A stretch of 64,000 bases of DNA from Cubamyces lactineus (Eukaryota > Basidiomycota > Agaricomycetes > Polyporales > Polyporaceae), in contig JACDTU010000002.1 in the NCBI GenBank assembly GCA_022376465.1, positions 2,542,001 to 2,606,000 of the forward strand. Reading direction: 5' to 3'. Made by a program: the position numbers and the translations under genes. Below, piece by piece: positions 1 to 64,000 of the stretch. The notes below the pieces were generated by a model that was given only the letters and a program-made list of their open reading frames with translations, was not told the DNA's origin and searched no databases. Position 1 is the stretch's first letter, and the number at the start of each line of letters is the position of its first letter.

Positions 1-1
1 G

Positions 2-730
2 AATCCTACGGAACCGCCGCCGGACCGTCGTACAAGCATGGCTTCCCTCGGGCGCAAGCGCGGAAAGAGCTTCGCCTCCACCGCACAGCCCCCCTCTAGC
101 CCTCCTCTTCCGCGTACGGACTCGGAATCGCTCCGGGTGCGCGGACGCGTCCCGGAGGCGCAAGCGACCATCGCCTCCGCTGGCGCAGAAATTGTCACGG
201 TCTCTCCCACGACGAGTCGCGTCATCCCTGCCCGCCGCGTGAGCGCAGCAGAGAGTTCGCTCGAGATGCTCCGCAGCCGCGAAGGCCACAAACCGCTCCA
301 TGACAGGGCATACCAAACCATGTCCCGCCTCTATGCCCGAGCAGATGCGGCAGCGGCAGCACAGAAGGCCACGGAACGCCCTAGCCATGCTACTACGCGA
401 TATATATCTTCGTCTTCACCCGACGCGCTGGCAGGCGGCATGAACGTCGAATCGTTGGACAGCGAGCACTCGAGCGGAGGTCGCTCGACAACCCTGGGCC
501 TGTTCCGTCCACTCATGACGCGTGAATCGTCCGCCTCGCACGGGATGCTGCAAGGCGCGGCCCAGTTCCCGCCTGAGCTCCTTCCTCTGCTAGACGGGGA
601 ACATCATACCGACGAAATATGCACGCGTTTCGAAGTGGGATGGCCGGTCCTACGACAATGGTTATTCGCAGCTGGTGGAGCGAAGGACGGCGACGAGGAG
701 TTTGGACAGATCTCTATAATCTACAGATAG
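2..730 (+). CDS. NPR2: NPR2-like GATOR1/SEACIT subunit, C-terminal part
   Basis: Only the C-terminal part is present: the frame is open to the left edge, so the first methionine in view (base 38) is probably internal. The last 55 residues carry the most telling sequence, LLDGEHHTDEICTRFEVGW, followed by a Gly/Asp-rich turn and a terminal IIYR. This resembles the C-terminus of fungal Npr2, a subunit of the Npr2-Npr3-Iml1 complex that restrains TORC1 at the vacuole during nitrogen starvation. The preceding region is Ser/Arg/Ala-rich and looks disordered, as between the conserved ends of fungal Npr2. It stops at 728-730, 96 bases before the convergent RCL1 stop. The assignment rests on the C-terminal motif only. 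Confidence 0.7.
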   Translation, partial: NPTEPPPDRRTSMASLGRKRGKSFASTAQPPSSPPLPRTDSESLRVRGRVPEAQATIASAGAEIVTVSPTTSRVIPARRVSAAESSLEMLRSREGHKPLHDRAYQTMSRLYARADAAAAAQKATERPSHATTRYISSSSPDALAGGMNVESLDSEHSSGGRSTTLGLFRPLMTRESSASHGMLQGAAQFPPELLPLLDGEHHTDEICTRFEVGWPVLRQWLFAAGGAKDGDEEFGQISIIYR

Positions 731-826
731 GAGGCTCTACGCTATTATACTTGCGGGTATGAGTACATGTACGAGGGTTGGCATAATCACTCCAAAGGCG
801 CGACAATGATACCTACATAATATAGC

Positions 827-2302
827 TCATGCTAGTGACCTATTAGCATTCACATAGCCGACGCCGTAACAAGAGAAGATGAGGTCCAAAGATTCGGGAT
901 CGGTCGGGTCTGCGGGGACGATCTTGAAGGCGGTACCAAAGGCCTCTTTTACGTCGCGAAGGAACTGAATACTGTGACAGTCCCTATCAGCTTGAGTAAT
1001 CGAGTGATGTATAGCGCATGTACTCACGTTCGAGCTGTGGGCTCACCCATCCGACAACGGCCAACGTCTTCACTGCCCAGCACCATCATAAGCAGCACTA
1101 GGGTTTGGTGTTGCCTATCTACAGCTCCTCCTCTGCGAATCTCAGCCAAAAGCGACCTTGACGCAAGCAGCGCGATATCCTCTGGTGGTACACCGGGTTT
1201 TGAGATGGCCTCTGCGCTATGCATGGCCCCGGTTGTCGACTCCGCGAGTAGACTCAGCGCATAACCAGGAGACCTAGAGTGGGGCTGCGGTTGAGCGAGA
1301 GCACCAAAGTGCAAAGCGACACGACATACTTTCCACTCTCCTCTCCTTTGTAGACGTCGGAGTATAGGTAGATGTCGGGTATATAGCGATTCAATACCGA
1401 ACGGGCGGCTTCGATCATACGGTTCGAGAATTGTGGGTTCACTCGGACGGCATGTCTGGGGTATGTGAGCCATCTGATATATTGCTTGGCATGTTCAACT
1501 TACGAGATACCACGAATACGTTTGATTCTCCCAGGATCCACAAAGTTGAGGGTCTTGACTTGTTTCACGATGGGGCAAAGGAACTGCACTTCGCCACCTC
1601 CCAATGGCGCGCTTCCTCGCTTTTTTATCTGTGGATACTAGATGAGCAGGCGAGTACAATCGCGGAGATGTACTCCGAACATACCCTTAGTTCTAGCCCA
1701 TCAGAGATGCCGAACAACTGGAGATGGGGCAGAGTAACAGTCCGGATGATATCAACCTTATCACAGTGTGAGTATATGACCACAGCTCTCGGAATTGCGA
1801 GTATACTGACAGAAAGGTCATGTTCGTCGGTAGTGATGCCTCTCAATGTGAGTTGAATCGGTTTCTTTGCGAACGGTGCGAGCATGATCACGGGCTCGAG
1901 GAAATAGCCCACGGAGCGCGATAGTGGACATTCATGTGTTACGGAGCCGCCTGCAATTACACCAGGTTTGAGCAGAATGGCAGTACCTGGGGTGGGAGTA
2001 AGAAAATGTAGCAAACCGTGTAATGTAGGAACGCACCGGTGACAGAAATCTCAATGATAGTCCCATTCGTGATCCTCTCCAATAGCCTTAGGAGGCTAAC
2101 CTCGTAGTCTATACGGAGCGTTCGTTGTGAGCACGGTACCCTGATTCCACGAGCAACGTTGTGTACCTCGTAGACCGGGATTCTTGTCGTCTGAACGAAT
2201 TTTGTCGATTCGGACCGGTTTGCCGCTGAGTATCGAGAGCACTAGCCGGTGTCGGAGGTATTGGTGACCACTGAAATGCAGAACATTTGGTGTCTGCGCC
2301 AT
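827..2302 (-). CDS. RCL1: RNA 3'-terminal phosphate cyclase-like protein Rcl1
   Basis: Rcl1 is the nucleolar cyclase-like partner of Bms1, needed for early pre-18S rRNA cleavage (U3 snoRNP/SSU processome). The reading must be spliced from several exons. The N-terminus has the family's RLVLSILSGKPVRIDKIR. An intron with GTACAC...TATAG then leads to DYEVSLLRLLERITNG. Next come LLKPGVIAGGSVTHECP and VGYFLEPVIMLAPFAKK, then SAPLGGGEVQFLCPIVKQVK, then an exon with NPQFSNRMIEAARSVL. Last come SPGYALSLLAESTTG, a VLGSEDVGRCRMGE segment and the end YGVGYVNANRSLA. The order and content match the whole family (about 370 residues). The start codon is the ATG at 2300-2302, just before AQTPNVLHFSGHQYLRHR. 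Five or more short introns are needed. It is divergent from UBA3 across 257 bases. Confidence 0.9.
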
Positions 2303-2559
2303 TTTGTCGCGGCAGCTTATGTATGAGGATGAAGGAGACAAGGAGGCAGCAGAGGTAGAGGCTAGCGGAGGAGAGAGACAAGTGCCTGGATGAGAGAATC
2401 TCGATCACCAAAAAGTTGGTAAGCGCCCATATCGCAATACCCCGGACGCATTGGGCGCCTAGATGACTATTACGCTTCGCCTCGACCACACCGTGTACAG
2501 CCCGTGGCTGTTTGCACATCGCGCGTTTCTTCGTCCTTTACCGTCTGGCTGTCTGGACA

Positions 2560-4230
2560 ATGGCTGCTGCCGCTGTTATGAATGGAAACGCGTCATCTGG
2601 AGATTGGGAGGGTCGTTATTATCATGTTGACCAGATCCTCGATAGACCAGGTCCCCGTACCGATCCATCGTTCCTGGCAGGCGATGAGGTGAGCCGCTCC
2701 GCATGCGTGTTGAAACTTGGCGTTTATGGAGCATCCAGGTCAAAGACTTCTTGAGGAACAAGTGCAAGATTCTTGTGATCGGTGCAGGCGGTCTTGGGTG
2801 CGAGATTCTGGCCAATCTCGCACTGTCCGGCTTCAAGGACATCCATGTAATAGACATGGACACTATCGACATCAGTAATCTCAACCGCCAATTCCTCTTC
2901 AGGTGCGCCCGTACTACTGCACTGCCGCAGCTACCGCAGTTGAACCATCCTGACCATGCTCAGACCCAAGGATGTCGGCAAGTCTAAGGCAATTGTGGCT
3001 GCCGAGTTCATCATGAATCGTGTACCTGGGGTGAAGGTAACGCCGTATGTATACGATGAGTGTCATGATGTATGCAATGCAGGCTTACTCGGTAATAGCT
3101 ACTTTGGCAAGATCCAGGACAAGGATGAGGACTACTACATGCAATTCAACCTTGTCATCTGCGGCCTCGACTCGGTCGAGGCTAGGCGGTGGATCAACGC
3201 GACGCTGGTGAACATGGTGGATCCTGAGAACCCAGAGAGCTTGAAACCGCTTATTGATGGTGGTACCGAAGGTCCGTACTCGCTATTGGTTTTTGTGAAC
3301 GCACCTGACCACGCCGTTGTAGGCTTCAAGGGCCAAGCTCGTGTCATCTTACCCACTGTGACATCGTGCTACGAATGCTCACTTGACATGCTGAACAAAC
3401 CCACCGCGTTTCCCATTTGCACGATCGCTAACACTCCCCGTCTGCCCGAGCACTGCATAGAATGGGCGTCAGTACTAGAATGGCCTCGCGTACATGGAGG
3501 TAGGCTGGATAGTACTTGTCTACCATATATTACTCACCCTTTGTCAGACAAGAAGATGGATACAGATAACCCGGAGCACATTCAATGGCTATACCAGGTC
3601 GCGCTTCGCCGCGCCCAAGAATTCAAGATAGAGGGTGTGACCTACTCACTCACACAAGGCGTCGTCAAGAACATTATTCCTGCCATTGCATCGACCAATG
3701 CGATCATTGCAGGTATGCTCTCATGATTTGCAGTCGATGAAATGACCGTTGACTGAATACGGGTTCCTCAGCGTCATGTTGTAACGAAGCCTTCAAGATC
3801 GCGACAAGTTCTGCAGCATATCTCAACAACTATTTCATGCTAATCGGCACGGACGGTGTATATTCGTACACCTTCGAGCATGAGAAGCGAGATGATTGTC
3901 CTGTCTGTGGCGGCGAATCCCTTGACATCACGATCAGCAAGGAGTGGACAGTCGACCGGCTCATTGAGATGCTCGTTGAGCGACAAGACATGTACGTGAA
4001 TTACCGTCACCCTAGAACATCGCTCACTGGTACCCGGTAGCCAAATCAAGAAGCCGTCTCTGTCCACGCCTGGGAAGCAAATATACTTCCAAGCACCTCC
4101 ACAGCTTGAAGAGGCGACGCGTCCAAACTTGGAGAAGAAAGTGTCAGAGCTCGTTCCGGACGGTGGCGAGATCACAGTCACTGCTACAACACTTCCGTTC
4201 AGCCTCTCGTTGCGGGTCAAGTACACTTAG
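2560..4230 (+). CDS. UBA3: NEDD8-activating enzyme E1 catalytic subunit Uba3
   Basis: Uba3 with Ula1/APP-BP1 adenylates NEDD8/Rub1 and passes it to Ubc12 for cullin activation. Visible parts in order: the [17 protein letters not shown] nucleotide-binding loop, [17 protein letters not shown] ThiF core (here [15 protein letters not shown] across an intron), [18 protein letters not shown], and [11 protein letters not shown] after removal of an intron at GAAG|GTCCG. The catalytic Cys lies in [19 protein letters not shown]. Zinc-type pairs CYEC and CPVC are present. [20 protein letters not shown] follows, and the C-terminus is a ubiquitin-fold-like region. At least seven introns of about 50-60 bases are needed, each of which restores family sequence. 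I chose the ATG at 2560; an in-frame ATG at 2578 is an alternative. The stop is at 4228. Confidence 0.92.
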
Positions 4231-4479
4231 ACGCTCATTCATCATTTGTCTTTGCTTTCGTATCGCAGTTCTACGCAATAAACTGTACAATATATATCCT
4301 TCGTGCATCTATATGTGCTCGCATTATCGACCTTGTAAGCATAGCTCAGGTTGCGACTGGGCAAATCGATATGGCTAGTGCAGCCCTTGTCCAAAAACGG
4401 GCGCTAGATACTGTATAAGGGCGCTTAAGGAACTACCGTACGGCTTACTTTTGAGGTGCAGCGCTGCACCTCTGCCACC

Positions 4480-5968
4480 ATGACTGCGACAATATGTCGG
4501 ACTCGTCTATGTCGACACGTACTCCGCACGGTACAGTCACGAAGATGCTACTCGTCAGCATCGTCAGTGAGCCTCCTCGGAAAGGAGTATCCAAGAGATA
4601 GCACCACGAACATCACCTCGGCCATTATAGACAAGGTCGGGCGTAACCTCTACATGAACCCCTCTCACCCACTAGGCATCCTGCAAACCCTTATTTCTTC
4701 GCATTTCCGCGACTTCAACTCAATGACGGGGTTCACTCCTGTCGTTACCCCCGCACGAAATTTCGACGACCTCGGCTTCCCCGCAGACCACCCGGGACGC
4801 GCCGCAACGGACAGCTACTACATCAACCGCGACTTGATGCTCCGGACGCATACGTCCGCGCACGAAGTGGAGGTCTTTGCGCGTGGCGAACGGAAATGGC
4901 TGCTTTCGGCGGACGTGTACCGACGCGACGAGATCGACGCGTCGCATTACCCTGTGTTCCACCAGATGGAGGGCGCGCGGGTCTTCTCGGCGGACGCGAA
5001 CGGGAAGGCCGAACTGGAAGAGGATAACGCGCGGCTCTCGCACCACCTCGAGCGGTCGAATATCGTGATAGAAGACATTCCCCATATTACTGCCTCAAAT
5101 CCGCGTCAAGAGATGCACGACCCCATCTTAGCGGAGCTTGTCGCCCACAACCTCAAGCTGTCGCTGAACAGTCTGATGTTGACGCTGTTCGGCGGCAGAG
5201 GTGGTGTGGGGGATAGCGACTCGCTGCGCGTGCGCTGGATCGAAGCGTACTTCCCTTTCACGACGCCGAGCTATGAAGTAGAGGTGTTCTTCCGCGGCAA
5301 GTGGCTGGAAATTCTCGGGTGCGGAGTCGTGCAACAGCAGACTCTCGACCGTGCTGGTACGCTACATATATTTGCGCGTGTGGACTGAGTAGAATTCACC
5401 TCGCCCCTGCAGGTGTTCCGGACAGTATCAGCTGGGCTTTCGGACTGGGGCTTGAACGCATTGCTATGATCTTATTCTCGATACCTGACATCCGGCTGTT
5501 CTGGTCGCAAGACCCTCGCTTCTCGTCTCAGTTCTCGGCTGGACAGATCACGACTTTCAAGCCGTACTCGAAGTACCCGGCGTGTTACAAGGACGTGAGC
5601 TTCTGGCTGTCGGACCTCGGTCTTCACGACAACGACTTCTGTGACTTGGTTCGGGATACCGCCGGAGATCTAGTGCAGGATGTCGTCCTTGTGAGTGATA
5701 GCGTTTGATTCGTACATAGGACGCCAAGCTGAGCCTATATGCTAGATTGACTCCTTCACGCACCCTAAAACGAACCGTAGCAGTAAATGCTATCGTATCA
5801 ACTACTGTTCTATGGATAGGTGAGTTCTAGGCGATTGCCTGCAATTATGCATGGGATATATGTCGAGCGTATACTACGTATAGGTCATTGTCCAACGAGG
5901 AGGCGAACGCTGTACACGCACAGGTCATCTCAAACCTCAAGGACAAGTTCGGAGTAGAGATTCGTTGA
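4480..5968 (+). CDS. MSF1: Mitochondrial phenylalanyl-tRNA synthetase
   Basis: This is a single-chain mitochondrial PheRS (class II), charging mt-tRNA-Phe. The N-terminus is rich in Arg, Ser and Thr with few acids, as expected of a presequence. The class II core follows: HPLGILQTLISSHFRDF, FTPVVTPARNFDDLGFP, then DSYYINRDLMLRTHTSAHE, YRRDEIDASHYPVFHQMEG, WLEILGCGVVQQQ, and motif 3 in ISWAFGLGLERIAMILF. The C-terminal anticodon-binding fold (FDX-ACB type) starts at KYPACYKDVSFWL and ends KDKFGVEIR. Three introns, near 5359-5412, 5693-5744 and 5819-5882, rejoin these parts. The start is the ATG at 4480 in an excellent context (GCCACCATGA); nothing upstream is better. Confidence 0.93.
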
Positions 5969-6082
5969 ATATTAATGGTGATGGGTACTACGTTAACGGT
6001 CTAGCGCACAACTCCTCCACTCTCAATACCCTAATACTTCGCACGGAGCGAAGGATCGTCCCAACCCGCCTCACGAAGTCCA

Positions 6083-6925
6083 TCATGACTGGGTATCCTG
6101 CACAACGCCGACCTGTGCCGCGCGCAAGACGCGGTCCTTGATCATGAAGCCGATCTTCTGCGTTACGAACACTGTTCCAGGCTCCTTTCCTGGCATGGGA
6201 ACCTGGAAGAGCGCCTCATGCAAGTTCGGGTCGAACTTCTCGCCAACGGGGTCGTACGGCTTGACGTGGTGCTTGAAGAGCGTGTTCAAGAGTAACCGCT
6301 GGGTCGATTCCACACCCTCGTAGAGCTCCTTCAGGTACGCCTCGGGAGACTTTTGCTCGGAGGAAGACGATGGCGATGAGGTGGCGTTAGAGGGATCTTG
6401 AGGAGGATTGACAACTTCTTGAGGGACGGATTTGAGAGCCATGGAGAGAACGTCAACGGTCTCCAAGAGATCTTTGGCGAACTTCGAGATGGCAAAGTCG
6501 CGAGCCTGCTCCTTCTCCCTCGCAGCGTTGCGCTGGAGGTTGAGGTAGTCGGCCTGCAGATACCGTAACCGGCTCTGTGGGAGCATCATGAGTAACAGCT
6601 CTAGTACTTCATGTGTTGCGCGCTTGGTGTCGCTCCTAAGAATGAATGCACTCACCATGCAGTCAGCGACTTTGCTCTCTTCTGCCTTGAGCTTATGAAG
6701 GAGCTCGCTCTCTGGTGAGACATCCACCTGATCCTTCTCTTCCGCCTCCGCTTCGCCACTCGTAGACTGTTCTGCTGACTGCGACTTGTCATCCGAGTAG
6801 TGCCGTGACCTTGCAGCAAATGCCGCTCTCCGACCGACAGCAGTCGCAGAAGAACGCGCGAACGCGGCGGACGATAGTGCGCCGGTGCATGAGCGGAAGA
6901 CCTGGACAGCAGAGGCGTTGAACAT
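6083..6925 (-). CDS. MGE1: Mitochondrial GrpE homologue Mge1
   Basis: Mge1 is the nucleotide exchange factor of matrix Hsp70 in protein import and folding. With one 81-base, frame-neutral intron (6575-6655) the protein has 253 residues, the usual size. The first 40 residues form an Arg/Ala/Ser presequence. A charged coiled-coil segment follows, then RLRYLQADYLNLQRNAAREK and DFAISKFAKDLLETVDVLSMAL, the GrpE core. The end is PMPGKEPGTVFVTQKIGFM and IKDRVLRAAQVGVV, the beta-domain that contacts Hsp70. If the intron were retained it would insert 27 residues between CM and SRLRY, breaking the helix. The start is the ATG at 6923-6925; the upstream in-frame extension lacks a better ATG. It shares a 377-base divergent promoter with the C1-THF synthase gene. 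Confidence 0.95.
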   Translation of the reverse strand: MFNASAVQVFRSCTGALSSAAFARSSATAVGRRAAFAARSRHYSDDKSQSAEQSTSGEAEAEEKDQVDVSPESELLHKLKAEESKVADCMVSAFILRSDTKRATHEVLELLLMMLPQSRLRYLQADYLNLQRNAAREKEQARDFAISKFAKDLLETVDVLSMALKSVPQEVVNPPQDPSNATSSPSSSSEQKSPEAYLKELYEGVESTQRLLLNTLFKHHVKPYDPVGEKFDPNLHEALFQVPMPGKEPGTVFVTQKIGFMIKDRVLRAAQVGVVQDTQS

Positions 6926-7302
6926 GGCGATGAGGGGAGAGGAGTTGTACAGACGGGACGGAGATGGACGGTGGTCGGATGACGGAGGTGAGCAAGACGC
7001 TGGCAGCGCTAGCAGCCAGCTCGGGAAATTTTGGGAAGGAGTCACGTGCGGACATTCCTCTCGAGAGCCTCGGTGTATTCGTGGCTCACAGTTCTCGGTA
7101 CAAGCCTCCTTCTATAAAGCAGCAGTGACTCGACCGACACGGCGTCCTTTCCTTCTTCCTCCCGCTCGCTGTCTGTTCGCGGCCGCGGAATTCTCCAAAA
7201 AACGCGTGAAAAATCGCAGGCGTCGTGAGAGACACGGGGTCAAACGCGAGCCAATCGCGTGCTACGCGTCGTTCCCCTGCCTGCCTCTAAAGGGAATTCG
7301 AG
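6926..7302. promoter_or_regulatory. Divergent promoter of MGE1 and C1-THF synthase
   Basis: No gene fits here. Seen in the sequence: a TATAAA box at 7113-7118, about 190 bases upstream of the first ATG of the right-hand gene; a GTCACGTG palindrome-type E-box at 7041-7048, which matches the Cbf1/bHLH consensus; several ACGCG/ACGCGT cores between 7200 and 7270; and a CCAAT at about 7250. E-box and MCB-like motifs are often found near one-carbon and nucleotide genes in fungi, but assignment to a factor here is inference. Confidence 0.4.
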
Positions 7303-10300
7303 ATGCGGCGATTTCTGCAGCTGCAGGCTGCATATCGCCCTGCTCTCTCTTTCTTCCTCCACGCTCGCACCATGGCCTCTACTGCTCAGGGCGCGAAGAT
7401 CATCGATGGTGCTGCGGTCGCAAAGTTCGTAGTCTGGCTGCTATGCATCACATTCGTGCTAATCTGCTTTCGCCCGATGTGTGCAGATCTATCCGCGACG
7501 AGGTCGCGGGCAAGATCAAGTCCTTGCAGTCGCAGTACCCTCGCTTCCGTCCGAGTCTAGCTATTATCCAGGCAGGCGCGCGCCCAGACTCTTCCGTCTA
7601 TGTGCGCATGAAGGCGAAGGCTGCTGAGGAAGTCGGCATCGAGTTCAAGCACGTCAAGGTTTCTGAGGATGCCGATGTGGCTGAAATCGTGGATATCGTC
7701 AAGAAGCTGAACGAGGATGAGTCTGTTAGCGGCATTCTTGTCCAGCTCCCTCTCGGCCTTCACGTAGGCGCCGACGGCGAGCGTACGGTCACCGAGGCAG
7801 TCAGCCCCGAGAAGGATGTCGACGGGTGAGTACGACCCATCCTATCGCCAGGCCATACAGCGTATGCGCATGGGTGCGCGTAGCGTCGGCGCCCTGGGCA
7901 TGCCCCCACGCAACATACCCCCATACCAGGAACGTCCTGTCTGATGCTCTCACACAACGTGAGCTATTGCGGGCACCAGCCCGATGGAACGAGACCATCG
8001 TCTGAAACAGGGCGTGGATATTCTATACGCATTTGATTGTTTCGTTGGAATTCAGGCGCCTGACGACCTCCTGTTTCTTCAGATTCCACGCATACAACAT
8101 TGGCCATCTCTCATCTCGCGCATCGGACCCTCTCTTCACGCCTTGCACGCCTACTGGTGTTATCCGTCTCTTGGACTCTACTGGCATTCAGATCGCCGGC
8201 ACGCGGGCAGTCGTTCTCGGTCGCAGTGACATCGTGGGTAGCCCTGTGGCGGCAATGCTTCGCCATCGGGACGCAACTGTCACCCAATGTCACAGCCGTA
8301 CCAAGAACTTGGAAGAGATTGTAAAAGCTTCCCACACGTGAACGTACCATCCTATACCTGACCGTAATTAATTTCGCAACAGGTCAAGCAGGCCGATATT
8401 GTGGTCTCTGCTATTGGAAAGCCGCAGCTAGTACAGGGTTCATGGCTCAAGCCTGGCGCTGTAGTCATCGACGTCGGCACGAACTATATTCCAGGTAGGA
8501 AAGGTCATAGCCGCTTAACAAGTCTGTCATGACTTCATACTCTACACGCAGATACGACCAAGAAGTCTGGCCAACGTCTTGTCGGCGATGTCGATTACGA
8601 GTCCGCCTCCGCTGTTGCGTCGTACATTACCCCCGTTCCTGGTGGTGTCGGGCCCATGACGGTAGCGATGCTCATGTACAACACGCTGAAGGCTGCGGAG
8701 CGCCTGTGGGAGGAAACTCGTGCTCGTCGTGTGAAGCCGCTCAAGCTCAACATCCAGGCTAAGGTCCCCAGCGACATCGAGATCGCTATGGCACAGACCC
8801 CCAAGCCCATCGCGGAGCTCGCGCACGAACTCGGTTTGCACCCCGACGAGGTTGAGTTGTACGGCAAGTACAAGGCAAAGGTTGAATTGAGCGTCCTCGA
8901 CCGCCTTGCTCACCGCAAGGACGGCAAGTACATCATCATCTCTGGGTAAGCATACCGCAGAAGGGTCTGATGGGAAGAAAGCTCATCGTACTTATTCAGT
9001 ATCACCCCGACCCCACTCGGCGAGGGCAAGTCCACGACTACCATCGGTCTTGCGCAGGCGCTAGGCGCTCACCTCGGTCGCCCTGCCTTTGCGTGTGTCC
9101 GTCAGCCCAGTCAGGGCCCTACGTTTGGGATCAAAGGTGGCGCTGCGGGAGGAGGTTACAGCCAGGTCATCCCGATGGACGAGGTTCGTGATTGCTGAAC
9201 TGTCATGAATAAATCCGGGGGCTAAATGCATCGCTGTGCAGTTCAACTTGCACTTGACCGGTGATATCCACGCCGTCACCGCCGCAAACAACCTACTCGG
9301 TAGGTCATGATTGCCTGCCAGGTTCCCGTAAACACTGACAGCTCCATCCAGCCGCCGCTCTTGATGCGCGTATGTTCCACGAGGCTACTCAGTCGGACAA
9401 GGTAGGTTGTCTCCCGTCGAGTTTGGATTTTAGTACTCAATGGCTTCTAGGCTCTCTACAACCGTCTCGTCCCCGCAAAGAAGGGCAAGCGCGAGTTCGC
9501 TCCTCTCATGTTTAAGCGTCTCCAGAAGCTCGGCATTGACAAGACGAACCCCGATGATCTCACCCCCGAAGAGATCAACCGCTTTGCGCGCCTCGACGTT
9601 GACCCCGACACCATCACTTGGAACCGTGTGCTCGACACGAACGATCGTTTCCTCCGCAAGATTACCATTGGACAGAACCCGACGGAGCAGGGCCACGAGC
9701 GCGTAACTGGATTCGACATCGCTGTTGCCAGCGAGTGCATGGCGGTCCTCGCTTTGACGACCAGCCTTGCAGACATGCGCGAGCGTTTGGGTGCTATGGT
9801 TGTTGCGACCAGCAAGCGCGGTGAGCCGATCACTGCGGATGACCTCGGTGTCGGAGGTGCTCTCGCTGTCCTCATGAAGGATGCCATTAAGCCCAACCTC
9901 ATGCAGACCTTGGAGGTACGTTTCACATGTTGCTAGCTTGCCGTATCACCATACCAATGTTATTCTGTAGGGCACGCCTGTCTTTGTCCATGCCGGCCCC
10001 TTCGCGAACATTGCGCACGGAAACTCCTCTGTACTCGCTGACCGTGTCGCGCTCAAGCTCGCAGGCACGGAGGAGGGTGACTCCCCCGACCGCGTCGGCT
10101 ACGTCCTCACCGAGGGTGGCTTCGGTGCTGACATGGGCATGGAGAAGTTCTGCAACATCAAGTGCCGTGTCAGTGGCCTGGCCCCCGATGCCACCGTGAT
10201 CGTCGCAACCACTCGTGCGCTCAAGATGCACGGTGGTGGACCCGACGTCACCCCCGGCAAGCCCCTCGCGGACACCTACACCAAGGAGGACCTCGTTACT

Positions 10301-11081
10301 CTTCGTGAGGGCTGCAAGAACTTGGCGAAGCATATCGAGAACTCGCGCAAGTTCGGTGTCAAGGTCATTGTCGCCATTAACCAGTTTGCGTAAGTGGAAC
10401 ATTACCGCGCAGCTCCGGTATGCTATGGCTGACATCTATATGTTCAGTTCGGATACAGAGGCAGAACTTCAGCTCGTCCGCGAGCAAGCCTTGGCTGCTG
10501 GTGCTGACGCGGCCGTAGTCAGCAACCACTGGGCCGAGGGTGGCGCCGGTGCGCGCGCCTTGGCGGAGGCTGTGATCGCTGTCTGCGAGGGTCCCTCCAA
10601 CTTCCACTACCTCTACGACCTCAACCTGCCTATTGAGAAGAAGATTGAGATCATCTCGAAAGAGATCTATGGTGCTGACGGCATCGAGCTCAGCGAACAG
10701 GCGCAAAAGCAGATCGAAACGTACACTCGTCAAGGCTACGGGAACCTTCCAAGTGAGTTCAGGTCTTGCGTATTCAACACCTCAATCTGACAACACAATA
10801 CCCAGTCTGCATGGCAAAGACTCAGTACTCATTCTCGCATGATCCTAAGCTCAAGGGTGTTCCCTCTGGTGAGTAACAAAGTGACTCTCCTGTGTACAAC
10901 GGTGTTGACGCCTCTCCCAGGCTTCACTATTCCCATCCGTTCCGTCCGCCTTTCCGCCGGAGCGGGCTTCCTATACCCCATCCTCGGCGATATGCAGACC
11001 ATGCCCGGCCTTGGCACGCGTCCAGGCTTCTGGGAAGTTGGACTCGACCCCGAGACCGGCAGGGTCGTCGGTCTATTCTAA
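7303..11081 (+). CDS. ADE3: C1-tetrahydrofolate synthase (trifunctional)
   Basis: One polypeptide carries methylene-THF dehydrogenase/cyclohydrolase (N-terminal third) and formate-THF ligase (rest), supplying one-carbon units for purine, thymidylate and methionine synthesis. Dehydrogenase marks: [17 protein letters not shown] (catalytic Lys in YVRMK), [31 protein letters not shown] and [14 protein letters not shown]. Ligase marks: TPLGEGKST (P-loop), [34 protein letters not shown] and a terminal [17 protein letters not shown]. At least nine introns occur. The first (7425-7486) has a GTTCGT donor; the second is long (7826-8082, 257 bases). Two in-frame starts exist: ATG 7303 adds 23 residues of presequence type, and ATG 7372 in a strong context (ACCATGG) gives the cytosolic form. 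I took the longer. Confidence 0.93.
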
Positions 11082-11418
11082 GAGACCCCAGAGAGGAGCC
11101 AGCGGATACCACCTAGACGCTATCTTCACCAGATAGCCCCATTCTAGCCAGCCAGCCAGCCATGCGCTGCATACCGTTCAACACGGGACAAGCGGGGCCT
11201 CATCATCCCGCGAACGTGTGTCTTGAAAATGCGGTAGATATCATATTGCTCTCCGTGGACAGGAGCGGCGCCGAGAAGGGAGGGGGTACGTCAGGAGCGC
11301 TATCGCTAGACGTAGTACATTGTCCTGTGTCACTCGTGCGCACTGTGCGATGATGTGACGGTCGACGATCTCAACGATCGCAATATATTGGGATACTCTG
11401 TACAACCGCGCGCAGACA
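11082..11418. other. Intergenic, convergent 3' ends
   Basis: This lies between the stop of the C1-THF synthase gene and the stop of the PNGase A gene. A short GCCA(G) repeat occurs near 11150-11162 (ccagccagccagccatg). No gene or RNA was recognised. Confidence 0.6.
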
Positions 11419-13940
11419 CTAGTTGCCTATCTTTCGCGCTCCAGGCAACCGCGGCTTCGTCACAACGAAAGGCACTTGGGGCCCGAAGTCAGGGAAGGTC
11501 GTTGCAGTGCGCGGTGCCAGCGTGCCGCCTTGGTGGTCGGATGTGATGTTGTTGTCGATAGCGGTGACCTCCCTGTCGTATGTGTTTCCGGCCAGGTCGA
11601 CGTATGAGAACGTGTTCGAGTTGGTGCCGTTCCCCGTGTTCCCAGTAGGTGCCTCAAAGAAGAATCCGCCTGCAAAGGCGTGAAAATCACATCGTCTGAC
11701 ATAGGTTATGTGTGTAGAACTCACTGGCCAGCTGGCGTTCGTGTATCGTCGAGCCGAGGATGAAAGGTGCGGGGTGCGACGTCCGTTCGTAGGAGTGGTC
11801 AAACGTGGCTACGACTGCACTGGCGGTCAAAACCTCTGTGAGACAACGTTCAAGATCGGCTATGCCTACAGCTGTCGCCGGATGGCGTAAGTTCGGTCAA
11901 GTTGATGTTCAGAGGGTACGAGAACTGGTCGAGCAACGTCGTAACGCCGTTGTGTGTCGACAGGAACGTCCCAGTCGCGGTTTGGAAGACGTTCTACCGT
12001 GCATTCGGTCATCGTGTGTTTCGGGTTTCGAGAAGAGAGCCAAACGTAACATACCTGGATTGCCGTGTTGTCTAGGAACTGCTGTGTGTTCGAGAATGCC
12101 AGATTCTGGGACCACACGACATGCGTCGTCTTCCCGCTCCCGCTGGTGATCTCGGCCTCGATGAGGATGTCCCTCGTCGCGGAGACGGTGACGTTCACAT
12201 CCCCGTTACTTCCCACACTGCCGGTGGTCGTTGTAACAGCGAACGGCGAGACGTCGTATTTGGTGATCTTCCCGGTGGTCGGCTTCGACGAGGGGTCGGT
12301 GACGACCTGCAGGTTCCCGGACACGAACCAGTTCTGGTTGATCGTGTGGTCGTCTTCTGCAGAGACGACGTCGATGCTAATGTTGTGCGGATTTCCGTCT
12401 GTAAGGATTGGCACGAATGGCGTAAGGTCGATGAAGTAGGTTGGCAAGTCAAGGGCTCCGTATGAAGTGATCGGCCTGTGTGTGCGTCCCCGCATTAGCA
12501 GCGAGTTTGGTGATGATGAAACGTTGAACAATAGCTACCTCCAAGCTGTAGGCACGATACCTCCGGTGAAGATCACTGCATACCTATGTTGCTGTCAGCC
12601 TTCTGATAGTAGAAGACTGATAGTTATGGCGTACGGGAAAGCTACACCTGCGACCTGACCATCGACCAGCATCCGAACTTCTCTGAAGGGCCCATCTCCA
12701 AGCGTCACACCAGCCGGCAACGATGAGAGGAATTCGTTCGCGGTATTGAAGTACTGATGCTAAGGGGTTAACAAGAGTTCACGACGGTACGTACTACGAA
12801 TATGCCTACTCACCCAAAACTCTTCGTTCCCGTTGCCAGACGCGTATAGTTCAGCAAACACTTGGACAGCATTCCTAGGTACAGTGACGTTGAGCTAGAA
12901 GCGGTTGAGTGGAATCACGGGTTTGGGCTTATGTCGCAAGTGCACTGACCGAGAATACTGGCGGTACAGACGCTTCGTTCCCCGTATCGTTTGCCAAAGT
13001 TGTCACAGGTATGATCGCATTAGCCTTCGGAGCCGGAGGGTGGCGGTCAGAGGATGCGAAGAAAGTCGCGTGCAGCGTAGCTGAACTCGCATATCAATCA
13101 CCCATTCGTAATTTAAGAATAGTGCATAACATACTAGCATATTGGCCGTCCAGTCCGGTTTCCAAAAGGTTATCAAGCTGGAGGATGAAGGTGCCGGGCT
13201 TTGCAAATAACGGGATGTAGCGCGTAACATCTTTCAAATACGTCCATATGATGCCATCTCCACGAGTGGGTTCCGGGGTAGAGGTTCGCCATACTAATTT
13301 TTTGTGTCAACCAACGCTCCAATAAGATGGCTCTTGCTGTAACGCACTTTCCACATTCTGGAAGGTGAATATGCCTATAGCAATACTGCGTTGTGAGTCG
13401 TAACACTATGGACGCAGGGTCTGTGAGGACTAACCCAAGCGGTCGAATTGTGTGCCGTTCGAGGTGACCGTGAAGTTCAGGCTGATTCCAGCCCACGACC
13501 CAGGAGGCCCACAGTCCGTCGGCGGCCTGTTCTTCCTCCCTTCGAATCAGAGTATATTGTATGTGTTATGGTGAATCTCACGTGAATTGAACGACTTCAG
13601 CACTGGAACAGGGCCCCCGGCCGTTCAGTCATCGCCACCCCCATTACGAATACCGCCTGACGAATTACTCACAGCCCAAACGAGAACCCAAAGGTCCGCC
13701 TGGAGGAGGCGTGTCGTATACGCGTCAGCGTCCGGTTTCCGATCAAATTGGACGTTATACAGCTGTGCTACTGCTGCTGACTTACTGCAGGATCTGGATC
13801 GTGCACTGTTTGGCGTCCTGGGGCAGCGGCGGCGGTTGTGCGACCTGGAAGTCGACAAGCACGGCGGCGCGCACGAAGAGGGCGGCGAGCAACAGACTCG
13901 TCGCCGCGGCCTTGATCAAATGACCAAATTGCGGGAGCAT
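11419..13940 (-). CDS. Secreted peptide-N-glycanase A-type amidase
   Basis: The product belongs to the PNGase A family (peptide N4-(N-acetyl-glucosaminyl)asparagine amidase A), which removes N-glycans from glycopeptides. It starts at ATG 13938-13940 with a signal peptide (hydrophobic core TSLLLAALFVRAAV). After splicing the order is CTIQILQRTFGFSFGLAEVV, TPPTDCGPPGSWAGISLNFT, GIFTFQNVE and RTSTPEPTRGDGIIWTYLKD. Next are YIPLFAKPGTFILQLDNLLE, VQVFAELYASGNGNEEFW, LPTYFIDLTPFVPILTDG and DDHTINQNWFVSGNLQVV; near the end is NTFSYVDLAGNTYDREV. About eight introns are needed, with small coding exons of 27 bases (13673-13699) and 21 bases (13582-13602). Several N-x-S/T sites fit a secreted glycoprotein. 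The active residues were not assigned. The family call is firm; the substrate is inferred. Confidence 0.87.
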
Positions 13941-14565
13941 CCTGTATACCTCCTCAGAGTCTGCAGGCGTACGCCAGTCCTAGCCGTTGGCACGCGATGC
14001 GGTGGGAGGGACGGAGGTACGGGCTCTCGCGCTCGCAACTTATATACCATGGCCTGGTGAGAAAGGACAAGGGCGGAGGGTGCTTCTTCACCGAAGTATG
14101 GGATACGCCCATGTGGACGTCGGTTCCTACAATAACCGAAGCTCGAGTCGATAGTCGGCTTCGTGACCTGATTAGATGTTCGTGTATCGCGTCAACAGTG
14201 ACGACAGAATGGTCCACGATGATAAGACCGTTGATGGCAGCTTCGCAGACTATGTATGCAACAGAGCAGCAATACCAATGCATGCAAGTCGAATAGACTC
14301 AGATTTCATTGCCGTTCGCTTTGTCGACGGTGTGCCTGCCACGGGAATGGTGATCAGGAGAGTGGCTTCGATGTGCCAGGTACGGTACCGATCAACTGGT
14401 GAATAAATACCGAAGTCATGGAAGTAGTACATGTAGCATAACGAGGTTCTTCTGCGCACCGCGATGTCATCAATGGCAGCCATATCAAATGTCCCCCGCC
14501 GCTAAAGCCCTTGTACTCGCCGACGCCATTCTACCCGCGACTCCCTTGATCATGGCGAACACATC
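13941..14565. other. Intergenic: PNGase A promoter and 3' flank of Pmp3-like gene
   Basis: Apart from the TATA box at 14039-14046 nothing distinctive is seen. Open frames here are short, lack fungal codon preference and match nothing recognised. Confidence 0.5.
14039..14046 (-). promoter_or_regulatory. TATA box of the PNGase A gene
   Basis: On the minus strand the sequence reads TATATAAG, about 100 bases upstream of the PNGase A start at 13940, a usual distance for a fungal TATA element. No other candidate is close. Confidence 0.5.
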
Positions 14566-15596
14566 TCAGAGCTCGTGATTGAAGATGTCGTCATCCGTCG
14601 TACGTGCAACGTCGCGGGCAGGCTCATCGCCCGCGGCGGGGGTGGGGCGGCGATCGCCATAGAGGCCGCCCTCAGGATCCTCCGGGAACTCCGTCGTGGA
14701 GTCGCTGCGTCGCGAGTACGTGTCCTCATCCACTGTCGCCTTGGACTTCTTCTTCGACTTCCGCCTCCGTGTGGAGCCTTCATCCTGCATGGAGTATGCG
14801 TCCTCCGTTCGCGCCCAACGATCCTTCTTCTCTTTCTTCTTCTTCGACTTCTTCCGAGATGGCGCGGGTACCGCATCCTCAAAGTTCGCAGGGTAGCGCC
14901 AACGGCCGGAGCCATTGGTCAGGACGCTGCTTGAGTCTCCGTTCTGACCGTAGTAGCGCTCGTCGCGCGGGTTCCAGTAACCTCCGGAGTCGGCTCCATT
15001 CGCCCGCCCACGAGCGCCCTGTTCTTCAGAGGCGAGGTCGATGCTCGAGCCACCCTCCTGTCCCTCCTCGTATGGCCTATCTTCAAGGTCTGATCTAGGG
15101 AGACGCTCGTTGTAGCGGTTTGCCCACTGCGAGCGCCGTTCCTTGCGTTTGATCTCGGAGGTATCAACAAGGCCGTACTTCTGGATCCACTTGGGTGTTC
15201 GGCGGTGGTTCTTGTTGTTGCGGATGTTCTGCACAGCAAGATAAGTAGGTGACACGATGCGATGGCATAATGAGGGAATGGACCTGGATGTAGAAGTTAT
15301 GCACATGTCCTGCTCGAGGTATGAGTGCGCCTGTACCGCGTCTTTGGCGGCGATGATAACTCACCGGGTATGTAGCCACAAATCGTGAGGACTATGTTGA
15401 TCCAGAAATCGCTCCCAATCCCAAACCGTGCTGCGACGGCTGTCCGACTGGTTCAGTCACAATCCAGGAAAGACGAAGGGGATGATGTAGCACCTAGCGG
15501 GGGAAACAGCGTCCCAAAGATGAAAAGCAAGACAGCATAGCCGTGATGTTTTCGGGGAGTCAAGTCGACATTATACGTTCGCACGCGATCCACCAT
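14566..15596 (-). CDS. Pmp3/UPF0057-family membrane protein with long charged C-terminal tail
   Basis: Four exons join as follows. The first begins at ATG 15594-15596 and gives VDRVRTYNVDLTPRKHHG. Then comes a first membrane helix, YAVLLFIFGTLFPPLAVAAR, with the family's PPLAV. The second helix, DFWINIVLTICGYIPG, has the UPF0057 signature (DxxINxxLTxxGYxPG). HVHNFYIQ then leads into NIRNNKNHRRTPKW. The first intron uses the acceptor CGGACAG|CC; the nearer AG breaks the frame. Pmp3 proteins are about 55 residues long and affect membrane potential and salt tolerance. This one has about 200 more residues, rich in Arg, Lys, Asp, Glu and Ser, with a block RKKSKKKKEKKDR. Yeast Sna proteins have shorter tails. 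The role of the tail is unknown. Confidence 0.82.
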
Positions 15597-19042
<3,446 letters not shown>

Positions 19043-19372
19043 TGGGACCTGTGGATCTGTTGGACGCTACTCATGCTGGTACTGTACATCTACATAATCC
19101 GATGCGTTATAATGCACGCCGAGCTGGTGCTGACGGGCTCTGTTCATGTTGCAGTCCGGAACTTGTTTTGCGAGGGTGAGCTGCTTGGCCGGAACTCAGG
19201 ACATGTGAAGTGGAGGCCGTTGCCCGAATAGGAAAGCGATATGCGGAGAGGGGCACCCCGCATTCCCGACGCTCGTCTCTCCCCTCCGTCCTCCTCCGTA
19301 CCACTATAAACCCTCTCAGCACCGTCTAAACGCCCCTTCTCATCGTCCACACATACCCACATAGGCGCCATC
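19043..19372 (+). promoter_or_regulatory. FBP1 promoter with TATA box and paired CreA/Mig1-like sites
   Basis: A TATAAA lies at 19305-19310, 63 bases upstream of the FBP1 start. Two matches to the carbon-repressor consensus (G/C)(C/T)GG(A/G)G lie close together in opposite orientation: GCGGAG at 19243-19248 and GCGGGG on the minus strand at 19256-19261. Fructose bisphosphatase is a classic glucose-repressed gene and fungal CreA often acts at paired sites, so the pair is a reasonable repressor target. Each hexamer alone is common by chance. Confidence 0.35.
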
Positions 19373-20801
19373 ATGTCTGGAGAAGAGCAACCCAACACCG
19401 ACATTATCACCCTCACTCGGTAAGTCGCCCCGCTCTGTCGTCATACGAGCGCTCATCTCATCGCCCATCGCGTACGCTCACGCGTCTGCCCTCGCACGGC
19501 GTCGACAGCCACGTCCTCAGCGACCAGTTCAGTCTCGGTGCCGCAGCGACGGGTGATCTCACGCTGCTCCTCACTGCCATCCAAACGACCTCCAAATTCA
19601 TCGCGACCAATGTCCGGAAAGCGCGTTTAATCAACCTGTGAGTGCACCCCTCTGTTGGCTTGCGTAAAGCTCGATCTGACGATCTCATAACGTCTGTGTG
19701 TCCTCCTCTGTGCGCATGCCGCTTGTACAGCGTCGGACTGGCGGGCGAGACGAATGTGCAGGGCGAGGAGCAGAAGAAGCTCGACGTCCTCTCCAATGAT
19801 ATCATGATCAACTCGCTTCGCGCGTCCGGCAAATGCGCCGTGCTCGTCTCGGAGGAGCTCGAGGAGGCGGTGGTCATCGAGGACCGTTACAAGGGCAAGT
19901 ACTGCGTCGTCTTCGACCCGCTCGACGGCAGCAGCAACATCGACGCCGGTGTGAACATTGGTACCATCTTTGGTATCTACCACATCGTGAGTGGCCGCCG
20001 CTATCTCATTGCGTCTCCTCTTGTCCCCACCTTGTCGAATGCTGAGTTTGATTATGCGTGTGACAGGCGCCAGGATCGAAGGGAACGATTTCGGATGTGC
20101 TTAGGCCGGGCAGCGAGATGGTCGCGGCTGGGTATACGATGTGAGTATGTGTGTGAGATGCGTGAGTGTGTGAGCTTATGTGAATCCGGTATCGTAGGTA
20201 TGGTTCCTCTGCGAACTTGGTCTTGAGCACAGGGCATGGCGTGAACGGCTACACGCTCGATGCTGCTCTTGGCGAGTTCATCCTCACACATCCTGATGTG
20301 AGTGCTCCTTGCATGCCGTGTGCAGGCTCAACGTATGCTAATCCGCGCTTGCTTTTATAGATCAAGATTCCGCCTCGAGGCAAGATCTACTCGTTCAACG
20401 AGGGCAATTCGATGTACTTCCATGAGCCGGTGGTCAAGTACCTGAACAGCATCAAGTACCCCGCAAACGGCAAGTCGCCATACAGCGCGCGGTACATCGG
20501 CTCCATGGTCGCCGACGTGCACCGCACGCTGCTCTACGGCGGCATCTTCGGCTACCCGGACGACAAGAAGAGCAAGAAGGGCAAGCTCCGGCTGCTGTAC
20601 GAGGCGTTCCCGATGGCGTTCCTCACCGAGCAGGCGGGCGGCCTCGCGACGACGGGCACGAAGCGCATCCTCGACATCGTGCCGACGAACATTCACGAGC
20701 GCTGCCCGGTCTTCCTGGGCAGCAAGGAGGACGTCTTGGATTTGATGAAGTTCTACCAGGAGGCGGAGAAGACGAAGACGAACGGGGACGCGACCGCGTG
20801 A
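19373..20801 (+). CDS. FBP1: Fructose-1,6-bisphosphatase
   Basis: This is the gluconeogenic enzyme that hydrolyses fructose 1,6-bisphosphate in the cytosol. The frame is assembled from about six exons. They give [60 protein letters not shown] and the metal/substrate motif [20 protein letters not shown]. Then come [56 protein letters not shown] and [17 protein letters not shown], and the end [17 protein letters not shown]. All catalytic segments are present and the length is normal (about 350). The start ATG at 19373 precedes SGEEQPNTD. The promoter has a TATA box and paired carbon-repressor-like sites. GC at third positions is very high in the last exon, as for an abundant enzyme. Confidence 0.96.
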
Positions 20802-21079
20802 TACGGTAGACGACAGTGCAGCCGAAAGAGGGAGAGAGAATGTAATATCCAGTGTATTGTATGCGTGAATCTACCATTCTACCCTGCAGTCCGTACGTGA
20901 TAGTTGCGCGTTGAGCGATGCGAGCCGAGCATGTGATAAACGGTAAGAGGACAAGAAATGTGCCAAAGATACGGATGATTAGACATTGCATAGGAACCTT
21001 TGTGTTGACTGCATGAGGGGACGTGAAGGGGCGTAAACCGAAAGCATGGATTCTACTCCGAGGTGCCAGTATCGGCACC

Positions 21080-22650
21080 TCATTCCCAAACATTGACCAT
21101 CTCCGACTCGTGGGTCATGACCGCCGCATCTTTGCGCACAGGGTTGACGCGCGGGTAGACAAACTGCGCAGATGATTGAATTGTGAGCCGCTGTTCTCGT
21201 ATGCGATTACATCAATGCCATCACGCACCTTTTCATCGTATTCGTGCAGCACCTCCGCGGCGATGATTGCCTTGTCCTTGAGGAGCGCCTCGTATGAGCG
21301 CGACAGGGCTCGAGTCTACACAAACGAAGGACCAACAGTCAGTCTCTCCAAGGACACCTACCAGAGCGTTAGCATAAACGAGCACGCACCTGCACGCCGA
21401 CGGCGAACATTATAAGGAACATCATCATCCAGTTCGCGCTCGTCGTCGCCATCCACAGCAGCGCATGCACGGGCGAGTACGTGCCGAACAGCGCCATCTC
21501 AAGCTCGCCCGGGGTCCACACCTCGAGCTGCTGCACGCGCTGGTCCTCCTCCCATGGCTGCGGTGCACGCGTCTTGGGCGGGCTCAGATTGAGCAGGAAG
21601 CGGACGCTCACGCTTAGTCCACGCCATAACGCGGAAAGTAGGGTGACGAATAGGGCGCTGGCCGCGGCGGGGACGGAGCGGCGGGAGGAGACGCTCTCGT
21701 CGGAGGAAGTACGGTGAGGGGTGCGGGGGCGTTTGATGAAGGAGGCGTGTGGAGAGGAGACGGGCTCGGATGCGAGATTGAGATAGTATATGCGCGTGCG
21801 GGTGAAGAGGATGAGCGTGTTGACGATCGAGGCGGAGATGAGGATGAAGGTCATCGGTACAGTCTACATCAAAGACAAGGATCAGTGGGTTGTATTGCGA
21901 GGTTATCGGAATGCAACGCACCCAGTCGAACCAAGACTCGCCCTCGCCTTCTCTGTACATGTCTTCCCACCCGGGGTCGGAGTCGGGCACTCTGCGGATT
22001 TGCGACACGCGCACGCAGAGGTGGAGGAAGTGCATGGTCCCGCCGAGGATCCATGCAGAATTTTGCGGTGACGGTAGGGGGACGTTGTTGGGGAATTGCG
22101 ATATCTCAAACGAGATTTGTGAAGGAATTGATGTGATTCTAGTACAGCGGGTTACGTTGAGAAACAAGGCCAGCTGACGCATATATGGTGGCAAAAGTGC
22201 GGTGGACAACATTCATATGCCGGCCGTGATTGCTAGCCACAGAGGCACTCGGACCATTCGTACTCATACGCGCGCCATTCATGTGTAGTGAGTGTTAAAG
22301 GGTTCTCACCTCTCGTACAAAGACTTCTTGCGCACCACACGCCTACCCGGGGTGCTCTTACCAGGGGTGCCCACATCGCTTCCCCTGTTCTTGCGCTTAT
22401 TGTTGAGCGGTGTAGCATATGGAGGAGGTCTTCTGGACCTTGCAGCCTCCCAGTCAAAGGGCTGCGAAGCAGACAAAGATGGTGAGGTGACCGGGGAGAC
22501 CGGATACACGAGCCGTGCACGGGGAGTGGTCGGGATGCCGCGGACGGGGGTTGAGGGGGATGGAGCACCTGAGGCACTCGCTGAACCGCCTGCTCTGGGC
22601 GACGCAGAGACCGCTGCGTTCGTCTGGGCAAGCCGGCGGAGGGAAGACAT
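21080..22650 (-). CDS. NUR1: Nur1/Mug154-like nuclear rim membrane protein
   Basis: Exons join a Pro/Ser/Arg-rich N-terminus (ATG 22648-22650) ending KSLYER to ITSIPSQISFEISQFPNNVP, through an intron of about 170 bases. A membrane segment TVPMTFILISASIVNTLILF follows, then TRTRIYYLNLASEPVSSPHA, a further hydrophobic stretch and TTSANWMMMFLIMFAVGVQ. The end reads SYEALLKDKAIIAAEVLHEY, KFVYPRVNPVRKDAAVMTHE, a typical end of the DUF2418 (Nur1) family. Nur1 sits in the inner nuclear membrane with Heh1/Lem2 and anchors silent chromatin and rDNA in yeast. The motifs with PVSSPHA and FVYPRVNPVRKD fit; the call was made from memory of the family, so moderate confidence. The basic N-terminus facing the nucleus fits that role. 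Confidence 0.68.
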
Positions 22651-23250
22651 GTTGTTGTGCGGAGGCCGAGCACTGGCCAGAGACGGAGGAGGAGGAAGAC
22701 GGAGCGCGAGGAGGACGCGAGAGTGGCACGCAAGTCGCGTGCGTGCGTGATCGAGTCAGACGCTGTGACGTGACGTGTCCTCACAGCCTCTCCCATCCCG
22801 CCACATCAGCCACATCAGCCACCCTCTTTTTCCAGCTCCGAAACAAAGAACTCTTCTTCGATTGGCCCAGACAAGCCAAACACGCGGTCGCCTCGTGAAA
22901 CGAAAATCCAAAGGGAAAGAAAAACCCCATGGCGTGACAATAAATCAACGGGTGGGAAAATCTCCGGACACGTGTAGGGGTTATGTTGTGGCCTGTTTGT
23001 ATTCCAATTACTGTTTAGGGAAAACGAACCAAGCTCAAAAGTCAACGCGCCCGCTCATCCCCTCCCTTGCACCTCTTCCCCTTCCTCTCCCCTTTTCTCT
23101 CCCGTTCATATCTAACGACCATTCCGTCCTCTCCTCCATTCCAATAACCGCGCTACCTCACGTCCCCCCGTTCCGTTTCCCACCATAACGTCCACGCTCA
23201 GAGCCGCTACTTCCACATCCTTGTCGCCCTCGCACTCCGTCAGCGTCAGG
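22651..23250. other. Divergent intergenic region
   Basis: This lies between the NUR1 start and the start of a membrane coiled-coil protein. CCAAT-type boxes are visible near 22861 (ATTGG) and 23005 (CCAAT), and a short ccacatcag direct repeat at about 22800. Pyrimidine-rich tracts near 23045-23180 probably mark the transcription start of the right-hand gene. No gene was recognised. Confidence 0.45.
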
Positions 23251-24770
23251 ATGGCCCAGCCCTCGTCCTCCCATCGGGAGCGGGAGCGCAGCGAACGCTC
23301 CTCCCGCCACCACCACCACCGCACAATCTCTTCCACAACCCTACTCCTCGTCCTCTCTCTCGTGCTTGCCGTCCTCGCGGTAATGCTTTCGCTCCCCTCC
23401 ACTCAACGGCCTGGCGCCTCGGCGGATCCCAATGCTGCCGCTGCTGGAGGAGAACCAAATGCGCAAGGTTTCTGGGGCATTATTACACCCAAGCGTACGC
23501 AAGCCCTGCTTGCTCGCGAGAGCAATGTCGCCGTTCGTGAAGCGGAGGTTGCTCGTCGTGAGGCCGAACTACTTGCCGGCGCTCCCGGTGGTGTCCTCCC
23601 CACCCAGTCTCCTCTTGTTTGCCCTCCCTGCCCTACCGTCTTTGAGAAGGTGACCGAAGCACCCCCTCCGGTCCAAACCGTCATCAAGGAGGTCGTCAAG
23701 GAGGAATCTCTCACTCCTCCCGGATGGTGGGATCAAGCCCGCATTCGCGCCGAAGACATCCTCGATCGCGAGCTCAAAATCGCCGAGCGCGAACGTGAAA
23801 TCAGTCGCCGCGAAGAGGCCGTCAACCGTCGTGAGCATGACGCGTCAAGACGCGAAAGCTGGATCATGGAACAGCTTGTGTATGTCGTCTATTCCTTCCG
23901 GCCATTGCTCCTTTTGCTCACATAGACCATAGGCTGCTCAACGAAGCCGAGCCTGACACGGTTGAGGAAGAGTACATCTACAACGAGCCACCACTCGCGG
24001 TCCCTCGTGGTGGTGCGGGTCGGAAACCCAAGGTACCCCCGCCTCCACCCCAGCAGCGCCGCTCCGAGCTCTGAGACGAAGGGGGAACTCCTACGACAAC
24101 AATTTCTTTTCTTTTCATGCTTCATGCTTATGTACAGTTCGTATTGTTTGTTGCATCCCCTCCCCTCCCTTCGTCCCGGGCTTGGGGGACCACGGTGTTT
24201 TTCAGCTTGTTCCCCCGCGTCCAACTGTACGCTGATAGCCTGTCTGCACTTGCTCGATCGATCCGTGTGTCAAACGCGTGCTGGATTCGCGCCCACGTGA
24301 TATATTGTCGCGCTCCGTCACCGAGCGTGACGCTCATGTTGTTCAACGCTGCTACGTACGCTAGCCGAGTGCAGACAGGCTAGCAGACTACGATCCCCCA
24401 TCCGTAATCTGATGAACAATATGCTGACATACCGTTTTTTCTCTAGGCCTTACCTCCACTCGCCCCCCCTCCTATCATTCTTACGGAGACTACAATTGAG
24501 ATTGCGACCGAGACTAGGACCGTCACTCACACTCAACATCACACGGTCCCGTCGCAAGTCACTGCTCCCCCGCCATCCAGCACCCGTCGCGTCGCTTCTC
24601 CAACTCCCAACATCATGACATCGTCATCCACCACTCACATTCCGAAGACTACCTCTGTCGAGGTTGTGGTCGAGGAAGAAGTCTACGAGCCCGAGCAGGT
24701 TGAGACGACGGTGACCATGATGCGCAGCCCGAGGAAGCGTCACCCGAAGAAGTGGTGGGGTGGCTGGTGA
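23251..24770 (+). CDS. Unrecognised membrane-anchored coiled-coil protein
   Basis: No family was recognised. The N-terminus (from ATG 23251) is short and rich in Ser, Arg and His. A single membrane helix follows at about residues 31-50 (TTLLLVLSLVLAVLAVMLSL). After it come two charged helical stretches of Arg/Glu heptad character (VAVREAEVARREAELL and LKIAEREREISRREEAVNRR), separated by a Pro/Cys-rich hinge with CPPCP. A small intron ends near 23931. At 24034 a GTACCC donor joins, over 413 bases, a pyrimidine-rich acceptor TTTTTTCTCTAG at 24446. The joined frame adds a Thr/Pro/Val-rich tail ending KRHPKKWWGGW. If that intron is retained the protein stops after PPPPPQQRRSEL at about 24075. The topology is probably type II. 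Confidence 0.6.
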
Positions 24771-25821
24771 AGTGGCCTGATCCAAGGGCTACTTGTTGAC
24801 GAACTTGTGATGAACGATCATGTCTCGATGTGTCCTGATTGTACGAGGTCCTCCCTTTTATTGCTTTCTCTTCCATCCCCATTCCTTGATGGCTGGCACT
24901 CTTATTTCGAACTATTGTTGCTGTATTTTTGCTCCCCCTCTCGCTACCCGTCTCACCTCGAACCCGCTGCGATACCTGCCTCCGCTCTCCCCCTTTCGCC
25001 GTACGCGCGCATGCTGCGCAGACCACTAGCTAGTGCTTAGCTACCCACCGATACTCACTCACTCCTCCACATACTTACGACTACGACTGACTCGGATGGA
25101 GATCCAATCAGCATGGCATCTTACGGTTTCTCGACTCCCTTGTAATTGGTGACGATGGTGATGAGCTCTGCTGGGATATATTTGTAGAGTAAACTATTCG
25201 GGCTAGGATAGCTACTCCGGATGCTGCGTATGCAGAAATATCTTAGATTTGGACTCTTGAACTGCTCGCGTGTGCCTCGTATTTTGTGAGTTCCGAAGGT
25301 TGACCTCTCCTTGCTACAGCAGGCGTGGAGATGTAGCTGTGGCCAATCATCGTGAAGCCGGGATCTTCCTTTTCTGGAGGGGAGATAGAGTTTGCTATGA
25401 TCGGGATCTGAAGGTCTGCCCCGCGGCCTGTTTCTCGTCTTCGGAGACCTCGACGACCTCGTTGCGACATTTTCCCCGCGGTCTTCGTACATCGTGTTCA
25501 GCCTCTACCACGTGCATAGGCGTACTGGTATCTGTCCTTTTTTCGACCAAGCCGGGCCCAACAAACTGCATCACTCAAAGCCACGGCAGGATTGTTTGTC
25601 GCCCTAGCCCGACGCCCAGCGCGTGCACTGCATCTCGTTTGACAAGGTGCGTGCTGCCTTTGCATATGGTATAGTTGTTTCCAAGCAACTGACAGGCCAA
25701 AGTGTGCTTCGGGGGATAGCAATTGTCCTACCGTAGCACCCCGCTAGGGTGCTTCTCTGTCTCGCCATCAACATTCCCATCCGCCGCTCGCCCCAGAACC
25801 TACGTCGCCGTCTGCCCGAAC
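24771..25821. other. Intergenic, about 1 kb
   Basis: The region separates a 3' end from the start of the CCCH/WG gene. Open frames on both strands (the longest near 25121-25492, minus) show no recognisable family or splice-connected partner. No tRNA or repeat was seen. Confidence 0.45.
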
Positions 25822-28452
25822 ATGCCTCTTATACGCTGCAGGGTGAGTCTTGCTCTCCTCCCCTTCTCCTGCCCACACCGCGGCCGAGCGTGACCCCCAA
25901 CCCCTCGCGGCTCCGCAGAACTACGACGATAACGGCACCCCCATCGGACGGGGCTGCTTGCGGGGAGACTGCAAATTCGTGCATCCGAGCGAGCCGGCCT
26001 GGGCTCGCGCGCCCCCGCCGAGGATGAAACCGCCGCAACAGAACCGCGATAATAGGCCGCGGGCACCGGATGGTGGTCGGAATCAGCGGCAGGGCGGATG
26101 GAAGGATTCAGGAGGGTATGGCGGCGGCGGCGACAGAGGTTGGGGCGAGCCACCGTCCGGCGCGGGTCCATCGAGCGCACCCTCAGGAACACGCGCGCGA
26201 CAGCCGAGTGGGTCGTCGACGGCAGGGTGGGGTACCGACTCGTTTGGAGGGAGCGGGTGGGGCGCGGCCGATGATACCGCCAACGCTGGGAGCAACAATG
26301 CGGCTGCGAGCTCTTCTGGCTGGGGTTCAACGCCAACGACTCCGTCCGTCTCTACGCCGGTCGTACCTGCAGCAAGTGACTGGGGCGCCCCGAATCCTCC
26401 TGCGCTCGAGTGGGGTGCGCCGACGCCGTCGAGCACGGTAGAGTGGGGCGCACCCCCGCCCGTGCCTCCCTCTCCAGGTGCTTGGGGGGTTCCTCCAGAC
26501 TCAGGAGGGCAAAAATCACCTGATCAGGAGAAGAAGAACGCGGAGGCTTTCATTTGGGGCGATCTGCCAAAAGGCAACAGCACGCCGGGTACAGGTGGTC
26601 CCACACCACAATGGAATACGAGTACACCTCTCTCTCCGCAGAAAAGCCCCCAGCGGGACCGAGCGCAGCCTATCGATCCACGTCGGAGGCCCTCCAACGC
26701 AACGGCTGGCGCGGGGGCGAGTAGTAGCAAGCCTGCGGCTTCTGTGACGGCGTCGCCGTCGGACGAGGCCGTGAACGCGCTGGCCAAGGACATGCGTCGG
26801 GAGGAAGTGCGCATGCTCAGCTGGGGCGTGGCTGCGCCGACGTCCATCGCGGGCCCGAGTGGAGGCACATCGAAGCCGAATCCGTTCGCGTTTCCGGAGT
26901 ACAAACCGGCAGAAAGGATGGACGTCGTCCGAGAAACGTCTGAGGGGCCAGTGAGGGAGCTCAATATGATGGACGCCGGCGACGAGTCGAAGGTCAACTC
27001 TTCTGCGACGTCTCGCACGAATTCACCTGCACCTCCATCTATGCCAAGCGAGCGTCCTGGAAGCGCGGCTACTCAGTGGGAGCAATATGTTCGGTACGTT
27101 GTGTCCAGCTCGATCAACCCATCGAGGTAAGGCTGATCAGTATAATATCTAGTACGCTGTCAAAAGCTGTCATGCTCAAGATCGAGCTGTACGCCATGGA
27201 GGAAACGCGCCAGAAGCTCCGCTCATGGCAACGTTCCCCCGCATACCAGAGTGCATCGATGGTCAACGTGCACGCCCAGACGGAGAAGGTACGCGCCGAG
27301 CATGACAAGAAGCTACGCCAGAGACAGAAGAGGTTCGAGGAGCTCATGGAGCGGCTGGCAAAATTCCCCACAAGCGGTCCGGCACCCACAGCGGACACTG
27401 CCGTGCCGCCGGAGGTTCAGGCTGTCATGGATTACGTCTCTAGTGTATCTGCTTGGCTGGACACCGTCAAGCCGACGATAGAGGCGCGTCGCAAAGAGGC
27501 ACAAGCTGCGCTCGAGGCGAAGCGTGAGGCGGAGGAAAAGGCGCGCGCAGAGGCGGAGGCGAGGGAGGCGGCGTTGGAGGCAGCGCGCGCGCGGGTGGGA
27601 ACCGTCGTGACACAAGTCGACGACGTCGAGGAGAAGATGACCGATCTGGAGCACCACTTTGACCACTTGCGCCTCGCGCCGATGGACCTGGACGACGTCT
27701 CCACACGTGTGCTCGCGGAGGTCGCACAGACATTGGGCATCTCGGTGCAAGCGATTGATTCTCCTGATCCAACCTCCGAGGAGAGTTCGGCACCAGCTGC
27801 CCTACCTAAGACTTTGGGGCAGTTGACGGAGGAGTACGCTGCAGTGCAACAGCAGGTCTTGGAATGCGCCCAGTTGCTGGAGCAGGTGTTGCAGCGTATT
27901 GAGGATCTGAAGACGCGGAACGTGGCGAAAGACATTGTATACCACCAGCTGGAGATCGACCATGGGCAGATGCAGCTACGACTCGATGAGGTGCGTGTTG
28001 TTCTAGGATATATGCCCAGCGGCGGGCAATCTCCAGGTGTACTGATGGCAATCTGTGGGCGTTATCAGCTCTCTCGACAACGCAAATCGGACATCGCAAG
28101 GATAGAAGGCAACCGCGCCGAGCTCGAACGTTTGCACGACTTGTTGGCCCAACACAAGGACCGGGAGCTACCGCCGCCTCCGCCCGCAGAAGAGACGGAC
28201 GTCCTCATGTCATATATCATGCCCTCCTTCCGTCCTGCTCTGCGCGGAGAGCTGAACGACGCGCTTTCCACATTGCGCCACGGGGTGGACGAGGCGATGC
28301 GCGTACAGGAACAAGCCCTGTGTGAGCAGGTGTACACGGCATTGTTGCCTGCGATGCGGGTCATACAGTCCGTGACGAGCCTGACCGATCGCCAGCCCGA
28401 GATTCTCATGCCGCCTCCGCCACCCCCCGTACAAAGCGTCCAGCACTCATAG
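25822..28452 (+). CDS. CCCH zinc-finger protein with WG repeats and C-terminal coiled coils
   Basis: Two introns (25843-25918, 27094-27152) give 831 residues in frame. Exon 1 encodes only MPLIRCR; the joined start has a CCCH finger C-x13-C-x4-C-x3-H (C..GC..GDCKFVH). Residues of about 90-320 are low-complexity with ten Trp-Gly pairs (GWGEP, GWGTD, GWGAA, GWGST, DWGAP, EWGAP twice, AWGVP, IWGDL, SWGVA), like the tryptophan motifs of Argonaute-binding GW proteins. The C-terminal half begins WEQYVRTLSKAVMLKIELYA and consists of long helices with coiled-coil character. It is a paralogue of the minus-strand gene ending at 47937: both share the CCCH start, the W-x4-R-x-L-S-x-A-V motif and both intron positions. 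The function is unknown; RNA binding is likely from the finger, and Argonaute binding is a guess from composition. Confidence 0.78.
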
Positions 28453-28744
28453 CGTTGCTCGCTAGGGCTCGCCTTAGACGTATCTGTATAGAGCTTGGAA
28501 CTTGGGCCCCTGTTTATGACTCATGGCACGACCACAAACCTGTTGTATATCTGGACACATATTCGTCATCCTGCTTTCTAGTTCGTACCTGCATTTCGAC
28601 ATGCTCAGATCTATGTCTCTGCCTGGGGTTTGTTGCATGAACGTAGTAGATGTATTCCGTATGTAATGCAAGACTGTACAGTATGGGACTCCGAACAACA
28701 CAATAAGTTACGCAAAAATCAGATAGAGACCGAATCTTCAACGT

Positions 28745-29820
28745 TCAGGCCTTGGACCAGACCTTCCGTTGGTAGTCCAGAATGATAGGCACGAAATCCA
28801 ATAGGCCGAACTCTGGCCAGTACGTGGAGGAGAACTGCAGTTGGGTATCTTCGGAACACTAGACGACCCATTTAGTATGGGGTATGCATAGTGGAAGGCT
28901 CGCTTTATGACGTACCTGCCAGAGTAAATAATCGCTCAAACGCTTGACGCCACTACTGCGGACAAGGATGTCTAGCGGCGGACTTCCTGCAATGGAAGTC
29001 ATGAGGTGGCTCTCAATTTCCTCGGGAGTGATATCACTGTAGAAAGACTATGTAAACATCGCCCCCGGTCGCAAGCGTGGGATCGACATACGTGTCATCG
29101 TCACCCTCAAGGCGAGCCTTGACCGCAGAGTGGACGGCGGTGGTAATCTCGTCGCGAGAGGTGTAGGGCATGCAGAGGTTGAAGATCGCCCTACAAATCC
29201 CGTCAGTGTATGAGAAGCATGACTCGCGTTTTCGACATACTTGTCGTTGTGTTTTGTCATGTTCTCTGCTTTCTCTGCAGCAGCAAGGACCCTCTCCGGC
29301 AGCATGTCTTTATGTCCGACCACGACGAGGCGTATGCCGTACCGGTCAAGTAGATCTCTGGAGTGGCACTGTCAAAAATACAGAATCGGGATATCCGAAA
29401 AGCATACGTACCCTCTCTGACACAGTTCCAGTAGCTTCGCCTCAGCAAGGTCCATGAGCGCGTTCACTTCTTCCGGGGATCGCTTGAAGTTCTCTATGGA
29501 GAAGGCGTATGCGCTCACACAGCGCACTTTCAATTTCATACAAATCTCAAGCATCTTGACCAGAATGCGCCATCAGTATCATCGCGGCCTTCAATACGGA
29601 GTGTAGAGCTCACCTTGCGCAAGTTGTAGAATCCGTCCGTATGGCCCTGCGTAACGTGCATGCCCTTGCTGCGAGCATAGCGTCTGTTACCGTCCAGGAT
29701 GAAAGCGACGTGTTGGGGTATAGGTCCGGCTGCTAGGATGTTGATGAGCGCATCTTGCGCTTTGGCGGTGGCCTGGTCTCTGAGCCAGTCGAGGGAGGAT
29801 GAAATGAGCTGGAGTAGCAT
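28745..29820 (-). CDS. RER2: Dehydrodolichyl diphosphate synthase (cis-prenyltransferase)
   Basis: The enzyme elongates farnesyl diphosphate with isopentenyl units to dolichol precursor at the ER for glycosylation, usually with a Nus1 partner. From ATG 29818-29820 the exons give [19 protein letters not shown] (catalytic Asp in DGNRR), [39 protein letters not shown] and [37 protein letters not shown] and [19 protein letters not shown] (the RxSGxxRLSxFLLWQ-type motif) follow, then [20 protein letters not shown]. About five short introns occur. The RSSG..RLSD..LWQ motif marks the homomer-type or catalytic subunit rather than Nus1. Its start is 143 bases from the divergent SWIM-RING gene, a very compact shared promoter. 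Confidence 0.93.
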
Positions 29821-29963
29821 AGCGTGAGAAATCCACGCGCGACGCGGGGCGCGTTCTTGCAAGTGGTCGCGAACGCGTCTTGCCTCTTTTCCACATTCCG
29901 CAGGCCCGCCCCGACCTCGCGACCCTCTCTGCACTCCGCCCACTACTACCGCTGAATCGCGCA

Positions 29964-31398
29964 ATGCCTCCGCGCAAGCGAAAGGCCGTAGAAGACCCTG
30001 ATTGTGCAAGCGGGATTCCCGCGGCCGCCTCGTCGAGCTACGGTTACGCGACGAAGTACCCGCCTGTGGCTGGTTCATCGAGCAACCCAATCTTGCTAGA
30101 ATCACCACCGGCGAAGAAACCCCCAGCCAAGAGGCAGAGGAAGGCGAAAGACCATGATGCACCAGTACCCGAGAAGCGCGGTGCTATGTTCAAGAAGGCA
30201 TGTCCGCAGAACATCATCGACCGCGTGCGGCGGGTTATGAACCAGAGGTCAGTCAATCCGCCACCTTACGTCCTGTGTCCGCGCGGAGAGTGATTATATT
30301 GTGCAGGTTCTACATGGTGGACCGAAAGCGGAACGGGAACGAGCTGCGCGAGGAGTTCAATGTTCTGGGTTCGACCGGCAATGTCAGTATGGTATCCCTC
30401 AGACGTGCGGGATGATGGTGGCTTACGTTGTCGAACGCAGGTGTATACAGTGGTCATCGACAAGAAGCCATCCTGCAACTGTGAGCGCAGGCCGCAACCT
30501 CCGACCCAGATTTTCGTCTAATACAATGCACAGGCCCGGACGCGCTCAAGGGAAATCACTGCAAGCACATTGTAGGTACCTGAATGCAGTTTTCGTAGCG
30601 TGTCTTCAGACTAAGGCAATCACGTAGCTCTTCATATTCCTCAAAGGTACGACGATCAACGACACGACACCCCGCCACAACCTTTGCTGACACTTTCATA
30701 GTTCTCCAGGTCACGCAGAAGTCCGGTTACTGGTACCAAAAGTAGGCCCAAGAGCTTGGCGTGTCGTACCCAGCAGCTTATTGTTGGCCAGTGCTCTGTT
30801 GACATCTGAGCTGGAGGATATTTTTGCCAATGCACCTCCAGCGCCAGCTGCTGTCGCCCACGAACGGATTCGCAACGCCTATGCCCAAGCCACGGGTAAA
30901 GCGGTTGCATCAAGCTCCCAGGCGGCGACGAAGAAACGTCTCCCCGAGAGGGAAGACGACTGTCCCATCTGCTATGAAAACATGCATGGCGTTGCGGAGA
31001 AGCTACTCACGTTTTGCGAGGAATGCGGCAACGGCCTTCATAAGGAATGCTTCCAGCAATGTACGCCCCGCAGCCTTTCTGCAAGGTCGTGATTCATTGA
31101 ACTGAACTGAACTTTCTTTAGGGGCAAACACGGCGCGAGGCAATGTCACATGTGTGTTCTGTCGTGCCAAATGGACCCTACCTGCCTCGGCTGGGGCAGG
31201 CAAGGCTGCAGCACGCTCTTCTGAAGGATATCTCAACTTAGCTGCGGTAGCGGGCGTCAGTCCTGTCCGCGATACTAGCACTTGTAAGTCGGGTATTCGA
31301 ATCGCGAAGTGGTACGCTAACGCGCCATCCTAGACTACCATGGCCCTACTCGAGGACGTCGTTACTACGGCTTCCAGGAGTATGCGGACTACCTTTGA
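29964..31398 (+). CDS. SWIM and RING zinc-finger protein, putative ubiquitin ligase
   Basis: From ATG 29964 a Lys/Pro-rich N-terminus leads to QNIIDRVRRVMNQRFYMVDR. A SWIM finger follows, C-x-C-x6-C-x-H (CNCPDALKGNHCKH), then a helix LFIFLKVLQVTQ. A RING-type finger follows: CPIC..., CEEC, H-x3-C, then CVFC after an intron. The arrangement is like human ZSWIM2 (MEX), a ubiquitin ligase, and similar small fungal proteins. The end has HGPTRGRRYYGFQEYADYL. About seven introns of 50-65 bases are needed. One exon is very short (the CPDALKGNHCKH segment), flanked by introns at 30491-30532 and near 30575-30627. Substrates are unknown. Confidence 0.85.
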
Positions 31399-31923
31399 AG
31401 TCTGAGCGTCTTCCTCGCGCTACTATCACTTATGTTGATACCAGCAAATCGGCCATTTATTGTAGATGAATACCATAGGCGCGAATTAATTCCCTGGTAA
31501 TCGTCGCGATAGACCGGGTAACGGCTGGTCTCATGAGAGTGGTATGTGTCGATGTCAGAAAGGTGCATAACTTGCACTGGCTAGCCTGGGGCATCGATGC
31601 CCGGCCATACTATACCCGAAGCCGATCGAGCCCTCACCTGACACCAGGCAAGTGGCCTCCTATTCAAGTCAGCCACAGCATCTCAGTCTCACAAGCCCAC
31701 AGCCCCGTTACTTTTCTATAGACGAAACATCCGTCTTCCCTCCTGAGCGCATCGTGATAATCAGACACAGAGCGTCCTCATCCGGTATACACCGGGGCCC
31801 ATCAAGAGCCCGAGGACAGGCGCAGTCTCACGTCCTAAGCCTATAAATGCCCCGTGGTTTCCCTTCCCTGTCATCTCAGGTGCATACAGTATTACACCCT
31901 CTACGATATCCTTGAACGTTGCG
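31399..31923. other. Intergenic
   Basis: Holds the 3' flank of the SWIM-RING gene and the promoter of the class II aldolase-type gene. A stretch at 31842-31848 (TATAAAT) lies about 80 bases upstream of the next start and is a good TATA candidate. Nothing else was recognised. Confidence 0.5.
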
Positions 31924-33143
31924 ATGGCTTCCACAGCGAACGGAACCAGTCATGGGGTCGAGGACTCGAGCCGGTCCGCCGCTGTCGGCACGGTTCCCAC
32001 CCCTCCAAAGTTCTCTTCCAAGGAACAGGAGAGGGCATTCCTGAAGTTCCGCCTCGCGCAAGCCTTCAGAATCTTTGGTCAGTTCTATGTACTAAGTCGT
32101 AAAGAGAGATTGTCTGACATCGTTGGGATTCAGGCAAGCTCGGCTATGATGAGGGCGTCGCGGGGCATATCACAGTCCGAGTGAGCAATCACAAGTAGTA
32201 GTCATCTACGACAGGCAAATCTTGATGCATAGCGTTCTAGGACTGTATTCGCACCGACTGCTTCTGGGTCAACCCATTTGTAAGTAGCCCTACCTGGCAT
32301 TAGCAGACCACTCGTTAACGACACTCATCCGCGACACAGGGAAAGCATTTCTCGCTGATCCAACCCAGCGACCTCATCTTGGTTGACCACCACGCGAAGG
32401 TCCAAACGGCCGAGTCTGGCCCGAATACGCTGCTCAACAAGGCTGCGTTCATGATCCACTCCGCCATCCACGCCGCGCGCCCGGACGTCCACTGTGCCGC
32501 GCATTCGCACTCGGTGTACGGGCGCGCGTTCTCGACGCTCGGGAAGCACCTGGACATGATCACGCAGGACTCGTGCGCGTTCTACGAGGTCCGTGTGTGA
32601 TGTGCGGCGCGGGTGCTTGTGGGCGCACGCTGATTGATGCTGGTGACCTCTGACAGGATCATGGGGTGTACGATCAGTACGGCGGCGTCGTCCTTGACGA
32701 GGAAGAAGGCGCGCATATTGTTAAGGCCATGGGCAACAAGAAGGTATGTCCCTGTCGCTTGCAGACATAGACTCGAGCTCACGACTTGCACAGGCGGTCA
32801 TCTTGCAAGTTAGTGTGATACCATCCTCCCTACCACCGTCTAGTCTCAGGCTGACGTCTCCTATCATCAGAACCATGGCATCCTGGTTGCCACGAACAGT
32901 ATCGAAGCGACGGTCCACTTCTTCATCGCGATGGAGAAGTCATGCCAGGTGCAGCTTCTCGCCGACGCGGCTGCTGCAGGCACTGGGCGCAAGACCGTCA
33001 TCATACCGCCCAAAGATGCCAAGATTACTCATGCCGTTGTTGGCACGATGCTCGCGGGCTGGTTTAGCGGACAGCCTCACTTCCAGCTGCTGGAAGCCCA
33101 AGAGGGCGTGAAGTTTGACTTCACGCAGGGCCCCGCTGCCTGA
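31924..33143 (+). CDS. Class II aldolase/adducin-domain protein
   Basis: The frame starts at ATG 31924. It gives an N-terminal disordered stretch, then FRLAQAFRIFGKLGYDEGVA, GHITVRD, FWVNPFGKHFSLIQPSDLIL and SAIHAARPDVHCAAHSHSVY, which carries the metal-binding His-x-His (AHSHS). YGGVVLDEEEGAHIVKAMG, ILQNHGILVATNSIEATVH and the end HFQLLEAQEGVKFDF follow. The HxH pair and the later conserved His (QNHG) are the zinc ligands of the fuculose-aldolase fold. Fungal members of this subfamily are cytosolic and of unknown substrate; some are annotated as meiotically up-regulated. At least five short introns. A TATAAAT sits about 80 bases upstream. Confidence 0.88.
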
Positions 33144-33808
33144 TCCGGCGCTGCTATGGGGGACTCGTCTTCACCTTTCTACTCTGCATTGTTGTCTGCA
33201 TTGTTGGAAATGTCGGTAAGTGTCTCAGTTTGTGCGTACAAACGTCGGTCTCTGCTGACATCGGTGAAATTGTCGTGACTGCGACAGGGATTTTGTACGA
33301 TATGTGTGCCTGAGTGTATCGTGTTACAGATTAGCCTGCTTCAAGGAATGCTAGGATGGATGCAAGCGAATATGCGCTTGTGGTGGTCACGCGAGTCGTC
33401 TGGCCACCTTATCCGGGTGCGGTTCCGTGCAATCGACATCCCTCTAGACCTCTCGACCGTTCTATCAAGGAAGCCCAGCAGCTTGTTGAATTACGTGGAT
33501 ATCGGAGAGACAGCGCGGCGCAGTCAAGATAGCAATTTGAGAGAGCCACGCCGCGCGCTGTTTGCGAGGCTTCGCGCGTTAGCGTTCTGTCTTGAGGTAG
33601 CTTCTGTCCGGCCCAGGTCAATGGACCGGGTCATCTTTGGCAATTGCATTGACTCTGTACGAGGCGTCGTTGCTGGTAGACGAACGTGCTAACTGTGGAT
33701 TCGCTCCCGTTTTGACGGGTCGTCGAGCGTAACACTGCAGACAGGCTCGGGTTCTAGTGGGATTTAGTGGCTGCTCGTCGACCCTACAGACTCCCCTTGA
33801 CCTGCGCG
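33144..33808. other. Intergenic upstream of the tandem phosphatase genes
   Basis: Holds the 3' flank of the aldolase-type gene and the promoter of the first PhoD-like gene. Open frames on both strands look fortuitous; no gene or RNA was recognised. Confidence 0.45.
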
Positions 33809-36800
33809 ATGATGTCCTTACGGTCTCTAGCACTTCCTGCGGTTCTGCTAGCTCCTGTGTATTGCGTTGCAGTGAGTGTTACAAGTGTCTTCGACCGCAA
33901 CTTGGCGTACTCCTCGCCGTTTCTAAACCGCCCCCAAGTAAGTCCAGCTATCGGTCGCAACGTACCGAATCATCTATTCCTCACCGCAGCTTCCCCACAG
34001 TTGGCACACGACACAGCCTCGTTACAGGCTCGACATCTTGGTTTTGCTAAGCGTCAATGGTTCTCGGATACGCAGAGCTCAAAGGACTTCAAGGATGAAC
34101 ATTATCCGACCTTTTACGGGGGTGACTTCAGTAATGTAATCAACCTCCGCACGGGTTTCGATGGTGCTGTGCCTTGACTCCAGTGAACGTAGAGCCCTTA
34201 TATTTACAGTGGCGGTGTCAACTTCACCCATTCTGGTTCGTGGCGACTGTCGTATCCCAAGTGAACGACCGGCTGACTGATAGCATTCATCTCCCCTTCC
34301 CCAGTCGCTAGTGTAAGTACTACCTTGCGTTCCAACTATTCTGTGCCACTCATGAACAGACAGGGTGATCCGTTTCACAACTCTGTCTTGCTCTGGACCC
34401 GTGCAGTCCCTCTCGGCCTTCCTGATCAGAGTGTCCCGGTCTGTATCTCATTCAAAATCTTCGCCAACCCTACATTACAAGGAAGGCCTTTAGATACGGG
34501 AGAAGCCTTCACGAGCTACGACGTCGACTTCACACTGAAGATCGAGGCGAAGAACCTTCAACCGGATACCTCTTACTGGTATCAGTTTGCCGACTGCACC
34601 AATCCAGAGGCGACGAGCCCCATTGGCATGACCAGAACGATCTCTAGCCCCGATAGTGAGCTGATGCGCCTTGCGTCTTGATGGCAATCTATGTTGATCG
34701 CCTCCTCTTGCCATGCTATAGCACCTGCGCATCTAGTCAACAAGGGCAAGCCACTGACACTTGCTGTGTTCAGCTGTGCACGGTACCAGGACGGTATGTC
34801 ACCTACTCTATTGCATTGGTTTGGGAATGTTCTGAAAGAGGGTCAGGATATTTCAACGCGTATGGGGTTGCTGCGCACAATACCTCTGCCGACATATTTG
34901 TGCATCTAGGAGATTACGTAGGTGTTGTCGCAGTTGTGTCGTGCACATATATTCATATACTTCATGCAGATTTACGAATCCCTTGGCGACGGGTACGTCA
35001 CCAAATGCTCTCGTACACTGTCACCATGAGCCAAGCCCAATCTTGGACAGCGCTCCCATCGGCCGGGCAACTTTGGGCCGTGAACTAGCGACACTTGAGG
35101 ATTATCGAGGGCGACTGAATCAATATAGGACCGATGTTAGCCTAGTCACTGCCCATCAGAATGCACCATGGATCACAGTATGGTAAGCGGACACTCTGAG
35201 TCATCGCATTGTCACGTACAAACACTGACTAGCCAAACCTCTCGCGCTGAAGGGTAAGCGCCGCGTTCCATATTTCAAAGTAGTTACTCAATTCAGGTCG
35301 GACGCCGCAGGATGACCACGAAGTCGCTGACCAGGCTTGGAAAGCCGGAACTGCCGACAGCAACGATACCACTGTAGGATGCAGCTTCTCTCCTTCCGGC
35401 GCATGCTTCACGGACAGGAAACTGGCGGCGGTGAGAGCGTACCACGAATGGATGCCGATACGACAAGTCGATCCCGACGACAAGCTACGGGTATGGCGTA
35501 ACTTCCAGATCGGCAAGCTGTTGGTGAGGCACTGGCAGGCTGTATACTGCTGGCAATGCTAACCGACAGATGTAGGACCTGACGATGCTGGATACGCGTC
35601 AGTACCGCTTGCTTTCCTTACTTCCCGCAGGGCCCTACAACTAACAGTTCCGCACGCAGGACAATACGATCGAGACATTACCGATGTGCGTCCAGAACTA
35701 TAGCCAGTTTCTATGATGCTGACCACAGGTCTCTCTATGAAGCTGTACTATAACACAGGTGCGGTCTGCGTCTGTCGTGCCAATTCCAATGACGCACTAA
35801 TGATGTTCGTTCAGAATGTGAGAGGGGACCCTGTTCACTATCATTCATGAAACTGAGGAAGTGCTGGATAACTTTAGTCATTGACTCGATTGCCGATGAA
35901 AAGGACAGGTCACTGATGGGAACTAATCAAGAGGCTTGTGAGTGCACGCCGTCCGATCGACCGATGTATACTATCCTCAACTAGTTACAGGGTTCTACGA
36001 TACGCTCTCGGCGTCCCAGAAGCGCGGCGCGATTTGGCGCATTGTGGGGTACGTGTGCACTGCTACTGTAGCTAATTTGGGGACAGATACTGATATGTCG
36101 GATAGTCAGCAGATTGTGTTCACCCAGATAGACTTGATCACGGGCTGTGAGTACTTCAAGTGACGCTGTGTTTGAGGCTGATGCTGACGTTTGTTCGTTC
36201 AGTCGACGTCGTGAGTGACATCATGGGTTGTCCGACGTGGTTCAGAATGCTTGAAGACCGAACCCTATAGGATGCTTGGGATGGCTATCGCGCGAACCGC
36301 AACCGGTTCTTGGACCACCTATACGACAATGACATTGCGAATACCATTATTCTCTCTGGAGACTCGCATGCGAATTGGGCAAGCGATCTAGCGCGTACGT
36401 ACTGAGACAGACTACATCAAACCCATTGAGTACTAACCGTCTAGCAGGACCTAATGATACTATCACGTACGCTTCAGTTGCCAGTCATGCACCCAATGGT
36501 TCACTGTCCTCGCTGATAGATACGATCCCCTCACCGGCGAGGGAGCAATCGGCGTGGAGTTCGCCGGGACCGCGGTCTCGTCCACGTCGACATTTGGTGC
36601 CGGAATCCTACCCGACGCTGCCAACAAGATCTCTCGCAATTATGTGCGGGACAATGTCGACTTGCAGTGGAGCGAGGGCTCGTATCGTGGCTTCTTTACG
36701 CTGACCTTGAACACTTCGACTGCCGTCGCGACGTACTACGCCATGCGCAACGTTAGTGAGTGTCAAAATGATCGCGTTGGACTCGACATGGACGCCGGGA

Positions 36801-37001
36801 TGTTGATAATGACGGGTAGGTTCTGCGAACCTCGACGCGTTCGCGAGCGCGACGTTTATCGTCCACGCGGGTAAATCTTTCCTATCTGTCATGCCTCAAG
36901 CTCTCGTTCATGCGTGTCATTCGATAGGGGCAAACAAGTTATCCCGCCCCGTCGCTGGCGGATCTGTCGGTGCTGGCGTTCTCAAGACACAAGCGTTATG
37001 A
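33809..37001 (+). CDS. PhoD-like phosphatase/phosphodiesterase, tandem copy 1
   Basis: A secreted or vacuolar PhoD-family metallo-phosphoesterase. The N-terminus (ATG 33809 or 33812) is a signal peptide, then VFDRNLAYSSPFLNRPQ. The PhoD core follows: HSVASGDPF, LLWTRAVP, LAVFSCARYQDGYFNAYGV, DIFVHLGDYIYESLGDG, PWITVWDDHEVADQAW, GKLLDLTMLDTRQYDRDITD, QQIVFTQ, DAWDGYRANRNRF, TIILSGDSHANWASDL and IGVEFAGTAVSS. Metal ligands are the Asp of HLGDY, DDHE and SGDSH. Many introns occur. Four exons are tiny: 34305-34312 (8 nt), 35254 (1 nt), 35815-35817 (3 nt) and 36203-36210 (8 nt). Each is needed to restore a conserved motif (HSVASGDP, VWDDHE, YYNTEFID, GFDVDAWDGY). The gene has no stop or frameshift on this reading. 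Its codon use is less GC-biased than copy 2. Confidence 0.85.
35254..35254 (+). other. Putative single-nucleotide exon (G), PhoD copy 1
   Basis: The exon ending at 35182 finishes with GTA TG; the next coding block begins GAT GAC CAC at 35311. A single G between introns 35183-35253 (71 nt, GTAAGC...GAAG) and 35255-35310 (56 nt, GTAAGC...GCAG) completes TGG and restores VWDDHE. Sequential removal recreates a donor TGG|GTAAGC. The alternative is one intron from GTATGG at 35179, which deletes Val-Trp. Confidence 0.6.
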
Positions 37002-37875
37002 CAGAGCATAGCAGCCTCATTTACCTCCTACTCAGGCGAAAACACGTCGTAGCGACGGGGTTGTAGGATTTGTCGTGATTCTCCCTCATGCTTACTGAAT
37101 ACAAGCGTTTGGAATTGTACGACTCGGAAGTGAACTATCGATCAAGCGCTCTTCTCGAGCTGGTCATGCTCGATGTAGCAAAGCGAAATCCAGACGGGTT
37201 CCAGCACGTATACTCTCTCGACAGCACTTTATCGTTGAAGGGAATCGATATCCACTACTTAGCGAGAGTTTGACCTCCATATGCATCATCCCATGCATAA
37301 CCTTCAGGTAAGCATCAGCTATCACAATAGAAGCCTCTATCAAGTATCGCTGATTGTACGAGTGTGCTACAGCACTTCTTTCTTGGACACAGAGCCTCAC
37401 TGGTTGTCATAGAAGAGAAGGGTCAGGGTCCGTTCTCTTGACAGCTTATAGCTTCTCCACTCCCTGTGTCGCATGAGATGTAATGACGGACGATATCGCG
37501 GGATGCCGGTACGTAACAAGCCGTCCACGTGTGCAAGGTTTACCTGGCTGCAATATACGGCCTCACTGCGCCCCGTATCCGCGGTCCGTAGCCACTGACG
37601 GCACCCTCAAGAGCGGCAGCATGACCGCGTCTTCTGGTGAAAGGGCGTACCAATCATCAAGTTGACTGCACGAACGTGTTGGGAAGTGGGCGGGTCCAGA
37701 GTGCTGATCCTTTGACCCTCAGGGTTCTATCTGGCGCGGCCCGCATGATACCCCGTAGAGCGTGCATTCAATGAACAACGTTCATGGCGTTTCATGGCGA
37801 TCTAGTACGCCATAAAGCCAGTCAGCACAAGTCGCTTGAAAGCCGTGTCGCTGGGTTGTGTCCCAACGCCGGCCT
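37002..37875. other. Spacer between the tandem phosphatase genes
   Basis: About 0.87 kb with the 3' end of copy 1 and the promoter of copy 2. I could not see a match to the upstream region of copy 1, so the duplicated unit appears limited to the gene. No other gene was recognised. Confidence 0.45.
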
Positions 37876-40800
37876 ATGATGCTTCCCGTGCTGCTTGGAA
37901 CCGTTGTGCTCGGCGCTGTACTGACGGGCGCCACGGAGCTCTTTGATCGCAATCTAGCATACTCCTCGCCTTTTGCCAATGCACCCCATGTGAGTGGACG
38001 ACGTACTTGTCGCGGCGGGCGCGCTGCTGACGTGCTACTTTTTTGGACAGCTCTCGCATAACACCCGCGCTTTGAAGGCTCGGCACATCGCGTTCGCTAA
38101 ACGACAGTCTCAATTGGACGATACTCGGAGCTCACATGGGTTCACGGACGAGCATTATCCTACCTTCTATGGTGGGGACTTCAGCACTGTCAGTCAACGG
38201 AACATGTTCAGCACGCTATTCGTTTCGTAGCGCTGAACTTGTGTTGCCTACTAGAGCCCTTGGATCTACAGCGGCGGCATCAACTTTACTCACTCTGGTA
38301 AGCACTACCCCACTATACTCGAGGCCCATAATGCTCACTCGCAGCGTTTCCACCAGTTGCTAGTGTACGAGCGCCGTGGCAGTCATTGCTTATATACTCA
38401 TCATCTTGCTCTACCAGGGCGACCCCTTCGATGATTCCGTCCTGCTCTGGACGCGCGCGGTCCCGATCGGCTCGGCTCTCCCAGACCAGAGCATCCCCGT
38501 CTGCGTGTCGTTCAAGATTTTCAGCAACGAGAAGCTCTCAGGGCGTCCTGTCGACTCGGGAGAGGCGTTCACTAGCTACGACGTCGATTTCACGCTGAAG
38601 GTCGAGGCGAAGAACTTGAAGCCTGATACCTCTTACTGGTTCCAGTTCGCGGATTGCACAAATCCCAAGACGACCAGTCCCGTCGGCACGACGAGGACCA
38701 TCTCTAGCCCAAACAGTGAGCACTCTTGCAATCTTACAATGAAAAGGAGGTTGGTCATTGAACGTCGTTCTGTCAGCTCCTGCGCATCAGGTGAACAGGG
38801 GAAAACCTTTGACGTTCGCTGTGTTCAGCTGCTCTCGCTACCAAGACGGTACGTAACAGAGGTAGCGTTCAGGGAAGATGCTGTGTCCTTAGTCACTTCC
38901 CGTACACAGGCTACTTCAACGCCTACGGCGTGGCTGCTCACAACACGTCTGCAGACATCTTTGTCCACCTGGGCGATTACGTATGGTGTTCATTCGCTCC
39001 TTGTATTGAGAAGTTCTAATATCCTGTTGTAGATCTATGAATCTCTGGGGAGCGGGTGCGTGTGGCCACCATCAGGTTGTTGCGTGTCTGGAGCAATTCG
39101 TTGACGTTGATCTTGACAGTGCCAAAATCGGTCGGAAAACCCTTGGGAGGGAGCTAGCTACCATCGCCGACTACCGTCTACGCTTGAACCAGTACAGAAC
39201 TGACGTCTCGCTTCTTGATGCTCATGTGAAGGCTCCGTGGATCACTGTATGGTGAGTTTCGAGCCTTCTATCGACCTCTGGAACGAAGAACTGACCACGA
39301 CATAGGGTGAGTATTGTTCTTCGCGTATCTTGGGCAGGATGTGTATCGATCCGTCCGAATTGCAGGACGATCACGAAGTCGCCGACCAAGCTTGGAAGGC
39401 GGGTACAGCCGATAGCAATGACACTAGTGTGGGGTGCAGCTTCTCGCCTTCCGGGGCGTGCTTCACGGACAGGAAGCTCGCCGCTGTCAGAGCCTATCAT
39501 GAATGGATGCCTATCCGCCAGGTGGATCCAGACGACAAGCTGCGCATTTGGCGGAACTTCCAGATCGGCAAACTACTGGTAGGTTCGCATTTACGATCAT
39601 GCGCAGAACACTCCGACTAACAGAAGACACTCTAGGATCTAACCATGCTTGACACTCGTACGGCAGAACTTGGATTGCATGAGCCTGCATCGCTGACATA
39701 CTGAACTAGGTCAATACGATCGTGACATTACGGATGTACGTAGTACATCCTTGCGTTTTGTTCTGCGCACTCAACCTAGACGTTTGATAGCTCTACTACA
39801 ACACCGGTATGTGCATCGCGACATGTCAACGCGACGGAAGCGGTTTGACTGACCGCTGCGGCTGGTTTCTATAGACTGTAGGCTCATTGGCCATCTCTAA
39901 GTTGCACGTATAGTACTCACTAGGCCCCCACAGTCATCGACTCGATCGCCGACGAGGAGAGCCGTTCGCTCATGGGGACGGAGCAGGAGAGTTGTAAGTC
40001 GCATGACCCATTATGGTTCTGATTCGCCATATAACTGCGTGTGCTAGGGTTCTTCGATACCCTCTCCGCCTCGAAGAATCGCGGTGCAATATGGCGTATT
40101 GTCGGGTACGCTGGCCTCGGGACCTGACATTGATAAGACAGTAGATACTGAAGAGCACCTTTCCACTGGCAACAGTCAACAGATCGTCTTCACGCAGTTG
40201 AACGAGAGTGGCTGTAAGCATCGAAATCCTCTGAGTCTATCCAGTGGCAGTTGTTAACACTGCCCCCATGCAGTTGACGTTGTAAGCATCACTGCGTGGT
40301 CACCGCATGACGAAAGATAGACTGTGGGCGTACTAGGATGCGTGGGACGGCTACCGCGCTAACCGTGAACGAGTCCTCAACCACCTGTACAATGAGAGGA
40401 TCAGCAACACCATCATCCTCTCTGGAGACTCGCACGCCAACTGGGTGAGCGACCTCGCGCGTGAGTGTTGACTGCTAGCAGTTCGTCGATCCATCCAATC
40501 ACTCACCTATCCGTCTGTCCAGACCCGAACGACACAAAGACGTAAGCCATGTATCTGCACTGCCCAAGCAGTGCCACTAACTTCCCCCCGGCTCGACAGA
40601 TACGACCCCATAACCGGCAAAGGAGCCATCGGCGTCGAGTTCGCCGGCACGGCCGTCACCTCCAGCTCCGCGTTCGGCGCGGGGATCCAGCCCGCCGCGG
40701 CGGACAAGATCTCGCAGGTGCTCGTGGGGATCAACGAAGACCTGCAGTGGAGCGAGGGCTCGTACCGCGGCTTCTTCACGCTCACGCTGAACACGACGAC

Positions 40801-41102
40801 CGCGGTCGCGACGTACTACGCTATGCGCAACATCAGTGCGTCCACCCTCTTCTCCTGGACTGGGGATTTTTACGAGCTCGTGGACGGGATGTGCTGACGG
40901 AGATGAACGGTGTGCAGGTAACCCGAACTTGAACGCGTTCGCGAGCGCGACGTTCGTTGTCGAAGCAGGTGCGCACATTCCGTACGGTATTCACTCCTTG
41001 CGCGTGTCCGTTGACGTTCACTGGATGCTAGGCGCGAACAAGCTGGCTCGGCCTGTCGCAGGGGGCTCCGTGCAAGCGGGTGTACTCAAAGTTCAAGGCT
41101 GA
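37876..41102 (+). CDS. PhoD-like phosphatase/phosphodiesterase, tandem copy 2
   Basis: A paralogue of the preceding gene in the same orientation, with the same exon plan. From ATG 37876 (or 37879) it has a signal peptide, LFDRNLAYSSPFANAPH, HSVASGDPFDDSVLLWTRAV, AVFSCSRYQDGYFNAYGV, IFVHLGDYIYESLGSGAKIG, PWITVWDDHEVADQAW, KLLDLTMLDTRQYDRDITD, QQIVFTQLNESGFDVDAWDG, IILSGDSHANWVSDLAHPND and IGVEFAGTAV; it ends GGSVQAGVLKVQG. The same four micro-exons occur: 38357-38364 (8 nt), 39306 (1 nt), 39875-39877 (3 nt) and 40274-40281 (8 nt). Third positions are richer in G/C than in copy 1, so this may be the more strongly expressed copy (inference). All metal-ligand motifs are intact. The substrate is unknown; phosphate scavenging is likely from the family. 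Confidence 0.87.
39306..39306 (+). other. Putative single-nucleotide exon (G), PhoD copy 2
   Basis: It is flanked by introns 39252-39305 (54 nt, GTGAGT...CATAG, with a CTGAC branch site) and 39307-39365 (59 nt, GTGAGT...TGCAG). The G completes TGG before GAC GAT CAC (VWDDHE). An alternative acceptor at about 39335 keeps the frame but inserts nine residues (MCIDPSELQ) inside the motif, and copy 1 has no equivalent. Confidence 0.6.
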
Positions 41103-41491
41103 GGGCAGGTGCGCGCCGGTCCCAGAGGAGTGGCTCGTTCAGCATGGTTTGTGTAAAGAGGCACTGGAAGGAGTGTACGAAGATGTAGTCGTGTATTGTA
41201 GGATTGTTAGCGTATGAATGCCAGTTCGATCTTGAACTTCACGCGGATGCGTACTGTGACCGGTTTTGCGAAGGACTACAAGTCCTCGACACCCTTGTTG
41301 AGGACTTCCTTCAAGATATCGAACAGCTCACACGCGCACACCAAAGTTGAGAGAAGCAAAGGAACGAAAGCGAATCTAGAAAATGCGACTAATGTACATG
41401 CAAGTTGCTTTTACTACGTGTCCGCGAGAACTCGTGAATATCATGACAACCTAGCACCCGTGGAAGACCGACTACCGCGCCCGCGCGCCGT
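41103..41491. other. Intergenic, convergent 3' ends
   Basis: Between the stop of PhoD copy 2 and the stop of the Hsp70 gene. No gene or RNA was recognised. Confidence 0.55.
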
Positions 41492-42364
41492 TTAGTCGAC
41501 CTCCTCGACGCTGGGGCCCTCCTCGCCGCCTGGTGCCGCACCGCCGGGGAAGCCGCCAGGTGCACCACCAGGGAAGCCGCCGGGCGCGCCACCCGCGCTC
41601 GCGTAGAGCTTCTGCATGATCGGGTTCGCGACCGCCTCGAGCTCCTTCTGGTGCTCCTCGTACTCCTCCTTCGAGGCCTCTTGTGAGTTGTCGAGCCACG
41701 AGATCGTCTCGTTGACGGCGTCCTCGAGCTTCTTCTTGTCCGCGGCGTCGAACTTGCCCGCGAGCTTCTCGTCGGTCAAGCTGTTGCGGAGGTTGTACGC
41801 GTACGACTCGAGGGCGTTGCGCGAGGTGATACGAGCAGCCGCGGCCTCATCCTCAGCTGTAAGAGGACACTCGTCAGTATGGGATGCACTTACCAATACG
41901 AAGCGAATGACTACTCACCCTTGTACTTCTCGGCCTCGTTGACCATGCGCTCGATCTCCTCCTTCGAGAGACGACCTTTGTCGTTGGTAATGGTGATACG
42001 GTTCGACTTGCCGGTCGTCTTGTCGGACGCGGAGACGTTGAGGATACCGTTCGCGTCGATATCGAAGGTGACCTCGATCTGAGGAACACCACGAGGTGCG
42101 GGGGGAATGCCGGAGAGCTCGAACTTGCCGAGGAGGTTGTTGTCCTTTGTCCGCGCACGCTCACCCTCGTAGACCTGGATGAGCACACCGGGCTGGTTGT
42201 CGGAGTACGTCGAGAAGATCTCGGACTTCTTCGTCGGGACGGTGGTGTTACGCTTGATGAGGGGAGTCATGACACCACCAGCGGTCTCGATACCGAGCGA
42301 GAGCGGCGCGACATCGAGGAGGAGGAGGTCCTGAGTCTTCTCAGACGTGTCACCCGTGAGGATG

Positions 42365-42411
<47 letters not shown>

Positions 42412-43670
42412 CGACTTGTTGGGCTCCTTGCCGTTGAAGAAGTCGGAGACGAGCTTGACGATACGGGGGATACGAGTCGAACCACCGACGAGGACGATCT
42501 CGTGGACCTGAGCCTTGTCGATCTTCGCGTCGCGAAGGACCTTCTCAACGGGGTCGAGCGTGCTGCGGAAGAGATCCTGGCAGAGCTCCTCGAAACGGGC
42601 ACGAGTGAGGGAAGTGTAGAAGTCGATACCCTCGAAGAGGGAGTCGATCTCGATGGTGGTCTGGGCCGCAGACGAGAGGGTACGCTTAGCACGCTCGCAG
42701 GCCGTGCGGAGACGACGAAGGGCACGAGGGTTGGACGAGAGGTCTGCGAATGACAAGTCAGTACAAAATGATCATTGCGGAGGAAAGCAAGTTCACATAC
42801 CCTTCTTGTGCTTCCGCTTGAACTCCTGGACGAAGTGGTTGACGAGGCGGTTATCGAAGTCCTCACCACCAAGGTGAGTGTCACCAGCGGTGGCCTTGAC
42901 CTCGAAGATACCCTCCTCGATGGTCAGGAGCGAAACATCGAAGGTACCTCCACCGAGATCGAAGATGAGGACGTTGCGCTCGCCGGTGGTCTTCTTGTCT
43001 AGACCGTACGCGATAGCGGCCGCAGTGGGCTCGTTGATGATACGGAGGACGTTGAGGCCAGCAATCGTACCGGCGTCCTTGGTCGCCTGACGTTGTGAGT
43101 CGTTAAAGTACGCGGGGACGGTGATGACGGCGGAGGTGACGGTGCCGCCGAGGTAGGACTCGGCGATCTCCTTCATCTTCGTGAGGACCATGGAGGAAAT
43201 CTCCTCGGGGGACTGAAAACCGTAGGATCAGTATACAGACCCAGATACAAAAGCGCTAAGTTGAGACTTACGAATTCCTTGGTCTCGCCGCGGTACTGGA
43301 CACGGATGTAAGGCTTGCCACCCTTGTCGAAGACGGTGAAGGGGAAGTGCTTGATATCGGCCTGAACCTCGGCGTCGCTGAACTTGCGACCGATGAGACG
43401 CTTCGCGTCGAAGACGGTGTTGTGGGGGTTCATCGCGACTTGGTTCTTGGCCGCATCACCGATCAAACGCTCGGTGTCGGTGAAGGCAACGTACGAGGGC
43501 GTCGTACGGTTACCCTGGTCGTTGGCGATGATCTCAACACGATCATTTTGCCATACACCAACGCACCTGTTCAGAAAGGGGTCAATTTGCTGCTCGGAAG
43601 GATCGATAAAAGCCGATGCGACTACTCACGAGTAGGTGGTACCAAGATCAATGCCAATCGCCTTGGTCAT
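41492..43670 (-). CDS. SSA1: Cytosolic Hsp70 chaperone (Ssa/Hsc70 type)
   Basis: This is the ATP-dependent chaperone of the cytosol and nucleus. ATG 43668-43670 starts [20 protein letters not shown]. Then come [91 protein letters not shown] and the substrate domain [20 protein letters not shown]. The lid ends in Gly/Pro-rich [10 protein letters not shown] repeats and the terminal EEVD that binds TPR co-chaperones, which fixes cytosolic location. Four or five introns occur (for example near 43550-43630 and 43213-43271). Strong C/G-ending codons fit high expression. The promoter has a TATA box and two step-type heat-shock elements, so it is probably heat-inducible. Confidence 0.97.
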
Positions 43671-43793
43671 TGTGGTGGATGGGAAGAGGGGAAGAGAAAA
43701 TTAAGAAAAGAGGTAGGGAAGAGAGTAGGAGATGAGAGTACAAGTCCGTTCGTAAACTGAGTCGTTGAGGGGCGAGGACGACGGGCAGAGGCT

Positions 43794-43799
43794 TATATA
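43794..43799 (-). promoter_or_regulatory. TATA box of the Hsp70 gene
   Basis: TATATA lies about 125 bases upstream of the Hsp70 start and just downstream (in gene direction) of the nearer heat-shock element. Confidence 0.55.
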
Positions 43800-43816
43800 C
43801 GCCATCCTCGCCGACA

Positions 43817-43839
43817 TTCGACTGCGTTCGAAGACGTTC
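43817..43839 (-). promoter_or_regulatory. Step-type heat-shock element, proximal
   Basis: TTC triplets begin at 43817, 43827 and 43837, exactly ten bases apart (TTC-n7-TTC-n7-TTC), the step-type arrangement bound by Hsf1. A GAA at 43830-43832 adjoins the middle unit. It lies about 20 bases beyond the TATA box. Confidence 0.6.
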
Positions 43840-43920
43840 CACCTTCCTTCTTGCCCTTTCCAGACTATTCTACCCCGTCACGTCACCTCCCCAGTCACGT
43901 GTGTCACATCCACCACCCCA

Positions 43921-43943
43921 TTCGAGTCCGTTCCTGCTCGTTC
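43921..43943 (-). promoter_or_regulatory. Step-type heat-shock element, distal
   Basis: TTC triplets begin at 43921, 43931 and 43941, again with exact ten-base spacing, about 250 bases upstream of the Hsp70 start. Two such elements in one promoter are unlikely by chance. Confidence 0.6.
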
Positions 43944-44737
43944 GCATCTCGTCTGCCACCGCTGCACGACTCTACGAGAACATCGCAGACAGTTCACCCT
44001 TTCTCGCGACTAATCCACATCACACCAGTGTTTTTTTTCTGCTTTCTCAGCATCTAGAGGACGCGTCAGGCTTGTTGAGCGCTTGCAGATATTTGGTCAA
44101 GTCTTCTTTCATCTCGCGAAGGGATCTTCGCTCGCACACATACACCTACCTACGCGGAATCCGATGTGTATCCTGCCAACTATACGCCCGCATGTCGTGC
44201 ACAGCGGCGTGGATTTGCTTCGGCATACAGAGACACCTTACTCAGCCTCTTTCCGCACGCGTGCGTCAGTGGCACGCGAGCTCTGCGCGTTGCGCAACAG
44301 GATAACTCTTCTGCTCAGGGTCCCGACGGCGAGCGATCGATGCCACCCAGTATGTCTAAACTGCAAGACGTTTCGAAAGCGTGTACACAACGTGTACTGC
44401 ACTTCCATGTTATCGATTGTCTCCAAAGGTTTGCCACAGATGAACGGAGTGGACGCAACAACGGATGATTCTCGGCAGACATGGAATGACTGCAATGCCC
44501 GTTATCTAGCTGCTGTACTACCATCGTCTTATATACACACGCTCTCAGCACCCTCGCGCCCTTCCCCTGCGTGTCGACGCGGCGGATACGGACGAAGAGG
44601 ACCCGGACATGCCTGCTGGATGAGCGTCTATACGCGTGACGGGCGGAATCGTGGCAGATGCCTAATTGAGCCGTACTTGTGCGCCTGAATTTTTGGAGGC
44701 CTACACCAGCGCGAAGCGGTCATCGTCTCCAGTCGTC

Positions 44738-46075
44738 ATGTCTGTCCCCACTCCCGTCACCGCTGTGGACGCCCTCCCGCCCCCGCCGCCTCCACCTGCG
44801 CCGGTCGCATCGTCCTCGTCGTCTTCCTCATGGCCCTTCGGTAGCCTCTACAACCGCTTTGCGGCGTGGAGGAAATCCCTCGACCTCCCCAATCCCGGCA
44901 CCGTCGAGAACCTCTCCAAGGAGGCCAAGCGTAAGTCGTGTACACGTAGCACAAATATCCTGCGGAAGCTCACGAAAGGCTCGCAGAGACCTCGTTGAAC
45001 AACTATGCGTTCGATGGCGCGAGGGCTGACCTCTCGAAGAGCTTGTCGATGAACCCGATGTTCCAGGTCACACACTCGTTCCACCTGGGCTCGCAGACCA
45101 GCCCGCCAACATATCACTTCGGTGCCATGTTCGCGAACGACAGGGTAAGCAAAACATTGCTGACGTGGGGTACCGTATCGGGTTTGCTCATGCGCTCTAC
45201 AGCTCTTCATGCACGGTAACGTCGACAATGACGGTAACATGTCAGCACGGTTCAACCAGGGCTGGAGTGCGAACAGCGTGTCAAAAGTCCAGGCTCAGGT
45301 GCGTATTGGAGCTCGCAAGACCCGTCGACGGGCCCGCGTCGACACAGGGTAATGACTGCCACGTCCACAGTTGTCGACAACTCCTGGGCAGAGCTTTGTG
45401 CAGCTGGAGCACGATTACCAGGGGTCGGATTACTCCCTCAACGCGAAGGCGGTCAACCCTTCCCCTGCTGATCTCTCCGGCATCTACATGGGTTCCTACC
45501 TGCAGTCCGTCACGAAGAACCTCGCGCTCGGTGTTGAGACGATCTACCAACAACAGGCGCCTGGGCTGTCCGACATCGGTGCCGCGTACCTTGCCAAGTA
45601 CACCAGCACGGACCGGAACTGGATTGCGACTGCGCAAGTGCAGGGCCCTGGCATCCTTCAGGCGAGCTACTGGCAGAAGCTCAGCGAGAAGGTCGACGTC
45701 GCAGCTGAGCTCCAGGTCATGGCTGCCCCTGGACGGCGCGACGCTCTTGCCACGCTTGCGGCGCGGTATGAGCTCCGTATGGCGTCCTTCCGCGCCCAGC
45801 TCGACTCGACGGGTAAGGTCTCGGCGTACCTCGAGCAGCGTTTCGCGCCTACCTTCGCCTTCTTGGTCTCTGGCGAGATCGACCACTTCAAGGTATGTCG
45901 CGTTGGATGTGCACTTACGTGATCCTTGATGCAAACCTGCTGACTGCGGTTCGTCTTACAGAACGCTGCGAAGGTCGGTGTCGGTGTGATGATCGAGAGC
46001 TCGAGCTTGACGCCTGAGGAGATGGGCATGGTCCCCCCACCCGGCGTCCCCGCCGTGCCCATGCCCCAGCCGTAG
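44738..46075 (+). CDS. TOM40: Mitochondrial import channel Tom40
   Basis: Tom40 is the beta-barrel pore of the outer membrane translocase. From ATG 44738 there is a Pro/Ser-rich N-terminus, then WPFGSLYNRFAAWRKSLDLP and NPGTVENLSKEAK, typical of the segment before the barrel. The porin-type strands follow: FDGARADLSKSLSMNPMFQV, THSFHLGSQ, YHFGAMFANDRLFMHGNVDN, FVQLEHDYQGSDYSLNAKAV, GIYMGSYLQSVTKNLALGVE, GILQASYWQKLSEKVDVAAE, ALATLAARYELRMASFRAQL and FLVSGEIDHFKNAAKVGVGV. The end PPPGVPAVPMPQP is a short proline tail. Four introns occur: near 44932-44986, 45145-45202, 45299-45370 and 45893-45960. All expected strands are present and the length is normal. Confidence 0.95.
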
Positions 46076-46456
46076 ACGACCACACCCCCTGAAGTACCTT
46101 ACCATAGCGTAGAATAGTAGGTGCACCCGTGGCACCCCGTACCCCCTCCTCATGCTTTGATAATACTCGCAACCATACTTTGCATCATTGAACCCGTATG
46201 CGCTATGTTGCACCGAGTTCTGTATCCCCGACGGACTGCAAATCCTTGATCATGGCAACACGTGTCCTTTCAGAAGCTGAGATTACGCGTCTTGACTTTC
46301 GAACGCGCTCGTAGGCGCCCATCTGTGGCTTTGCAGCGGGCTATGACGACGTTGGATTCGAATTCCTGGGAAGCCGTCCCTGGCCGCGCTGCGTCCGCCA
46401 CAATTCAACCGTCTTGAATCCTTCCCCTTTCACCTACGAAGGAAAGCTACCGCAGG
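46076..46456. other. Intergenic
   Basis: Between the TOM40 stop and the start of the ABC ATPase gene. No gene, RNA or clear promoter element was recognised. Confidence 0.5.
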
Positions 46457-47470
46457 ATGTCTGGTGCACCACTACTTGAGCTCAAGAAGGTTGGTTGTTA
46501 CAAGCAGAAAGGCCAACCCATCTTCTCAGATGTCAACCTGCAAGTCAATGAGGGAGATATCGTCGTGTTGCAAGGCAAGAGCGGTTCAGGGTATATTGGT
46601 TAGGGTGTATGCGCCGGTTTGAAGCAACCTAACGGCCTCCGCTTCGCACAGGAAGTCAACACTGTTGAAGTGCATATCTCACCTGAATACCTACCAGGGC
46701 GAGGTCTTGTATCGGGGCCAGTGAGTTCGTCTTCTCGTTCATATTCCATCGCGTACCGAAGCGGCCCTGACGCTTTGCACCTACCAGGACACCACAATCC
46801 TATAGTGCGCAGCATGTTGGTCGTCCTGCCCGAGTCCCGCGTACTCAATGTACCATCCTCTAGGCATCCCCCAATTCCGCACACAAGTACTCTACGTGCC
46901 TCAGCGCCCATCCCTCCTCCCGGGAACACCGCGAGACTTCCTCAAAGCCGTCTCCGGGTTCGCCGTGCACAAGCAGTCCTCCGCAAAGGCCAAGGCAGCG
47001 TCCACCGTCTCCGAGACTCTAGGACTCGGATCGAGCGAGCCTGACGTGAGCGCGCACGGCGCGCTCGCCGTGGCCGAGTCCTGGGGCATCCAGAAGGAGC
47101 TCTGGGACCGCACGTGGGCGAATTTGAGTGGGGGCGAGGCGCAGCGCATCGTGCTCGCCATCGCCGTCGGTCTGGATACTGCGGAAGTGCTTCTCCTCGA
47201 TGGTGCGTTACGGCCCAAAATGATTCTTGGGTGTCTTCAATATGAAGTAGCTGACGGGGGCTGATTACAGAGCCTACGTCGGCGTTGGACTCGGAGTCGT
47301 CCGGTAAGATTGAGAAGCACCTCGTCGCGGAGGTCAAGTCGCCCGACTCGAGATTGAAAGCCATCGTGTGGATCACACATTCGCCTGAGCAGGGTGAACG
47401 GGTGGGAACCCGCTTTATCCGCATCACCTCTGGCGGCGTGCGAGAGGAAAACGTGGACCCGGGTGTATAG
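46457..47470 (+). CDS. Single ABC-type ATPase (FetA/YbbL-like)
   Basis: This is a lone nucleotide-binding subunit without membrane helices. Splicing four introns (46591-46651, 46721-46805, 46820-46863, 47203-47270) gives 251 residues in frame. It has Walker A GKSGSGKSTLLK across the first intron, HLNTYQGEVLYRGH, VLYVPQRPSLLPGTPRDFL (Q-loop), the signature NLSGGEAQRIVLA, Walker B VLLLDEPTSALD across the last intron, and the switch His in IVWITHSPEQ. One exon has only 14 bases (46806-46819) and encodes the junction HAQHVG, which restores GIPQFRTQV. The PQRPSLLPGTPxDF sequence is like bacterial FetA/YbbL iron-export ATPases and their fungal relatives. A membrane partner is not in the window, so substrate and direction are unknown. 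Confidence 0.83.
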
Positions 47471-47668
47471 CACTGTTTGATCCCTCAGCGCGGTGTTGTA
47501 TAGTGTAAAGGGGAGGGGGAGCGTGTTTGTATGGCACTTCAGTACTACTTCAGTACGCTAGCTGCCAAGGGACCTGTACTAGTAGCATGTCATAGAGCCC
47601 GGGTACCTAACAGCACTCCTCGCCATGCCAAAAACGAACCTGGATCACAGCTATGGGCCCCTTCACAT

Positions 47669-47761
47669 GGTCCCCTAGCTCAACTGGTTAGAGCTTTGTA
47701 CTTATAGGGTTACCTCTGCCTTGTCATGCAAGGGTTCCGAGTTCGATCCTCGGGGGGACCA
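47669..47761 (+). tRNA. tRNA-Ile (anticodon UAU) with 19-base intron
   Basis: A full cloverleaf can be drawn. The acceptor GGTCCCC pairs with GGGGACC and the discriminator is A. The D-arm is GCTC-AACTGGTTA-GAGC. The anticodon stem TTGTA pairs with TGCAA (one G-U), with loop CTTATAA when a 19-base intron (GGGTTACC...TTGTC) is removed after position 37. The variable loop is GGGTT and the T-arm is CCGAG-TTCGATC-CTCGG. The anticodon TAT and intron place fit eukaryotic tRNA-Ile(UAU), which commonly has an intron. A boxes and B boxes (TAGCTCAACTGG; GTTCGATCC) are good Pol III signals. Confidence 0.9.
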
Positions 47762-47765
47762 ATCG

Positions 47766-47782
47766 TTTTGTACGAATTTTTT
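47766..47782 (+). terminator. Pol III terminator of the tRNA gene
   Basis: Runs of four T (47766-47769) and six T (47777-47782) follow the tRNA 3' end within 21 bases. Confidence 0.7.
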
Positions 47783-47936
47783 ACTCTCTCAGTTCGAATT
47801 TGCCTAGGCCCAAGGGCATGCTGCTGCTCTTCATGTCGATGGGACAGTTATTAAGATCGCATGGAAATATTGTAAGCGACAAGTAACGAAGCATGATATC
47901 AACACAACAGACTATCGGCACGATTACAATCTTACA

Positions 47937-50233
47937 TCATCTCGCTACGCCCTTCCCTTTGTCCACAGACGCAGAACCGGCAGCTGTCGATGTCGCCGTC
48001 GTCGCCGTCGCTGCGCTCGAAGCAGAAGCGGACCCGCGTATCCTCTCCAACCACGCGGATATCCACTCGACCGACCGCACGATCGGCCCCATCTGCGAGA
48101 CAAGCTCGTCGTTGACCTGGCTGGTGTGGTCCTGAAGCTGCTTCTCAATTTGAAGGCGCGCATCTTCGAGAATCGGCAAGAGGTCTTCGCGCGACGCGAC
48201 GAGGAGACGCGGCCTGAGCGCCTCGACGATCGTGTCGGCGGTGAGGTAGCCCGGCTGGAGAGGCACGTCGGGCGGTCGGGAGATGTATGTAGTCACCGCG
48301 GCTTTGAGAGCGTCGATGGTTTTCTGCTGCTCCTCGAGCATGGCGGATGTCTTCACTTGACTCGTTTCGAGCTACCGAATGTCAGTCAGTCAGAGAAGTG
48401 GTACGCATCTGGGCTCGAGGAACATACATCCTCAATCTGTTGGCGCAGCGCGTCATTCTGTTGCTGCAGTGCAGCGTTGCGCTCGTCGCGGCTCTGGCTG
48501 TGAGCCTCTAGGGCTACTAACTGCTCGACTGCCTGGGTGGCACGAGCTTGCACGTCCGAGAAATCCTTCTGCACCTGCTCGACCTTGCTCTGGAGCTCCG
48601 GATCAGCAGGCTTAGCGGCCTCTCCACCTACGCCTAATCGTAGTTTCGACATCCTATAGTTGAGATGTGCCTCCACCTCGTCCGCTATCCTGTTCTCGTG
48701 CTGGAGGATGTCGTTTCGCAGTTCGGCGATCCGACCGTCGAGTGCGACCAGACGTTCTTGCATGTTCTCGAGGTCCGCCGAGGATATGTCTGGTACTTGT
48801 AGACCGCCATCGACGGAAAGCCGCCTCCGTTTCTTGGGTCGGGAAGAGGGGCCCGCGGTGATCTCTCCTGGTTCTGGCTGCGTTGCAGGACCCGCAGTAG
48901 GTTCGGATTCGGTTGCAGTTTGTTGGAGGGTCTGGACACTCCCTACAGAGTCGTACAACTGCTGCACGTCTTCTTTGAGGGCTGCGAGCACGGTGGTCAT
49001 CTTGTGATATCCAGGATCTGACTGCTGCTGTATGCGCTGGGCCTGAGGCCAGAAGTCCTCGGGGACGAGCTGTCCGGCGATACGGTTCAGCTCGCGCTGC
49101 TTCTCCTGTAGCCGCGAAGACGCTGTAGAGATAAGGGTCTGAAGGGCAGTCTTGTCGTCGTCGGGAAGCGTCTCGTACAGCGACGATTTGGTCATCCTCT
49201 CGTATTTCTGCAAGTCTTCCTTGGTACGCAGGTGGTCGCTGCGAACCTGAACGGCTTCGGAGAGTAACCTGCAGTAACCATCATTTTAGTATGGTGCATC
49301 ACGGTAGGTACAGACGATGACGGACCTGATGCGCTCTAACCACAACTGACGTATCTCCTCCGGCGAAAGCTCCTTCTTCGGGGGAGGTTGCATTGACGTT
49401 GAAGCCTGATGCGAGTCTGGATGTCGAGGGTGGTGATTGGAGGATGATCCATGGCGCGTGCGCGAGGGCGACCTACTGCCGCGGTCCCGGTCTCGTCTGT
49501 AGTCCTTTTCATCTCTCCTCCGGTCACGTTCTCGACTGCGGTCATCGTGTCTCCTCTCCTCCTCCCTCCACCGCTCGTCCTTGCGCCTGCTCTCCTCCTC
49601 TTCTCTCCGGCGGGCGCCACTGGCGATGTACGGGCGACGTGGCTTCGAACCTGTGGATTCAATCGAGGGCGCTGGCGAGACAGAGCGTCCTCGCCCATAC
49701 TTCTTGCGTGCCATATCGTCGTCTCTGCCTTGGTCGCGTTCGCGATCCCGGTCTATCGGAGTGCGTTGCCCGGAGGTAGACGACGAGCTCGCGACACGCT
49801 CTCGTACCGGTGGTGGCGGCGGCGGAGGCGGACCGCGAGGCGAAGGGGGAGGTGCGCTAGTACTAGGAGGTGGCGGGGGCCCTCGTGCGGATGTTGGCGG
49901 GTCTGGCAAGACGTTGGGGGGCAAGAGCCTTCCAGATGGAGAGTACGGCCACTCGGGGTCGTTTGGGTGGACGTATCCACAGTGATCGCCGCTGGGGCAG
50001 CCAATGAGGCCTGTGGTGGATGCGCGCGGCACGCTGTCGTCCCTGTACCACTACGTGAGTGTGTAAACGGGGTGAACCGAACCGAGAAGACTTGGTACGA
50101 GCGGTTGCGCCCACAAACACGGATGTCCGGACAGGGTTCGCGGGCGACGCGCGCCTGTCCAGGGACGCATGCGCAAACTTAGACGTACATAACACCTGAA
50201 TCTCTTGTATGAGGTTGATTTGTGGTACGCCAT
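47937..50233 (-). CDS. CCCH zinc-finger protein with RD/RS-rich region and coiled coils
   Basis: Exon 1 (ATG 50231-50233) gives MAYHKSTSYKRFRCY. An intron of 138 bases (50051-50188) leads to WYRDDSVPRASTTGLIGCPS and GDHCGYVHPNDPEW, a CCCH finger (C-x18-C-x5-C-x3-H). A proline-rich stretch follows, then a long Arg/Asp/Glu/Ser region (RSRERDRRRDEKDYRRDRDR type) like that of splicing factors. After ELSPEEIRQLWLERIR, an intron at phase 2 leads to LLSEAVQVRSDHLRTKEDLQ. Long coiled coils follow, with a basic SRPKKRRRLS that may be a nuclear signal and an Ala/Thr-rich end. The intron after first Cys+1 and the intron within the Arg of R-x-L-S-x-A-V are at the same places as in the plus-strand CCCH/WG gene at 25822, so the two are old paralogues. 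The function is unknown. Confidence 0.78.
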
Positions 50234-50513
50234 CGCGCCCCGAGGATAGTGTGCGGGGACGAAAACAAAGGGGATCGGGGAGGGGAGCGGGGCGAAGGTG
50301 AGAGTAAGACAGTAAAATGCGATCGTAGTCAGCGGGTAGAGTAGCGCTTGTAGCGCCCATGCCTTGACTAAATACATGCATGCCGACATCGTGCATATGT
50401 CCTAGACCCTCGAGGAACTACATGCCATGCGAGGGTAGGCGATTGAATGAATCGCACGAGAGGGGTGCAATGTGAAGACAGGCTCCGAGATCGTAATGAT
50501 ACATACACTGAAC

Positions 50514-52937
50514 CTACAAGTCAGTGAACTCTGCATCGAACTCGGTCTGGCTTATATGCCCCTTCTTCACCCGTTTTGCCATCCGCTCCTCCCGCGCGAG
50601 CTCCTCCCAGTCATCTCCGTCATCCTCGCTGTCCCCCTTGGGCTCCTCCAAGCTTCGCTTGCTGCCCGTCTGCTCTGCAGCTGCGCTAGCTTGGGTCTTC
50701 AGCCATTTCTTCTTGCGGTCCTTCTTCTCCTTCCGCTTCTCTCGCACCTCCTTCTTCCGCATCTGATTGCTCCACGCTGCATGAGCCTTTTGTTTCTCTG
50801 CGCGCTCTGCTTTGCGCTTCTGGATCTCCTCTGCGCTAATAGTGGGCTTAACCGTCTCGGCGAGTCTTTTAGCTTCCTGCGCTTTGTCGGCGTACGCATA
50901 CGTATTCCACTACGAAAAAAACCCGGTTCGGACATTGAAGCTGAGTGCGGTAGTGACAGGACTACTTACGTCGACGTCGGCATCTTCCCAGCCGGCCCGC
51001 GGTGTATCTTTGAGCTCAGGCATCCGCGGTAGCCGCAGCAGCCCAAAGCTTTTTGCAAGACCAACTAGATCCAGGTCTTTTAGCCGGAAGATGTACGAAG
51101 CTTCATGCTTCGAGTATGCACGGACGAAAGATACAAAGGCTTTCGCAGCCTACCGCATGCGAGTGAGCGTTCGTTTTGACGGCGCTATGAACAAACACAC
51201 CTTGTCATACAGGGCACGGTCAGTCAGGACCTTGTGCCTTATTTGCTGCATCATTGTCCGCACTTCCGGGTCCTCAGCGTCCATGTCGGCGTCCGATTTG
51301 GTAGAGCCATCTTGTGCGAACCGCGGCCGTTCCTTCATAGGAATCTTGCGCACGGACATGAATTCGACGTAGTCGACTTCGCGCCCGACGAGTAGCACCC
51401 AGGCACGCCCGCTCTTGCCTGCTCGGGCCGTGCGTCCGCAACGATGTGAGAACGCCTTGGGGTCTGCTGGGGGATCGAATTGAATGACAACGTCAACGTC
51501 GGGGAGGTCGAGACCGCGTGCGGCGACGTCGGTCGCTAGGAGGATAGAGGGAGACGAGGGGAGCGCAACGGAGTTGGTGAAGTTGGTGAGGGTACGCGTC
51601 CGAGCTGTAGGTGGAAGGTGGCCATGCAGAGAGAATAGTGTGGTATTCGCAGGTAGAAGGGGAGTGAGAACCTGGAGGATGTCGCTTTTAGCCCTGAACT
51701 TAGTGAAGCGGAAATGGAACCTACCCGGTAGAAATAGTCTACACATGCACAGGTCGCGAAGTACATGATGAAGCGCGCCGATTGCTGGTGCTCAACCTCG
51801 TGACGGATGATACGCGTTAACTGTACTAGCTTTTCCGAACTCGGACATGGCATATAGTAGTTCTGCAAGCTGTGCGGGTAAAACGTGTGAGTGCCGGCCC
51901 GTAGCCACTGCACGAGTGAAAACATACTTGGCAGGTATTCGCCTCTCCTCGATTACTTCACGTTCAGCCTTGCTACCGTCCGCTGCAACAGCTTTGCCTT
52001 TGATTTTCTTGGCCTGTACTTTGACTACAATCCGCGCAGGATTACGAAGCCCTACGCGGACCAGTTCTGATAGGGCATCGGCATCAGTCATTGTTGCGCT
52101 GAATAGTCCTGTCCGACGTTGCTTCGGCAGGTGGGTCAAGATACGAGTAAGAGCAGCTTGGAACCCAAGATCGAGTAACCTGGATGGCGTCTCTGCTGTC
52201 AGTGTGAGGGAAAATGAGTATTAGCGAGCCAACATACCGGTCGGCTTCATCGAGGACCAATACCTCCAGCTCCTTGACGCTGACAACACTCTTCCCTTTA
52301 CCGAGGAGGAATTCTTCCACTCGGCCAGGAGTACCAATGACAATATCAGCGCCGGTGGACAGGAAGCGTTGTACGTCTTCCGATGGCGGCGAATCCGAGG
52401 AGACGATGAGCAATGGGGGAGGATATTCCGGCTCGATTTTCACGTCCGAGCCTGAGGCTTCATCTGAGGATGGAGAAGGAGCCCGTTTTGACGGCTGAGA
52501 TGAGAGGAAGAGGGAGAATATGGAGTGTATCTGCGTCGCAAGCTCTCTGGTAGGCAGGGATACCATCAGCAGGTCTCTTTACTAGGGAAGAGCGAAACAC
52601 ACCTCGTTGGGCTGATCACGAGCGCGCCGACTTCGTTCTTGGCCAACTTTCGCTCTCTCCGGATGAGCTTCTCAAGTATTGGGATGACAAACGCGAGTGT
52701 CTTCCCGGAGCCAGTGACGGCCTCGACGACTACGTCCTTGTGTCGCATGAAGAGTGGGATGGTAGATGCCTGCACCGGGGTCATCTGGGTGTGTCCCATG
52801 GAATGAATAACATCTAGACTGGGTAGAAGTCATGTTTGATCAATGGCGACACAGGTGGGTGTGATAACGTACATCCATGGTGTAAGAGTTACAGGCAAAG
52901 AGGACCATTTGCCCGCAAAAGCCGTGGAAGCTGCCAT
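50514..52937 (-). CDS. SPB4: DEAD-box RNA helicase Spb4 (DDX55 type)
   Basis: Spb4 acts in 60S ribosome assembly on 27S pre-rRNA. From ATG 52935-52937: [18 protein letters not shown], then after an intron (acceptor CCCAG|TCTAG) [20 protein letters not shown] (Q motif), [52 protein letters not shown] and [10 protein letters not shown]. Next come [28 protein letters not shown] and [20 protein letters not shown]; the Cys and Ala in HRCGRTAR are typical of Spb4. [15 protein letters not shown] follows. The C-terminal Spb4 domain is [32 protein letters not shown], then a Lys/Glu-rich tail. About seven introns. It is divergent from SOG2 over 385 bases. Confidence 0.94.
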
Positions 52938-53322
52938 GGCCTTGAGTGGTAGCCGAGTGCAGAGCGGAAAAGTAGAAGCGTTCGGTAAGCGCCCGGAGAG
53001 ATCAGGTACCGAAAGCGCGGTAGTCACGGTCACGAGGGGAAGTGACGTGTGACGGTTGAAACGAAGTTGGGGAGGGCGCCTAAGGAAGAAGTAGTGGAAG
53101 GCGTTCCTTGTGTGCCAGTGCATTCGCCGCCATCCGGATTCGACATCACTCCAGTTCCTCAGCTGAGTCCGAGCCTCTCATCAGCCTCCCTTCCCCCATC
53201 ACCCTGGCTGCTTTCCTGGCTTTCTTCCTCCTTTCCTTCTCGCCCTCCTCTTGACGGTACTCTTCTTTCTTCAGTGCAGGTCTCTCAAGCGGTCTCCCGG
53301 TTGCTCTCTGGTCACTCGGCGA
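52938..53322. other. Divergent intergenic region SPB4/SOG2
   Basis: No gene fits. Pyrimidine-rich sequence at 53170-53300 precedes the SOG2 start and probably marks its leader. No clear TATA box was seen for either gene. Confidence 0.45.
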
Positions 53323-56300
53323 ATGTCTGGTTCTGATGGCGAACATTCTCTACGTAAATCGTCTGGGACGTTGAGGAATGCAGCCCTTTCCCCGCCCCCG
53401 TCTCTTTCTCTCACTCGTGAATACATTACCGAGGCTCTCGCGAAGTCTCCTGATGAGGGTGCTACACTGGACTTGGCCTACAAGGGACTCACGGATGTTG
53501 GCGAGTCGGGGGCAGAGGAACTCGCATCCATAGGTTTGGACGACGAGGCGGATGCGAACGCGGAAAGCACGGTCGTACGGTGTGTCTCCGCCTCCTGGTG
53601 TTACGGGTCGCTGTGTGTGTTCAACGCGTGCCCTTAGGATCGCGCTGGCTCATAACCGCCTTACCACCCTACCCATGGCATTCTCCCTCCTTTCGCGCCT
53701 CCGTTATCTTGTCCTGAAGAACAACAACTTTTCTGTGTTCCCTGATGTTGTATGTCGCGTCCTGACCTGTATTGCATGCTTTCTGAGTTCGACTTTTCTA
53801 GCTTACCGTCATGCCTTCTTTGGAAATCCTGGATATAAGCCGAAACAAGATTAAACGGCTACCGTCTCAACCGGGTTCTCTGGCTAATCTCAAGGTATGT
53901 GTGTCTTGTAATCGCGCGATTTTGCCGTGAGAAGAGAAAGAAGTTGGAGGCGCGTCGCGTACAACATGCATCGTCCCCGCCTCTGCGAAAATAAGCTCGG
54001 TTGAGTCGCCGGCGTCATCCTTGAGGTTTGTCTCTGAAAGGCAAGCTCATTCTCAGTGTATGGCGCCGGTGCTCAAACAAAGTTAGCGCGATGTTCCTCG
54101 CTAGACATAGCTTATGTTTTCGGTCAAGTACATAGTACGTCCGTGCGCGGTCGAGTTTCTCGCCGTATCAATAGCAGTGATGCAGCATGCAGCTGGCGTT
54201 CGTCAACAAACTCTGCATTATCTATGATCTAACATGAACTCACGTCTAGGTGTTCTCTCTGACGAAGAACAAATTGCATCGGTTGCCATTGTATATAGCT
54301 CAGTTCAAGAAGCTGAGCATCTTCAAGGTTGACCAAAACCCTTTGGAATGGCCGCCACCTTCTGTCATGGAAACTCCTAAGAACCTGAGCGACCCTCATG
54401 TCATGACCGATTGGATCCGACATCTACAGACCTGGATTGGAGAACATTCCGCTGGCGGTGAACGCAAAGATAGCGGTGATTCACTATCCAGTGAACACGG
54501 GAGAGAAACTAGTTTGTGAGTTTCACGGAATCCGTATCGCTATACATTTGTTCAATCAGTAACAGCAGCCGAGACATATCCCGAGAAGGCACGCCTCTGA
54601 AGACAGAAACTCCACATCATGGTCGATCATACTCCATAGAGTCGAATACGTCTTCATACTTTCCTCTCGACCCCTCTCCTGGACCGTCTCGATCGGCATC
54701 TGAGCATTCTCCTCGTCTTCACTTGGATCCGTTCTTCTCACGTATTGCAGGCAAGAATGCGTCCCGATCGTCGTCCAGATCACCCGAAGCCAGTACATCT
54801 CCTCATGAGGGCTCAATACTGACGAATGGCACCCATGCAAACCATTCTCGCCCCCCACCACATGTGAATGGTAACAGCGGGACCCGGGTCCCTTTGAAAC
54901 CCCCATCTGTGAAGAAGAGCCTACCGGACCTGCGACCGAGCCGTCTGCACCTACCGAATGGGTCTCATCGAGCCGCTGCAGCCTCGGCCGATCACCTTCC
55001 AAGGTCAGCATTTCAGTATACCGAGCAACCCAGCTTCGTTGCTCACCGCGCTTCAGCTCACATTATCACCACCCCTTCAACTCGATCACGGACGAGCCCG
55101 TATCAGCTTCTCCGGTGTCTATGGATCGACCGGTCCCTTCCATGGATACCGAGCGGAATTCGTACTTTCGACGGCTATCCACACTTTCTGCGGCGACAAT
55201 CTCGCAAGCAATTCCGCCGTCACTCCTCGCGGTTGTTGACGCGGCTCGAGGTATCTTGTTCGCGCTCTCGCAGATCTATCAGACGCTGCAGCACTATACG
55301 GTGTACGCCATCGACGAGCGACTATCTGCCGTTCTGCTGAAGGTCTTGGGCCCTGCCAGCACATACATGTCACAGCTTATCCATGCGCTTGACCGGTTTG
55401 ACACCGTCAGCAGGCGCGCGCTGCCGAGTGCGCTGATATGTAGGGCTGTCGTGGAGAACTGCCGAGATAACGTGACGGTGTTCGGAAAGGCGGTCAGGGT
55501 GCTCTCTATGCAGTTGAAGGTGCTGGCTAAGCATGACGATGTGAGGTACACGCGGCAGATGCTGCTGGTACTGTATGGCGCGATGTCGGAGATTGCAGCG
55601 GCATGGCAGTCGATGGCGAGTCACGTAGAAGCGGTACGACCTTACCTTTGGGATTCCCGGCCACCACCGTCGTCGAAGTATGGGTCGAAGACGCCGACGC
55701 TGCGAGGGACACTTGCGACCGACAAACCAAGACCACCTGCGTCGGCGCCGCCGCTGATGTCCCCGACGTTCTCACCTATCCAAGAGACTCCGTCTCGCTC
55801 CCATCTACGAACTACGGCAACCCAGCGCTCACTAGACTTGGGCAAGGTCCATGTCAGCCGGAGACATGCAGGGTCGTTCAGTTCGAAGGACGTTGAGATC
55901 GGGAAGATGCTTCCGTCGTATGTCGAGCCGCCGCCCTTCCCACCGTCCTCCAATGGTGGCTTCCAGCACTCGACCCCAACACAGCCTCCGCGGACGATGC
56001 GACGGTTGGTGCTGCCGCTCGGACAGCACGGTAGTCATGATCTGCAGATAGGGACACATTCTCGGCATGGGTCACAGAGCTCGCTGCTTGCCGCGTCGAA
56101 CTCTTCGCCACAGCTGGGTGGGACTCCGTCAGGCTCCAGTACGCTTGTCGATAAGGACCTACTTGGCACGATGAAAGCAGCGGTAGAGGCGGCTCCAGAG
56201 ATCTGGGAGCTGATGGACGAGATGCTCGACAGCGAGGAGTCGAATGCCAATGTGGGAGAGGGTGTCAAGGCAAGCGGGAGGGACGAGTTCCGGGAGGTGC

Positions 56301-57018
56301 TCGCACGAGCGAAGGACGTGACGGAGCGACTACGACAGAGCATCGCTGCGGTGCAGGAGGGGGCACACTCGCAAGCTGTAGATGGAAAGGCGCTGCATGA
56401 CGACGCACATATATTCGTCAAGGTAAGTGTAATAGGCTCTGCGTCTGCGTCTGCGCCGCCGCCTCGTGTCTGCCACCCTCCACCTGGCGTGCAGCAACCG
56501 TCCGCTCGGGCACTGATAATCAGTGCCATAAGCGTGCTAGCGAGCGCGGCGTTGACTTAACGTTTACACGAACGCTGACCATCTTGTCTCCATCCCATGT
56601 TTAGACTGTCATCCAGCTGTCCAACGCCCTCAAGACGCGCGGCACAACAGGGGGATCGTCGTCATCAGCCTCAGCAACAGCCGCCACACCATCTGCCTCC
56701 GGCCCCGGAAATGCAGCGGCGCAACCAAACGCCAATGCCGCGACGAACACGAGCGCCAGCGCGCTCTCGTCGACGCTCCGGACGAAGATGGTGCGGCTGA
56801 CGAATGCCACGCAGGAGTTCGTCATCCTCCTGCACGTCTCCTCGTTCTCGCAGGCCCCCACGCCCGGGCTGCGCTCGTTCTCGCCGATGGTCGGCCTGAG
56901 CGCGGCGCACGGCTCGCCCCTGCCGACGCCTTCGCCGGGGATCGAGGACGGACGCTTGGGGTCGAACCTCTCGCGCAGTCGCAGTGCGAACCCGTCTGCG
57001 GGGTCGAAGCTGCTGTAG
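53323..57018 (+). CDS. SOG2: Leucine-rich-repeat protein Sog2 (RAM signalling)
   Basis: Sog2 is the LRR subunit of the RAM network that controls the Cbk1 kinase, polarity and cell separation. From ATG 53323: a short N-terminus, [13 protein letters not shown], then LRRs [55 protein letters not shown] and [21 protein letters not shown] Ser/Pro-rich linker follows. The Sog2 domain begins [20 protein letters not shown] and continues [40 protein letters not shown] and further helices. The end has [20 protein letters not shown]. About eight introns occur. One within the LRRs is 356 bases (53894-54249), far above the local norm; a 53-base intron at about 55004-55056 restores the frame in the linker. 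Confidence 0.92.
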
Positions 57019-57655
57019 TGCGGGGCTTGTCGCTCCGGTGCTGCTCGAGCCTGCTAGCGGTTGTTACTCAGACTTTTGCGCCCGCTGTCTGTCGGACGAC
57101 CACTAGGACGAGGTGACTACAGGGCGCTGCTGATTCTGCCTGGGACGCTGGGAAGGTAGTGTGATGATATACGAAGCAGACTGCAAGCTGCAGTGCTGCG
57201 CACGGTACACGGTACAAGGTACAGGGTAATGACGGTGCTTATGGAACCACTTTAGGTCGCTCGGTCGACATAACTTATCCCCGCTAATGTTTTTCCGCAT
57301 TTTTGTCTGACGCTCCTCATAGCCATAGCCATAGTTACTGCACGACGCATGTTACGTCTTTCCGTTCCGCCCATACGCATCCTTATAATGTCTTCGTACG
57401 CTGCACCGACTTTCCCGATCATATCATGATTCCGTTTCAACTCTGGCCCAAACTCAAGCCTATGCATCAGTGTGAAGTGTGGAGAAGTGTTGACCGGTTG
57501 TCCATCCGAGCATCCATTACTGAAAATGCAATTCGTCCAAGAAACATGGTACAACACGAACTCTAGTCAGAAACCGCAATCCTAGGGGAAGGGGGAATCA
57601 GATAAGGGGGGAGCTTGCTCGGGGCTCGGTATTATCTATCGCATGTATCATCATG
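57019..57655. other. Intergenic, convergent 3' ends
   Basis: Between the SOG2 stop and the VAC1 stop. A short AGCCAT triplet-type repeat is seen near 57321. No gene or RNA was recognised. Confidence 0.5.
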
Positions 57656-60420
57656 TCATCCGCTCGACGTCCGCACGCGCCGCCCAGACGCCGCCTGCTC
57701 CTCGGCGTTCGCGAGGATGCGCTCGATCTCGGCGCGGATCTCGCGCAGGTTGTTCTTGAGGGTCTTCACGTCCTCGAACTTGCGGTGCGCTTTGGCCTCT
57801 TCGACGAACGTCTCGAGGAGCGCTTCTTGCTCGAGCAGGGGCTGTAGGACGCGGGCGACTTCCGAGTCGGGGTCGATGATCTGGTCTTCGGGTGGTGCTG
57901 GGCTGGGCGAGGCGGGAGAGGTGCTCGCTTTCTTGGGTTTGGGCAGTGACTGATGGAGAGTCGGGTCAGCACGGCGATACTTACGGTGAATGCGAGCGCA
58001 TATCTAACCTGCAGAGGGAACATATGCTTCTGGAGGAATAGGTTTGCTCGAGTGAGGATCGCGTTCTGGACACCATCTTGTGAGCTTCCGGGGACGCAAG
58101 GCAACTTGCGGATACGCTTGGCGAGGGCGTCGTATTGCGCGAACGCCTCGAGCAGTCGTTTGCGCGCTGCACTCGCTTCGGGCGTCGGTCGCTCTTGTTT
58201 GCTATACACGCGATAAGCAGATGCTCCAGCACTGCAGTGACAAGAGTACGAGTACGGACCTGAGCGCAATCATGAGTTCCTGGAACACCGGAAGCTCCTC
58301 CTCGATCTCCTTCTCGAGGCTTATGAACACCTGTGTCGTGGTCAGTAAATGTGCCGTATAGCAGGCAGAATACGACCTGTCTCTTACTTCATACAACTTC
58401 GAGAACAGAGGCACGCTGGACATCTCCTGTATATACTGCTGACGGCTACGCGGGGTGAGCACAACGCCTCAGCGTTCATTCCAGCGGGAACAGCACTTAC
58501 AGCAGCACAGGCCGGCAATCCCGGCATATCCGTACGCCTTTGAGGAACTTCTCTTCCTGGCTCAGCGTCTCACCTTTCTTCCCGCTCGTCGACGCTGTGC
58601 GTCGTCGGACGCCGTAGTCGACGCCTTCACCGACCTCCTCTATTCGACCGGTGGACTGGTCTACTACGAATAGAAGGGAACAGGTCTGCGGTCGCTGCGG
58701 ATACTTCACCGGCAAGGAGCAGATGATTCTCCCGCATAGACGACAATGGTGCTTGCGATTGGTTAGCGGATGGAACGATGCACTTACGTGATATGAGCGC
58801 CGCAGGAACAAAAGAAAAGTAAAAAACATATAGCTTACGAGCATAGAGGACACTGTGACACTGCAGCGTCGTCCTCCCAGGGAGTAATCTTCTGCTCAGC
58901 GGCTACAGGAACGCGTTACTCGATAGTCCAAATCAGCCTACTTGCCTCTCTGGACTTACCACGAATGTCGTTCTTGCCTCCTTGGGAAGCCTGCGTCTGC
59001 AGCACCTCGCGCCACAGGTCGCCAGCACTCTTGTTCTTGAGATCAGAAAAGTCGATGTCCCAGAACGACGACGCGCGTCGATTCTGCTGCATCGGACGAT
59101 GTTCCACGGCTTCCTCCTTGCGCTGCCCTGGGGGAGGGAAGTGGAGGTTGATGAGTTTCTCCAGTCGGCGTTCGAGGCGCGTCCGCTCGATCCGTCCGAC
59201 GTCTCTGCTGTGATTCCGAGCCTCGATGAACTCATCCGTACGAGGCCTGTATACACCTCGTGGTTGAAATCCGGGGCGGTACGGCGCGGGTGACCGCCCT
59301 GCGCTTCGCGAAACGACCGTCGTTGTTGAAGACGTCGAAGTCGAAGTTGTGAGCGCCGGGGAAGACGCTGCATGAGGAAGCGCCACAGGCTGCTGTGTCG
59401 GCGACACAGCCAAGGAAGAAGTCCGCGGAGGAGCAGCAGGAATGGAAGGCGCGGGGCTGGGCGAGTGGGTGGATGGACGCGAAGGCGGCGTTTGCGTGTG
59501 CAACTCGAATGCGGGTATCGGAGGCAACGCTCGATCGTGTGCGGCCATGTTCGGGGTTGATACGGCTGAAGATACGCCGCTTGTTGGTTCGTGGGGGCGT
59601 AGCTCTGTGGGTCTTGAAGATGGTAGCATCGCGGAGGTGCTCCGTAGCTGCGTGCTCGCTGGTCGTAGCGGCGAGGACTGCATGGGCGGCTTAGCGGAGG
59701 GCGGACGGATATGACGGAAGGTCGACGTCTTCCGTGGGGAAGAGATAGGCTTTTCTGAGCCACCTGTAGACAAAGTAGACGGGCCAGCAACCGGGGACGT
59801 TGGGACGGCGATCGCTTTTCCATTCGCTTTGGGAGACGAAACCCGAGAAGCCTGAGAGCGCGGAGAAGAAGGTAATGTCGCTGCTGGCGAGGGGGGCGTG
59901 GGTGCAGGTGGAGGAGAGACAGCCGGAGGCGAAACGACTCCCGAAGGCGTAGATGTTGGGGTAGGAGACTTGGGCGGAGGATCAGGTTGTTCCAAGTCAT
60001 GCAATTCAGGAAGAGGTATCGGAGCAGGGGCAGGGAGAGGCTTCTCGACATGTAGCTTGGCGGCTTCGTGAGGCACAGGGGATGGCTGTTGACGAGACAG
60101 CGTCAGGGTATCTATCATGGACACTGGCCTCTGTAGTGTTGCACCACGACCATTCAGGATGGCTATGGATCTCTTCTCCGCATCAACGAATGAATCTGAG
60201 GTGTGCGACACGACTGAGTCGCTGTACGTGTGCCCATTGCTGAGAGGAGCAGTCGGGCGGGGCTGAACAGGTGCTGGTGCCGAGGCAAGTGCTGATTGCT
60301 GGTTGGACAGGCCGCGGGAATGTCGCTTGGGCTGTCCGGCACGTTAGCTCGCGCATGTAAGACAACGCTGCATCTACGCACCTTGTAAGCCTGGTAAGGA
60401 ACATATGGAGGGTTGTCCAT
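57656..60420 (-). CDS. PEP7: FYVE-type endosomal tether Vac1/Pep7
   Basis: Pep7 binds PI3P, Vps21 and Vps45 for Golgi-to-endosome fusion. From ATG 60418-60420: MDNPPYVPYQAYK, then a long Ser/Pro-rich disordered region, RLERRLEKLINLHFPPPGQR (a helix), and a first zinc-binding FYVE-like domain split by introns: CPLC, then SFHPLTNRKHHCRLCGRIIC, with a long insert (DQSTGRIEEVGEGVDYG) before KGVRICRDC. Helical parts follow: QYIQEMSSVPLFSKLYEVFI, SLEKEIEEELPVFQELMIAL and the C-terminal Rab-binding helix LLEQEALLETFVEEAKAHRK, KTLKNNLREIRAEIERILAN. The stop is at 57656-57658. Around six introns. The HHCRxCGRxxC core and the NPF-less Rab-binding tail fit Vac1/rabenosyn-5. Confidence 0.87.
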
Positions 60421-60810
60421 GGTCTCTAGCGAAGTGCACTAAGACGACCACGGCGAGATATGTGGGTGCTGTACCCGCTGCGTGGAGCGATGAAAGCCGT
60501 GCTGGCCGGAGCCGCTCGATGTCCTGAATGACTGTTGTAATCACGCAGCTGGATACGAGTACACGAATGTGGCGCCCACCTGGGAGACTACGAAGGCAGT
60601 GACAGCCTGCGTCGACGTCGAGAGCGAGAACGAGCAGGTCAAAGGCTGAGGGCGGACTAGCTGAGAGCGATGGTGGCACCGTCTTCGAGGGAGTCGCACA
60701 AGTCCAGGTCCCCGCCGAGCCGCACTTGCCGGGTCGCGTCTCCGGCATTCCAATCCATCTAGCCGCCCGTCGTAGACTGCGCTCTTTGCTCTTCATCCGC
60801 GACGACGACG
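60421..60810. other. Divergent intergenic region VAC1/TWF1
   Basis: Open frames on the minus strand are in no recognisable family. A run of gacgacgacg precedes the TWF1 start. Nothing else was seen. Confidence 0.45.
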
Positions 60811-62154
60811 ATGTCTGCTCCGACGGGCATCCAAGTCTCCCCCGAGCTCGCCTCAGCCTTCTCGGACGCCGTTGATTCACGCAACACACGCTTCCTCAAG
60901 ATTTCAATCGAGAATGGTCTCTGAGCCTCACCTCATCTTGCTTCCCGCCGTAGCTCATGATGATCTCGCGTCCCGCCAGAAACACTCGTGCCCAGCCACA
61001 CCGTCGCGCCGTCTGGCACCCTAGAACAGGATCTGGACAGGCTTGCGGACATCCTTGAAGACAATGTACCAGCATACATTCTTGTCCGGCTGGATGACCC
61101 TCCGACCGAATGGCTGGCTATATACTATGTACCCGATACGGCCAAAGTGCGAGACAAGGTATGCACCACCACTATGCATCCATGATACACTGCGTTGACA
61201 GAGATATACAGATGTTGTATGCTGCGACGCGCAACACTCTGACGAAGAGCCTTGGATCAACGCACTTCACCGATAACATCTTCGCAACCTCCAAGGATGA
61301 TCTTGGAGCGGAGGCGTACGCCAAGCACAAGCGACATGTTGCGGCACCCCCACCCATGAGCGCTAGAGAGAAGGAGATGGAAGAGGTGAAGGCCGCGGAG
61401 CGCGAGGCGGGAGGGCGAAGTTACGAGGGCAGCCGTGCCAGGCAGAATCATGTTGGTCAAGGCGTTGGATTGAAGTGGTCAGACGAGGCCCAGAAAGCAA
61501 TCGAAGATATGGGCGCGTCCGAGGATAGCCGTCTAGTTGTTCTTGTAAGTGATTTCTCTGCCGTGTCCCTCCTCAGACAGGATAACATCCACTCTGCAGT
61601 CCATCGATCCCGCGACGGAAACACTCTTGCTATCCTCTGCGCAGGAGATCGACATATCGAACCTAGGCAGCTCCATCCCTGCCGCCGATCCATGTACGTA
61701 TTCAAGGTTTGAGACGAAAGACATTACTAATGAGCCGCAACGCAGCATACGCGTTCTTCGCTTGGCCTCAATCTATCACCTCACCTCCCCGGAGGGAAAT
61801 CGGTGAGTGTGAGCCCAGAATGAGCATGGCGCACCGTATTGACGTCTCTCTGCAGTCCCCATCTACTCGTGCCCGTCTGCATCTCCGGTACGGCACCGCA
61901 TGCTCTACTCGAGCGCAGCGCTCTCCGTCGTCCGGAATGTCAAGGATATCCTGAGTTCTTCGGGGAGCACGTCTACTGTTGCTTCGCGTAAGGTTGAAAC
62001 GTCGGACCCCTCGGAGCTGGACGAGAAGTACCTCGCAGCCGAGCTCGGGCTCGTAGGTTCCGACGCTTCGACGAGCGCGACCGGTCTTCCGAACGATCTT
62101 CCTGACAGCAAGCCCAAGTTTGCGCGGCCCAAGGGCCCTGGCAGGAAGCGGTGA
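60811..62154 (+). CDS. TWF1: Twinfilin
   Basis: Twinfilin binds actin monomers and capping protein through two ADF-homology domains. From ATG 60811: SAPTGIQVSPELASAFSDAV and TRFLKISIEN, then TLEQDLDRLADILEDNVPAY, LVRLDDPPTEWLAIYYVPDT and MLYAATRNTLTKSLGSTHFT (first ADF-H). A linker with MSAREKEMEEVKAAEREAGG leads to GVGLKWSDEAQKAIEDMG, YAFFAWPQSI and FIYSCPSASPVRHRMLYSSA (second ADF-H; phosphoinositide/actin helix), then VVRNVKDIL. The Lys-rich end KPKFARPKGPGRKR matches the twinfilin tail that binds capping protein. Five introns are needed, among them near 60922-60984, 61158-61211 and 61543-61598. All landmarks are present. Confidence 0.93.
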
Positions 62155-62707
62155 ACGATGAGGACGTGGATATCGCTGTGTGGTGGAATGTATGGGGACG
62201 AAGGACATTGGATCTGCGTGTAGCTAGAGACGTCAAGACCATGGTGTAAAACATATGACGAAAGCGGAACTTCCCCGCATTCTGTATTTACCCCGCATCG
62301 CGTGGCTAGCGCGTCTGCGCCACAGAGCCTTGCGGGGAAAGGGCCAAGGAACGAAAGAGGCGGGATCCGGAACGCCCTACAGCGCCTGCCTGCCAAATCC
62401 GTCACCGCGTTCCCTCACATGCGCTCTCACATGCACTTGATCCTGAGCGAGACCCGGCGCGCGCACAACTAAACGTGAAGCGGGCTCCCGCCTTTCTTGA
62501 CTTATAACGTCGACGTCGTCCTCGACGCTCTGCCCACCGTCCGCCATCTCTCGCCCTCCGGGTCCACACCCCACACTTTAGCTTCAGCCGTTCTCCGCAC
62601 CACACACTAAGCACTTGGCGCGGGCCCGGAACCCCACACTCGTCCAGGAAAGCACTCGGAACTTCAGCTGACCCCACCACATACCCCTCCTGTAATACAA
62701 ATCCACG
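62155..62707. other. Intergenic upstream of the CoA-transferase gene
   Basis: Holds the TWF1 3' flank and the promoter of the next gene. Open minus-strand frames are fortuitous. No TATA box or RNA gene was recognised. Confidence 0.45.
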
Positions 62708-64000
62708 ATGCTGCAGTGTGCTCGGAGGGCGTACGCGGCGCGGGTCGTCCCGCCGCGCGCGCTGGCTCGCTCGCTCCCGACACGGAACGCGGGCGGAAGC
62801 CTCGCGAAGCTCACTGTCGTCCAGCTGCCTGACCAGCTCCCTGCGGGTGCGGGTCACGCGGGCACTGGCAGGGCGTACAGCACCGCGGCGCCGGAGGCGG
62901 TGCCGAAGAAGAAGAAGGTGTGGGACTCGGTCGACGAGGCGGTCGCGGACGTCAAGTCGGGAGACGTCTTGTTGAGCGGCGGTGAGTCTGCTGATGCCTG
63001 CGTGCTGCGTTGGCGGTGGTCGAGAACGGCCGCGTGCGTGTGCATGATGCTGATTGATGCCTGGTCTGGGTTCGTGAAGGGTTCGGATTGTGCGGTACAC
63101 CTGGTGAGCGAGTGTTATGACGTTTCGCCGATACGAGCTGTGTCGCTGAGATGAGTCTGGGCGTGAAGATACGTTGATTGAGGCTCTTTCGAAACGGAAG
63201 GACGAAGTCAAAGATTTGACTGCAGTGTCCAACAATGTTGGCTCCGGAGAGCTTGGTCTCGGTTCGTGCTCAGTGTTATGATCTTAGAACGTAGTCTAGA
63301 GGTGATCATCCCGGCGGACAGGTAAACTGTTATACACTGGCCAGATCGGCAAGGTTATGGCATCTTACATTGGAGGGTAGGTCCAGACCAGTCTACACAC
63401 CTAATGGTTATTCAGGAACTGACTAACATGCCGTTGTCGTTATTAGGAACAAGCACTTCGAATCTCTATACCTGAACGGCCAAATCTCGCTCGAGCTGAT
63501 TCCCCAAGGGACACTCGTCGGCCGGCTGCACGCCCACGCCGCGGGTTTCCCCGCGTTCTACACTCCGACTGGCGCGTCCACCGCGGTGGAGGAGGGCTCG
63601 ATCCCGATCCGCCTGAAGGAGGGCGGCATGAAGGCCGGGGTCGCCATCCCGGGGAACAAGAAGGAGACGCGCGAGTTCAACGGGCGCAAGTTCGTGCTGG
63701 AGCCGGCGATCGCGGGCGACGTCGCGTTCATCCGCGCGTGGAAGGTGGACGAGGTCGGGAACTGCGTGTTCCGGTACACCGCGAACAACTTCTCGAGCAC
63801 GATGGCGCGGAACGCGAAGCTGACCATCGTCGAGGTGTGTGAATCGGACCATAAGCGGAACCGCGCTGTTCGAAAGGCGGCAGCGTGTACTGACGCGTAT
63901 GTTTGGCGCACAGGCGGAGAACATCGTTCCTGTGGGCTCGTTGTCTCCGAATGCGATCCACCTGCCGGGGATCTATGTCGACCGCATCGTGAAAGCGACC
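62708..64000 (+). CDS. Succinyl-CoA:3-ketoacid CoA transferase, 3' truncated
   Basis: This is the mitochondrial SCOT-type enzyme, which moves CoA from succinyl-CoA to acetoacetate. From ATG 62708 there is an Arg/Ala-rich presequence (MLQCARRAYAARVVPPRALA), then VWDSVDEAVADVKSGDVLLS. The next exon has just 24 bases (63080-63103) and gives GFGLCGTP. The following exons give DTLIEALSKRKDE, LTAVSNNVGSGELGLGKLLY, ASYIGGNKHFESLYLNGQIS, LELIPQGTL (the ELxPQGT motif), HAHAAGFPAFYTPTG, FVLEPAIAGDVAFIRAWKVD, and ENIVPVGSLSPNAIHLPGIY. The last codons in view are KAT, so the C-terminal domain with the catalytic Glu lies beyond base 64000. Seven or so introns. Fungal relatives also include acetate/succinate CoA transferases, but ELIPQGTL with this presequence favours SCOT. 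Confidence 0.9.

Follow-up and report, generated by a model that had tools for sequence, protein, structure and literature searches.

One nucleotide is the smallest exon that a spliceosome could handle, and only three nuclear genes reported to contain such an exon were found in the literature searched. A nuclear one-base exon is described in APC11 of Arabidopsis (PMC4674806), one-base exons of APC11 and VPS55 are followed across land plants (PMC8831610), and one in CYP621A of Fusarium (Nelson and Syed 2026) is presented by its authors as the first in a fungal gene (PMC12940212). The last report also mentions an 8-nucleotide micro-exon in the basidiomycete Phanerochaete chrysosporium, and a mitochondrial one-base exon is reported in placozoan cox1 (PMC5436844). 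A different arrangement of closely spaced introns is the stwintron, defined as an external intron interrupted by an internal intron (PMC5639578). No earlier one-base exon of a basidiomycete was found among the titles and abstract openings of the open literature, subscription papers lying outside this search. The one-base exon of the PhoD genes described here is a new case of this known but very rare kind of exon.

The window, a stretch of 64,000 nucleotides of Cubamyces lactineus taken from an assembly of 36.3 Mb in 43 contigs, contains two tandem paralogues encoding PhoD-type alkaline phosphatases, whose gene models were built by hand (Table 1). Both products score far above the Pfam cut-off of 27 bits for PhoD (copy 1, 341 bits, E 7.6e-102; copy 2, 341.4 bits, E 9.7e-102) and also exceed that of 30 bits for PhoD_N (75.9 and 71.8 bits). 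The positions and phases of all introns are identical in the two models, and each copy has one exon of 1 nt, one of 3 nt, and two of 8 nt. The proteins are identical at 498 of 609 aligned residues, whereas 165 of 250 fourfold-degenerate sites differ; by the NG86 method dN is approximately 0.13 and dS is not computable because of saturation. The frames of 24 exons, which are otherwise open, and this dN with a saturated dS indicate that both copies are under protein constraint.

Table 1. Features of the two tandem PhoD genes, numbered by position in the window
Feature	Position	Strand	Description
PhoD copy 1	33809..37001	+	24 coding exons, 618 aa; 23 introns, all GT-AG, 51-70 nt
Copy 1 exon 4	34305..34312	+	8 nt, TCGCTAGT; part of VASGDP stretch; manual model
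Copy 1 exon 9	35051..35182	+	ends ...ATC ACA GTA TG (phase 2)
Copy 1 intron 9	35183..35252	+	70 nt, GTAAGC...CTGAAG; branch-like CTGAC 24 nt before end
Copy 1 exon 10	35253..35253	+	putative one-nucleotide exon, G; completes TGG (Trp)
Copy 1 intron 10	35254..35310	+	57 nt, GTAAGC...CCGCAG
Copy 1 exon 11	35311..35523	+	starts GAT GAC CAC GAA (DDHE)
Copy 1 exon 15	35815..35817	+	3 nt, AAT; manual model
Copy 1 exon 19	36203..36210	+	8 nt, TCGACGTC; manual model
PhoD copy 2	37876..41102	+	tandem paralogue; 24 coding exons, 614 aa; 23 introns, all GT-AG, 52-82 nt
Copy 2 exon 4	38357..38364	+	8 nt, TTGCTAGT; manual model
Copy 2 exon 9	39120..39251	+	ends ...ATC ACT GTA TG (phase 2)
Copy 2 intron 9	39252..39305	+	54 nt, GTGAGT...ACATAG
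Copy 2 exon 10	39306..39306	+	putative one-nucleotide exon, G; same layout as copy 1
Copy 2 intron 10	39307..39365	+	59 nt, GTGAGT...TTGCAG
Copy 2 exon 11	39366..39578	+	starts GAC GAT CAC GAA (DDHE)
Copy 2 exon 15	39875..39877	+	3 nt, ACT; manual model
Copy 2 exon 19	40274..40281	+	8 nt, TTGACGTT; manual model

Several polypores have, among the matches listed, two PhoD proteins whose contigs are of identical length: Cubamyces lactineus (P0001 and P0035), Cubamyces sp. BRFM 1775 (P0002 and P0023), C. menziesii (P0003 and P0028), Pilatotrama (P0004 and P0036), Earliella (P0005 and P0022), and Trametes elegans (P0021 and P0115). Those of Ganoderma sinense carry the consecutive tags GSI_13936/13937. 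The tandem pair is therefore probably old. The end of a gene just upstream of copy 1 (32844-33143, plus strand) weakly matches the class II aldolase/adducin domain (E 0.00075, 19.9 bits, under the Pfam cut-off of 22.2), and a model from Psilocybe cyanescens (P0090) consists of PhoD fused with such a domain, the two observations together hinting at a conserved neighbourhood of PhoD. A third, distant PhoD-like gene lies on the minus strand elsewhere (L014, G000:C5:1108500-1114500) and reads IHTYDDHEV where the pair has ITVWDDHEV. It is uninformative on the intron discussed below.

In both copies, a single G stands between the AG of one intron and the GT of the next, in the context AG|G|GTAAGC in copy 1 and AG|G|GTGAGT in copy 2, and the introns on either side are of normal size (70 and 57 nt in copy 1, 54 and 59 nt in copy 2) as compared with 51-82 nt (median 57.5 nt) for the 42 remaining introns of the pair. 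The base is needed both for the frame and for a conserved residue. An earlier note on this DNA had placed the end of the upstream coding sequence at 35182 and its restart at 35311, had pointed out that one intron across the gap would shift the frame, and had proposed that a lone G completes TGG and restores VWDDHE; the sequence agrees on the first point, and a single intron of 128 nt in copy 1 or 114 nt in copy 2 is indeed out of frame. The G itself lies one base to the left of where the note had it (35254), because the acceptor AG occupies 35251-35252 and GTAAGC begins at 35254, so that the flanking introns given as 71 and 56 nt are those of 70 and 57 nt in Table 1.

The restoration of the motif was examined by enumerating (i) all models with a single GT/GC-AG intron having both ends within approximately 30 nt of the outer sites and (ii) all models with two introns in which the outer sites were fixed and each intron was at least 45 nt. 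Among these, only the one-nucleotide exon yields exactly VWDDHE, as the note had proposed, and it does so in both copies. The remaining in-frame models gain or lose residues. Two of them occur at corresponding positions of copy 1 and copy 2: one uses a GTATGG donor and is considered below; the other uses a GC donor at 35163 in copy 1 and 39232 in copy 2, with introns of 148 and 134 nt, and loses seven residues before DDHE. Alternatives confined to one copy include an intron of 86 nt in copy 2 that leaves VW followed by nine further residues before DDHE, in frame. The tryptophan before DDHE is also present in solved bacterial PhoD structures (VTWDDHE in 2yeq, VAIWDDHE in 9uya). If the base were skipped, a premature stop would be reached 22 codons past the joint in copy 1 and 73 codons past it in copy 2, an outcome compatible with a regulatory 'poison' switch.

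The arrangement was compared with dinucleotide shuffles (20,000 per copy) in which the outer donor hexamer and the acceptor were kept and both introns were required to be 50-83 nt. The form AGGGTRAG, which was picked after the site had been seen, arose in 9 of 20,000 shuffles of copy 1 and 3 of 20,000 of copy 2, and plain AGGGT in fractions of 0.0188 and 0.00885, respectively. The one-nucleotide exon is kept at the DNA level in the diverged paralogue although the flanking introns cannot be aligned between the copies beyond what shuffles give: 190 of 200 shuffles reach the observed alignment score for intron 9 and 81 of 200 for intron 10. Intron 20, which aligns better than 199 of 200 shuffles, is the sole clear case among the 23 intron pairs. 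Taken over the paralogue, the shuffles, and the enumeration of models, the predicted site is beyond chance.

The donors flanking the one-nucleotide exon beat 21 of the 42 reference donors in copy 1 and 28 in copy 2. The acceptor of intron 9 in copy 1 (CTGAAG) is weak and beats only 1 of the 42 reference acceptors. The branch motif YTRAY is absent from intron 10 in both copies, as it is from the last 50 nt of 17 of the 42 other introns. The bare pattern of twin introns (GTRAGN{44,74}AGGGTRAG) is not enriched across the source assembly: 78 matches with GTAAG and 124 with GTGAG were counted, below the 132 and 159 of a reversed control. Because the pattern is unremarkable genome-wide, the case rests on coding constraint and conservation in the paralogue and not on the motif. 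Among the genome-wide matches listed, 20 of the 202 were picked by eye for intron-like acceptors and their upstream frames were checked (L049-L068); some, such as L049, L056, and L063, are intron-like and may represent additional exons of one base.

Protein models of relatives provide a second line of evidence. Three protein searches returned 6981, 7998, and 7954 matches, and the best 120 of each gave 151 distinct proteins, namely 141 with fungal names, all of which we take from their genera to be Agaricomycetes, and 10 from jgi/lgn contigs. Each joint between exons was scored for insertions or deletions within three residues in the alignment to copy 1. Such indels occur at the joint of the one-nucleotide exon in 94 of the 151 proteins and at the joints of the 3-nt exon in 92 and 90, as compared with 2-29 at the 18 remaining joints. 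Joint 18, with 50, was kept apart from this comparison; it lies in a variable stretch adjoining an 8-nt exon. With copy 2 as the reference, 111 of the first 120 proteins have indels there, a result of the one residue that copy 2 lacks at this place relative to copy 1; copy 1 was therefore used thereafter.

At the VWDDHE site, the 151 proteins fall into five groups: 55 are exact, 24 are without VW, 26 have VW with extra residues, 28 are without DDHE, and 18 are otherwise altered. Some of the errors have the form that a missed one-base exon would leave. Six models read through an in-frame second intron of 54-63 nt, giving W-V[SRG]...Q-DDHE, and nine have Tyr or Cys directly after the Trp, the outcome expected if the reading ran past a TG|GTAC or TG|GTGC donor, three of these then being without DDHE; a tenth protein matching the latter form (P0028) was excluded because its flank differs. 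The paralogue and these broken models strongly support the reading of G35253 as a single-nucleotide exon, and we consider it very probable that G35253 and G39306 are constitutive one-nucleotide coding exons of the tandem genes.

The 24 proteins without VW bear on the alternative that survives best, namely one long intron beginning at the GTATGG donor (35178 in copy 1, 39247 in copy 2) and giving ITDDHE without Val-Trp. The earlier note had named this alternative, rightly as to its frame and product in both copies and one base off in its position (35179). The intron is in frame in copy 1 (133 nt) and copy 2 (119 nt), GTATGG serves as a donor in intron 7 of copy 2, and the 24 of 151 proteins lack VW in the matching way, among them P0001 of Cubamyces lactineus itself, the best protein relative of copy 2, to which it is 96% identical. 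However, this donor beats just 1 of the 42 reference donors, the introns exceed the range of 51-82 nt, the tryptophan common to bacterial PhoD is discarded, and AG-G-GTRAG in both copies is left as a coincidence. None of the 24 is among the uninterrupted open reading frames of the jgi/lgn contigs, the longest contigs of which are 2.0-9.7 kb: all 10 read [VI]WDDHE, none reads ITDDHE, and all are ungapped at the 3-nt joint. The proportion of 10 in 10 is biased because broken frames would go unlisted, and it informs only on whether VWDDHE or ITDDHE is read. Whether their source is spliced RNA or copies that have no introns, these frames argue against a normal product with ITDDHE. No relative was among the 15 pattern matches that exon 11 gave in a search of viral contigs. 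We regard the long intron as improbable.

If the one-nucleotide exon is accepted, each G would be flanked by two ordinary short U2-type introns, and the joining of TG, G, and GAT would give the tryptophan codon TGG adjoining the DDHE metal ligands. Because these two introns, like all others of the gene, are short, they would probably be recognized by intron definition and removed successively. U1 pairs with donor positions -3 to +6. On the second donor it would cover 35251-35259 and with it the AG that ends the first intron, and the two introns would therefore be removed in turn and not at once; sequential splicing is thus likely. Either order would be possible since neither the donor at 35254 nor the acceptor at 35252 needs a prior splicing step to become complete. 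We infer this route and its order from the arrangement of the sites.

The same arrangement bears on the proposal of the note that the pair is a recursively spliced twin intron, a donor being recreated by removal of the first intron. Such a reading would fit introns one base apart that are probably spliced in sequence. In both copies, however, donors and acceptors are intact in genomic DNA: the second donor (GTAAGC or GTGAGT) and the AG of the first acceptor are whole in the unspliced transcript, no donor or acceptor element is interrupted, the donor was never split, and the exonic G between the introns is retained in the protein frame. With both splice sites intact before splicing, the pair falls outside the strict definition of a stwintron, and we give that classification very little credence. 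Two further explanations are the least likely of all. An assembly error or pseudogene would make the site an ordinary TGG|GTAAGC intron that has lost one base, with an AG-G-GT inside it by chance. An extra G at 35183 would be enough to give a simple phase-0 intron, but this explanation demands independent loss of the same base in both paralogues, both of which also carry a well-placed AGGGTRAG and keep the rest of their frames open at the dN given above. Equally implausible is a single GT-CA intron (35183-35309 in copy 1) with the exonic G drawn from the final CAG, which would give an identical mRNA and is in keeping with CAG|GA at the end of both copies, but its lengths of 127 and 113 nt are outside the range, the internal AG-G-GTRAG stays unexplained, and we know of no use of CA as a U2 acceptor.

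The distribution of the motif among the proteins listed follows the orders of fungi, which we assigned by genus. The site reads exactly VWDDHE in 8 of 51 proteins from Polyporales, 17 of 55 from Agaricales, 0 of 7 from Russulales, 2 of 9 from Hymenochaetales, and 0 of 1 from Gloeophyllales, as compared with 11 of 11 from Cantharellales, 3 of 3 from Auriculariales, 3 of 3 from Phallomycetidae, and 1 of 1 from Corticiales; these counts are not independent, given the kinship of the proteins and the annotation pipelines they have in common. Outside the jgi/lgn set, 45 of the 141 relatives are exact at the joint. The pattern in these protein models suggests that the exon is common to many Polyporales, Agaricales, Russulales, and Hymenochaetales. 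In Cantharellales, Auriculariales, Phallomycetidae, and Corticiales, the exon is probably absent, or the models are simply right. The order pattern also suggests that the exon was gained after the earliest splits. We lean toward a single origin in the stem of Polyporales, Agaricales, Russulales, and Hymenochaetales, after the split from Cantharellales and Auriculariales, with retention in most species. If so, it would have the widest distribution of any one-base exon known from fungi and would account for the wrong PhoD catalytic motifs in a large fraction of public mushroom proteomes.

The 3-nt exon has probably been missed widely by annotation as well, given the indels at its joints in 92 and 90 of the 151 proteins. 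Its joint is ungapped in 8 of 9 proteins from Hymenochaetales and 5 of 7 from Russulales, and is gapped in 3 of 3 from Phallomycetidae and 1 of 1 from Corticiales, the reverse of the one-nucleotide joint there. A common origin of the two exons was considered and dropped because their spreads over the orders differ.

For the public record, the consequence is that many deposited PhoD proteins of Agaricomycetes are without the metal-binding motif or have it in garbled form, and the one-nucleotide exon seems to have spoiled many of these gene models. Until they are fixed, enzyme work, phylogenies, and domain models that draw on them would be misled. A duplicated gene with exons of 1 nt, 3 nt, and twice 8 nt is also a natural test of how physically overlapping splice sites are used in turn.

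Among the systems described, the closest is CYP621A of Fusarium (PMC12940212). Both are fungal genes in which a G exon lies in the context AG|G|GT inside a conserved motif, both are revealed by a mismatch of phase and by a composite intron over twice as long as is usual, and in both the deposited models are wrong. They differ in that CYP621A is an ascomycete P450 whose exon supplies the middle base of a glycine codon, is documented by SRA reads, and is conserved across a genus, whereas the PhoD genes encode a basidiomycete phosphatase in which the exon would supply the last base of a tryptophan codon, is deduced from the sequence, and apparently extends over several orders and two paralogues. 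APC11 and VPS55 of plants (PMC4674806, PMC8831610) resemble the PhoD genes in having a single base between canonical introns that is unannotated and deeply conserved; the proposal made for APC11 combines intron definition with recursive splicing. Those are unrelated plant genes whose products were shown by reporter, RT-PCR, or RNA-seq, whereas the PhoD exon is deduced from the genomic sequence. With the stwintrons of Pezizomycotina (PMC5639578, PMC9024468, PMC12403724), the PhoD introns share short length, close neighbourhood, probable sequential removal, and frequent absence from annotation; in stwintrons, however, the donor, branch, or acceptor element of one intron is divided by another intron lying inside it, whereas the PhoD genes would have two complete introns with a coding base between them.
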